Origin: Strigops habroptila
Lineage: Eukaryota > Chordata > Aves > Psittaciformes > Psittacidae
Reading direction: 5' to 3'
Assembly (NCBI RefSeq): GCF_004027225.2
Contig: NC_044284.2
Span: forward strand, 41,216,420-41,280,419
Length of the DNA stretch: 64,000 nt
Shown here: one piece after another, positions 1 through 64,000 of the stretch
How positions within the stretch are numbered: position 1 is the first letter of the stretch
Layout of the letters: every line of letters begins with the position of its first letter
Notes under the pieces: generated by a model
Told to the model about the DNA's origin: nothing
Database searches by the model: none
The model's input: only the letters and a program-made list of their open reading frames with translations
Made by a program: the position numbers and the translations under genes

Positions 1-139
1 CAAGCAGAGGCTTCTTCCATGTACAATCCACTTTATATTACAGCCTGGCTGCCTTCTCTCCTGCCTCCGGACCTGCCTTCTGCTCCTCTCTGAGCAGGAC
101 TGGCCGGGTGCAGTGCGGCAAACATTTATGGGGCAGCTC
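1..139 (-). other. NPHS2: NPHS2 3'UTR, partial
   Basis: Sequence directly after the podocin stop codon (complement of 140-142). No AATAAA is seen on this strand, so the UTR continues beyond the window edge. Confidence 0.7.
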
Positions 140-415
140 TTAGAGCATGGGTGAGTCCTTGTCTTTTGGGCTTTCTGGGAGCTTTGCAGTGTCTGCGAGG
201 AGGCTGCTTGCTGCCGGAGGACTGTGGGTAGCTGGAGAGACCAAGTTCATGGCCTCCAAAGGCAAGGGCAAGATGAAAGCAGCAGGTTTCTCTGCAGTAA
301 GGGAGTGCAGTGCATGGAGGTAACGGAGCTGAGCAGCAGCAGGGGCACTGGACAGGATCTCAGCTGCCATCCGCAGGGACTCCGAAGCAGCCTTTTCCCC
401 CTCAGCAGCGATCAC
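140..415 (-). CDS. NPHS2: NPHS2 coding exon 8 (last)
   Basis: 276 nt from acceptor AG (417-416) to TAA at 142-140. It starts with GTG (Val), then [20 protein letters not shown] and ends DSPML. The C-tail helix is the homo-oligomerisation and nephrin-binding part of the family. Confidence 0.95.
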   Translation of the reverse strand: MIAAEGEKAASESLRMAAEILSSAPAAAQLRYLHALHSLTAEKPAAFILPLPLEAMNLVSPATHSPPAASSLLADTAKLPESPKDKDSPML

Positions 416-3400
416 CTACCAAGCAGGAGAATAAAGAAGATTTCTGTGAGGCTTGGAGTAAAGGAACATGGACTGCTCATTACAGAGGGAGTTTGCCACC
501 ATTAAATTCCCAGCTCCAAAGTGATTGTAACATTCCTGTTCTCTGAAGATCACAGTATGTATTAGACCTCTTGATGCTCCCAAAAGTTTGGGAGCCCATG
601 TCCAACTTGTTGTTACTAGGCCTACCAAGGCTCACAACTGTGCATATCCTTACTGCAACAGCATGGGAGAGCGCAGCCCCCAGGCTAGGCTTGTGGGAGG
701 GGTGCTGGACACCAACCTTATCCAGGCTCTTGTGTAGCTCAGAGCAAGGGATGGAGAGCAGCACACGCTGAGCAAGGTGCAGGGTACATTACAGTGGTGA
801 CAGCCCTGCACTGGGCTCCTAGAGGAGGGTGAAACCCTGAGGAGAAGATCCCCATGGGGATCACTGTGGTCCCAAGGATAACTCCAGACCTCTTTGTGTG
901 TCTTCCTGTCCTACCTGTAAGCCAGGTACCAGACCTGGCACTCCACTGGGCTGGCCCAGACGCTTGCTGCATCTCCCTTTGCTAGACACAGCTCTTGAAC
1001 AGTAATTAAAGAAAACATATCTTCCCAGAGCTGTATCCTTGTGTGGCATTTCTCAGGGATCATAAATGAGGGATGCTTTGGAAGGAGATGAGAAGTATTC
1101 AGAGTTGGCATACCCGCACTTTGGCCTGTCTTTGGGCCTCTGCTTCCACAGCCAGGGACTGGCGAATTTCAGCAGGCAGTTGCACGTTGTTGCTGTGGTA
1201 GTGAAGGACAGGGATTAGCTGGGCTCTAGACTCTCCTGCCAGCACTAGATGGCTGATCTGAGGCTTGGAATGGGCTCATGAGTCAGTCTCTGCAGAGCAG
1301 GCCACTCATGTTCTTTGGCCCCAGCGTGTCCCTCTTTGTATGTCTCACTTCAGCCTTCCACGTCCATACCCATCCTTCTTTTCCAGCCTGGTTTTCTAAT
1401 GACTAGACTTGCATTATCACTTGGCAGCAGAGACTTCTCCTCTCTGTGCCTCTGCAGCTTGAAGTCTAAGCTCACTCTTTGTGAGAGTGCAGAGAATCCA
1501 CTGCGAGACAAGCACAGGAATTTCCTTCTGTTCATAGATTTACTCATTCACTGCTGGCTCTCTTCCATGGCCCTCTACATGATGAGCAAGTCCCACCATT
1601 CTGTGTGGGATTCTGAGTGATGAGCCCATCCCTACAAGTGCTAAGACCCTGTGGCCTTTCATCTGGAATGGGACATAGAGGGTTTAGTGCCTGCTGCACC
1701 TCTTGGGCTACCAGAATTGCATGCAAACTCTGCCTGTAGCAGCAGTGAAACAGTGATGAGATCCCAGCTAAGGATCCTGCCCTGGCTGTCAGTGCTGGAG
1801 CAAGCACCGTCTTCACATGTGGAAGTTTTAATGAGGCAGAGGCTGAAAAGTGAAGGAAAAATAGGAAGTTGGGAGGTGAGGTTCTATCTTCTGCAGAATA
1901 GCTGCAGGGAGAGAGCCAGAGGCAAAGCAGGAAGAGAGGCAGGCAGCAGTGAGCACAGCAGGAGAGCTGCTTGCAAAGGGCTAGGGAAGTCCCCTCTGCC
2001 AGCATTTCCTACCTACATTTCTGTTCTCTCCACTTTGATCCCCCAGCAGCCTGTGACTGCATCCAAAGCCACCTGTGAAGAGGAATATTTTTAGAGCATA
2101 GGGGGAACACCAGCCCTGGCCTAGGCCCCTTACAGAGGAGTAAGGCAGTGCAGGGACACTAATTCAAGGCAGTTAAATGCAGGACTGTAAGGCAGATTTA
2201 TTAAGTTTTTGTGCTATTGTGTAAGGCCCCTCAGAAATAAAATTACTTCCTTCACTTCCAATTTGTGTTTGCCCCTGCCGTTTTAACCAGTCCATACTGG
2301 TTCAAGAGTGGAACCAATTCAGTTCCATTGGAAACATTCAGTTCCTGACTTGGTATCATCATGTATGTGTGTCATGGCCACAGAGAACTGTTGCTGGAGA
2401 TCCCATGTATGCTGGGTTTATGGCAACTGTCTCAGGCAGTGTCACATTTCTTGTAAGAATCTCCTTTCTGGGATAAGTACTGAAGGCGGGGTATCACACA
2501 GCACTGATGGAGCTTGTCTAAGGGGTTCCTTCATGCTCCTCACAGCACACTGTCTGCTACTCACCATGGCCGCCTGTGGGGCCCACAGTGTATATTCTTC
2601 CCCTAAAGTGATCCAAGTCACAAAACAAACAGAAGAAAAATCTCCCATTTTTCTTCTGCATGTGAAGGAGATGCATGCTGTTATTGTACCCTTCTGCAAA
2701 CCAGTGTCTGTGATTTTGAGGGACTGATCACCTGAGCTGCTTTGTGGAGCCTCAGTTCACCCCTTGCTCTGCTGTCTCCCCCCTGTGGAAGCACCTTTAT
2801 CTCCTGGCTGATGCTCTTCCTCTCCAGGAGAAGTTCAGAGAAGGCTCGATGTGCCAGGAGGCGCTTTGTGGTGGTCTGCACCAGCAGCTGTATGGCACTG
2901 GAAATGCTGGTCAGGGTGGTAAGGAGAAGAGAGGCATTTTCCAACCGGTAGTAGCAGACAGCATCTATCTCCAAGGTAACCATGTCCTTGGTCACCACCT
3001 AAGCAGAAGACATTAAGAGAGATGGAGCTGGTTCTGACAACTCTAAGGTAGCACAGAAAAACACACAATTAAGAGAATGATGAAAACTAGCTGAATGGTT
3101 AAGTCTTTGTAGTGTCCACCTCTGCTTATGACTGACCTTGGGCAAGCTATATAACCTCTGGATCTCAGTTCCCTGAGCAGCAACTTTGTGCCTGTCTCCT
3201 CAGTACCGCTGCTGAGCTAGGGACTGAAAGTAGGTTGTCATTCTGTGCTGTGTTTCCCTGCCCGCTGCTGCCTGGTCCATTCTTGTTCTGAGAGCATAGG
3301 CTGTGTCCTGAGGTGTGCGCTCAATTATTGTGTCTCCAGAAGGATTTGCTGTACACTGTGGGGGTTAGCCTGGAGATGCCACCATACAAGGACAGTCCCA

Positions 3401-6400
3401 CTGCCAACGCAGCATCACAGACAACACATCCCTGAAGGAGAAGAGGGGCTGTGACTAGGGAAGTTGCAGGTTCAAGGGTTAGAAACAAGGATCTAGCCCT
3501 TTCTTCCTCCCAGGCTTATACAGGAGCTGAGTACCACCATTAGATCATCGTAAGATCTTAGTCTGAGTCCTGGCTGCATGCACTCCTCAGTGTGGCAGGT
3601 AAAAAACCCCTGGGCCAGTATCTTTAGCCCAGCCACTCCCTACTGGGGTGTCCAAACATGTCCAACTGAATGGGAGTTTTTTCAAACTTTTCTATGCAGG
3701 GATGAAGGCTGGAAGCCTGAGGTGTAATGTTGAAGCGATCCAAAAGTTAACTAGAGAGGGAGTGTCAGCCATACCTGATGGAAGGGGATCTCTAGGGTTT
3801 TGAGGCGGAGGTCTATCTTGTGATATGTGTCCAGACAGGGAAGGAAAAAGAAAAGGCCTGTGGGAAGAAAAGTGCAGCTGGTGATCATCAGAACCACAGA
3901 AATTGTCTCTCCTGCTCTGGAGAACAGGGGAGGGTTTGGCATGCAGAACTACAAACAAACAGCAATACATAGGCTCAAATTCTGAGGCTGCTTCTGTGAT
4001 GAGAAAAGCCATTAGAAGCTACCAGCCCTTTAGAGGAGCAAAGACACCCCATCTCCTGTCTAGCTCTGCCTGCTTGGAGGGCACCAGTATGTGAGCTTTG
4101 GCAGAGCATGAAGAAGAGTAACATGATGGTGGTGTGCTCAGTAAACACCTTACCAGGCCCTTTGGCTCTTCCAGGAAGGAGATGCCCAAGGCGGAAGACG
4201 ATGGCTCTCTCATACTCCCGCACTACCTGCAGAGGGAAACAAAAGCTAGGCTGGAGAAGAAGGCATAGGACTGGGGAAAAAGGCCTCACCAGCATGCTAA
4301 GAAGTCTTCTGAGAAAGCCCTGCAAAGTGAGGATTTCAGCAGGTATGAGCTAGTGGCACCCCATGTCACTGAGTCCCTTTAGCCTAAACTGAGAACCTGC
4401 CCACAGCTGCCGGCTGACCTTGTGTGTGAGCAGCATATGACCAGCCCTATGACAGCACAAGGTTTGGTGAGAGCAACCCACGTTAGAGCTGCCCAGGGTT
4501 TCCCAGGATGAGGCCAGCATTCTGCTTCCTTGTAGCCTGGCCAAACTTGAACCCCCTGAGCTAAAATTTTCTGTGTTGGTTGTTCCCCTTCAAGGGAACC
4601 ATGTGTGTATGTGCTCATGTGTGCAAGATCTGAGCTATAATACTGACACTCCTGTTGACAACAAGATGTATGTGAAATTTCCTGAGAAGTGGGAAGCAAA
4701 ATATGCCTACTAGTAGCCATACTGAGAAAAGGAAAGGAAGAGGGAAAAATATGCTATTAACTGAGAGATCAATCTACCTTAAAATTTTTAATTCAAATCC
4801 TATTTATCCTGCTGCTGCAATGCAGCCATCTCTGGGCTAGGTAGGCTGAGTTGAAGAAGTGTAAATGGGGCCTTAGACCAAAAAATCTTGATGCTCATGT
4901 CCGACACATGTTGAACCAGTAAGTTATCATCCACATCAGACACCAAATACTAAACCTAGAGAGACCCCGTGACTGTTCTCACCTTCATGCAGAACCAGAC
5001 AGAAATGGGGAAGGTCATTATGATGAACAGGAAAGACAATATGGTCAGAAGCCACTCACAGATGCCCATACCCGGAGACTTTACACCTAGGGAGAAATCC
5101 AACATGACACTGTTAGGAGAGGACTGCTCTCTAAATACTAATGGCCTGACAAGTACCTGCACAGATCAGCTTCACTGTTGTCCTCTGCCTAGACCTGTTG
5201 TATGTGAAGCATCTGGCTCTCTCTGGACTTGGGTTAAAGAATACTCCCTGTCCCAGATGGAGAGGAACTGCCAAGATGGACTGACAGATTTTTTCTCTGC
5301 TTTACTGGCAGAAATTGAGCCATGCTTCCCCACAGTGCCTTGATTAGAGAGCAGCCTTTAGCTTCAAGACCTGTGGCTACCAAGCAGTGTTCAAGGCTTG
5401 GAGTGGGCAACTTGCTGGCTGAGCTGGGATCCCAGAAGCTTATCTGGAAAGATAAGCTAATGGCAAAGAGAAATGTTGTAAATAAGAGGTAGCTTTCAAC
5501 ATGCACAGCCTGAAGTGCCCGTCCCTATCAGAGTATCTCAGGTTGTTTTGGAATAGGATTTTAGTCTTACCTCAGCTCCCTAAGGCAGTAGGACCAAGCC
5601 ACTGGTGCTGCTGAAATCTCCCTGTGCTCTACAGCAGTGAAATCAAGGTGCTGAAGGCTGGCCGGGGTGGTCAGCCCCACATGAAAATTACCTTCTACAT
5701 ATCCCCAAAGAGAGTGTGGGTCATCTTGCTCTGGCTGCCCTTTGTTGTGCTCCTGCCTGAGGGAAAATCTGCAGGTATGGCACAAAAATAGATAGATAAC
5801 TTCTGGGTGTACCTAGACTGAGAGGGTGGAGCATGTTCTCCATCAGTGAAGTTAGCATTCCTGCATTCCTCCTATTTTGAATCCCTTCTAGCCCTCTCAT
5901 CCCTGCCCCTTTGCCCTTGGAGCTCTCTGCAGAGCCACCATGTCCTGAAGGAGGTTTACATCCCAAGAATCTGTGTGATGACTAGAGCTCCACAGCACTG
6001 CTCACTAGCTGAAATTCCTGTAATTGAGGCAGAAAAGAGGCAGTTGTGAAAAAATTAGTTCCCAGACAGACAGGAGCAAGTCTGAACCTTTGTGTCACTC
6101 TGGGGCAGCAGAGCTGCTGGCATGGAAGCAGACAGTGGCTTCACATGGAAGTGATGCTGGTTCTGTAATACACATCTGTCATGCCTGTGGTGGTGGTGGG
6201 TTGAAAGAGGCCCGGTCATCTTGCCAAACAACTCACAATTCTCCCTCTAACCATGGCAGGCTGGGAATCTGCTAAACAAACACATGGCCTGCAGAGAAGC
6301 TGCTCTTAAAAGTTATCCAGACACAAAGCTATGAGTGTGCACCTCAAGCACAGTTCTTCCCTGCAGCTCAGTCCATTTGACTATGAACTGGCCTTAAGGC

Positions 6401-7005
6401 TAACTTTCTGCACCTAAAGAAGAGCAAGCAAGAAAAGAGAGAGAATAGAGCATGACTAGAACTGGGGAGTAGCAAGCAGAATCATGAAGGATGCTGGGGA
6501 TGTAGCTGCTTCTTGCAAACTTATTTGCTTTGTGAGACAGCGCTGCTCAGCCTGCAGTACTGACTGCAGAAGCTGGCTGGGAGGCTGGCTGGAGTCTCCC
6601 ATATCCTGTCCCGAGAATCTGTGCAAGGTGGGTGTGAAGACACTGTGCAGAGAGCAGAGTCACACAGTAAACCATACAGGGTCAAAGAGCCCATCACTTT
6701 CCAGCCCCTTCCCTTGTATAACCCATACCTTCCTCTTGCTGCTCACTGTCCAGCAATGCCATTGCCTCCATTTCTTCATCAGATACCACATCATCCACAT
6801 CCACCACCGTGGACGTGTGCACCCTACCATCTGTCCCCGTGGTGCTCTTGATCTCCTTCGGTTTCTCCTGCTTTATGTCTCCCCTTCCTTTGGCGGCTTC
6901 TCTGCTGCTCTCCCTCTTCTCTCGTTTGCTCTGTGTAGCTGGGGACTCTCTGCGCCTCCTGTGAGACTCCCTGGAATTGCTCCGAGACCTCTTATCCATC
7001 CTCAT
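140..7005 (-). CDS. NPHS2: NPHS2, podocin (complete, 8 coding exons)
   Basis: Podocin is a stomatin/prohibitin-family scaffold of the kidney podocyte slit diaphragm: a hairpin membrane protein that binds cholesterol and recruits nephrin, CD2AP and TRPC6. Joining the eight exons below gives 1152 nt, 383 residues plus stop, the length I know for human podocin. The order is a basic Arg/Ser-rich N-terminus, VVDVDDVV acidic segment (about 67-74), Cys102 and a hydrophobic hairpin (about 104-125) with Pro119, then the PHB domain starting [17 protein letters not shown] (128 on), and a helical C-tail with [11 protein letters not shown] and the end DSPML. Arg139 aligns with human Arg138, a classic nephrotic-syndrome residue. 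Exon sizes 104, 73, 83, 204, 56 and 79 equal those I recall for human exons 2-7. It starts at the first ATG (7005); a second ATG at 6999 fits the human N-terminus equally well. Next to TDRD5 head to head, as in human. Confidence 0.97.
1114..1192 (-). CDS. NPHS2: NPHS2 coding exon 7
   Basis: 79 nt encoding [20 protein letters not shown] and QRQAKVR, the end of the PHB domain. Acceptor CTACCACAG, donor GTATGC. The first base completes an Ile codon split with exon 6. Confidence 0.93.
2017..2072 (-). CDS. NPHS2: NPHS2 coding exon 6
   Basis: 56 nt encoding [18 protein letters not shown] plus two bases of Ile. Acceptor TTCACAG, donor GTAGGT. Human has VTCIWGIKVERIE here. Confidence 0.93.
2795..2998 (-). 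CDS. NPHS2: NPHS2 coding exon 5
   Basis: 204 nt, the core of the PHB domain: [20 protein letters not shown] through [19 protein letters not shown] and SQEIK. Acceptor CTTAG, donor GTGCTT. Confidence 0.96.
3775..3857 (-). CDS. NPHS2: NPHS2 coding exon 4
   Basis: 83 nt encoding [19 protein letters not shown] and TLEIPFHQ. Acceptor CCCACAG, donor GTATGG. Confidence 0.96.
4154..4226 (-). CDS. NPHS2: NPHS2 coding exon 3
   Basis: 73 nt encoding [20 protein letters not shown] and AKGPG, the start of the PHB domain; contains the Arg equivalent to human Arg138. Acceptor CTGCAG, donor GTAAGG. Confidence 0.97.
4983..5086 (-). CDS. NPHS2: NPHS2 coding exon 2
   Basis: 104 nt encoding the membrane hairpin: [19 protein letters not shown] then [11 protein letters not shown]. 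The Cys before EWLL matches the palmitoylated Cys101 of human podocin. Acceptor CCCTAG, donor GTGAGA. Confidence 0.95.
6729..7005 (-). CDS. NPHS2: NPHS2 coding exon 1
   Basis: 277 coding nt, one codon longer than the human exon as I recall it. The product is basic ([16 protein letters not shown]), then acidic ([20 protein letters not shown]). Donor GTATGG at 6728-6723. The 5'UTR lies right of 7005; its boundary is not visible. Confidence 0.9.
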
Positions 7006-8900
7006 CTGTGCTGAGGAGCATGCAGCTCCCTGTGAGAGTGAGATGAATTTGTGCTTGAATTTATTGCTGCAGGCAGGAAAACCAGGCAGGGGAGGAGAGA
7101 AGAGGAGGTGTCAGATCAAGGAGTCTTGTTTCAAGTTTATCACAGGCTTGTCAGACACAGTGGACAGTGAAGTGGGCAAGCTGTTTCCCAGCTGCTCTGC
7201 TCTCTTCACACACTGCTGTGGAGATGGGATGGAAAGTTAGATGCTGGACTCCAGGAGGACATTCTGTTTGCATCTTCCTGCCTTTGGAAATTAAACACAA
7301 CCAGAAGCACTCAGGTTATTTTTAGTAGATGGTTTCTGCAAAGCTGTTGAAAAGCAACCTAAAAGTAATTCTCAGACATGTGGCTGCAAAGACCTCAAAT
7401 GGTGGACTGGTCCAGAACAAAAAACAGCAGGATGAAAAACCTTTACTGGTGAGACCAGTTGCTTACTCAGGGGTGTTTGGAGGGGGTGTTGCAGAGAACA
7501 GTTGGGTGAGTAGCATCTCACACTGGTCTGCTCCCTAGAAACCCTTTGGCTGGTACAGTGGAGCAATATTGGCAATGAACTCCCTCTCTGTAGAGTCACC
7601 TCACATTTTAGCAGGGAGCGAAATCAGCTGGTCCCAGTTCAACCATGAACTTTCCCGAATGGGTACAAAGCATGGAATCTGTTGGAGAGTTAAGAGATGT
7701 TTAACCTAACTTACTGAAAGTTTGTGCCTAAATGCCTCGCTAGTTTTCCACAGCAGGAGCACAGCAGAGCAAATATAGGAGCTTTTTCTTTTCATGCTGC
7801 TCAGCCTGTGTTGACATCTGCAGAAACCTCTGGAAGAAACACTTTTAAAGGGTTTTAAAGTCACTTATCATCTTAAAGAAAGTAGCACCTGGCTAGAAGT
7901 AATACTGCAGCAAGACAAGGCAATAATTTCTCGGCCAACAGACAGTGCTGAGTTCAGGGATGCCCAGTCTCTGGTGCGGAGGAGCGGCTGGAGGGAGCCA
8001 GGAACCCAGCCAGGGAGGTGCTGCTCTTGTTTTTTCATGGATTCCTGTTTTATTGGAGACTTGTGGCCTGTGCAGAGTCAGAATATTGCAGGCAGGGAGG
8101 GCAGGAGTACCTGCTCCCTGCTTTCTCTGCTCTGTCATGCTGGGTGCCTCATCAGCAGGTCACCAGGGAAGTGATGGATGGAGGAGGCTAACAGCAGAGA
8201 AAAGTTGGGCGGAAATGGGGTGTAATTAATAAATTTATACAGTGTCTGTGTTTGCGCTGGAAATGCTGCAGAAAGCTTTTTCACCTTGTGTTTATCACTG
8301 AGCCCACGTGGGGCAGGGGCGGATGGTCTCTAGCTCCTGAAAGGGTGGGTAGCGTGTTAAGCATCAGTAGTAAACAGCAGCTCACATCTGGTTTTGTCTG
8401 GGCAGCATGGACTCTGGTTGATTCCTTGGCAGAAGCACTCTGGCATATTTAACACCTACAAACCTGCAACTTGCTGGTTTTGTCTGATGTTTAAATGGGC
8501 TGGTGGGTCCCGACTCCTCCATCCCCAGGGAATGGTTTTGGCTGCTACCTCCAGACAGGGGAAATGCTCTGAGAGCATGTGCTGATGGGTTTGCAACCTT
8601 TGCCATCCCAAAATCCACAGCCTCAGGCCCCTTGTCATTTTGAAGCACAGCCCTGTTTGGAAATTAACTGCACTGTTGAGCAGGTTTCTCACCTGACCAT
8701 GAGCCCTCAACAAACAGCTACTGCAACCCAGTTTACCACGCTCTTTGGCCTTGAGAAAGTCACTCAGCATCTCTGCTGTGCATTTTCCTCTTAAATGGGA
8801 CTAGAAAGCACGAGACTACTCTTAATAACGTTGGTGTTTAAGTATTGCACCCTCAAAGGCACTGCTCCCTGTTTGCCCGTGGCTGTTTAGCAATGCCCTT
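7006..8900. other. NPHS2-TDRD5 intergenic region
   Basis: Contains the NPHS2 5'UTR and promoter, with no clear boundary and no CpG island. I see no coding exon, repeat or RNA gene. Confidence 0.6.
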
Positions 8901-8929
8901 TTCCTGTCGGAAGGGAGACGCACCCGACG

Positions 8930-9260
8930 TTTTCACTCAGGAGAAGGCAGGGGCCGCGGGTCGGTCCCTCGGCACAGGCAATCCCTCCGCCCGCCACAGC
9001 GCGGCGCCCTAACGGCCCCGCCGCAACGGGGAGGCCCCGCCCTCGCGCTCCGGAAGGGCGGGAAAGGGAGCGCGCAGGCGCAGCGGAGTGTCGCGGGCGA
9101 GGCGGCGGCATGGCGCGGTGCGTGAGGGCAGCGCTGCGGTGGCGGCGTTCCCTGGGTGTCCTCGGGCTGTGCCTTGGGGCCGCGGGAATCGCTGCTGTCC
9201 CCTCGGACAGTGACCCTGTGAGGCAGAGGGGGAACCCGCAGGCCCGGGTTTAGGGGAAAT
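8930..9260 (+). promoter_or_regulatory. TDRD5: CpG island, TDRD5 promoter and 5' exon
   Basis: A sharp rise in GC and CpG against AT-rich flanks, with repeated CGGCCCCGCC and GCGCAGGCGCAG-type elements and no TATA box. It ends in a short exon with a good Kozak ATG (9110) and donor GTGCGTGAG at 9118. A CpG-island promoter fits the TDRD5 start; the exact start site cannot be read. Confidence 0.75.
9110..9117 (+). CDS. TDRD5: TDRD5 candidate first coding exon (start codon)
   Basis: ATGGCGCG followed by donor GTGCGTGAG. Spliced to 9502 it reads [11 protein letters not shown] in frame with LOTUS 1. The context GGCATGG is strong. If not used, translation begins at 9509. Confidence 0.6.
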
Positions 9261-12200
9261 CCCATGGGAGGAGGCAGCGAGTGCAGGAGGAGCCAGCTGG
9301 GCAGCAGGGTGCTGGAGGGTGTCAGCTCCAGGGGTGCCGGCAAGGAAATACAGGCTTGGGAGGTAGTGTTTGTTGGTGACCCCGGCTTGTTGCACTCTCC
9401 CCCCCACCAGCTGTCAGCTGCTAGGTGGTAACAAGTCTTTTGCCTGGGCCGCTATTGCTGTGGTATGAGTTGTCTTCTGCTTGCTTTTGTTTCCCCGTTA
9501 GGGCAGACATGTCAAAGAAGGGACAGCTTATGGAGGTGCTGAAAAAGGAGGTGAGATCGCTGCTAATGGCTGCCAAGGAGGGCTTAACCCCAGCTCAGCT
9601 GGAGCATGAGTACATGGCCATGATTGGTAGACCTCTCCCTGTACGTGACCTGGGCTACCAGTCCACTTTGGAGCTGGTGGCAGATATGCCTGAAGTTGTC
9701 AGAATCTGTCCTTATGAGAAAGGCACTTTTATCCTCAAAGGTGAGGTTTTGTTTCCTTATGGGTGGAGGAATTATTTGGGATCACATAGTGGTATGAAGT
9801 GATGCTCCAAAATGGGGATGTGCAGGATGAAATCCTAGAGCTAGCTGTAGGTTATGTATCTGTGTATTATTTTTTTCTCATATAGGTCTGTTTAATTTAT
9901 TTTCTTTGATGTTTCTTCCTTTATTTTTCATCTGCATGTCAATGCTTGTCTGCTTTTTCCTCCTCAAAAAAATCACAGAGGCTTCAAGTTACTTTTGTGC
10001 ATTTTGCATTACGCATTTAGTTTAGAAACTGCAATAACATTTTTTATGGGTACACTAGAATGGGTAAGCTTCACTTTTCCTGTAAATGTAGAGTACAGCA
10101 GGAGCCAAAACCAGGGATGGGGCCTCTCGGGAGAAGCTATATATCTTTCCTTACCTGACCCCATGAGAAGTTTAGTCTATATCAAAGAATGTTTTTAATT
10201 TTCATTTCCTTTTTGTTTGGAAACAAATGGTAGGTGCAAATTGTTGATTGCTGTAGTAAGTACAGGGAGACCTTGCCTGGGCAAGCGGGTGTTCTGTAGT
10301 GAGGGTTTACTGTGATTCTGGCTGAGGGGAGCAATGAGCAGTTTACTGTTTTCCCAGCAAAACTCACAAGCAGCTGGATCTCCTGTTGTGATCCTTTATT
10401 AAGAATTTGACTGCCCTCCTACCTGGATCTGGATATATAGGGGTAAGGGTGCAGGTTGTTGTCTGTTAAAAGTGGTTAAGTCCAGTTTGTAAAGGGAGGG
10501 GAAAAGTGGTTTCCCTGCTGGCAGTCAGCCACAATTTAGTGTGGTTGGTTTTGAAGGAGACACCTGCTTCTGAAAAGGGTGGAGGGACAAGGAATGAAAG
10601 GAAAAAGAGGAGCTTTGCCTTTGTGGAGCTTTAAAGGATTTGCTGGTTTTGTAGTCTTATAGTTCATTTCTTTCTGTTGTAGCTATTGCAGATGAGACCA
10701 CCAAAGCAATTGCCAAACTGGTTGCCAGACAGAGGAGAAGTGCTAAGGAACGGAAGGGTGCTGCTGTGAGGGCAGATGCTATTTCTCCCCGTAAGAATCC
10801 ACAGAGTTTCCCTTGGAGGGGCAAGGCTGCCATCCTGCCAGCGGCGGTGAAGGCTGAGGTGCAGGATCTGCTGAGTTCCTCACCGCTTCTGCTGTTGGAC
10901 TTTCATAATGCCTTCTTCAGACGCTTTGGCCGGGCGTTTGAGTACACACAGTATGGATTTTTCTCCATGTTTGAAGTCCTGAGAAGTGTGTCTGATATCG
11001 TTGTGGTTGAGCAGACAAAAGCAGGTTCCTTGTTGACCCTGAAGAAGCATCTGGCAAGTGAGATAAAGAAGGAAGAGATGCCACAAGGTGAGGTATCGGA
11101 GGGGATGCTGCAAGGTGAGGCATGGGAAAAGATGCCACGAGGTGGGACGCAGGAAGAGATGCCACAAAGTGAGGGATGGGAAGAGATGCCACGAGGTGAG
11201 ACACAGGAAGAGATGCTGCAAGGTGAGGTGGAGCCAAGCAGCTGTGTTTCAAGCGGGTGTTGCTGCGTTTCCAGTTGCTGTAGTCCTGGTTCCCCTAGGT
11301 TTTAGCACAGAAGGACTGTGGGGTGCTGCAGAGGCAGCTGTCACAAGGGAGTTGTTTTGGTAGCAGAGAGCTTAAGTGGAAGTCTTCTATAGATTACCAC
11401 TCTTTTTTGGTGTGAGGCGAAAGAAGAGATGTTTAGCTCATTCAGACTACGGACTTTCTGAATGTGTGTGTAGGACTGGAATTTCTAGTAATTCCAGGCA
11501 ACAGATAACAAAAATAGAAGGATCTCCTGAACGTCTGCTCTGCAGGCTGATAAAGCCTTTCCAACGCACTTTTTGAGACTGAAGGTTTAGGATAAGTGTG
11601 AAAGGCACAGCTACAATGTTCCACAAAAGAGAAGAGACTGCAGATGTCTTCAGCATTCCCATAACAGCTACGAGAGAATGCAGAAAATCACATATAGTTC
11701 CTGCCAGATTCTCAACTATTCTCTCTGTCCATCATTCTAGCAAGTGATTTAACCCTTAATATGCTTACATGAGTAAATGTGTTTAGTTTTCTTTTGATGT
11801 ATTAGTACAGTGAAGGATGCCTCTCAAGTGAATACTCATGACTGGTGGCTGTGAATGCTACCAGAGATGAGGCAAACAGCACCAGTGCTTTCAGACTTTT
11901 CATTTGTCTTCTCTTTCTAGTTAATCTGGAACACTGCATCAGTCCAACAAAGAATAACAGCCAAATTATTGTCTTTGCAGCAGCACCTGCAGTTGAGATG
12001 CCTCCTTTGGAACCCATCTGTGAAACAGAGAGCTGCTACTTGACAGCAGAAGAGAAGTCAGAGCCAGTGGAAACACAAGCAGTAGATTTAGGTGATGGCC
12101 TCAAACAAGTAAGTGGCTGGACAAGCGATCTGTAGCTCTTTCATGTCTTAATCCAAGGAGTGATACTCTTCTTTTACTGCTCTTGTTTCTATTGAGTTTG

Positions 12201-15200
12201 CATTGTTGATGCACTGCTGCTTCCAAAGATTTTTGTGACTGTTTTAGATGAGTCTGGAGGTGACCAGCCTCATACTGACCTGGTATATAGCTTTATATGC
12301 TATACAAACTAGGTCTCTTTCTGGTCTTGAGATCTATTTGTGTATCATCTGAGGTAATTTAAGCATGATCTTGCTCTATGATAATAGTGGTTATACCTTT
12401 TGGTGTACTTACTTGTAACTGGACCTCAATAATTTTGTTCTGAGACTAGCTGTGTGGAATCTCCCCTGCTGGAGTAGGTATGGCTTAAGTGTCAAGCAGC
12501 TATGCTAGAGAGCTGGGGAAGGGTCCTCAGAGACCTTAATTCCTGCAGTCTCAACTCTCCTATTTGATTGGACTTGGGAAACTTTGGGCATCTTGTTTGT
12601 TCGTTTGCTTTGGTTTTGTGTTTTTTTATAGCAGTATATGTTTAGAAAGGGGTGGAGAAGGAACAGTACAGAGGATCTGAACTGCCAGACCTCATTGGAA
12701 GAATTTGTTTGTGTCCCCTCTATTTTTTTCCTTTGGGCATCTTTAAGCCTTCTTTCTTTTGGGAGAAATCCTCCTACTTTCAAAAGGAGAATAATGAAAG
12801 GAAAGGAAATAACGAGAGTTATTTTGTCAGCCAAGCTCATCTTATGGCTGTATGCACCTGTACAGTTGGAGCACATAGGTCAGGAAAGGGTCATAGGAGT
12901 TCTTCCTACTTTGGTGTTTTGTGTACGAATGAACTGGGAAGTCTGGGACTATGACTTGGACTTTGTGTGGCACTTCATAAAACATACCCTTTAGAGATTT
13001 TTGGCAGGCTGTTCTGATCCTTTAAAGAAACTTTAATTTGGTGTAAGGAAGTCCAGAGAATGATGAAGTCTAGGGAATTAATTGCCCAAGATCAAACAAA
13101 GTCTGTTTGTGGGAAGGGCAAAAAAGGGAAGTTATGGTCCAGGTAGCTCTGGATTTTTGTTCTGATCTATTGCAAAGGGAACCTGTTTAAGGATCCTAGC
13201 AGGATCAGTCTTGGAAGATGTTTGTACAACTAGTGTTTGTCATGAAACACCAAGTTTGCTGGGTTTTGTTTTGTTGTTTTTGTTTTGTTGGGTTTTTTTA
13301 TGCCCTAAAAAGGAGGAAAGCGGGTCAAAATGGTTTAGTTTGGGTATGCAGTGAACCCTTGTTTGTTGGGATGCTGCAAGGTAGAGGGGAAAGATGAGAC
13401 CTTATCCCCGTCCTCCTGGAAGGTGTCCAAATATCCAGTCACGAGAGACTGATAGTAGAAGTGTCGTAAGGGACAAACAAGGAACAAGGGCTGAGTCAGT
13501 CGCCTTGGCCTTGAGAAGGGTAAAGTATATGTTGCGGTTGCTCTTGGCAGATTTTTCTCGCTGCCCTGAGCAGAAGGAAAGGTGTCATCTGCACCACTCT
13601 TGGCAGCTGCCAGTCCAGCATAGGGCAAGGAGTTTAGCCGGACTCGCAGGCTGTGCCTCTTGTGAGCCTAGTTTTGCAATGTGTTCTGTTGATTCATCTT
13701 TTTACAATTTTGTTTCTTTTTTGTGAACGTGTTTTTAAGTACATCTTCTACATCTTTCAAAGAAATGTCTGTCGTTACTACCAGTGTGTGAGCTAGATTA
13801 TGAAGATCGTGTGTGCTTTTAACAATCTGATATGAAGAGCATTTTCAGAGAAAAAATGTCCCTTTTTAGGTGGAGTGAAATGTAAGGGTATTTTCTAGAG
13901 GTGATGCTGCTGCTCAGGCAAAGATTCCCTCAGTTGCTCTTTAACTCAAAATGTTTACTTACTGTTTAACTTAATGTTTTAGTCAAAATTTTTAACTCAA
14001 ATTCAAGCTCTTATCTGCTGCTTTAAAAAAATGGTTAGAAGAGCCAGGATTGCAAAACCCCATTGTTTGCGTTTGAATTTAGCCATACATGCAATGGCGT
14101 GTGTGCTGGAAGACAAATTTACCATACATTGCCTGGTGTATAATGCAGTGGTAACTTGTAACATATTCAAGGTGAGTAAAATTGAAATAATTTTGACTTC
14201 TGATCATTGGATGAGTGCTGGTTTTTTGCACAAGAGAAAGCTTTTGAGGCAGTGAAAGCAGCTGATGTCTGATTAAGGTTCCCATCTACACATTAGTTCA
14301 AATGAAATAATGTTTTTGGCAGTTAAAGAATAACACAAAATTGAAAGCTGTGCTAACGGCTCACTTGGGTACCAATTTGTCTAGAGCGAGAGAAGAACAG
14401 AATTTGTAGGGTTTGGGTTTTTTGGTTTTTTTGGTTTTTTTTTTTATCCTTGGAAAATAGCTTTAGTGTGAAAGTGAGATGCATTTCTGCCTTCTGCCAC
14501 TTTTGAATCGTTTTCAGATAGTTTTGCTGGTTCAGTCACGTACCCTTTCATGGTCATGGAACATAGAAATAGCATCTTTGGGGTAAAATCCAACAAACTG
14601 TGCCATGTTTGGTTTGTGGGGTGTGGTGTTTGGGTTTGTTTTTTGGTTGGGTTTTTTTTTGGTGTAGATATTGGCTTGTTTTGCTTTTCTAGCAATACCT
14701 ATTCAATGCTTTTGTCTAAATATGTTACATGACTTCAATTCCTCTCTTTTATTCCTCGCAGGAATTTAAGCAAGGCTTTTTTTGTTGCACCCCTCTTAAA
14801 ACTGGAGGGAAGAGAGAAGGAAGAAAGAGAGAGAATGTGAAAATGAACGCTGCTGTCACAGGGGAAGTTTTAATCCCAGTTTGTGCAGTTTGTTGGGATT
14901 CTCTGATATTCAGTAACTAACAGGTCCCCTGGAAAGCAGAACTGCTTTTTTACCTTAGTGGAAAGGACAGTTATGTGTGTTCAGTGCATGACAACATCTG
15001 AGTGCCATCCTCCTTTTATTCCTTTGTAGACTCAAGATTTGGAGCAGTCCCTGCTAGACAAGTTGATAATGACTCCAGAAATCCCCCCAGATGCTGTTCA
15101 GGACAGAAGCCTTTGCAGTTTACCACCACTGGAGAGAAGGTGCTTGGTGGGAGTCTTTGTGGAAATAATTGTCTCTCCTAGCCAGTTCTACGTCCACATC

Positions 15201-18200
15201 TGCAGCAGGGAAACATCTGATAAACTGCAGGATATGATGGTTGAGATGAGGTGCGAACATGCTATCCTGATTCAGTACTACTACACGTGTGTGTGTGTTT
15301 CTGCTGAGGGAACATGGCACCCAGCTGTTGGTTATGGTCACTGCTGGCTTAATTACTTAATACAGAAATGCCAGTGCTGTACTGAAACAGGTACTCGTAA
15401 TGCCTACCCATTCCTTTTAACTTGCAAGCAATAAATATGGTTAATAGCAATTCATGGTATTTTGGCTGTGTCCTAGACAGTCCTAAACTTTAAAAGCCTG
15501 GAAAGGAACGTTAAGGTTCCTTTGCACCTCTCTATTGTCTGTGCTACTGTGGTTAATGTGCTCAGTTAAGGCTTTTACTTCCATCTCCAACACTTATCAA
15601 AAAGCAACAAGTAATAGGCCTTTGTCTGACCTATATTTGAAAGCAAAATCCTGTCACTGCATTTGTATCAGCTACATTATGCATTTAGAATTCTAATTCA
15701 CCACAGTGATGCTACAACTGCTGTTAATTGTGTGCCAAAGTAAACGCTTGATGTCTGTGGTGCATATGTAAGTGCGATTACAGAATCTGCAGACATACTG
15801 CATGTGTGAGCCAGTATACCAGGACCTGGTTCACAGGAAGCACTGGCATGTCAAGGTGATGTTAAACATTAATGACTAGAATAATTGTATGTAGCCTCTG
15901 ATTAATCCTCATTAATTAACTTTTTATTGGACCCCAAGAATATAATTCAAATGTTAAAAGTTTGGGTTTGCATTTTATATTGCCATTTCAGTTTGAGTGT
16001 GGTAGAACTGAGATGGAAATGATCTATTAAAACAAGTCCTGAAAATTCATGTCATGAAGACTTTGAGAAATCTGGATTCTTCTGAAGCCCTGTATATTTC
16101 CCTGTATTCATCTCCTGCATCCTAGTAAGCACGGTTTCTCATTATGATCTTTTGCAGACACTGTTACTCAAATAAACTTGTTTCTGATCGTTATATCATG
16201 CCTGAGTCTTCAGTACAGCCTGGACAGCTTTGCTGTGTAACAATCTCTAAATGGTGGTACCGCGTTATCATCCACCGTGTGATCAATGACAAAGATGTAG
16301 AGGTGTTCTACCCAGATTACGGAAACCTCGAAATTGTCCGAAAGTCTTGGCTGAGATTCCTCAAGTAAGTAAATCATAGAATGATCCAGGATTACAGGAG
16401 GTCATCCTGTCCAACCTCCCCACTCAAGCAGGGCCATCTAGAGCAGGCTGTCCAGAATCATGTTGAGATGGTTTTTACTTGCAGATTTGCTGAGGGTAGA
16501 CTTGCCCCATCATCCAGATCATTAATGAAGATGTTGAACAGTATTGGACCCAGTAATGACCCCTAGGGTACACTGCTAGTTCCTGGCCTCCAACTAGACT
16601 TGTACCATTGATTACCACTCTCTGAGCCTGGCTCTTCAGCCAGTTCTCAGCCTACCTCACTGTCTGCTCATCCAGAGCAGACATCTGCTTGGATGAGCAT
16701 TAGCTCATCGATACTTCATCAGTTTCTCTATGAGTATCTTACAGGACACAGTGTCAAAAGCCTGATAGAAATCCAGGTAAACAATACCCGCTTCTCTTCC
16801 CCCACCTATCAAGCCAGTCATTTCATCACAGAAGGTTGTCAGGTTGGTTAAACATGACTTCTCCTTGGTGAATCCATGCTGGCCACTCCCAGTCACCTTG
16901 TCCTTCATGTGCCTGGAAATGGTTCCCAGGATTAGTTGTTCCGCTGCCTTCCCAGGTATTGAGGTGAAGCTGACAGGCCTGTCTTTCTTCAGAAAGACAT
17001 CCCAGCATGTGGATTGCCTAGAAAAAATCTGGGCTTTTATTCCATAATTGTGTCTTGGAGGCATTTCCTTGCTTACATGCTAATGCTTGCCGTGACATTG
17101 TTTAAGACCTATTTTTCTGATCACTCCACGTCTTTTGCTCGTCAGCCATGTCCGTCACTCCCTCACTCTGACTTTGGGCTAAGTCCTTTCCTGTTTCTGC
17201 CTTCATTCCTCAATCTTTCCTCTTGCTGCTTTCTGTTACTTTGGGGCAAGCTCCCTAATCTTCCTTCCTGGGTTCCATGGATGGATGTGAACATCCTTCT
17301 GAACGGACATCAGTTGAAGTGGGACACATTTGCAGTGTTAGAGGTACTTGTTCTCCTCTGCAATTCAGTACCTTTTCCCTATTTCCTCCTTCCCTCTCAT
17401 TTGCTTCAATTTGTGCCTGGCCACAGGCATTCTTTGGTTCAAAAATCATTGCTCTCTGTCCATAACTTGGTAATCATAAGGGGGTTTGATGTGAAGATGC
17501 TCGGGCAAGGGAAGGCATAAGGGACCAATCGTTACTGCTGTTTTTGCTGTGCCCGTTCTCTGGATATGGAGCGTTTTCCAAAACTGCTGCCAGGCTTTAG
17601 TCGTAAGTACAAACTCCAGTATGTGCCTCTCTATTCCTAAGCTGATTTTAAAACTCAGAAGAGGAGGAAGTTCTATTCTTCTGCCTAGTTTTGCTCTGTC
17701 TTTGATGTAGTGGTGATGGCTTTGTTTTGTATTGTAGGTGGTGCTTCTTGAAGCTTCCTGCTCAGGCCATCCCATGTTCCTTGGCATGGGTAAAACCCAT
17801 GGAGGTATGTCTTCACAGGCAGTTTTATTTCTGGACTTATATGTATGAGAGCTGTCAAGTAGAGGTTGCCTTCAAGTAGAGGGCGAGCATGTGGATTAAT
17901 TCAGCTCCTGTTGATGTTTACAGCAGAATTGCTGCTGTCAAGTTCAGCAGAGTATGACTGCATAAGTGTGTCTCTCTCTCTGCCTTCCTCTGTCTGTTTT
18001 CTTAATGATCAGAATATTCTTGCTTATATTGTTGCAGAAACAGATAGCTACTGCTAAGCTGGTGGTGAGGCCCTGGCACAGGTTGCCCAGAGAAGTTGTG
18101 ACTGCCTCATCCCTGGAAGTGTTCAAGTCCAGATTGGATGGGACTTTGAGCACACTGGTCTAGTGAAGGTGTCCCTTGCCTGTGTCAGGGGATTGGAACT

Positions 18201-21200
18201 AGATGAGCTTTAAGGTCCCTTTCAGTCCAAGCCATTCTGTGATTCTATGAAACTTGTTTCTTTCCCTGCCAGTAATTCTCCAGGGTCCTTCTGAAGCCTT
18301 GATAGCTCCAGTCCGCTGTTTTAAAAATTTCTTCTCTGACAGAGCTTTAAGTGAATTGGTTTGATGCAATCAGCATACCCAAAGAATTATAGAGGTCATA
18401 AAAAAGTTCCTCTGTTCTGGGAAGCCTTGGTCAAGAAGCCTGAGAAATTAAATCTCTGAAGGAAAGCTTCTGTCTTTTAAAGACATTATTTTTTTAAAGT
18501 TATTTCCTCTGGATTTTTTGAGGGTTAAAGAATCACAATTTTCATTGCAGAGAGGTTTAGCAGCCTCTTGAAAACTTACCCCACTTTTAACATTTATAAT
18601 CACAGGTTCCCAGGAATATTAAAAAAAACCAACCAAACAAACAAAAAAAAACCCCTGCAAAACCTAAAAAACTATTTTAGGCAATTGTGATAAAATCACT
18701 GGCCATCAAACCACGTTTGGAAATAGGTATTAGAGTGAAAGGGCATACCCAGTGTAACTAGCACTGCAGGCTTTGGGGTAGTTTGTTGTAGTTCAGTGCT
18801 GGGAAGCTTGTCTGCTTGCCTTTCCTGTATTTGTCCCTAGCCTGACCTAGCTTAATCGCCTTTTTGACAAGTGCCTTCAAGGGAAAGCCTCAGGCGGTGG
18901 ACATTGGTCTGTTTATAGTAACTTTACATTCTTGTTTCTTCTTTAGGATACGTGGTCCAATGCAGCAACTCTCCTGTTCAAGAACCTGTGTAGTTCCAAG
19001 CTACTTGTGGGCATTGTGGATGAATATGTCAATGGTGTTTTGCATCTTTTCCTGTGTGACACATCCACTAAGGAGGATGTCTACTTCCACTGTGTCTTGA
19101 AGGATAAAGGATATGCTGACATCTGCGGAGAGAACATTCCTTCTGAGGTCAGGAGGGAGGCATGTGCTGCTGAAAGGCACCCAACCAAACAAAAACGTCA
19201 GTTGGGTGCCTGTAATGGGAAGATCTTTAGCTTGAAGCAAGTAATTTTTTGAAGAGAAAACTGGTATTCCCTGCTTTCGTGTAACTTAACATTTTGTGAC
19301 TGCATCCCATGGTGTCAAACTCTATGGTGAGAGCTTGCTTTTTGGTTGAGGTGGCATCTGATGGTACAGCAGTGATGTTCTGGTTTAGTAGAACTAATTA
19401 TTTTCACCCTGTCTTCTAACAGTGAATTAGAAGGTTCTGATTTTTTTTTTTTTTTTTTTTAAGTTGATTAGCTTGTTAGGATTGCAGATTCATCTGGAGC
19501 TGACACTTCTCGTGTTAGTAAATGGAAAAGTAAAATAGCTGTAAATGTTCTGTGCATAAGGCCAGTCTGAGATGGAATTAAGAGGTTGTTAAGAGATACG
19601 TTAGTTACTTCACTACCCCTTGTTAATTCTAGCCAGTTTGGTTAGTCATAAGTTGAGGCCACTGATTCATCCAAACAATCAGTCAGAGCACGTTGATTAG
19701 ATTTTATTGTCTAATTTAAAGTAGTGCTACACAGTGGCAGGGGCAGTTGAGTGAGGAACAAGATAGTTAAATTATTTCGGCCTTCTCTGCTGTAGGCCCT
19801 GAAGATTGGTTTTGACATTAATAAGCTGAATTATGGAAATGGTCTTGGTTTAAAAAGTCTCTTACTTTGCCAGTGAAATGTACAATGTTGGACAGTGTAA
19901 CCACGTAGATTGCACATTGTCCCTTGGACCAACACGTTGTAAGCCAGTGTGAGAGCATTTATGATTTGGGCCCATCTGTGTCGTCATCTGAATCTCTCAG
20001 CTCAGTTTCAGTAAGAACTGTGTAGATATGAAAATCTTTAGAAAGGTAATGCCACGATTTTATATCTCAGCAGAAAGTCAGGCTTTACAGTCTGCTGTGC
20101 TTCTATCCATTGTTTCAATCAATAGATAAAGAATGTGTGTTTTGGCGGGATTACTATGATTGTATTTTTACATATGTATGTCCAATTTTGGGTGGAGGGG
20201 ACCACTGCTGAGTAATTTTGTTGCTCGAGAGAGGGAAGCTGATTTTTGTAGGAAGAGGAAGACAGTTTCTGCAAGGATTTGGAGCTAACTTGTGGGTTGT
20301 GTGCTTCTTAAAACCTATTAGAAACTTGACGAATCCTTTTTATTCTTTGTAGTAGTTACAAAATGTTTTTCTTGACTATACTGTTTTTTCTTTGTTTGTT
20401 TGTTCCTAGGGATTCAAGGAACTGAATCCTTTGGCCTTGTATGTTCAGCCCAGTGAGAAGTGGGAGAATGCTGAACTGGTGGAACCAGACCTTTGCTTGC
20501 AGCAGGAGTCTCTAGATGCAGATAGTGCAACAGCAACCTCAAAACTGGGTGGGGATGAACTGTGTGATCAGGTGGGAGTTTGGCTACGGCGTAGCTATCA
20601 TTCAATAAAATCAGCTCCAGGGATCAGTAGACATTGTACTAAACCATATGTATTGGTTTAGTTCCATGCAGTTTTTTGTGGAGTTGGTGTTTTGCTTTTA
20701 TAAAAAGCAAGCAGAACCATAATATAAAAACAATTACACATGGACCATAAATACATCTCTAGCTGCTTGTCCTCTGATCCTTTTGCAGACTTCAGGGAGT
20801 CTGTGTGCTTAGTGATTTCACCAACCTCCCATATGCACCATATTTTTCAGTTAGAGGTGGAATGAAGTCTGAGAACTCAAACCAGTACCAGATTCTTGAG
20901 ATCAGTTTGACTTAGCACTTTCATGTTTTGCATCCATGGGAGCCAAGAAGTGGTGTCTTCTTTTCCTCTCACATCTCTGGGGTTTGGCAAAGTATGTGTG
21001 ATAACTTGGGGTGCCGTTTAAGTATGGAAAAAGACCATAAGAACTAGTGGTGTATTATTTGCATTAAGGGTCTTGCTCATTCCAAACTTACTTGAAAGGA
21101 AGCAATTTGCAATCCTGGTTGTTGCAGGAGGTAAGGTCATATACAACTACAGTTTTATTAAAAAGATAACTCTAACGCTGAATGATCTCTAGATCTGGGT

Positions 21201-24200
21201 GCTACTTTACACCTTTTATTTCAGAGCATGTTAAAAGAGGAGCCCTTTGCTATTTAACAGATGGAGAAACTGGTGAACAGAGGGCTTAAGCAGGGAGTAA
21301 AACCCAGGTCTTGAGTGCAATCTAATGTAGTACTGCTAGAAACACCAGGAACACTTGGCTACAGGTGGCTCTCTCTACTTTTCTGTGTTATTTAAATTGT
21401 AGTATTTTCATGACACATTTTGCTGTGGGGGCCAAAGCACCTTTAAGTAAATGTCAGCTGTTGAAGGGTTCAGCAGTGGGCCTGCTCCAGGGCTGTTTTC
21501 TGACATTTCTCCGAAATAAGAGTAAAAGCTAGTGTAATGTTAGTAACTTGTAAAGCAGTCATTTAACTAGGCTTTGTTTTAGCCAACTGTGTTTCTGTGC
21601 TAGAGAAACTCAATGAAAGCTATGTATCTTAGATATTAATGGCCTTGCACAGTTGCTGTATTGTCTGAACTGAAGGACACAAACCAGTGTCATATGTATG
21701 TATTTGCAAGAAATTAACATGACATAGACTGCACATCTGAGTTCATTGTGTTGGGGGAGGGGGTGTTAATAGAAAAATATGAGGAGTACCCTAACTAGTT
21801 AACTGTAGCAAGATCCATTTATGTAAATGTCAGACATAGCTGGTGATTTGGAGACTAGAGGAATGTAAATGCATTCAGGTGGTTCTGTCATGTATGATTT
21901 CAAGGGTCTTATTAGAATCCTTTTCCAGAAATTGCAGTCCTCTAGATCTCCCTTTGTGTAAGACCTTAAACATTTCCTTCTCTGCTGTTCTGTTTAGCTC
22001 TGCAAAATGTTTCCTTTTCTTCCTTGGTGCATCACTAACATGATCATCAGTGGCAGTTATAAAATAGTTCAAAATGTTTTGAGCTGGAATGAAATGTGTC
22101 TAATATGACACTTGTTAACTGCTTAGCTAGCATTTTCTGGTAACTCCTCTTAAGCTATGGGAAACTCCCTTTGCATTGTCTGATTTTAAATTTGCCTCAT
22201 CAGGATTAACAACTTTCTTTTTTACCTCCCACCTTCCTTAAGTGCAAAATGTCTGGACACTGTGTTGTATCAGCTCTGTTATATTGGGACACTTCTCCAT
22301 GGTAAAATTCTCCATGGTGAAAAAAAGCAATAACCAGAAAGCATTGCTTGAATAAAACTGTACTTTTCAAGTGATAAGTTTTACTGTGCAGAAGAAAAGT
22401 TAAAGTGAGAGTTAATTCCTTGTTCACGTAACTTCTTGTCCTTCCATGTTATTTCTGCCCATTAGAAGTAGCCCAAGCTCTCCACATAGAAATGTTAAAA
22501 CTTCTGAGTAAAACAGATAAGCTCCGTTGCGTTTCTCTCTCAGTTAAATTTTAGTGGTATCATCTGATTGCTCTGTAATTTGCTCCAGTGCATCCAGCTT
22601 TCTTCTACCCACACTAGCCATACCTTTTCTTGCTTTGTCCCTCTCCTTAGCAATGGCACCTGTCTGACAAGGACGAGACACAGGATGATGTGCAGCCATT
22701 TTTGGATAAAGTGACTGTCCCAGGAACAACAGACCAAGACACTGAACTTGCACAGGAGGATACAGGTGAAACTTCTACAGATCCTGTGGCAGTGGTTAAG
22801 GTAAGGGCGTTTTTCTCAGCTATTGCTGTTGAGAGGGGGTTGTTCTTGGTTTTAGATTATTTGAATAACCCTTTGATTGCATTAACATGTATTTTTTTTT
22901 AAGTGACTGGCAAAGAAATTTTGACTGGCTGTTAGCATGGACTCAGAGCTATACGTTTTCTTCTTTGCTGTTGTTTCAGGTGTTATTGATGATGCACCAG
23001 TGCTCCACTGGCACATCAAGGTGTTGTGGAAACAAGACTGTTTCAGCACTTTATAGATCAAACCTGGCCCTTCTTCATTGCTCTACTTCCCATCCATTCA
23101 CAGTCTTGGAGGTTTTTGGGAGTAACTGGGAGTTACTGTGGGGCTGCATCACACAGGTCTACTTATGAGTTAGGAGGGCGGGTTTGGGAAGATTGCAGTT
23201 TGGGCTGTGCTTTGAGGCATTGCGTAGCGCTGGTGTTGCTGCTTAAGTGGTGGTTAATGATGAATCTAATAGGGCTTGCAGCGTGATGTTTTGCAGAGTG
23301 TTCTGTGCTGTAGGTTCAGCAGGGAGCCAGTATCACTCAGGATTTGTTGAGCTGCAGAAGGCATTGCAGAGCTGCAAATGGGAATGTGCCTACATGGTTT
23401 TGGATAACCACAGCTCCTTACACATCTATAGGTTGATAGTGGCTGAGACAAAAATCTTTCTAAAAGGATGAGTGGGAGAGTCAGTTCTCTCAGTTCTCAG
23501 TTGGTTCTCTCAGTCTAGGGCAGAGCTGGAACAATCAGTGTCTCAGGGATGTTATCTGAAAGGGATGGAAAGAAAGCAAGCTGGGAAACATAGAAACATA
23601 GAAACAGAATCGTAAGGGTTGGAAAGGACCTTAAGATCATCTAGTTCCAACCCCCCTGCCAGGGGCAGGGACACCTTGCCTTAAACCACGTGGTTCAAGG
23701 CTCTGTCCAGCCTGGCCTTGAACACCGCCAGGGATGGAGCATCCACAACCTCCCTGGGCAACCCATTCCAGTGCTTCACCACCCTCACTGTAAAGAACTT
23801 CTTCCTTATATCTAGTCTAAACTTCCCCTGTTTAAGTTTGGACCCATTACCCCTTGTCCTACCACTACAGTCCCTAAGGAAGAGTCCCTCCCCAGCATCC
23901 TTATAGACCCCCTTCAGATACTGGAAGGCTGCTATGAGGTCACCACGCAGCCTTCTCTTCTCCAGGCTGAACAGCCCCAACTCTCTCAGCCTGTCTTCAT
24001 ACGGGAGGTGCTCCAGCCCTCTTATCATCCTCGTGGCCCTCCTCTGGACTCGCTCCAACAGCTCCATGTCCTTTTTATGTTGAGGACACCAGAACTGTAC
24101 ACAGTACTCCAAGTGAGGTCTGACGAGAGCAGAGTAGAGGGGCAGGATCACCTCCTTCGACCTGCTGGTCACGCTTCTTTTGATGCAGCCCAGGATACGG

Positions 24201-27200
24201 TTGGCTTTCTGGGCTGCAAGTGCACACTGCCGGCTCATGTTAAGCTTCTCGTCAACCAACACCCCCAAGTCCTTTTCTGCAGGGCTGCTCTGAATCTCTT
24301 CTCTGCCCAGCCTGTAGCAGTGCCTGGGATTGCCCCGACCCAGGTGTAGGACCTTACACTTGGCTTGGTTAAACTTCATAAGGCTGGCATCGGCCCACCT
24401 CTCAAGCATGTCAAGGTCCCTCTGGATGGCATCCCTTCCCTCCAGCGTATCAACCGAACCACACAGCTTGGTGTCGTCAGCAAACTTGCTGAGGGCGCAC
24501 TCAATCCCACTGTCCATGTCGCCGACAAAGATGTTGAACAGGACCGGTCCCAACACCGATCCCTGAGGGACACCACTCGTTACAGGTTTCCAACTGGACA
24601 TCGAGCCATTTACCACAACTCTTTGTGTGCGGCCATCGAGCCAGTTTTTTATCCACCGAGTGGTCCATCTATCAAATTGATGTCTCTCCAATTTAGAGAC
24701 AAGGATGTCGTGCGGGACAGTGTCGAACGCTTTGCACAAGTCCAGGTAGATGGCGTCAACTGCTCTGCCACTGTCCATCAGTTCCGTGGCTCCATCATAG
24801 AAGGCCACCAAATTGGTCAGGCAGGATTTCCCCTTAGTGAAGCCATGTTGGCTGTCACCAACCACCTCGTTGTTTTTCATGTGCCTTAGCATGTTTTCCA
24901 GGAGAAACTGTTCCAAGATTTTGCCAGGCACAGAGGTGAGACTGACTGGTCTGTAGTTCCCCGGGTCTTCCACCTTCCCCTTCTTGAAAATGGGGGTTAT
25001 ATTACCCTTCTTCCAGTCATCGGGAGCTTCACCTGACTGCCAGGATTTTTCGAATATGATGGACAGTGGCTTAGCAACTTCATTCGCCAGCTCCTTCAGG
25101 ACCCGTGGATGGATTTCATCAGGTCCCATGGACTTGTGCACGTTCAGGTTCTTAAGATGGTCTCGAACCTGATCCTCTCCTGCAGTGGGCCTAAGGTCTT
25201 CGTTCTCACAGTCCCTGCATTTGCTTTTCAAGACTTGGGTTGTGTGGTCAGAGCATTTGCTGGTGAAGACTGAGGCAAAGAAGTCATTAAGAACCTCAGC
25301 CTTCTCCAAATCCATGGTAGCCAGTTCTCCTGATAGCTTCTGGAGAGGGCCTGCATTGTCCCTAGCCTGTCTTTTATTTGCTACGTATCTATAGAATCCT
25401 TTCCTGTTATCTTTTACATCCCTTGCCAAACTTAATTCTAGCTGGGCCTAACCCGGTCCCTAGCTTCTCGGGCAATGCTCCTATATTCTTCTCAGGCCGC
25501 CTGTCCTCGCTTCCACCTTCTATAAGCTTCTTTTTTCCCCTCTAAGTTTCCTCAGCAGCTCCTTGTCCATCCATGGAGGTCTCCTGGCCCTCCTGCTGCA
25601 CTTTCTTCTAGTCGGGATGCAACACTCTTGAGCACGTAGCAGGTGATCCTTGAATACCGACCAGCAGTCTTGGGCCCCCCTGCCCTCTAGGACTGTATCC
25701 CATGAAACTTTACTAAGGAGGTTCCTGAAGAGGCCAAAGTCTGCTTTCTTGAAGTCCAGGGCAGTGAGCTTGCTGCACGCTCTTCTCACTGTCCTGAGGA
25801 TCTCAAACTCAACCATCTTGTGATCACTAGAGCCAAGGCTGCCCTGGAGCGTTACATTTCCAACCAGTCCCTCCCTGTTGGTGAGCACAAGATCCAGCAT
25901 GGCACCTCTCCTCGTCGGCTCCTCTACTGCTTGAAAGAGGAAGTTGTCTTCCACACAATCGAGGAACCTCCTGGATTGCTTGTGCCAGGCTGTACCGTCC
26001 CTCCAACAGATGTCAGGATAGTTGAAGTCCCCCATGAGGACCAGGGCCTGCGAGCGTGAGGCTGCTCCTATCTGTCTGTAGAGCGCTTCATCCACAGAGT
26101 CCTCTTGATCAGGCAGCCTGTAACAGATCCCCACCGTAATGTCCCCCGTTGCTGTTTTCCCTTTGATCCTGACCCACAAACACTCTGTTACCTCATCACC
26201 CGTCCCCAGACAGAGTTCCATACTCTCTAGCCTATCACTGACATAGATAGCAACACCCCCTCCCCGTCTGCCTGGCCTGTCTTTTCTAAACAGCCTGTAA
26301 CCTTCCATTCCGACATTCCAGTCATAGGAGCCATCCCACCATGTTTCTGTGATACCAATGACATCATATTCCCGTAGCCTTGCACACATCTCTAATTCCT
26401 CTTGTTTGTTCCCCATACTACGGGCGTTTGTATAGAGGCACCTTAGCCGAGCTCCAAATGGAGCCGACTCAATGGCTGGGGCAGCTGGAACATCTCTACA
26501 TCGCTCCAAGCACTTATTACAGGTGCTGGCAACTGACCAGGAATGTTGGGATGGATCAATGCTCCCCTCCCCCAACACATCTAGTTTAAAGCTTTCCTGA
26601 CCAGCCTGGCAAGCCTCCTACCAAAACAGCTCTTCCCCTTCTTTGTCAGACCAGCTCCACCAGCCTCCAGTAGATCTGGCCTCCCAAATGGAGCCCCATG
26701 TTCTAAATAGCCAAACCCCTGACTATGGCACCAGCATTCTAACCATTTATTAACCTGCCAAACACGCCTAGCTTTTTTAAGGTCCACCCCTTTGCCCTGG
26801 AGAATCGATGAAAAAACTATCTGAGCTCCAGAGCCCCTAACCACCTCTCCCAGGGCTCTGTAGTCCTTCTTAATGTTTTCCAGGCTACTGCTATCTATAT
26901 CTCTAGCACCCACATGGACTACTAAGAGGGGGTAATAGTCAGCAGGACTTACTAGAGCAGGCAGCCTCTCAGCAACATCCCTGATCCGAGCCCCTGGCAG
27001 GCAACACACCTCCCTCGAGACTGGATCAGGCCGGCAGATGAGCGCCTCTGTGCCTTTCAAAGTGGAGTCCCCTACTACTATGACCCTCCTCTTTTTCCTG
27101 GAGGCACCAGTAGCGATCCTCTTTACTGGTGCATCAGCAGGATGCTCATTAGGTGTGGTGGGTGCTTTCTCATTAGCCCCCTGCAGAACCGCGAAGCAGT

Positions 27201-30200
27201 TCTGGGTGGGGACATCAGATTTAGGAGGAAGCCCCTTGTCGTTAATTGTGCTCTTCCTCCTTTTTTTGTTTGTTTTTCTCGTGACTAATTCCCAGCTTCC
27301 TGGGTTGCTGCCCTCTTTCTTTCCTATATGAGCAGTGCTAGACGTTTGCAGCCCCTGTGCAGTTTGGGCCTGGAGCAAGCAGCCCAGCTTCCTCTCAGCT
27401 TCCCTGGCATCTTTTAGCTCACCAACAGCCCCCCGCAGCTCAGCCACCTGCTGCAGGAGTGCCTCCACCAGGGCGCACCGAGTGCAGCCCTGTCCATTGT
27501 GCACCCTCGCCTCAAGAGACCAGTCGAGGCACTTTCTACACTCTGAGGTCTGCGCCGCAGCCTCCCCTCTCATCGGCTCTGTCTTTGGGGCAGAGCTCCC
27601 AAAGCGGGCCCTGGTCCTGAGGCGAGTGCTCACCTGCCTGCTCGCCCTGCCTGCGCCAACTGCCGCGCCACGCCCTGTTTGCCCGCCCTGGTCGCTCGCG
27701 CTCCCTGGGATGGGTTTTTACCCACTGAGGGCTGGTGCCGTCACTCCTGGCGCCGCCCCCTGTGAGTCAGCTGCTCGCGTCAGCTGAGCTGCCGGCTCAT
27801 GGGCAAGTCCTGTCGAGGACTTAAGGCTCCCTCAAGGAAGAGGGACCCTTGGGAGTGAGAGAAGAGGAAATCTTCTGGTAGCATGTGCAGGGCTAAATTA
27901 AAATGAGATGGAGGCAGATGGGTAGGTAGCAATAGGGTCCTTGTAAGCTAACTTAAATGCTCCCCTGCAAGTATTAAACTGAGTTTCAAAGCATAGGATC
28001 TTTCTAACTGGAATAGAGAGGTCCTGGGGACGTTTTCTGTCCCTGGCTGTGATCTCTGTTACAGTCTTTAGAAGAAGTGACAAGAATTTCTATTGAGGAA
28101 AGACACTGGGATGAAAAAATAATCCCACCTGTAGGCATTAGGGGGAGTGAAATGCACCAGTCAGCTGGTTATGAGGATAGATGGGAGGACTTTGTTTCTC
28201 TGATTCCTGCTCATCTCTTGGTCTTAGGGTTTTGTGGCAGCATCACCAAGTGGCATTCCCTCCTTTTCAGTTTTCACTGCTCATGTTTTCCTTTTCAATG
28301 GTAGTGTTCTCAATTGTGCAATTCAGGAGGAAGAGTAGATACTGCCTTGCTTCCTGCCCCTCGCAGCACTCTAGGGTATCTTGTCTGGTTTGCCTCTTCT
28401 GTAAACTGAACAGCCTCCTGTTTTAATTATTTCCATCCCAGCTTTTTCCAATGCTAACAGATGTTTTTAGTGTCCACCCTTACACCCTGTCTGTTTCTGC
28501 TTTGTCCTAGAGTGGCAGTGACACTGCCTGCACTGCAACAAGGATAGCATGGGTAGCAAGAGGAGACAACAATTATCTTTTAACCTTGTTCTTTCTCTTG
28601 TTCTAACACTCATATTTTTTGCCGCATGTTAGGCAGAGGTTTTCAATGGGCTGAAGGTATCATGCTGAGTCGTTGGTTAATTTAGTCAGCACTAAATTTC
28701 TGCTGCCCAGCTGTTGTAGGTCTCCTAGATACTTCAGGAGTACCTCATGGTCCCCTTGTGGGGGACAATTTAAATTGTTTAAATCTGCTTGTGTAAAACA
28801 ATTGTGGTGTTCTGGGCTAATCCTCTTAATGCATTCTCACCAATGGGTGAAGCACCTCTGGATGCTGATCCACCCCTTCTGAAGGTGGATGCCTTTCTTC
28901 TGGTGCCTTGACAACAGAAGAACCCTGGACAGCAAGCACCTTAGTTTTGAACAGCTGTGGTTGGGCAAGGTGAATTGCTTCTTGTCTGTGGTTTCACTAC
29001 TTTTCTCCTCTATACTGAGTTAACAAATACAAACATTGCCTCAAGTCGCTATCTAGGGCTGAGACATGTGTGATGATCCCTGAAACTTAAATATAATTTG
29101 CATTCTAAGCAAAAATGCAGAGGGACTTCCTCTGACTCAGCTCCCACTCCGTTGCAGAAACTCCCTCTCTCATTGCCATCATTTGTTCTGTGTGGGGCTG
29201 CTGATAGATGAACCAGCTGTTAATTCCTTGCTAAGACATGATGATTTGTATCTTGTAATAATCTGTCACTCTTCAGCTGTGTAGGAAAACCTTCTGGCCA
29301 AGGTTGTGAGGAGCTAGGGGTCTTTGTTGGGGTGTGGGGTTTTGGGGTTTGTTTATTTGTTTTGTTTTTCAAATCATCCACTTGCTGACATTCCAGTTCT
29401 TCGCGGACTTTGAGAGATAATAAAGATTAGAGCAGCTAATGAACCAAGCATGCACTAATCACACCCTCTCCTGAGTTTTTTTATATACATTTGCAGACAC
29501 CTCATTGTCTTGAAGAGTCCTCAAAGCCTGCTGTCCTATTCAAGTCAGTGGAAGACTCTTACACCTCCTATATGTACTCCAAGGAACCAGGAGGAATGAG
29601 CCAAGATAAGCCTGATCAGATAGAAAGATTTTCCAACAATCTCCAACTTCGTGAAGCTGTACATCCTTCTGTTCTGCTTATGGCAATACCGTTTATGGAC
29701 AACCATAACAGTACGAATAGATTTGTCAGTTAAGGTTAACATGGCAGAAAGCCAAGCAGTCTGTTACTGTGCTGTGAGTCTTGCAGTCACTATTGGGTGT
29801 CTTAGGACTGGTGCTGCTGCTTTGCTAGATGAAAATGTTGGTCTTTCCATGGGATGGAGAGGCAACAGTGATAAATGGCTGGGTGCAATGCATCGGTTTG
29901 ACCTTTGTGCAGCTAAATGGATTCCTAAATGTCTAATGGGAACAAATGTATTGAGGTTTATTTCTCCCTCTGTTGATTTTTGTCTTTTTTAGACTTTCTG
30001 CTGCTTTCATGCAGAAGTCTTTCTTTCTCCACTTCATACATGAGCCTATTTGTTTCATACCAAGAGCCTCTCAATCTCTCAACTGTAAGGGACAAAAGCT
30101 TTTTTTTTTTTAAACCTTATAAGGTCCCTGCCTGGGTGTTCGTTTTCCATCTTCCAAATGATGAAGAAATTTACAACACCCATATGAGAGTTGCCTGTTT

Positions 30201-30739
30201 TGCAAGGTAGATTAATGACTCGCTAAAGGCAGTGCCTGTCTGTGCCTCGGAACAGAGCTTTCTGCTGTCTGTCTGGAGCGGAGACCCAGTTCTCCAGACA
30301 GGACCTACTCAATTCACAGCTGATTTCCCATCTCTGGGCAAACTGGGGGGACCACTGGGAGGAGTGGGTGAGAGGCTCTTGGCTTATACAGTGTTGGGCT
30401 CATCACATAGGTGGGCAGTAGAAAGTCCTCTTGCCGTGACCTGGTAAGGTCCAGGCCAAATGTATTTCAGCCTAAACTGGAGCTCTTAGAGTTGCCAGTG
30501 TCGATACCATCTTTCTTTTCTGTGTCCTTCCTTATGCAGATGAAGAGCAAATGAAGAGCAAAGACCATCCTGGGAGTCTTGCAGTTAGCCTGTGCTTTGC
30601 CAGTGGGCTGTCTGACGTGGGGCTGTCTCGGAAACTCTATGTGCCTCCTACAACGCTACCTGCAGTGCTGGCAGCTGCACGCTTAGCCTCTTCCAGTAAC
30701 TACTTCCACTGGCTCCCCAGCCTGAGAAAAAAGGTGTGA
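9110..30739 (+). CDS. TDRD5: TDRD5, Tudor domain-containing protein 5 (12 coding exons)
   Basis: TDRD5 is a germ-granule (nuage/chromatoid body) protein needed in the mouse for piRNA production, transposon silencing and spermiogenesis. The exons below add up in frame to about 733 residues (728 if started at the ATG in exon 2), against about 981 in human. LOTUS domain 1 covers roughly residues 6-80 ([29 protein letters not shown]) and LOTUS 2 about 130-205 ([19 protein letters not shown]). An extended Tudor domain follows at about 300-510, with core [10 protein letters not shown] and FYPDYGN, and a C-terminal [20 protein letters not shown] box like the human KLYIPRST motif. The third LOTUS domain of mammalian TDRD5 is missing except for its last strand in the exon at 11921 (see relic). 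It lies between NPHS2 and FAM163A as in human. The middle and C-terminal low-complexity exons are the least certain. Confidence 0.93.
9502..9740 (+). CDS. TDRD5: TDRD5 coding exon 2, LOTUS domain 1
   Basis: Acceptor CCGTTAG, donor GTGAGG. ATG at 9509. Encodes [20 protein letters not shown] through [14 protein letters not shown], a winged-helix LOTUS domain, the type that binds Vasa-like helicases or G-rich RNA. Confidence 0.95.
10683..11087 (+). CDS. TDRD5: TDRD5 coding exon 3, LOTUS domain 2
   Basis: Acceptor TGTTGTAG. Encodes [17 protein letters not shown] through [18 protein letters not shown] and PQ. The shortest 3' end is at 11087; five further donors in phase lie at 11114, 11141, 11168, 11195 and 11222, and the frame stays open to 11305. 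Confidence 0.93.
11061..11222 (+). repeat. TDRD5: 27-bp tandem repeat, six copies, each ending in a splice donor
   Basis: Six direct units of exactly 27 bp (ends 11087, 11114, 11141, 11168, 11195, 11222), each encoding nine residues of the type GE-x-x-E-E-M-P-Q. Every unit ends CAAG, CGAG or CAAA followed by GTGAG or GTGGG, a consensus 5' splice site, always in the same reading phase. Confidence 0.9.
11481..11660 (+). pseudogene. Possible relic of TDRD5 LOTUS domain 3
   Basis: 11481-11573 reads GISSN-type sequence: [12 protein letters not shown], then [17 protein letters not shown]. This parallels the human LOTUS 3 segment (ISSELKHKI, FPEGLFISKLLGEFEVIF), and then stops at TGA (11574). The following 80 bp have stops in each frame. 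It lies in the intron just ahead of the exon that encodes the tail of LOTUS 3, the expected position. The match is short and found by eye. Confidence 0.4.
11921..12108 (+). CDS. TDRD5: TDRD5 coding exon 4
   Basis: Acceptor CTCTTTCTAG, donor GTAAGT. Encodes [18 protein letters not shown] through DLGDGLKQ. The NSQIIVF stretch parallels the last strand of human LOTUS 3 (HQDLLVF). Phase 1 start, phase 0 end. Confidence 0.85.
12109..15029 (+). other. TDRD5: TDRD5 intron 4
   Basis: AT-rich, with T/G-rich low-complexity runs at about 13260-13300 and 14405-14450. No exon, RNA gene or recognised repeat. Confidence 0.7.
15030..15250 (+). CDS. TDRD5: TDRD5 coding exon 5, start of extended Tudor domain
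   Basis: Acceptor CCTTTGTAG, donor GTGCGA. Encodes [19 protein letters not shown] and [19 protein letters not shown], closely matching human IPPDAV and IGVFVEYIISPSQFYI. Confidence 0.95.
16158..16364 (+). CDS. TDRD5: TDRD5 coding exon 6, Tudor core
   Basis: Acceptor TTTTGCAG, donor GTAAGT. Encodes [40 protein letters not shown] and [14 protein letters not shown]. The loop before WWYR is two residues shorter than in human (SEDKWW versus SKWW). Confidence 0.96.
16377..17062 (-). mobile_element. CR1 LINE fragment with internal deletion
   Basis: In minus-strand orientation. The 3' end begins AATCATAGAATGATCC at about 16377. The CR1 3'UTR (16377 to about 16480) runs directly into reverse-transcriptase sequence ([31 protein letters not shown]), so several hundred bp of ORF2 are missing between them. 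The reading frame is broken. It is an old copy in TDRD5 intron 6. Confidence 0.9.
17738..17804 (+). CDS. TDRD5: TDRD5 coding exon 7
   Basis: A 67-nt exon. Acceptor TATTGTAG, donor GTATGT. Encodes (K)[18 protein letters not shown] and KPME; human has [14 protein letters not shown]. Confidence 0.96.
18056..18251 (+). mobile_element. CR1 LINE, 5'-truncated 3' end
   Basis: Plus orientation. It contains the end of ORF2 ([28 protein letters not shown]), then the GATGAGCTTTAAGGTCCCTT region and the CATTCTGTGATTCTATG octamer tail. In TDRD5 intron 7. Confidence 0.93.
18947..19147 (+). CDS. TDRD5: TDRD5 coding exon 8, SN-like part of extended Tudor
   Basis: 201 nt. Acceptor TTCTTTAG, donor GTCAGG. 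Encodes [40 protein letters not shown] and [10 protein letters not shown]. Confidence 0.96.
19441..19460 (+). repeat. T20 homopolymer
   Basis: Twenty consecutive T in TDRD5 intron 8, 14 bp downstream of no recognisable element; likely a plain microsatellite. Confidence 0.9.
20410..20571 (+). CDS. TDRD5: TDRD5 coding exon 9
   Basis: 162 nt. Acceptor TTCCTAG, donor GTGGGA. Starts [18 protein letters not shown] (human [11 protein letters not shown]); the rest is low-similarity acidic linker. Confidence 0.93.
22651..22800 (+). CDS. TDRD5: TDRD5 coding exon 10
   Basis: 150 nt between acceptor CTCCTTAG and donor GTAAGG, phase 0 at both ends. Encodes [18 protein letters not shown] and a Thr/Glu/Asp-rich linker. 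Homology is weak, so assignment rests on splice sites, phase and position. Confidence 0.75.
23681..25429 (-). CDS. CR1 ORF2, reverse transcriptase part
   Basis: 582 open codons, the first a TTG because the frame is entered from upstream by frameshift. Reverse-transcriptase blocks in order: [85 protein letters not shown] and the catalytic FADDTKLCG. The C-terminal part ends [12 protein letters not shown]. Intact except for its 5' junction. Confidence 0.95.
25440..25525 (-). other. Cluster of three inactivating lesions in CR1 ORF2 linker
   Basis: Between endonuclease and reverse transcriptase the expected reading [25 protein letters not shown] can be followed only by changing frame near 25520 and again near 25445, and it contains TGA at 25494-25492 where the family has Trp. 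No other lesion is seen in 3.9 kb of ORF. Confidence 0.8.
25520..26578 (-). CDS. CR1 ORF2, AP-type endonuclease part
   Basis: 352 codons, open from the junction (GTG at 26578, no ATG) to TAG near 25520. Apurinic-type endonuclease motifs in order: [41 protein letters not shown] and [11 protein letters not shown]. Nicks the target to prime reverse transcription. It belongs with the reverse-transcriptase frame at 23681-25429 but is cut off from it by a frameshift. Confidence 0.93.
   Translation of the reverse strand: MLGEGSIDPSQHSWSVASTCNKCLERCRDVPAAPAIESAPFGARLRCLYTNARSMGNKQEELEMCARLREYDVIGITETWWDGSYDWNVGMEGYRLFRKDRPGRRGGGVAIYVSDRLESMELCLGTGDEVTECLWVRIKGKTATGDITVGICYRLPDQEDSVDEALYRQIGAASRSQALVLMGDFNYPDICWRDGTAWHKQSRRFLDCVEDNFLFQAVEEPTRRGAMLDLVLTNREGLVGNVTLQGSLGSSDHKMVEFEILRTVRRACSKLTALDFKKADFGLFRNLLSKVSWDTVLEGRGAQDCWSVFKDHLLRAQECCIPTRRKCSRRARRPPWMDKELLRKLRGEKRSL
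26544..26590 (-). promoter_or_regulatory. Putative -1 ribosomal frameshift site at CR1 ORF1/ORF2 junction
   Basis: On the minus strand the last ORF1 codons read GCT TTA AAC TAG, so the heptamer T TTA AAC (26590-26584) sits in the zero frame in canonical X XXY YYZ form, directly before the stop. A -1 slip continues CTA GAT GTG TTG, which is the ORF2 frame. Six nucleotides after the heptamer begins TGTTGGG (26577-26571), perfectly complementary to CCCAACA (26550-26544) with a 20-nt loop. No ORF2-frame AUG precedes the endonuclease motif YTNARS. Function is inferred. Confidence 0.6.
26581..27633 (-). CDS. CR1 ORF1 (zinc-finger/coiled-coil, SGNH esterase-like)
   Basis: 350 residues. A Cys-rich finger near residues 33-56 (CRKCLDW then CTRC) precedes a Leu-rich coil ([18 protein letters not shown]). 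The second half starts [11 protein letters not shown], an SGNH/GDSL-like block I, with VHVGARDID and FSSILQGKG further on; this is the esterase domain typical of CR1 ORF1. In the family ORF1 binds RNA or chaperones nucleic acid. The frame is intact and ends KALN then TAG at 26583-26581. The first ATG-type start is taken at 27633; a start further upstream is not visible. Confidence 0.9.
   Translation of the reverse strand: MSTRLRTRARFGSSAPKTEPMRGEAAAQTSECRKCLDWSLEARVHNGQGCTRCALVEALLQQVAELRGAVGELKDAREAERKLGCLLQAQTAQGLQTSSTAHIGKKEGSNPGSWELVTRKTNKKRRKSTINDKGLPPKSDVPTQNCFAVLQGANEKAPTTPNEHPADAPVKRIATGASRKKRRVIVVGDSTLKGTEALICRPDPVSREVCCLPGARIRDVAERLPALVSPADYYPLLVVHVGARDIDSSSLENIKKDYRALGEVVRGSGAQIVFSSILQGKGVDLKKARRVWQVNKWLECWCHSQGFGYLEHGAPFGRPDLLEAGGAGLTKKGKSCFGRRLARLVRKALN
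27846..29496 (+). other. TDRD5: Rest of TDRD5 intron 10
   Basis: Unremarkable intronic sequence right of the CR1. No exon supported by homology. Confidence 0.6.
29497..29650 (+). CDS. TDRD5: TDRD5 coding exon 11
   Basis: Acceptor TTTGCAG. Encodes [20 protein letters not shown] and [13 protein letters not shown]. End 29650 is the downstream GT that matches the phase of the last exon, though the donor (TTC|GTGAAG) is weak. Confidence 0.7.
30540..30739 (+). CDS. TDRD5: TDRD5 coding exon 12 (last)
   Basis: Acceptor TTATGCAG. Encodes [19 protein letters not shown] and [16 protein letters not shown], then TGA at 30737. Human ends [20 protein letters not shown] and LLHWYPSVKRMEA. Confidence 0.94.
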
Positions 30740-31599
30740 GAAGAGGGGAGAAGCTGGAGCCGCTGCTGAGGGCAGCAAAGGCCCTCTCTGTGACTGTGCT
30801 GTCATTTTCTTTGTTCAGAAATGTTTAATCCCTTGAAAATCTTGGAGTCTTACATCTTTTCATATGTGCCCGGTACATGTGATAAATGTTACTTTTACTG
30901 TTAGGAAAGTAGTTTGGTTTTGTTGTGCTGGTTTACTGCTCTTTAATGGTTCAGGAGAACAGTTAAGTGTCACATTATGTTATATATCCTTTAAGTTTAG
31001 GAGACGGAAACTAACTGACTGTCCCTCCCTCCTTCAGCACATGAGCAGTTTGACATTGTGCGCGGAGAGATGTTTTTGGTTTTTAACACAACGGATGCTC
31101 TACGCGCTCCTTGCTGTTAGAAGAGCTGGTTGTATCCCAGCTCAAGCCTCAGTCTATGGAGGTGCTGGTAACTTGCAAGAGGAAACCTTTCCCAAGAAGA
31201 AGATGCTCTGATTTGTTGGTGAATTATGATGCCCCTCATACAAGGCATCAGGAATCCCATGTTACAGATACTGAATGAAATCTCTGAAAAATCCAGAGAA
31301 AGAAAGCTTTATGTTGGCCATGTTTATGTAGATCCTTGCCTGTGGCAAGAAATCCTCTTGGGCTTGAGTTTGTTAATGCAGAGAAGAGCTGTGGAAATAG
31401 AAGTGCCCTGGTTATGAATGCTGGTGTTCAGCTGGTTTGCTGGTGCCCAGACTGTTCCTCACGTCTTCAGGGGCTCCAAGGACCATTTTGTACCCACTTG
31501 CAAACATGCCAGAGGTATGCTCCACTGCAGACCACCAAGTAAAGCTCAAGAGAGGGTTCAACATTAATACTGCAGTGGATAAAAGACCAGCATAAGAAG
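30740..31599 (+). other. TDRD5: TDRD5 3'UTR and downstream
   Basis: Starts after the TGA at 30737-30739. No plain AATAAA is seen before the CR1 tail at 31600, so the cleavage site is not placed. Confidence 0.55.
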
Positions 31600-31655
31600 T
31601 TTATTGTTTGGATTTGATCTTTAAAGCTCTCTTCCAACCCAAACCATTCTATGAC
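31600..31655 (+). mobile_element. CR1 LINE, short 3' tail
   Basis: GATCTTTAAAGCTC, then TTCCAACCCAAACCATTCTATG is the typical CR1 3' terminus in plus orientation. Confidence 0.8.
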
Positions 31656-31706
31656 TATTTTGTTTTAATTTCAGCATTTAGGGGTGGTTTTGGATGTGAA
31701 AGGTCT

Positions 31707-31732
31707 AAAAAAAAAAAAAGGGGGGGGGGGGG
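31707..31732 (+). repeat. A13-G13 homopolymer junction
   Basis: Thirteen A followed directly by thirteen G, then an AG-rich stretch. It lies 50 bp after a CR1 tail. Confidence 0.95.
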
Positions 31733-31739
31733 AAGAGAA

Positions 31740-34700
31740 AGAAAATCTGGGGCTCATTGGGAAATGACCATGCAGAAAGCTGAGGAAGGAGACTGAAGCA
31801 GAGAGGTAAGGAGCTGGGCCTTTAGCAGGGGCTATAGAACCCTGCAGGGAGGTTTAGAGGTTGCCTGACTTCTCTGGTCCCGTGTTCAAGCTGGGGACTT
31901 GCCTCAGTTATCTAGCGTAGGGAGTAACTGAAACAGAGCTGAGGCTGCTCGCAGCTGTCTGGCGATGGAGCACTTGCCTCCAGCACTGCCCTCTCTGCCG
32001 CAGGAGTCCTTTTTGGGTTGCAGGGAGGTGAGAACTGTGGCTAGTCCTGAGGAGACCCCTGTGCCCTCTGCTGCCTGTCCCCGGGCTGCAGCGGGGGGCC
32101 AGCAGGCTGGAGGAGCTGTCACCACGTCCCTGCCAGATCACTGCTAGGTGGCGGCCGAGGCTAGCTCTCTGCTCCCTTCAGCCTAAAACTCTGCGGCTCT
32201 GGGGGGGGTCAGGGAGGTGAGGAGCTGAAGAAGATCCTGCTGGGTGGGCAGCATCCCCATCCCCGGCTGGGGCTGCCTCTGGGGCACAGCAAGTCCCGCA
32301 GCTGCCTGGAGATGTAACTGGGAGCTTTTGGGGATGGGTGCTATAGGGATCTGGGATGGGTGTGTGTTAACACTGGGAGCTTACATGTGTGCAGAAAGTG
32401 AGAAGTGAGCCTGTTCTGGGCTATTAACCACTGCACATCACCCTTTTTGCATGTTCTTCCTGGGTACCTGTGGGAGGTGGTGTGCAGGGCTTTGCTGCGA
32501 TCCCATGCTGGTGCTTAACTGGTCAGGATATCTTTATTCCTACGAGTTTTTGCCATTCACGTGTCATCTGCAGGTGCTTAATCAGTTTTCTACACCCTTT
32601 CAATCAAGATAAAAGGTGTGTGAAGAACTGAAGAACTTTAACCCTCAGCCTGGACAGCACTCCCCCCCGGCACCCAAGGGGCAGAAAACCCACCTGGAGC
32701 TGTTCCCCTGCTCCCGGGTGACCTGGGTTGATCTTTCCCATCTGTGCGGCAGCATCTCCCTCCCCGGAGCAGCTCAGGTCATGTTTCTCGTGCCTAGCAG
32801 GTCCGTGTTTGTATGTTTGTTGCCTAAGGCGGTAGAAAAAGAGAAAGACGCCTCGGGGGCTGGAAAGCGATGCCGCATTCGTGTCCCTGCTCTGGGGCAC
32901 CGCTGTGCTGGTGGCAGGCAGTGGGGAAGGAGAGGTGGCTGTGCCAAGCATCGGAAAAAACCTGAGCGAGACACGAGGGACCCAGCCCTGCAGAGGGTCT
33001 GATAAAAAGGAGGAAGATGTTCTGCTCTGTGACAACCCTGTCTCTGCAGGTGTCAGGTCTGTCCTGGAGGGGCTGGGGAATCCCCCTGTCCTCAAGGAAC
33101 AACTCCATGGGGCACTGTGGGCCCTTTCACTAGAGTACCCAGTGTTCTGGGGCGGGCATGCATGCAAAGGGGTTCAAGCTCCTCCAAGGGAGAGCAGCTT
33201 GGGGTGGAGCTGCTTTCCTCTCTTTTGCCCCTAGTTTCCACCCTCCCCATAGCTGTGGGGCAGCCATGCAGAGGCAGAGGTTATTGACTGGGAGTCCCCC
33301 GGGCAGAGAACCAAAATGTTTAGAGCAAATTAAAAATTGAAGGGCAGCGGAGCTCTGCAGCTCTGCCTAAAAGCTGGGGTGAAGCAAACACCGGTGAGGT
33401 GTGCGCTCCAGGGACTCGCTAATGGACTCAGGTGACGTGCAGGGTCTGGGGTTAGCCCTGCCAGGGGGATGGAGCTGGGGCAGGCAGCTCTCCTCCCCGC
33501 TGCGGTGCTGTGAAGCGGGTGCTGGCATCTTGGAGATGGAAACGTGGGGTCAGCTGGGGCCGTACATGCAGAAGCAGAGCCAGACCTGGCCCAGCTAGAG
33601 AAGGACCCTGGGGTGAGAGTGGGTGTGGAGGGGGTGAGGAGTGATGCTCTGGGCAGGGATGTCATTTTGGTGGGGGGAGGCTATGGAGGAGTGTCTGGTG
33701 GTGTCTGTGAGCAGCTGCCTGGCCATGGCAGTAACCAAGTGCCTTGAGTTTTAAACGGGCTGTCAGGAAGCATTTGGCTGACAGGGAGGAGGCTGCAAAG
33801 TGACAGCTTGCTTTGGATGAGCAAAGTGCTGCGGAGGCAGCCAAACAAATGCCTCCCTCCCAGTATTCCAGCACACATCCGGGCTTGGCAGGGCTAAGGT
33901 TGGGGTACCCAAGCTACATGCTGAGGGCATGGGGGGTCCTGGACTAGCCCCTGCTCTTGCTGTGGCTGGTGCTAGCTCGGTGTGCTTGAAATTTTCCAGA
34001 TCAATGCATCAGCCCATCCCTTCCCCGCCCCTCTGCACTTTTGGCTCAACCCATGCTTTACAAAGTGGGGTTCAACGCAGCAAGTCATTTGGGCTTAAAA
34101 ACCAAAATCAAGTGCTTCTGACCCCAAAAACCTTTGTCTCTTTATTTTTAGATGTTTTTTTCACATGGAAATTGACTCTTCCTGCTTTGGTGAGGGTAAA
34201 AGTGCACTCAACCTTGCATCAGATTGTTTCATTTGACCCATGAGTAAATGCTTTTCTTTCCTCTGACCTGGAAGGATTTCTTTTTCTTTCCATTTGGCAA
34301 GAAAAAGGAAAAAGCTAATTCTCGGTACAGGTCACTGCAAAACAAGGTCTCTAGCTAGAGCTAGCTTTTCAGCCTGAGCACTGTGCCAAAAACTATCAGC
34401 TCTTCCCACTGCTCTTGAGCACATGCACTGGTCCCTGGAGTGGCTCCCTTTTTCTTGTGCTAAAAAGCCCCACTTTCCCCTGCATTTTGCTGGGAGCAAA
34501 CGCTGCCAGGTGGGAGAGCAGCCTCTGGCTGCTGGGTTTCAGATGGGGATGGTGCTTGCGCCTTGCTGGCTTTTTGGAGGATGACTTAGCAGCCACCCCA
34601 GAATGGTTCCTACAAGCTTAACCCCTGCTTCATCTCTGCAAAAGCCCCTTTGGGTGGTCTGGGGGAGATGCTGAGACATTCCTGCTTGCAGGAAGGAGGG

Positions 34701-37700
34701 TGAAGGAGAGCTGGGGCAGCAATGCTGCTGGAGCATCCCTCAGGTGGGAAATGGGTCAGTGCTGCATTTCAGTTGAATCATGGCTGTGCTCTGGGGCAGA
34801 TGGGGCTTGGTGCCAGCTGAAGGGTCTGTGCACACCCTGTCCCACAGAAACAGGGGCTGCGGGTGTCCTCCTGAGCACCCACTCGCATCTAGGTGAGACC
34901 ACCCATCTCTTCTCCCATCTCCATCTTGGATGTGGCTGCTTGGGTGTTGTTGCCAGCATCAGTGGCAGTGCTCCAAGTGCAGCACCCAAAGGAGGGAGGG
35001 GGAGTGGGTTCTTATACAGCACATTGCAGGTGCTGTGCAATGCCTTGAGCCTACGAGCGGCAAGAGGAAAGGGTAAGCAGCTCATGGCATGGGCTGCCCT
35101 GCACCCAGACTTTAGGGAAGTAAAAGTACCATCCCACAGCGACCAGTTGGATGTGGGGCTGTTCATGTTGAAACCCTTCACCATCACTGCTGGTGTTGAC
35201 GATGGGTTAGTAGGGCAAGCAAGGAGGGCTTGGGACAGGTGAGGTTCCCCCCAGTCCCTGCTGGCCTCACCCTGCGTGTGTGTGGGCTCCTCATCCTCTC
35301 CTGGCTGCCAGGAGGTTTCTGTTCTGGTTCAGCTCTTCCAAGGCAGAAGCTGATTGCAGAGGGGTTGCGATCTCACTTGTGCTTTTAATCCCATTGCTGT
35401 CAAGCTCCATTAGGAGGTTTGGCTTCATCTTGCTACCTCTGGGGCTGGGCTGCTGCTTGCCCAGCCTGAAATGAGGACAAGCCTGGACTATGCTGGAGTG
35501 GGCAGAGGAGGTAGGAATGCTTTTGGGGCCATCCTTGCCACTACTGCTCTCCCCAGTGCTTCCAGCTGTCCAGGGTGCTGCAAGGGGAGACTGGTGTGGC
35601 TGCTTTGGGAGCAGGGTGGGAAGGAGTTGGGGTGGCAGCAAGCACCATTCCCCAGGCACTGAGGGTGTTTGAAAACCTTTCAGCACTTGCAGCCGCAGCC
35701 CGTGCTGTTCTCCATGCCAGGAGTGTGGCTCCATTTCGGTAACCTGCTCACAACCTCCCCCTGCTCTTGTCACAGCACATGTGGCTGTGTTCACGCTGTG
35801 TGCAGCCAGGCATCCCTCTCCATGCTGCTGCATGTGGCTCTTAGTGCCTCAGCGGGAGGTAATGCATCTGGAGGAGGTGATTGTGGGAAGGGGAGCTAAT
35901 GGGCTGAGCATCCTTCCCTACCTCGCAAAATGGGCTGCACAGCTCAGCAATGGGAGGGGAAGGTGCTGTCACTCATCCCTGCCCCAACCACTGTGAGCAC
36001 CTCCTGGGATTTCCAGGGTGCTCACACTCCAGGCACACATGCTGCAAGGAGGCTGGGGGCTGTCTTCGGACCAATCCGGCTCATCATTGCTCTCCTGAGC
36101 TTGCTCACAGCAGTTTTGCAGCCCTGTCTGCCCATGGGCTTGCAGCTACCTGGGAAGGAGCTGATACATGATGAGAGCATGATGGAGGGCAGGGAAGATG
36201 TGAATACAGAGGAGACCTAAAAGCACCAGGGGCCTGTCTGGGTGGTCATCAGGGTAATGTCTCAATTTTACCCAACCTTCCTGCTCCTATGCTCAAGGAA
36301 AGTACAGCCAGGCTGGTGTTCCCACAGCCAGGAGCAGCCAGTGCTGGGGTTTGGCAGGGTCTGCTGTGTTGATTGTGGCCGGAGCATCGCTGTGAAAGGC
36401 TTCTGTGCAGCCAGGGAGGCTGGGGGCGCCTCTGCTGCAAAAAGAAGGAGGGGAGAGAACCTTCAAGGGGCTGCTGCCATAGTGCAGGTCTTCAGCCCTG
36501 CCCTGTGCTGGGGCTTAGGGATCCTGGTGCTGGTTGGGATCAGGTTAGCACCTCTGCAACCCCTGCCCCTTGCTGGTGCCCTCTGAGTGTTATTCTGGCC
36601 AGCACATGGGCCTGGCTTTATCCCCATGGGTTTGCCCTGTGCTGCTGTGTCGTGTGGATGGCTCGCTGCTGATCCCTGCAAGGATGCTCCAACCAAACTG
36701 CAGAGCTTGCGTTACCCTGAGCCTGGAGACATGGTCAGTGTACTCGTGGTAAGGCCACACTTGGCTGGAAGGAGTTAACTTTCTGCTCTCTCTGTCCTTC
36801 CTTCCCACCCCCCGAGAATCACCCAAACTCCTCCTGGGACCAGTGGGCTGTGGTGGGCTTGTCCCCACAACCAGGGGTGGCCCTGCTTGGAGCTGCACAA
36901 ACCACACGTCCCACAGGGCATGTTTTCCCTACAAACCCAGTGCCACGGCTGTGCCTGCGGCGATCGTTGAGCTTCTGCCAAGCCAAGCAGGGCTGCGGCT
37001 TGGCAGGCAGAGACCCCTCAGCCGATCAATGCACTCCCCTGCCCGAGGAAGTCCCTGGCTTCCATGAGAACAAACCAGCATCATCTCCCTGCAGCCCCTC
37101 TTCCCTACCCGCGGGCTCTTCCACGGGCACCAGGGCAGGGTGAAACCCACAAGGGCTTTTCCTTGCTGGAGAGCCCTGGGTTGCTCACACGGTGCAGTGT
37201 TTCCTTCCTGGCACCAGGAAAAGCTGCTCCGCTCCTTCAAATATTTAGGCTTTGTGTTTGTGGGAGGCTGCAAGGAAAGATGTGGCTTGTGGCAGCGCTA
37301 CACCTGCTAGTGATGGGGAGACCAGGAGCACTTTCCCTGTGGGACCTCCGTGTTGGCTAGGGAAAATCCTGCGTCCCCACAGCACTGGTCAAGGAGATGA
37401 AAATCAGCAGTGTTTTTTTAATTTTTCCAAGTTTTCCATGGGCACTGCCATTCTGGGAGACATCCCTGTGATTACAGATGATGGTTTTGTCCCAGACGTT
37501 TCTCCTTTCCCCTCTTTTTACCCCAAATTTGCCCAGACGCCCTGCGTGGAAGCCCACTTCCTTTGCATGGCTTGCGCTGTGTCTCCTGGGGAGGATGAAC
37601 CCTGAGCGATGTGTTTACCCAGCTCAGGGCAAACATCCCAATTTTTGGCTGAACAGTCAAAAATATGACATGCGATGTTTTCCCCCATCCTGACTATCTT

Positions 37701-40700
37701 CAGGTAAGGTAAAGTGTATCCACAGCCCCTAGCAGGGCTCAGGAGCACACAGGTAAAGCTCCACACTGCACATTTGCCATTAAACGAGGAAAATAACTAA
37801 GACAGATGGTGAACAGCCGACAGCTCCTTAACTGGGCACTTCAAAATCACAGCACGGGGCGCAAAACAAATCTCCCCTGACTGCTCCAGATGTGACTTTA
37901 AGTGGCTCATAAATAAGAAAAGGCAGCCCTGGCCCAGGGCTGGGAGAGCCTGCTGTGGGAATACCAGGCAGCTGGGATGCTTCCTGGGTGCCTTGCATTG
38001 CACCTCGAGCACTGGGGATGTGCAACGCTTGTGCACCCCATGGGCTGCATGGATTTCCCCTCCATAGTTTCAGTCGCTGCATCTGGGTCCCCCTGGGTGC
38101 TCTCACTGCTTCCCATGCCCTGGAAGGGGGTACTGAGCGAGCTCCAGGAGAGAAGTTGAAATGGCTTTTGCTTCCAGGCTGATGATGTGGAAGTGGGATG
38201 GGTTATTACTGCCCTGCTGCCTGATTGCAGTCCAATGCTGGAACCTCCCCACCCTCGGAAACATCATTGCATCTCAGGATGTAAGATACGGAGGGGCTGA
38301 GCTTTAATGACATTTATCTGTGTTTGTGAAGGAGACAGCATAAGTCTCAGCTAACAATATTACTCAAGGCTCATTCTGCCCCTCCTCCAGCAGAGGAGGA
38401 TCCTTTTTTGGGGAATGTGACCTTCCTTGATCAGCTCCCAGGGGAAAACAACCATCCGCCCCATTAAGTGGGTGCACAAGAGTCACCCCAGGCCTCTCCT
38501 CCAGCCCACCAGGTTGGGGGCATCTCTGCCATCCTCTAAACTTATTAGATTTGGGGGTGTGCAGCTGCACAGAGACCTCTTGTAGCACTGATGCATGGGC
38601 CTGTGCCATCCGTGGGTTGCATGATGGGCGCATTACTTAGATAATGGGGAGAGGTTGGGGCTGCAGGGTCGCCCCTGCTGAGTGTTTCTTGTGCAGTTGG
38701 GCTTGTTTTCCAGTGCTTGTGCAGGCAAAAGCGAACCCACCGAGGTGTATAATGACTAATCCACATCTGTTGGAATGTGCTGTGGAGGGGAAAGCTGTGC
38801 ATTAACTCTGCACTCCCCAGGCAGGCTTGGGAGGCTGTGGGACATGCTTCTAGGGCCACGCTGGGAGGACACAATGTGCCCTGAAGTGAGGGCATTGCAG
38901 CGTCACATCCAGACACTGTAACCAGCTCTGTGCCTGCTCCTACACACCCAACCAGAAACACAGGGGTGCTGAAGGCTCTGCCTGACTCCCAAGGCCCTTT
39001 CCATGTGCAAATGCCTCCATTTGCAGCCCAGTAGTCCTGTTCTTGAGTGCACAAGGCAACTAAACAGCTTCAAACCTGTGAGGAGCAGGCCAGACACTGA
39101 TGGAGATGGCAGTTTGCACTATCAGGCTTTTTATGATTGATACAGCTGCCCCAGGCTCTGCTAAAAATGAAAATAAAAGCAAATTCCAGAGTAGAGCAAA
39201 ATAAATTTCCATGCTAGCAGTGGCAGGTTCAGCTGATGAGCATCCTATGGCATCAGTGTTTTGGGCCAGTGAAAACGCTGGCCTGAACAGGAAGGAAATT
39301 ATTGATGTGCTTAAGTCCACGGATATAAGATGTAATAACACAAGGGCAGGCGCAAGCGCCAGGCTTCAGGCACATGCCGCATCTCTGCAGCGTGGCTGTG
39401 CCTGTGTGTGCACATCCATAGAAGTCTTGCAGGGTTTCCATGCGTTGATATTGCTGAAGAAAGACCTAAACAAGGATTCGCTGCAAGTATTCATTCTAAC
39501 AAATAAGGAGGTCAAGTATCAGTGTGTGACAGTGAAGCCTGTAGGCTTAGATTTTTTACAAGAGAGGAAAACCAGAAGGGAATAAAAGTGTTTTATGGTA
39601 TGTTTTAAAACTAGTCAGTAAAATCCTTTTCGGCGCTGGGAAGAAGGAGTCTTATAAAACTTACACGAGCTTCCCAGGCTGACAGGAGTTTAGCTGCAAT
39701 ACTTAAAAGCTTTAAAGTCAATTGTGCACGTGGGTACTGCAATGTCTGTGGAGGGTGAGTTTCTGGCAGGTTTACTATCCCTGTGCTGCCAGGGTGCGTG
39801 TGCACCCAGGGCCTGAGTAGGCTGAGCTGCGCCAAGCTGCTTGTGGTGCCCCAGAGGTGGCAGGCACCAAGACAGCAGCAAGGCAGGGATGCTTTGCAGG
39901 TGCTTTGTGTTGCCCTTGCCCCAGAAGAAACTGTAATAAGAACTTAAAAGGTATTTTGGATCAAACTGCTGCTCAATTTACCAGCAGTGCTAGCCCCAAG
40001 CACTCCAAACATGACATCTGGGCTTCCCAAACTAAGTGTTTTATTTAAAACCACACTGACTGAAAAGAACGACTAAGGGTTTAATTTTCTACCCCACTGT
40101 GGAGCATCTGGCTCTCCCATTTCTGAGCTTTTCCCAGCTGCCACAAAGGCAGGAATCCCACCTTTTGTGTTCTGTTTGGTTGCCTGTGCACTGCTTTAAA
40201 AAATAATGAAATTACAATAGGAAACATGGCTTGGGGGAGAAAAATGAGACCAGCAGCGAAATCACGCAAGCTGATAACCCTGCTTGCCAGAGCAATGCTG
40301 TTTCACGTTCGCTTTGTTGTGATCTTCTGCAGCGCCTGCCTGCTTTGGGCTGGAGCCACGGGGGTGATGGAGGAGCATGATCTGGATCTGGGCAATCTCA
40401 GCCCAGTGTTATCCAAGTGACTCCTTAATCCTAAAGAAACTCTTTTCTGTGTCCGTCCATGGAAACAGCAAAATGTCAGTTCCTGAATTAGCTGTAATAA
40501 TGCTTCCCGTGGCCCTGGCAGTGCTTTCCGAGGGGAGAAGTGGCTGTCCCTGCATCCTGGGCTGTCATCACCACCTTGCATCCTGCCCAGAGCAGCCCAG
40601 GAAATTAATTTCTCACTTCTCCTGGCCTCCTACTCCTCTGGATGTCTCTAATTCACATCCCTCCGGCATCTCTGAAGCACAGCTAAGGGAAAATGCACCT

Positions 40701-41100
40701 CTACTACCCTCTGCAGAAATATTGTGTGCTCGCCTTTCTCGTTCGATGCTGCTCCGTATTTACCAGCCCTCTGATGTGCTGGAGTCAGTAATGAAGATTT
40801 CTTTATCGGCAGGAAAACAGGGAGGCGTCTCCTGGCCTGGCTGTGTGCGGGTGTACGTGTGCACCAGGCAGCCCTGCGCCCGCAGCCGGCAGGCACTTAG
40901 GTCCTGCGGCACGGAGGGTAAGTGCTGTGTGACAGGATCCACTTATCTCGCCTTTGCATTTCATAATTCATCCTGCCCTTTTGCTAACAGCGCAAAGCCG
41001 TTTGCATCCAAACGAGTGTTTATTTCCTCCCGACTCAGCTCTGCCACTGGATCCTAGGGAGAAATCAGCAGGTCGGGCTGCTGGCACTGGCAGCGAGCAG
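31740..41100. other. TDRD5-FAM163A intergenic region
   Basis: About 9 kb, GC-richer than the TDRD5 introns. Many long open frames occur on both strands, but none has recognisable domains, splice structure or family motifs. An AT-rich island at about 39080-39340 stands out from its flanks and may be conserved non-coding DNA. No tRNA, CRISPR or recognised transposon. Confidence 0.6.
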
Positions 41101-41162
41101 CTGTGAGGGCTGGGCTGGAATAACGGGGAGAACAATCCATGGACAACGGGATGCCCTGACTG

Positions 41163-41186
41163 ATGGCGAGAGTGACGGAGGAGAAG
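41163..41186 (+). other. Possible upstream non-coding exon end
   Basis: ATGGCGAGAGTGACGGAGGAGAAG followed by a strong donor GTGAGTG. It could be an early FAM163A 5' exon or an unrelated transcript; no other support. Confidence 0.2.
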
Positions 41187-42129
41187 GTGAGTGTTATTTT
41201 CTCCCCAGCTTTACAGCTTGCTCTACAAGGAGGAAAAGTATTGGTGGTGTCCCTTACTTAGAAACGGAGAAACTGAGGCACAGGAGGGTTCAACTGACTT
41301 GCTGTAGCTGAGTTCTTGCATTAATCCCACCAAGCTGCACTGCCTTGCAGTAGCTCTCATGGCCCATAAAGACCAAAATCAGAGAGAAACAGATGAATAC
41401 ATGTTCTCCTTGCACAGTAACCCTCACACACACAGCGGTCAGCTCGGGTGCAAGGCATGAGATTCGATTATGTTTATCGTAGCTCGCAAAGGTGAGCGGC
41501 TCTGTTTCTGAATGTGATGCCAGCTGTACCTTCTCCAGCTTAAACTCTTGGTTTGGAGCTTTAAAGCTTCCCAACAGCTGGAAACCGTTACTGGGGGCAA
41601 AAGCCTTCTATGTGCATGTGTTCATGCCTCGCCAGTGCCAGCAAGTGCTTGGGGCCATACAGCGATGGGCCGGGCTTCCAGCAGAGCAGGCAGTGCCGTA
41701 ATGCAGCCAGCCTCACGCTGGGAAGCCGATGTATGTTAAAAGGTCAGCTCTCTTTTACAGAGAGTCGTGGGGAGGGGGGTAATCCTGGCATCCTCGCCCC
41801 CAGCTCATCCCTCTCACAACAGTGTGACGGGTTTTTCTCCTGGCTGTTTGCAGTGCCAGATCCCTGCCTGTGCTGGCAGCCAGAAGGGTGTCATTACCTG
41901 GGACATAGTGGAATGGATGGAGCAGAAGCTGGAGCCTCCAGACCCCTGGTACGGGGCCGAGTCAGTGGTGACGGCAGCACCGGGGACACTGACAGGGCTG
42001 GGCGTGCTCGGGGGGCTGCAGGACCGGCGCTTGGGGATGCTGCAAGTTAGATAGTGCCTCGGGTGCTGCAGGGCTTGGCTTTGGGGGTGCCCTGGGGGTA
42101 CCCGGGAGTCTGGAGGTACCATGGGGATG

Positions 42130-42760
42130 CTGCCAGTGTGTGCCCCCCCGGGCAGAGCTGCGGCACTGGGGTGTAGCCGGGGGGGCTGAGTGGGTGCACC
42201 TCAGTTTTCCCGTCCCTGGAGCGGGCACCCGGGCGCTGAGGGGCCGCGGCCCGACGCCCCAGCCTGGCTGCCCCGCCGCGGAGTTGGGGGCCCGGCCGGC
42301 GGCTGGCCTCCCCTGCAGCAGGCGGGGCGGGGGGCGGCAGCGCCGGCCCGGGCAAACTCCTCCCCGCTCGCCACCCGCCCGCCGGCCGGACCCGCCTCGG
42401 CGCTCCCGCTCCTCCGCACCGGTGGTTCTTCTTCTTCCTACTATTTATTATTACCGCCGCTATCACCATCGCTGCCCTCCTCCTCCGCCGCCGGTCCTGC
42501 CCCCCGCCCGGCCCACCCCGTGCCCCGCCGCCGCCGCCGCCGCCGGACCCGGCTCCGCTGCCGCCCGCTGCCCGGCCGGCGCCCAGGTACCGCTCGGGCA
42601 ACCGCTGCCCTCTTCTCCCGCAGGCACTGCAGCTTAGCAGAGGGGTCGCCTCAAGGGAAAGGCTTTCGCTTGAATTTGGGGCTGCGGTGGGAAGGGGAGC
42701 CCGGGCGCGGGGTGCGCTGCGGGCCCGCCAGGCTGGGATGCCCGGGTGGGATGCTCCTAG
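42130..42760 (+). promoter_or_regulatory. FAM163A: CpG island, probable FAM163A promoter and first exon
   Basis: Dense CpG with a (CCG)7 run at 42525-42545 and a possible donor at 42586 (GCCCAG|GTACCG). It is the only CpG island between TDRD5 and the FAM163A coding exons. Frames of over 200 codons here are a by-product of the GC content. Confidence 0.65.
42525..42545 (+). repeat. (CCG)7 trinucleotide repeat
   Basis: Seven perfect CCG units inside the CpG island, probably in the 5'UTR. Confidence 0.9.
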
Positions 42761-45700
42761 CATCCCGGGGCTGCACTGGGGCCCTGCACCGCAGCCTTGC
42801 CCGGGCAAAGCTCCGGGGTTGTGGCTCTCTGCAAGGTCCTAACTTATTTTCTGAGGGCTGTGTGGCCCAACTTTGTGCAGAGCTGGGGTTTTTAAGTGAA
42901 CTCTGCTGGGGTGGGTAGGACCGAGTTTGCCCATCTCTAAACCCTACTCCTGCACAGCCAGGTGAAGTTTGGAAAGTCCTAAGCCTGGAGCTCAGCCTCT
43001 TGCTCTCAGTGGAAGCCTACAGCCTTGCCATTCAGCAAGGACACGAGGGCCCAACAAATCCCCAGCCTCACTACCAAACCTCTCCGTGGAAATGGTGGCT
43101 GGCTTTGCTGAAGTGGAGGAAATCAAATCCTTTTGTTTATTCCGAAGATCTCTGTTTTATCTCTCACCGTGCTGCGGTAATTAAAGGAGACCTGCACTCG
43201 GGTTATTTGCTTGGTATTTGTTTTCTCCTAAGGTTATGTTGGAGGTTTTTATTCCCTCCAAGAGGGCATGTGGAAACATTTAGTGTTTTCAGCTGGATTT
43301 TGTTAGTGTGCTATTGATTGTGTCTCCAGCAGAGAGATTTTCTAAGGTGTGGTGGAATATTCCACCCCAACAAAGGCTTGTATTACCAGGAGTATTTTTT
43401 TGCCCTCTCCCAGCCTTACCCCTCACTTGTCCGAGTCACAGTTTCCCTGTGATGCTGTTTGGGGGTACTGGGTGTACTGGAGCTGCTGGTTGGCATTTGG
43501 TGTCATCCCCATGGGGTCCAAAGGGCTCTAACTTGGGCTTTGTTTTTCCTAGGAAAGGCTTTTTCACCTGTTGAAAAGCCAAGAGGGGGGAGCAGCAGTA
43601 GGCTGCTGTTCTCAGAATTATGGTGAACACTGGATCAGTGAGTCTGATCCCCTTCCAGCGCCATCTCCGCTGGGATGTGGGATCCTCTCCCATCTCTTTC
43701 CAAAGCACTGGATTTCAGCCCGACCACAGGCCTGAGGACAGCTGGCTCCAAAGCCCTGCTGAGGCGAGGCAGCCTGGCACAGCTCTGCTTCAGCCAAAAG
43801 ACCTTTAAGAGGGTGGAAATCAGGTGCAAAGGATTTTCCAGTTGGAAAACTCTCCTCTCCAGAGAAGCGCCCAGCATCCTCCAGCCATTTTGTGTGGGAG
43901 CATTTTGGGTGCGCAGACCAGCAGGAGACCCAGGCAGCTGCCTGTCTGTTGGGAAGCATCAGGATGGGTCGTTTGGAGGAGCTTGGCTCCCGGCTGGAGC
44001 AGGATCACCCACCTTATCCATGCTCACGAAGGGGAGCACAAGAGCTGCTCCCCATCCCAGGGTCTGCTTTGTGGCCATGCGTCAAACCCGGTAGGCCCCA
44101 GGGCAAGTGGCAGGCAGAAATAAGGTCAGGCCGTGCTGTTCCTGTTGTTCTCACCCCATCTGCCTCCCCCTTCTCTTCCTTCTCCTGCTCTAGCCTCCAC
44201 CCCAGCTGCCCCCCATCCCTCCTGGCGTCTCTGTCCGCCTGACCTTCCCTGTTGCTGCTTTCCCACCAGGATGAAATATTTATTGAGGCTCTGTTACTCT
44301 TGTTTTCTTGAAAGCGAGTTTCACACTTCATTTGCAGGAGACATTAAGAGACTTCGCGGCGGGTTTTCCTTCTTGCTGGGCACGTGTGATGCTGTGTGCG
44401 TGACCATCCTGGCCAGCCTCGCTCCTGCCTGAGCAGGCAGCACGGCCTGGGTGAGGTGGAGCATCTCAAGCAATGGATGAGTCTGTATCCCCACCATATG
44501 ATAAATAACTGGAAAACAAAAACCTGGTCTGAAATCCAGCAGTTTAGCTCTGCAGAGCTGACCCATCTGTGCCTGGTTGCATTGCACCTTCTTTCCCCGT
44601 TTGGGATACAGTGGGTAAAAGGACTGTGAGTGGTCTCGTGAAGCAACTGTGTGTGAGATTTTCCTATGGCTTTATGGAAAAGTTGCTCCTGGACCTTATT
44701 CTGGAGTGACTCTGCTTGGATTTACTCCAGACGTCAGGATTGGGTTGGATGCTGTGTCCGTGCATCAGCCCAGAGCAATGCACGGCTCTGGTTTTCCCTG
44801 GGTCTGTGCAGCTCACGGGGCTTTGGTCCAGTATCCATCTGGATGGGCTGTCCTGCAGGGATGAATTGTTGTTGGCTTGGAAAGCAGAGCTGTGGCTGAA
44901 GACCTGTGCCTGTGCCATGGGGTTGCTGTCACCAAGTGGGCTGTCTTCCTACAGCACTGTGTTAGGATTGTTGCGGGTACTGCGGGCATCCGAATTGCAG
45001 AGTGAGAAAGGGGCACGTGGCTCTCCTGTGCCTGTGAGGAGCAGCTTTCTAGGGGGAGAAAGCTGCAGGTTGGTAACAACTGATCTCTCTGGCTGTGTGG
45101 GTGACAAGGGCAGGATGGGCTTACCAGCAGGCATCCTGGGGATGGGGATCCCTGGGCGTCAGGGTGGTTATAAGCTTCCATCCCCATGGGTGTCATGGCT
45201 GTCACTGGGTCTGCATCCCACGGGGAAGGACGAGGTACATGGGCAGAGCCATCTGGGTCACCAAAAAAAGCAGAGGAGGCAGACCCCAGAGCTCCTCATG
45301 GGTGGTGTCAGGGGCAAGGGTGTACCTACATGGCAGGTAGTTGGGTTTTGGCTGGTCCTCTCCCAAGCGGGGTGTATTTTAGCATGACCACTGTGTTCTT
45401 CCCAACTCAGGATGCCCCTGAGGAGCAGCTCATCCCTTCCCCATGCCATCCCCAGCTCTCTGCCAGGGCAACCTGTCGTGCAACAGAAATCCCAACCTGC
45501 TGAGCAACCTGCTCCCGCTGTGAGGTCCTAAAAGCACAGGGGAGTTAAAAACACATGTCATTAAGGCTGAGAGATGGCCACCCCCTGAAATAGCTGCCAG
45601 CCTGAGGCTCTGGAGATGGGCATCCAAGCGCTGGGGCACATTGTGTCTCCTCCCTGGAGCTCGGGGATGAGCAGCTGGTGACTACCATTGTGTCAGGCAG

Positions 45701-48700
45701 ATGGAGGCAAAGGAAGAGAAGAACAGAGACTTTTCTGGGTTGTTTTTTGGAACCTGACCATGAAGCCACGCTGCTCAGAGCCAGCAGCTGGCCCTGCTGT
45801 CTGGCCCCACCAAAAAGAGACAGTCTGTCTGCCTTTTGCTTTCGGGGAGGCATTGAGAGCCCTCCTGACTGTAGTACTGCCACACGTGGGAGGCTTCTCT
45901 CTCTGTATTGCTGCCTGAATGCAATTAGGCTTTAATGAGTCATTAAAATAAATCTCTGTTTCTACTCCAAGCAAACATGCCAGGGGGATGCTGACAGTCA
46001 GAGCAGCAGGTCTTGCATCATGCGGAGGAAGAGGCTGCACTTCCCTGCACCCTTCTCCCCAGGTCTGGGCCCAGCACCCTCCATCTCTCTTCCCCATGAA
46101 AAAAGGATGTTTCCCAAGCAGGTTTGCAGCTACTGCAGGAGTGGAATTAAATGATAACCAGCCCTAGGGTTGGGGTTCTTTCGGAGGAGCAGTGGTCTGA
46201 GGGTTATCTGCTCCCTGATGCTGACGGGCACTTGCCCACCTAGAAGTAGTCAGAGATGTAACAGATCCCAGTTTTTGGCTCCTAGATTGTTAAAGATGCT
46301 GACGGCTGATGGCTGTGTACCTTTTAACCCATATCTGGATCTGGTGGGTAGCTGGAGGAGATCTCAGCAGGCCCTGTGGCTTGAGAGGGGTGTACATGAG
46401 GCAAGCACTGAAATAGGAAAGGGAAGGTGTGGTGCGTCACTGAGAGACATCCATATAGTTTTCCTAGCTGTAAATGGAATTTAAAGAGAGCTTGTGAGCC
46501 AAGAGGGATGCTGGTGGCCCCTCTCCTCATGAGCAGACTCAAAGCTCATCTTCCTTCACTCTGCCTAACTGGTAAATGATCCAGTTACCCCTGAGGATCT
46601 TTGCTAATTTAATTCCTCCCCTGTGGCTGTCCTGTTGGCACGCTTGCAGGTGGGAGGGCAGATGCTGGCAGGACATGGGGGGACATCCCCTGCATGTCCC
46701 CAGGGAGTAGCATCCCTCAAACACACAGTCGCTGTGTCAGCTACTGGCCCCATAGTATTATGCAGGCTGCAGGAGTTAAAACCAGGCGTTGAGCAGGAGA
46801 ATTTATTTTATATTAGCAAAACAGGTAAGTTGGGTGATGTCAAGGCACGACAGATCCACACCGGCACGACTCGGATGGCGATGCCCAAGTGTGCTGTGCT
46901 GGGGAGGGGTGCTGAAGCTGATAGGATTACAGGGGCTCCAGCCTCGACCAGAGCTTTTCCCCCAGCTTTGCTTTAGGGAGCAGAAATTGCTGCTACATGG
47001 AAAGGTTTTGCACAGGTTGTTTCCTACGCCAGCCTGGGAGGAACTGGGACAGGGCAGCAAGGGCGGAACTGGGTGGGAATTTGGAAACTGGGCAGAGGAT
47101 TTTCATGGGAATGATGGAAATGAGGAGGAAAGGGCGAGATGGCACCAATGTCCAGAGCAAGAAGGGAGATAACAAAGTGGTGCCTTGGAGAGGAAGCTGT
47201 CCTGGGGTTGATTCAAAGAAAGCTGGTGAGAAAAAAATCTTTAGTGGGAAACTCGCTGCTGTGCTCGATTGGATCTTGTTGGGGATGCTCTGGACTGTGT
47301 AGTACAATGCTTCTGCTGGATGGATGCACCTCTTCCAGTATGTACCTGGGATGAAGATGCATTTTGGGTCACTGAGTCCCCTGGTGGCATTAGCCCCACT
47401 GGAGAGCAGAGCATGCGCCTTCCTGTGGTGGAGCACCGAGAAAATCAAACTGGGGAGAAGATCCTATCTCCACAGGGTGTGTTTGCAGTCCCTGGGGAAT
47501 GGAGGGATCTGGCCAAGGTCTTCATCTCCTTGCCCTGATGGGAAGAGCCTGCTGGTGTGAAAATAAATGGGTGCTGAGGAGGTGAAGGTTTCATCTTGGA
47601 GCAGCGACGGTGCCAGAGAAATACCGTCCCAGGGCTGGGAATGAACAGCAGAGCATCCTCAGAGGGAGGCTGGCTCCATCACACTGCCGGGGAGGGTCTC
47701 CAGGGTGTGGGACCATCAGGATCCTGATCCATCACCTGGACCTTGCTCCACCCTGAGACCTCAGTGTGGAATAGCCGGAGGCTGAGAGCTTTTAAAGAAG
47801 TCCCTGCTGCCCCATTTTGCTTTGCTGGTGCCTTCTCACCTTTTCCTGGGCAAGTTCTGGGAATGCTGGCTGATGCAGAGGAAATACTTATGCTGTGTTA
47901 GTGCTTTACCACAGGGTTGAAACAGTCGTGGGATACCTACACCAGCGCAATGAGCTTGTGCAAGCAACAAGAGTGACATCGAGGTGAAGGAAATAACCCT
48001 TCCTGCTCCTTTTCATGCTCATAAGGATCCATCTCTTGTGCTGTACACAGTGAAAACCCAGGCCATGCTGCGGCAGGGGGATCTAGGGGCAACATGGGGT
48101 GTAAATCAGATTCAAGTCCTTGCATTCCAGGCCCATGTTCACAGGGGATCCATGACATAGCAGTATCCAGCCTGGGCTCCAGCTCTCTGCTGGCTGCGGC
48201 CATAGGCATGGTCCTGAGCCTTTAGTACTTACGTGCTGCAAAATGCTCTGTCTTTTTGGCAAGGGTCCGTCTCACCTGGGGCACACCCAGCGCTCTGGCT
48301 CTCTATAGCATCGCTCTGCTCTCCACATGGTTGCTGCTGCCACAGCTGCTCATCACAGGGGATATTTGGGTACTGAGAGGGATGGTGCCCACAGCAGGGG
48401 GTAGCTGGCCAGCGGTTGGATGGCTCCAGAGAGCCTGTGGGGATCTGATGTGTGGGATAATCTCAAAAGCCCTTCTTTGTGTGACTTGTCTTGATGCTGC
48501 CAGTTTTGTCCCTGGTTATTTTGGGACCACAGTGGAGCAGCTCCCTGGCACATGTGCCTGAGCTTGGCCATGGCTTTTGCTGGAAGCAGCCCCAGGCGGG
48601 ACGTTGGGCACAGCAGCAGGAGATGAGCCATGTGGGTAAGGCAAAGGACATTTCCATCCCGCATCCCACCACGGGCTGCCCGTGTCTGATGCCTTCCCTG

Positions 48701-50799
48701 TGTCCAGGGCTGCACCACCCACCGTGGCTGCTGGCCTGCACTGGTCTGGAGCTGGCCGAGCAAACGCAGGGAGTAGGAGGTGGCGGGGATGAGGAGGGAG
48801 GTATTATTTTCCTGCTCTGGGTTTTAAGCCATCCTGCAATTAGGAGGGGCTGCAAAGGGGTGTAATTGTATAGGCACTTGCCTAGATCCAGATGTAGCCC
48901 TGGCCATGCTGTGGGCTTTGCAGTATCACATTGATGTGTGTGCTTGGGGGGGACAGAATGGAGTGATGGTGTCTTCCATGTCCCTCCGTCCCTACGCATG
49001 GGTCCAGTTAATCCATGCAGGCAGGCGAGACAGAATCTGAATAGTCACTTAAGGAGATAAAGGTCAGATGAGACGCTAGAGTAAAGAGATACTTGTGTGA
49101 TCTGTGCCTGAGATATCCTAGGCTGCAAAGCTGCCCTTCCTCCAAAACTCTGTGAAGTGCTGGGAGGTCTCCCTAGGACAGGGGTGTGGATGTGCCGTAG
49201 GGTTCCAAGACGTGCTGGGACTCTGCACACGAGGCACTGCTACAGCCAGAGATCAGAAGGGGATGCTTGGTCCTACGTGGCTGTAAAGGCAATTGCCACT
49301 GGTGGGGAAGGTTTCCTGGGCTCCTGCAGGGCAGGATGAGGCCCACATGGGAGAGAGTGAAGGTGGGTTTGGCAGAATCTGACAGCCAGGAGAACGGATC
49401 TCTTAGGCTTGATGGGTGACGGGAACACAGCATTAGCAGCGGAAATGCAGCCCTTTGTGCCCACCCAGGAGCTGGGGTCTGGCTGGCAGCTTCCACCCTG
49501 GAAATGCTTTGATTTTTGTTAATTTCAGTTAGTATCTTGCCTTTTCCACAAATCTTTGGCAAGAAAAGGTCTGGTTCCAAAACTCCATTGGCATTTCTTC
49601 TTTCCCATCCCTTAGCTGGAGAGAAGCAGGGCTGGGAGGAGGTGGTGGGGAGCCCCAGGGAGCTGGTGTGGCTGGTGGAGGGAACGCAAGGGCAGGTGTG
49701 TGGCAGGGTTTTTGGTTTTGATGACTGACTGCAAATCACTGCAGCCTCAGCTGCGGGACAGTGCTACCTCTGCAAGCTGGCTGTCCTTGTGACACCTGGG
49801 ATGGGGTGTTTGCTGTGGTTTCCCTTCCAAAACTGGTGGGCTTGGGGCACTAAAGAGGCCACAGCACAAAAAAGCCTCAGGTAGGAAATAGGTCACACAA
49901 AACCCCCTTTCTGCTGGGAAAAGCCTTTTTTGGTGTTCTCTGCAGCAGGCGGATATCCGTTTTCCCAAGTGCCACTGTGATTTCTGTCTGCAGGCTGGTC
50001 CAACTTCAATCACAACTTGGGCAGAAACCGTCATGAAGCTCAGTGCTGCTCCTGGAGTGTTATTGCTTCAGGAGGGAGCAGGGCTGCTCCAGTCACCCAG
50101 TGTCACAGTTGATTTTTATGCCTTAAAGATGCTTTTTCCTCAATATATTTATAATAGAATATCAGAAGTCAGAAAAAGCTGGCCCCGTCCCACCTCCCCT
50201 TCCCCCAAAATGATGGAGCTTAAGTAAGCTTATGTGCTAGGGTAAATCAAAGCAGCAATTTGTAACTCCAAAAATCAGTGTTCTCAGGGCCTGGGGTGGG
50301 CAGCAGTTCCTTGGTGGTTTGTAATTAAAAGTTTAAAGGCTTCAAAGTGACCCAGTGGTTTGGGACCTGGGCAAGAAGCCCCAGGGCGCGTGCTGGGGCT
50401 GGAGGGGAGACGCTGGGGGGCTGTTGTCTGGGTGCGGCCCCCGCATCCTCTTGCACCCCATGTTGCCATCGCTCTTTGGGTGAAATTTCATTTGGCTCAT
50501 TTTGGGAGAGAGGGATCTCGTTATTTCTGTTTCCCAGGACTCAGCTTGTCCCCTTATGCCTTGCAGCACAGAGCATCTGACACGGAACGAGTTTTCAGGG
50601 CCTCGGCCCTCCCTGTGCACCCATCCTGCCCCATGTTCTCCCACCTCACCAAGGTTTGCAACCATGGGTCAATCCACCCAAATCCCACTGCACTGAGCCT
50701 GTGCCCTGTTGTTTGCTGCCATAATCTGTTTTGAAAAGGCAGCCCCGATGATGTTTTTTCCAATTAGGCCCTGGGAGATGATTCTGGTAAGGCAGCGGC

Positions 50800-50840
50800 T
50801 GGGCTAATTCACCAGACAGACATTTCATTGAATTAGCCCA
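50800..50840. repeat. Perfect 12-bp inverted repeat with TAATT cores
   Basis: TGGGCTAATTCA (50800-50811) and TGAATTAGCCCA (50829-50840) are exact reverse complements around a 17-bp spacer. Each arm holds a TAATT homeodomain-type core; another AATTAG lies at 50762. Confidence 0.85.
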
Positions 50841-53484
50841 TGAGCTGCAGAGCAAAACCGGGAGAGCAGAGCCCAGGCTGGGGCAGGACTCACCACCAAG
50901 GTTCAGCATGGTCCTCACGACAGATAGCTGTGCTCTGCTGCAGCCCAGGACCTGCTCCCGAGCTCTTGTGGTAGCGTTTGACCCTTGCTGGGTGGCAGGG
51001 GTGAGCTGGGGCTGGTGGAACACGCAGGGTAAGGAAGGACAGGAGTTTCTCAGCTGGGCTGAGAGTGCTGGCGGCTGGCAAAAAGCTCACCATTGACTTG
51101 CAAGCTCTGCAAATCTGCTGTGGACGTCATTGAAGGAGAATAAATATAGAAGCCTGAGATGTGCCACTCGTTCCCAGAGTCACTTTTCAGGCCGTAACTT
51201 TGCGGTGTGAGGCAACATCAATTAAAGAAAATGTATCTCTGCAGCAAGCAGTTCTGCACGCCGGCCTGGGGTTGTTCGATACAGCCGGGCTCCCTCCCTG
51301 TGCCCGCTCCTGTTCCCATCAGGACAGCGTGACACCCCTGCATAGCATCTTGCATTGCTTCCCAAAAACCGATGAGAGGCCGGGAAGGTAGCACAGCCTG
51401 GCTCATACAAATCTTGATTTTATTCTGCAATGGTTTGTACACCGTAGGGTCCCCATGCCTGCTCTTGGGTCATAGCCCCCTCACCTGAGCTGCCCAAGAG
51501 CAGGTGAGAAGCAAGCACCAAGGCATCTGCTCAGCATGGAGCATTTAAATCTATAAACAACTTCCAACTCCCTTTTTAAGCCAGAGGAGAAATGGGACTG
51601 TGCCCCAGGGAGTTCGGCTTCTGCATCCCCCTGCAACGCCTCTGCATCCCATCCCGCTGCAGGAACAGGAGCCTCAGGGTACAGCCCGAGGCTTTTAGTG
51701 ACCCCTAAAAGTGTACAGCCTTCTGTCAGGATGCGGTGGTGGTGCCCAAACCCAAGGGGAGCAGAGCCAAAATGCCCCTTTCCCAGCAGGTTGGGATGTG
51801 GGTGGGGGGATGGATGGAAAATGGACGTGAACTGATCCCCAGTGGCAGGGGTACGGCTGCTAGGGCTGTTTTGTGGCCTATGCAAGAGTGGGAAAAGGCT
51901 GTTGTAAGTTCCTTTTTGGGCATATTTACCTTATAATTCCTAAGACCCCGATTACTCCTGAGACTGGAGCTCCTGCTCCTTCCCTGGGAGGTGTTGCATT
52001 CCCTTCTGCATCCATGCAGAAGAGAGCTGTGCGTTAGAGAAGGCTGTTTATTATAGACACAGAGTAGAAATGAACTGCAAGGCTGCCGGTGAGCAGGATT
52101 TGAGGCGGGGAGGAGAGTAGAAACTTCTTCCTCTCTGAAAGCCTCACCTCCAAAAAGATGAGGAAAGGTAGTGCTTCTCTTCTTGTTTGTTTTCATTTTT
52201 ACTTGTTTCTTTTTTTAACAGTCCCTATTTTAATAAGGAAGAGCCTGGCTGCTAAGCAGGGCCAGTGAGACAGTGACCCTGGCAGCCCCAGAAATGGAAA
52301 TGCCAGAGATGGGGCACGTGGAAGCCTGGCTGTCCTTGAGGCAGTGCTGGTTGGACATGTGGCTCTCAGAGGTGACCAAAGCATCCCCAGGGCTGGTCCC
52401 TCCCTGCCCGGGGTTGTTCTCCAAGGCTGCCTGCTCGCTCCAAACCTTGGGCTAATTGGATGCTGCTCTCCGAGCTCTAAATCAAATCACAGCTCCCATG
52501 AAATGAAGTTTTCTGGATGCGAACAGCTGCCTGCATCATCCATCACTGCCTGGCTTGCAGCGTGTCCCTCGTGGGGGTCATTGAAGGTCAATGTCTGCCG
52601 TTTCCAGCTGCCCACTGTCAGCTTTTCCCTGTTAAGGATGGCACCTGGGGAGGTAATAACTCCATTGAAGGCTCCCTGGTGTATCCCCCCCGGGGTCTCT
52701 GGTACCCCTCACTCTTGGCAGTGTTTCAGGGTGCAGGTTGGTAACAGAGTGTAGGAGCTGAGTGTGTTGGTCTCTATTATTAGCTCTGCTGGGTATGGAC
52801 CTATTGATTTCTCAGGGCTTTTTTTCCCCCCTTTGTTTTGTGTGCGAGAGCAGCTCGAGGAGGAAATCCAATGCGTGCCCTCCTTTTGGCTTTGTACAGG
52901 ATCCTTCCAAGAGCTGAAAATCGATTTGTGGCAGGCAGGATCCTGCAAATCACCGCAGCAGAGTGAGGAGGGGGGTGATTTGGGGAGGACGGGGTATCCC
53001 CATGATGCCCAACAGCACATGCAAGAGCAAGGGGTTGGGGCAGAGTTGGGCAGGTCTTGTCTGGAAGCTGCCACTTCTCTCTCAATTAGGGCCGCATGGT
53101 GAGCGGGTAATTAGATCTCCTCGGCTGCAACCGGCTGGCACTTGGGCCCTATCAATTAGTCTTGCTCTGGGAGAGGCACAGAGGGACGCGGGGCTGGTAA
53201 TGAAATGTGGTTGTGCCAGGTATTGCCCAAGGGTGGGAGTGACAGGGGCGATGGGTGCACCCACTTCTGGGGTGCAGGTGTCTCGCTGAAATTGCAGGTT
53301 TTGGGTGTGGGATTCTCCTTTCCTGGCGGTTTGGGTTTACCCACCTTTGCAGTACCACCTTTCCTGCTGGTCTCCCTGAAATAAGCAATTTATTCAGCTC
53401 TGCTGCAGGAACAGAGTGGGGACGGGGACACTGGGCAGCCCCCTTGAGCTGACGGTGGGTTTTTTCCCTTGTCCTCTCTCCCAG

Positions 53485-53582
53485 GTCTGCCGGCATCTCC
53501 CCGTGGCCATGCACCGCTGCCTGTCCCAGCTGGCCATCCCAGTGCCAGTGTGACCGTGACGCCCTGCCTGTCCTTTTCCTGG
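53485..53582 (+). other. FAM163A: Candidate FAM163A untranslated exon
   Basis: A strong pyrimidine tract and acceptor (CCTCTCTCCCAG) precede it; donor TGG|GTAGGT follows. No coding similarity. Confidence 0.3.
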
Positions 53583-54074
53583 GTAGGTGTCTGTGGGGTG
53601 GCAGGGGGGTGCTGGGGAGAGCCCCTTTGCCAGTAGCACCTAAAACATTGGCTGCTTGCACGGTGATGCATCTGCCTCCCCCATAATTAATTTTAAAGAG
53701 GAAAAGGCAAAGTGCTGACTAAGCCAGGCCTTTGCCCTGTGAAGCTGTGTGATTCACGAGCTGCTGATGGCACAGCATTGTCCTGTGGAGTATTTCTCTG
53801 AGGTCGGGAAATGCCTCCTTTCCCTGCTCCAAATTAAAGAAAATAATCATGATAATTACCATCATTACCATCTGCAGGACTCAGAAATATTTTTGCACCA
53901 TGCAGGGTCCCAGGGGCACTGGCACATGCTGAGCGCCATCCCCATGGGACGCAGGGGTGAAGCGGGGCTTCCCGCAGGTCCCATAACAAGACAAGTTCTC
54001 GGGAAGCAGGGAAACACGCGTGGGTGAAGGGGCACTGTCAGGCCACTGCTAACCTCTCCCTCCACTTCTTCCAG

Positions 54075-54097
54075 GTCTAACGCCTCCGTCACTGAAC
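54075..54097 (+). other. FAM163A: Candidate FAM163A 23-nt untranslated microexon
   Basis: Acceptor CACTTCTTCCAG, 23 nt, then donor GTAAGTAG. It is 530 bp before the first coding exon. Confidence 0.35.
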
Positions 54098-54633
54098 GTA
54101 AGTAGCCCCCAGGTGCCATGGCACAGGGATAGTGGTGGGAGCTGCTTGGCTCATGCCAAGCCCATGTTAGACTCATTGGTGCCTGACAGGCAGCTGGAGT
54201 GCATTTATTCAGCTCAGACTGCCACAGTTGTGGAGTTCAAAGCCTTCCCTTCGGCTTTTCCTGGTGGAAACACAGGTTTGCTTCTGCATTTTGAAGCAGA
54301 AGCTGTATTTTCTGCGGACAGGCTGGAAATCAGCCCTTCTGGCTCAGCAAGGGGGAGGCTCTGTGAGTGGACCGTGGGTGTTTCCCAAAGACCCCAAGCC
54401 AGAGGCAGCAATAACAGTGAGGGGACATGATGCTGCATCTCAGGTGTCCTCTTGCTAAGAGGAGGAGAGTGATATTAGGTGATAGTTTTCTGGTTGGGGT
54501 GGGAGGAAAAAGGATGTGATATTTTGGGATGCTTCATGAGTGTCATGTCTGTGATATGATGATGAAGTCATGGTAGGTGACTTTCATGTTCTGGGGTGAC
54601 GTGTGGCCCTGTGGCCCTGCCTTTCAGAGTTTG

Positions 54634-55804
<1,171 letters not shown>

Positions 55805-58455
55805 TCACCATCACCACTAGCACAGGGTGTTCCCGGCCGGCACCCACTCGAGGGAAGGGGCTTTTCACTTGTCTTTGGAGGGGGGTCCTGCAGAGAAGAC
55901 CCCGTAAGTCCAGCCCGAGACCAGTACGGTCCTCCTGCTGAACCACCCAGCGCAGCTAAGTTTTACGGGCAAGAAGACAAGAGAGACCTCGAAGGCCAAC
56001 ATTGAACCGGTCACCTCCAAACCCATCATAAGTGTCATTATTATTCTACTCTATCTCCTGAGGGGACTTGTCTAACGAGGGCTATGTACAGTACAACCTA
56101 ATTTAATTACCCCAGGATCCCCAACTCCCCAAGCCCAGAGCAAGGCCTTGGGTGTCCCCATGCAGCCACCTGAGGCGATGCCCGCCACCTCCAGCATGCA
56201 GAGCGATGCGTGACCACCCACCAGCTGCTGCCCCTGGCAAATCCCACTGCTGAGCTGGGAATGGCAGCACTCCTCGCCGACGGGAAAGCAAAGAAAGGAA
56301 GATCCGGATCATCCTGCTTCCCTCGTACTGCGTTAATTGCCGCTAGCAGTTAGCTTTCATGTTTGAGTGTAAGGTAGGACACCTTCTACCACCCGCTTCA
56401 GTCTTTGCACATTCTGAAGAAGTTCACAAGATGAATTTATATCACTGCCGAGGGAGGCAAAGTTGCTCACAAAACCATTCACCCACACAAATGGTCACAG
56501 GATGATCCTTCTGCAGCCAAAGCCCCCACCTCTTCCACTCTTCACAAGCTTTCTTAGGAGTGATTTTAACTTGGACCCATAAAAATAGCAAGATTTTACT
56601 TATGGGAAGAATTGCATCCCTAAATAACTGCAGTTTTGGTCACCTTCAGCTTTCAAAGACCTAGCCAGGCCACCCTGACAGCTCTGGACAGCCAGAGGAA
56701 GGTTGGCTTTAGGATGGCTTTTGCTTTTGACAGCAACAGCAGAGACCACCAGGTCACATCTCCTCCTTTGCGGGGCCCACAACTTCCCATGGGAGAGTGA
56801 CGTTCCATTGGTCAGGATCCCCTCTTCTGCATTTGGAAGATGAGGGTGCAAGAACCAAACTTGGGTTCACCGGCTCTGTGGCTGATAATGACAGCCAGTG
56901 ACTCTGCCTTTCTGCAAAAAATGAATGTGGGAAAGTTCCTTCTGCCTCCATAAATCAGATTAGGTGAAAAATTACTAAAAGGACATCTCCATCGTTCACA
57001 GGCACTTCCGTAGCAACTGGTGCAGGACCACTCGGCTGAGCACTTCACAGTCAATGCGGGGAGGAAGGACCTGGTCAGCAACGATTCCCACAGCCCTGCG
57101 GATGCTATTGGAGGCAGTGGCAGGAAATGCTTGCTATGCCTTTGCAATATAGGGTACCACTGCTCAGAAATTTGAGTGGTGGATTGGGGTTTTTTTTCAC
57201 CACCACAATTTAGAAATCACCCTGCTGCTCACAGAAGGATTTGGACTTAACATCTCTTTTCATGCACAGAAGTAAGTCTTCGCATAGAGGCACATGCTAC
57301 ATGAGCCTTGAATGTCTACGTTATCAGGCAAAAGGCTAATTCACACTTTGGACCTGCCCATGCCTTGGCACCTCTGCACCAACTACCCGAAGAAAGGAGA
57401 CAGACAAATGCGAAATGTGGTGGCAGTCGTTGTAACCAAACACCTTACCCCAGCCTGCATTTTACACAGCCTTTCGTGCAAACTTTATGCACCATCTCCC
57501 CCACCTCCGGGCCTAGAAAGACATTGTATTTCCATTATTCTGAGACTCAGCCTAGCTGCATTGCTTTTAGAGTCTCCTTCCATTCTCCAAATAGTGATAC
57601 CAGGTTTTAAATGTCCTCTCACATTAAGGGCAGGCAGGAGGGAAGACCAAAGTTAGCAGCAGCAAAGCTCTCTGGATCCCACTGGGCAACAGTCCATAGC
57701 TCCTACTGCTTCCCATCCAGCCAGTACATCTTCCTGAAAGTATCTGGAAAAAATATCTTGTGTAAGTTGGTAAATCCCGTCCTTTCCCACTAGAGCATCT
57801 GCTCAGCTAGGTCTCATCCTGCTGGAAGCCACAAGAAGTTAGTATGTCCCAGCGTGATCTGCAGGCTGCCACCTGCACGGCTCCACCAGACGGCCCTGTG
57901 ATGCCATCGCCTCAAAGGGCGCAGAGCCAGCTCATGGGCATGGCGGCTCCCAGCATTCAACTCTATCTCTTGGCATGCAGCAAGACTTCCCACCACGACG
58001 ACAGCACATGCCAGGCCATGACCTCCGGAGGGTGGGAATAACGCAGGGGCTTTTGCTTGTGCTTCCTTTCACCTTCCTTTTCTGGTGAAAGGAAGGCAAC
58101 CGCATCATCGTCACACGCACATGAAGCATGACGTGTCACTGGCTAACGAGGTGCCAAGGCTGGCAAAGCAGTTCCAGAGTAGCTGGATGGCCAAGAAGAG
58201 GGTTAGCCTCACAGGCAACACATCCTCCTGGGTCTGGCACAGCTACAGGGAAACGGGCGAGTCTGAAAGGGCTGGAAACACAGGAGATGCAGCTGTGGGT
58301 TTGAAGGCTTTGGGGATGGTAGAAGAACAGGATGGGGTAGAAGCAGGGATCCCAGATTTTTTCAACTTCAGATTCCTCCTGTTATTATTCTATGTCTTCG
58401 TTGCTCAGCTATGGGTCCAAATTCAATGTCAGAAATAAATGAGGACTTTGAAATA
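55805..58455 (+). other. FAM163A: FAM163A 3'UTR
   Basis: No further coding or splice signal. The first good AATAAA is at 58434-58439, giving a 2.65-kb UTR, similar to the long UTR of the human gene. Confidence 0.65.
58434..58439 (+). terminator. FAM163A: FAM163A polyadenylation signal
   Basis: AATAAA followed by ATGAGG, then a GT-rich region about 30 nt on (GAGTGGTTTCTGTTCTTTG). Confidence 0.6.
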
Positions 58456-58651
58456 CAAACCAGGAGTGGTTTCTGTTCTTTGACAGACAACACGAAATGG
58501 GGTTACCTGCTGTTGCCTGGAAGCTATACTGGTGCAAGAATTTTTCCTCCCCACCCTTCCTGCTCCTGCTTTTGTTCCTTGTGTCCCCCCTCCTCCCTTG
58601 CCTCTGGCCTAGGTGCATGCATCCCAAAACCACAGTTTTATAGTTTAGCTC

Positions 58652-58657
58652 TTTATT
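58652..58657 (-). terminator. ADAMTSL2-like polyadenylation signal
   Basis: AATAAA on the minus strand, about 400 nt after the PLAC-domain stop. It leaves under 200 bp between the ends of the two convergent genes. Confidence 0.6.
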
Positions 58658-59061
58658 GTGACACAGAATTTTTCAGTATGTTTTGGAAATTGTCCTTCTA
58701 GTATAAAAATCTGCAGGGCAGATCAGAGAGATGGCTGCTGTTGTCTGTGCCCTGCTGCGGGCTGGCCTCTGCACCCCACTGCCTCCAGCTAGAGCTCTTC
58801 AGAGATGATGACAGCAGAGACAGGCTTTGCCAACTCACTTCTCAGTAGCTTTTGAGGAATTGATGGTTTGTCTTGGGTAAAATCCTCTTGGTGGAGAGGG
58901 AACAGTGATGACTAACTCCTAGGAATTCTTCCTCGTTGAGTAGGCTGGCCTACAGGGCCTGGCTCCACAGCCAAGCCAAGTGGTGTGGCTTCAAGTGGTA
59001 AAGTCTGGCTCGAGGGAGCCCTTGTCCCTTAACTTGGAAGGGAAGTATGTCCTGGCAGCAG

Positions 59062-59180
59062 TCAGGGTGACTTGAGCCGACACGACCAGCAGCAAGCCTT
59101 CCTGTAGTACCAGTGCGAGCACAGCTTCACCTTCAGCACCAGCACGCAGTTGGCTGTCACTTTGTCTTCACAGTCCTCTT
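59062..59180 (-). CDS. ADAMTSL2-like last exon, PLAC domain
   Basis: Acceptor TTCCCCAG. Encodes [38 protein letters not shown], then TGA at 59064-59062. The six-Cys pattern is that of a PLAC domain. Confidence 0.92.
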
Positions 59181-62100
59181 CTGGGGAACAGAAGCATCCA
59201 CCAAGGAGTTAAAAAGAAGATGTGCTTCCACAGCAAAGAGCTGGACATAGCAAAGGGCTCCCAAGGGTTCCACTCCCTTCCCATCCTCCCAGACTTACCT
59301 GGTGCCTCTGTGGGGCACGGCTGGAGTTGGCACATCTGCCTGGCTTCTGGTTTGGAAGTAAGGTCACAGCCCTGAGCCAGCGCTTCCCCCTGGTAACACT
59401 TTACCTCACGCAGTCGCACACCAGCACCACACGTCTTGCTGCACTGTCAGCATCAACAGGAGAAAGAGATCGTGAGAAGCATTCTTTCATTTTTCTGTAG
59501 TTCCTAAGTTTGTTCTTCCAGTGAGGCCTCCTGGTCCCTGCTTTGGATACTGTTCTTGAGGAGGTTTGGGTAAATTCCACTCTGATCACAAACTTTTTGC
59601 TGCTGGAGGAGAGCCTCCCTGAGCTGGGGTCAGAGCAGAGCAAGGAAGAAATAATCACAGAATCATAGAATAGTTATGGTTGGACCATGCTCGAAGGTTT
59701 TCCCCAGCTTGCATGTGCCAGTCCCTTCACCTGCTGCCTGGTCTGCAGAAGAGCTGAGCTTATGGTCCCCTTCAGCAGAACAGGCTGCTAGAAAGTCTCG
59801 CTGCAGCTTGTGCTCCACCAACCAGGGTTGTGAGGCCTCTGTTCCCCTTTCCCCACCACCCTGAGCCTTACCTGAGACCAGGAGGTAGTGAACCACGTTG
59901 AACACGGCCTCCTGAAACAGGCAGCTTGTTCCTCAGGTTTCTGAGAAGCTTCACAGCGCTTCTCAGGGTACTCCCTGTACACACCATTCTCCACGCCTGC
60001 ACACAGGACAACCCGGGTCTTCATCCCTCGCCCACAGCTGACATCACACTGGGAAAGAGAACATAAAAGTCAGATAACAAATGATGCTTGTCAGCTGTAG
60101 AACTTCAAGTAGTATGGCATCCTGCTCAGAAGCAAGGTGCTTAATGCCTAACACCAGTCTAATGGAGCTAGTGCTGCCCAGGTCACAGCAGCAATGGGTG
60201 TCTGCAAAGGAGCTGAGTTTCTTAGGGAGTGGGGACAGAAGCTGGTAATTAGTGTTTAGCCAGCGCTGTGGATGCTGAATTCACCTCTGCTAGCCTTGAG
60301 CAGATACAAGGGATCTGGAGCAGCCAAGGTAAGACTACAAGATGCTGTTTCTGTCTTATTTTATTGTATCTATGTTCTCAAAAACCATGTAGCATGTTCA
60401 CGTAGCAACGTATATTTTGGAGTGACAAGCTTTGTGTGGGCCCCAGGGGACCAAACTGGTGTACTGCATGTGAGTTGCATGGACAAGTACTACTGAGCCC
60501 AAAGCTACACATGCCTAGCTGGGAGGACTCACTCTTGGGACACCACCAAGAGAAGCTGCTCATTCTAGCTCAGCTCTGCTTCCTGATGCCCAGGGAGGCA
60601 ACTGCCAGTTTGAGATTTCACTGCTTTGTGCCCTTCTTCACCACAGCAGGGCCAGCACAACTAGCTTGTGTCTGCCTTTAGTCATCCTGTGAACTCAGAG
60701 CTTATCAGCTGAGAGAGGGAACACAGCAAAGGCAAAGAAGCTGGCACATGCAAAGGTGGGGAACTTGGATTCAAGCAAGTTTAATAACCTGGATCCAGCT
60801 GAAAAACTGCACTGCAGTATTGCCTGTGACCCACACCATAGGCCAGAGCAGAAGAGGGTTACAGAACTGCCAGGTCCCCAGGTTTATCTAGTTTGTGATC
60901 GTTATCAGTGCTGGAGGGAAACTCAGCTGAATGTAGTCAACAGCTATAAAGGATAGCAAAATGAGAACAGAAACAAGGCTTAATTACTTCTCTGCTTCCC
61001 TAGAAATGTTTTTTCTTAGTACCTTGTGAATCCCTGTTTTGCTTAAGACTTTAAACACAAACCCCAAAATGGACTCAAGGTGTTCTTCTAGGTACTCTGG
61101 AATTTGGATCAACTTGTATCAGGAAGCCTAAAGCCTCAAGGCCTTAAACAACAGAAGGGAAGTACGAAGATTGACAGAGACTGGCTGTTAGAACATGGCC
61201 CCTGGACCATTTTTACTGGACTCTTAAGTTCTGAGGCAAGTACACAGTCAATGGTCTGGACATGACTTCCAGGGTAGAGATGTGGGCTATAGTTCAGATT
61301 TAGCTTTGGATATTCTTTATCAGAGAGGAAGCTGTGTTTGTTGAGGGTTTCTCTTCAGCATGTAGGACCAAACTCTTGGGATGGGTGAATGCAGGCTCTG
61401 GACAAAGAGCTCTTCTGAGGCGTCTGCAATAACCCAGCTATGAGCCAGAGGTGGAAGACAATAGTTTCCGTAGGACATTGCTGCCCTCCAATGGAGGTTC
61501 CTGGAAAAACAGCAAATGCCACAAACTGTGGCAGTCTATAGGGTATTGGAGTCGAGGTGCAAGCTGGGGTATTCATTACTCCTTCCTCCTTTCTAAAAGG
61601 AGCTAGGAGAAGGGCATAGCCCCACAGCTGGAGGTCACACCATACAACCTTGTTCCACCAAGGGAGCCAGACTCCTACCATCTCCTATGGGATATGGGCT
61701 GGAAAGGAGGCCTGAGGACACAGGGCTGTGCTTGGCTTTACCTGGTCCCACTCCTGCTCCACCCAGTGTGCGGGGCAGTTCTTGTCTCCACACGGATGGA
61801 CTGCCAGAGGCTTGGTGACTGGGTCACACTGCGAGTTGGAGATCACCTTTCCCTCCAGGTTGCGGCACGCGATGAAGCGGCTCATGCGTCCCTCACCACA
61901 CGAACCTGAGCACTTGGAGGAATAAAGGGCATTTAGACACATCAGAAAGCAGGAAGGTGGAGGGGTCAGGGTTGATGGTGCCAGGAGACCTGAGTCCAGA
62001 GCCTAGCCCTGCCACTGGGACTGTGGCACTGGATCCCAAGGGTCTTTAGAGGTACATCTGCTCAGGGGCTTCCATTCTCCTGGGGGCATGAGCCTCCCAG

Positions 62101-64000
62101 GTAATTGAATGGAGCTCACCTCGCAGCTAACCAAAATTTACAGCACGAAGAGGCAAAAATACACATTATTCTAGTTTCTTCAGACTAGCCTCTTCCAGGA
62201 GAAAGCCGAAAGAGAGCAGTAGCATGACCGCCTGTCTGCTGCCTCCTGCCAGCCCTGCACCCCCAGCATCAGGTACAAGCAGAAGCAGACTCTCGGCACT
62301 CACCGGGCCCCAATCGGACGCAGTCCAGCGGCGGTCGCAGGGTGGGCCTGTGCACGCCTTCTCGCTGCTGGGCTTCTGGGACTCATCACAGAGGGGTGCT
62401 TCGACTGAGCAGCGCACCTCCCGCTTCGTCATCCCCTGCGTGCCACACCGGGCTGAACACTGCAATGGCCATACACAGTCAGCCCTAGGGCTCAGAAGCA
62501 GAGACTAAGGGGAATGAGCAAAGGTGAGGGAGGCAGCTATGCCTCCTCCTGTTTCCTTCTGCTGCACTAGGAGAGAGGGGAAAGGCACCAACAGGGACAG
62601 GAAAAGGTGGGTCCATCTCTATCTCTGCTGCTTATTTAATTTGGGTCCTAGAGTTCCAGCGCTCCAAGATGCTGATGCCTGGAGTGCTGCTGTTCAAAGT
62701 CACTAGTCCACTGGCCCACTCCCAAGCAGACTGTGGAGAGTTAATCAAAAGAATTTTAATTTTAGCTTCTCTGTGTCTCCATGCTACTGTTTCCCCATTT
62801 GCTCTTAGAATCATAGAATCGTTTAGATCCTCTGGAAGAGGGAGGTGAAGCCTCTTGCTTGCAGGGCTTTAATTTGGTCCACATCCTGCTTGAAAAGTGA
62901 CCTTAGAAAAAATGTTTTGCAATGGCTTTTGTCTGCTGAGCAGCGCCAGAACAGGGTAGCCATGCACAAAGGCAGTCCTTGCTTCCCCAGGAAGCCAAGG
63001 GCTTCCTTAGCACCCAACATCAACCAGCCACCTCCCTCCAGGCCCCAGCCCAGACCTGGCTGCTTACCTCTGGAAGCAAAGCTCTCCTGCTGCTTACCTA
63101 CCTCAGACCACTCGGAGAGCTCCCACTGGGGCCCACAGGCCTTGTTCTTGCAGGCTTTCCTCTCCATGGGCCTGGCCAGCCCAGCTGACTCACAGAGGTC
63201 ATCATAAACAGAGCTGTCAAAGCCTGGAGCCAACATCTTCCAGCAGCGCACAGTGCGGTACTGATAGCCCTCACCACAGGTTCTGGAGCACTCGCTCCAC
63301 CGGCTGGTCTCCCACCTCCACGAGCAGTCCCCAAGAAAGCAAGCACAAAGGAAAACCCAGGTAAGGGAGACAAGGGACACGGGGTGGCTGGGGAGTGCCT
63401 GCACATCTGGGACTCCCTCACCCAGTAGCTGCTGCTATGAACCTGCCCATCACACATATGTCTGTGTTAAGGCAATGTTGGTCTTGAACGTCAACTTGCC
63501 CTTAGCAGGCAATTTAGTCAGCAAATTCCTTCCCTCTTTTTGCTTACAAAGCGATACCTACTAATTTATGAGTATCTTCCAGCCCAGAAATGGCTGTATA
63601 CTTTGAGCGTGTTGTCCCTGTGGACAGCTGATATCACGTTGACTCACCTAGGCTGGCAATCTCTCCCTGTGCAAAATTCGTGAGTAGGTTCTGGTCGGGT
63701 TAGGGCATCACAGTATGTTTCATCCACTTCCACTCCATCATACCGGACACACATCGCATAAGAGGCGCTGATACCTGCTGGGCAATCAAGACATTTTCTT
63801 GGTTACACTCCATCAGATTAAAAGCCTCCACTCACCATGATTAAATCACTGCATCTGAAATGTTACCTGTCATTTTAAAAAATACCAGTATTCTCTCCAT
63901 CGACAGCCAAAAAGGACTTCACATGATCAGTCACTTGAAGCCAAACCTACCTGAAGTGCATGTGGAGCTGCAGGGGGCATAAGCTGAGACTTTCCACCTA
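59062..64000 (-). CDS. ADAMTSL2-like protein, 3' part (six TSP1 repeats and PLAC)
   Basis: A secreted ADAMTS-like matrix glycoprotein without protease domain; ADAMTSL2 binds fibrillin microfibrils and LTBP1 and affects TGF-beta. Nine exon pieces join without phase conflict into about 385 codons, running off the right edge. In order: [149 protein letters not shown], then a Cys-rich PLAC domain with HWYYRKACC. This is the repeat order of ADAMTSL2 (its six C-terminal TSRs plus PLAC), with high identity in the second repeat and much lower later. Because it adjoins FAM163A rather than FAM163B, I read it as a paralogue; direct orthology to ADAMTSL2 is not excluded. Confidence 0.9.
59299..59443 (-). 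CDS. ADAMTSL2-like exon, TSR
   Basis: 145 nt. Acceptor GCTGACAG, donor GTAAGT. Encodes [19 protein letters not shown] and [12 protein letters not shown]. Confidence 0.94.
59652..59695 (-). mobile_element. CR1 LINE, 3' terminal scrap
   Basis: AATCACAGAATCATAGAATAG on the plus strand is the reverse complement of the CR1 octamer tail. Only about 40 bp is recognisable; it lies in an ADAMTSL2-like intron. Confidence 0.7.
59872..60048 (-). CDS. ADAMTSL2-like exon, TSR
   Basis: 177 nt. Acceptor TTTCCCAG, donor GTAAGG. Encodes [20 protein letters not shown] through [16 protein letters not shown]. Confidence 0.94.
60049..61741 (-). other. ADAMTSL2-like intron
   Basis: About 1.7 kb between TSR exons. 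No recognised repeat or exon. Confidence 0.75.
61742..61912 (-). CDS. ADAMTSL2-like exon, TSR
   Basis: 171 nt. Acceptor CTCCAAG, donor GTAAAG. Encodes [20 protein letters not shown] through [19 protein letters not shown]. Confidence 0.95.
62304..62459 (-). CDS. ADAMTSL2-like exon, TSR
   Basis: 156 nt. Acceptor ATTGCAG, donor GTGAGT. Encodes [20 protein letters not shown] through [17 protein letters not shown]. Confidence 0.95.
62808..62850 (-). mobile_element. CR1 LINE, 3' terminal scrap
   Basis: TAGAATCATAGAATCGTTTAG on the plus strand is a CR1 tail in reverse orientation, continuing a short way into unrelated sequence. Confidence 0.7.
63102..63315 (-). CDS. ADAMTSL2-like exon, TSR
   Basis: 214 nt. 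Acceptor CTCGTGGAG (weak, placed by phase: the Arg codon of RWETS is split), donor GTAGGT. Encodes [40 protein letters not shown] and [13 protein letters not shown]. Confidence 0.92.
63648..63774 (-). CDS. ADAMTSL2-like exon, TSR
   Basis: 127 nt. Acceptor CCCAGCAG, donor GTGAGT. Encodes [20 protein letters not shown] and [14 protein letters not shown]. Confidence 0.93.
63951..64000 (-). CDS. ADAMTSL2-like exon, cut by window edge
   Basis: Visible part encodes [16 protein letters not shown], donor GTAGGT. The N-terminal half of the protein lies to the right of the window. Confidence 0.9.

Follow-up and report, generated by a model that had tools for sequence, protein, structure and literature searches.

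The window, the whole stretch of 64,000 nucleotides from Strigops habroptila that we analyzed, carries a near-complete CR1 LINE on its minus strand, at roughly 27.8 to 23.6 kb. ORF1 of this element is homologous to the SGNH-type ORF1 proteins of amniotes, as in the esterase-type CR1 clade: its closest relative in a protein similarity search was a Strigops habroptila protein (94% identity), and a Pelodiscus protein was 46% identical. Searched against Pfam, ORF1 gave no match at 1e-3. Also as in that clade, ORF2 encodes an APE-type endonuclease and then a reverse transcriptase (Table 1); in the window copy it is broken between 25520 and 25447. Elsewhere in the window, older CR1 fragments with 68-76% identity to the main element were found at 16528-16982 and 18061-18240, and a tandem array with 27-bp spacing at 11070-11252.

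Table 1. Features of the CR1 element, in window positions
Feature	Position	Strand	Basis or remark
CR1 ORF1	26581..27573	-	330 aa from ATG at 27573; SGNH-esterase type by homology
Predicted U_UUA_AAC -1 shift site (TTTAAAC), last codons of ORF1	26584..26590	-	Sequence and copy conservation
TAG stop of ORF1, adjoining the shift site	26581..26583	-	TAG in 9/10 diverged copies
AUG adjoining the ORF1 stop	26578..26580	-	ORF1 frame, not ORF2
G-rich tract GGGGGAGGGG, 10-nt spacer after the site	26564..26573	-	Candidate conserved stimulator; encodes GEG in ORF2
TGTTGGG/CCCAACA hairpin, 20-nt loop	26544..26577	-	Present; no more stable than shuffles
ORF2 frame, first part	25520..26617	-	Endonuclease, Exo_endo_phos PF03372, E 4e-16
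ORF2, second part	23681..25447	-	Reverse transcriptase, RVT_1 PF00078, E 1.5e-34

Reading frames at the ORF1/ORF2 junction

All junction features of the window CR1 lie on the minus strand. ORF1 ends in AAA GCT TTA AAC TAG (GCT to TAG, 26592-26581), and ORF2, whose frame is -1 to that of ORF1, runs across the same bases as AGC TTT AAA CTA GAT GTG TTG GGG GAG GGG; this frame starts 27 nt upstream of the shift site and is closed further upstream by a TAG at 26620-26618. The first-pass annotation had described a slippery T TTA AAC ending exactly at the ORF1 stop, a one-base slip back into the ORF2 frame (CTA GAT GTG TTG), and an AUG adjoining the stop in the wrong frame for ORF2, all of which we confirmed. 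The junction thus has the layout of a -1 frameshift signal, with an XXXYYYZ heptamer in the 0 frame at the stop and ORF2 in the -1 frame. It does not have that of UAAUG-type coupling, the AUG at the stop sitting in the ORF1 frame in the window CR1 family and opening onto MCWGRG..., not ORF2. The first Met codon in the ORF2 frame is at 26416, after the endonuclease motif stretch beginning at 26446; since this Met comes after the motif, a start there would lose the motif, whose Asn we take to be the metal-binding Asn of APE-type endonucleases.

Could the heptamer, and with it the hairpin that follows, be there by chance? TTTAAAC is at chance frequency in the window (8 seen, 6.1 expected) and the hairpin is insignificant (see below), both of which speak for such a reading; the position, frame and conservation of the heptamer speak against it. 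The TTTAAAC at the end of ORF1 is the sole in-frame XXXYYYZ in its 330 codons. It uses TTA, the Leu codon that this element employs least (5.8% of Leu), and GCT TTA AAC has P = 0.013 given the peptide ALN and the codon use of the element, a value that refers to a single element before subfamily comparison. We rejected a chance heptamer on codon choice together with the copy conservation and column shuffles described below, and a chance origin of heptamer and hairpin together, strongly disfavoured by the subfamily comparison, deserves hardly any credence.

The heptamer in other copies and other species

We looked at junctions of the same genome with several queries. The window junction returned 1496 candidate places, and the 40 that were scored were all 99-100% identical. 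Among 60 loci from the junction and penguin-ORF1 queries, young-family junctions were located by their flanks, excluding the heptamer, which was kept in 50 of 50, a count that is uninformative because the copies are too young. The penguin ORF1 protein query gave 118 matches, the best 30 of which were taken as loci, and GCTTTAAAC stood at the ORF1 end in all 30. These loci include 10 diverged copies (L031-L039 and L041), 10 of 10 with GCTTTAAAC, which amount to at most nine independent junctions since L035 and L036 show the same one; the count is separate from 40 junctions of an L032 query and from two diverged partial matches to the penguin ORF1. The one diverged copy without TAG, L033, has lost the stop and kept the heptamer.

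We also aligned nine rows, namely the window and eight diverged copies (L034 and L036 left out), with a mean column identity of 75%. The longest invariant run of this subfamily alignment was GCTTTAAAC, at 9 nt, and within the heptamer about 14 mismatches were expected and 0 seen. Runs of at least 9 nt arose in 5 of 100,000 column shuffles, although such P values are optimistic, because the rows are related and were picked by a pattern containing CTTTAAAC; the count obtained without that pattern, 10 of 10 diverged copies, is therefore the fair one. Within birds the site is conserved beyond coding need, and in other amniotes conservation is seen as the ALN peptide only.

Two further observations were made on copies in this genome. 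The best 40 places matched by the L032 junction had 84-100% identity, and 24 of them lay on contig C25, where pairs of equal-score matches on opposite strands near 12.81/12.91, 24.64/24.70 and 35.29/35.33 Mb suggest large inverted duplications, perhaps of the W chromosome. At another locus, L061 (G000:C4:37186700-37190400), a single 1056-aa open frame leads from ORF1 through to the ORF2 C-terminus. We rejected it as a natural ORF1-ORF2 fusion: its coding strand has no TTTAAAC, and since it is apparently an in-frame internal deletion, it is no evidence for or against frameshifting.

The comparison across species rests on proteins rather than on junction DNA. Among 56 ORF1 relatives, 34 end exactly in ALN, 2 in ELN, 1 in TLN and 19 otherwise, many of the last looking partial or chimeric; ostrich proteins occur in both sets (P0022 ends in ALN, P0007 is one of the 19). 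The ALN-ending set comprises proteins from birds, turtles and squamates, metagenome proteins, one labelled as frog and one labelled as Klebsiella. A CR1 ORF1 protein deposited as Klebsiella pneumoniae (P0005, on a 2,932-base contig) is probably vertebrate contamination.

On the ORF2 side, 32 of the 176 proteins collected have FKL in the ORF2 frame with GEG, or a close variant of it, coming next; they are mostly from one stork genome (Mycteria 28, Grus 2, Theristicus 1, Anas 1), the ORF2 protein search contributing the best 120 of 168 matches; five ORF2 proteins with GEG and without FKL, which look like gene-model splices, were left out. Since TTTAAAY is the only sequence compatible with both ALN* and, one base back, FKL, and since FKLD or FKLG requires the stop to be TAG, these proteins imply TTTAAAY TAG at the stork, crane, ibis and duck junctions, with C or T as the last base, provided that ORF1 of these copies terminates in ALN*. 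A protein search with the duck N-terminus matched only its own query, and a scan of viral contigs and genome contigs for relatives confirmed none.

Alignment of the ORF1 proteins showed the L and N of ALN to be nearly invariant, as would be expected if the ALN tail, lying where the esterase fold ends, were kept as protein and ORF2 were expressed differently, for instance through splicing, internal entry or a transcript of its own. Such an account leaves unexplained why all 10 diverged copies use a single codon set and why four bird genera have FKL in the other frame, and we regard it as very improbable.

Sequence downstream of the shift site

The 7-bp hairpin that the first-pass annotation had read as the stimulator is present with its 20-nt loop (arm TGTTGGG 26577-26571, loop 26570-26551, arm CCCAACA 26550-26544), but it did not stand out against shuffled sequence: fold stability at the window junction gave z of -0.75, -0.70 and -0.21 for 45, 60 and 80 nt. 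An RNAalifold consensus of eight rows (L034, L036 and L038 excluded; MAFFT gaps fall inside the window's stem region) reached -2.08 kcal/mol and did not contain it. The 7-bp stem was seen in the window CR1 family only, other copies having different and mostly weak stems; L037 is an exception with z of -3.4 at 45 nt, yet -1.0 at 60 nt. By shuffles and consensus fold, then, no conserved stimulatory stem was found 5-9 nt downstream of the heptamer, and the hairpin has no support as a general stimulator. Some known -1 frameshift signals lack such a structure, according to PMC5009743.

In most copies read, a 10-nt spacer separates the heptamer from a tract resembling GGGGGARGGGG, the exceptions being L039 with a shorter run, L038 with a deletion and L033 with a changed tract. 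This G-rich tract, which also encodes GEG in ORF2, may act as the stimulator.

Routes into ORF2 and known systems

We tabulated the frames of 48 young copies, L052 and L057 having been dropped by a G-run filter. The first ORF2-frame Met lay in NARSM in 40 of them and later in 1; a stop preceded any such Met in 6, and in L046 a Met occurred at codon 5 of the FKL reading. Several young copies had both frames open over the stretch read. Among the diverged copies, L032 and L041 had no Met before the endonuclease motif, L037 and L033 had one at codon 5, and six others had one in between. An ORF2-frame AUG within about 9 nt past the stop position was present in L037 (FKLDMMGEG), L033 and the duck protein P0073 (FKLGLMGEG). 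The earlier claim that ORF2 has no AUG before its endonuclease motif thus applies to the window CR1 family and fails for these three. In turtles, the annotated ORF2 proteins begin at a Met that precedes the motif by 22 to 26 aa, so this group may differ.

These AUGs and the turtle Met starts mean that reinitiation may act in some lineages. Applied to the junction in general, ribosomes would stop at UAG, a fraction would restart some bases later at an ORF2-frame AUG or near-cognate codon (GUG or UUG), as in other two-ORF LINEs, and the heptamer would merely encode a needed ALN tail. GUG and UUG are indeed there in the window CR1 family, and ORF2 of SART1 is reportedly coupled by UAAUG. However, the ORF2-frame AUG just past the stop is missing from most copies read, the AUG of UAGAUG is in the wrong frame, the fixed synonymous sites of GCU UUA AAC would not be needed, and L033 has the heptamer without the stop. 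We therefore consider termination and reinitiation an unlikely explanation, if a more serious one than a protein-conserved tail.

A conserved -1 shift site at the CR1 ORF1/ORF2 junction is, as far as sequence comparison goes, well supported. We think it probable (roughly 0.74) that the window CR1 expresses ORF2 as a minor fusion with ORF1 through -1 programmed ribosomal frameshifting; from the earlier version of this reading, the site, the frame relation and the missing ORF2 AUG stand for this family, and the hairpin as a standard stimulator does not. Ribosomes at the end of ORF1 would have tRNAs on UUA and AAC, which in a fraction of ribosomes would re-pair on UUU AAA; UAG would then not be a codon, and reading would continue CUA GAU... 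into the endonuclease-RT frame, giving a fusion product ...ALN-LDVLGEG..., while the majority would terminate and yield the ORF1 protein. According to PMC5009743, few heptamers shift more readily on mammalian ribosomes than U_UUA_AAC. From sequence we infer the slip and how often it occurs, as well as the fusion protein and a stimulator, be it the G-rich tract or a subfamily-specific stem.

More tentatively, and at somewhat less than even odds, the U_UUA_AAC -1 shift may be the ancestral ORF2 route of amniote esterase-type CR1, with the G-rich tract after a 10-nt spacer as its stimulator and no standard stem; it would then have been retained for more than 250 million years. If so, the ORF2 enzyme would carry an esterase-ORF1 N-terminus at a set ratio, and the tract might act through a bound factor or through base pairing peculiar to each lineage.

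In birds, crocodilians and turtles, CR1 is the predominant LINE. How ORF2 is translated in two-ORF LINEs is a long-standing question, and the conserved shift site makes the CR1 case directly testable, predicting an ORF1-ORF2 fusion protein in a LINE with Gag-Pol-like logic. We found no report of frameshifting in CR1 in the open-access literature, a scope outside which the original CR1 papers lie, and to our knowledge the window CR1 would be the first non-LTR retrotransposon of a vertebrate with a canonical -1 signal of the U_UUA_AAC type. Among viruses, arteriviruses have a U_UUA_AAC site for -1 frameshifting, and retroviral gag-pol is likewise expressed through a -1 shift. The accessible text of PMC5009743, which does not mention CR1, covers the U_UUA_AAC frameshift site of the coronavirus IBV, -1 frameshifting in PEG10 and unconventional initiation of L1 ORF2.

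With the CR1 LINEs bearing an esterase ORF1, classified as type IV in PMC4120745, the window CR1 has the ORF1/endonuclease/reverse transcriptase order and homology in common; no difference was found, the predicted shift site being an added feature. The coronavirus and arterivirus sites have the same heptamer and frame geometry and likewise connect a first product to the polymerase frame, whereas the window element is a LINE, has its stop directly after the heptamer and showed no conserved stem. Retroviral gag-pol and PEG10 offer a -1 shift from a first ORF into a second frame in a retroelement or its derivative, as we propose for CR1, which differs in being non-LTR and in having an esterase-type ORF1 rather than Gag. 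SART1 and L1, like CR1, are two-ORF LINEs that need ORF2 to be expressed downstream of ORF1; what is conserved in CR1, by contrast, is a slippery site, the AUG next to the stop lying in a frame other than that of ORF2.
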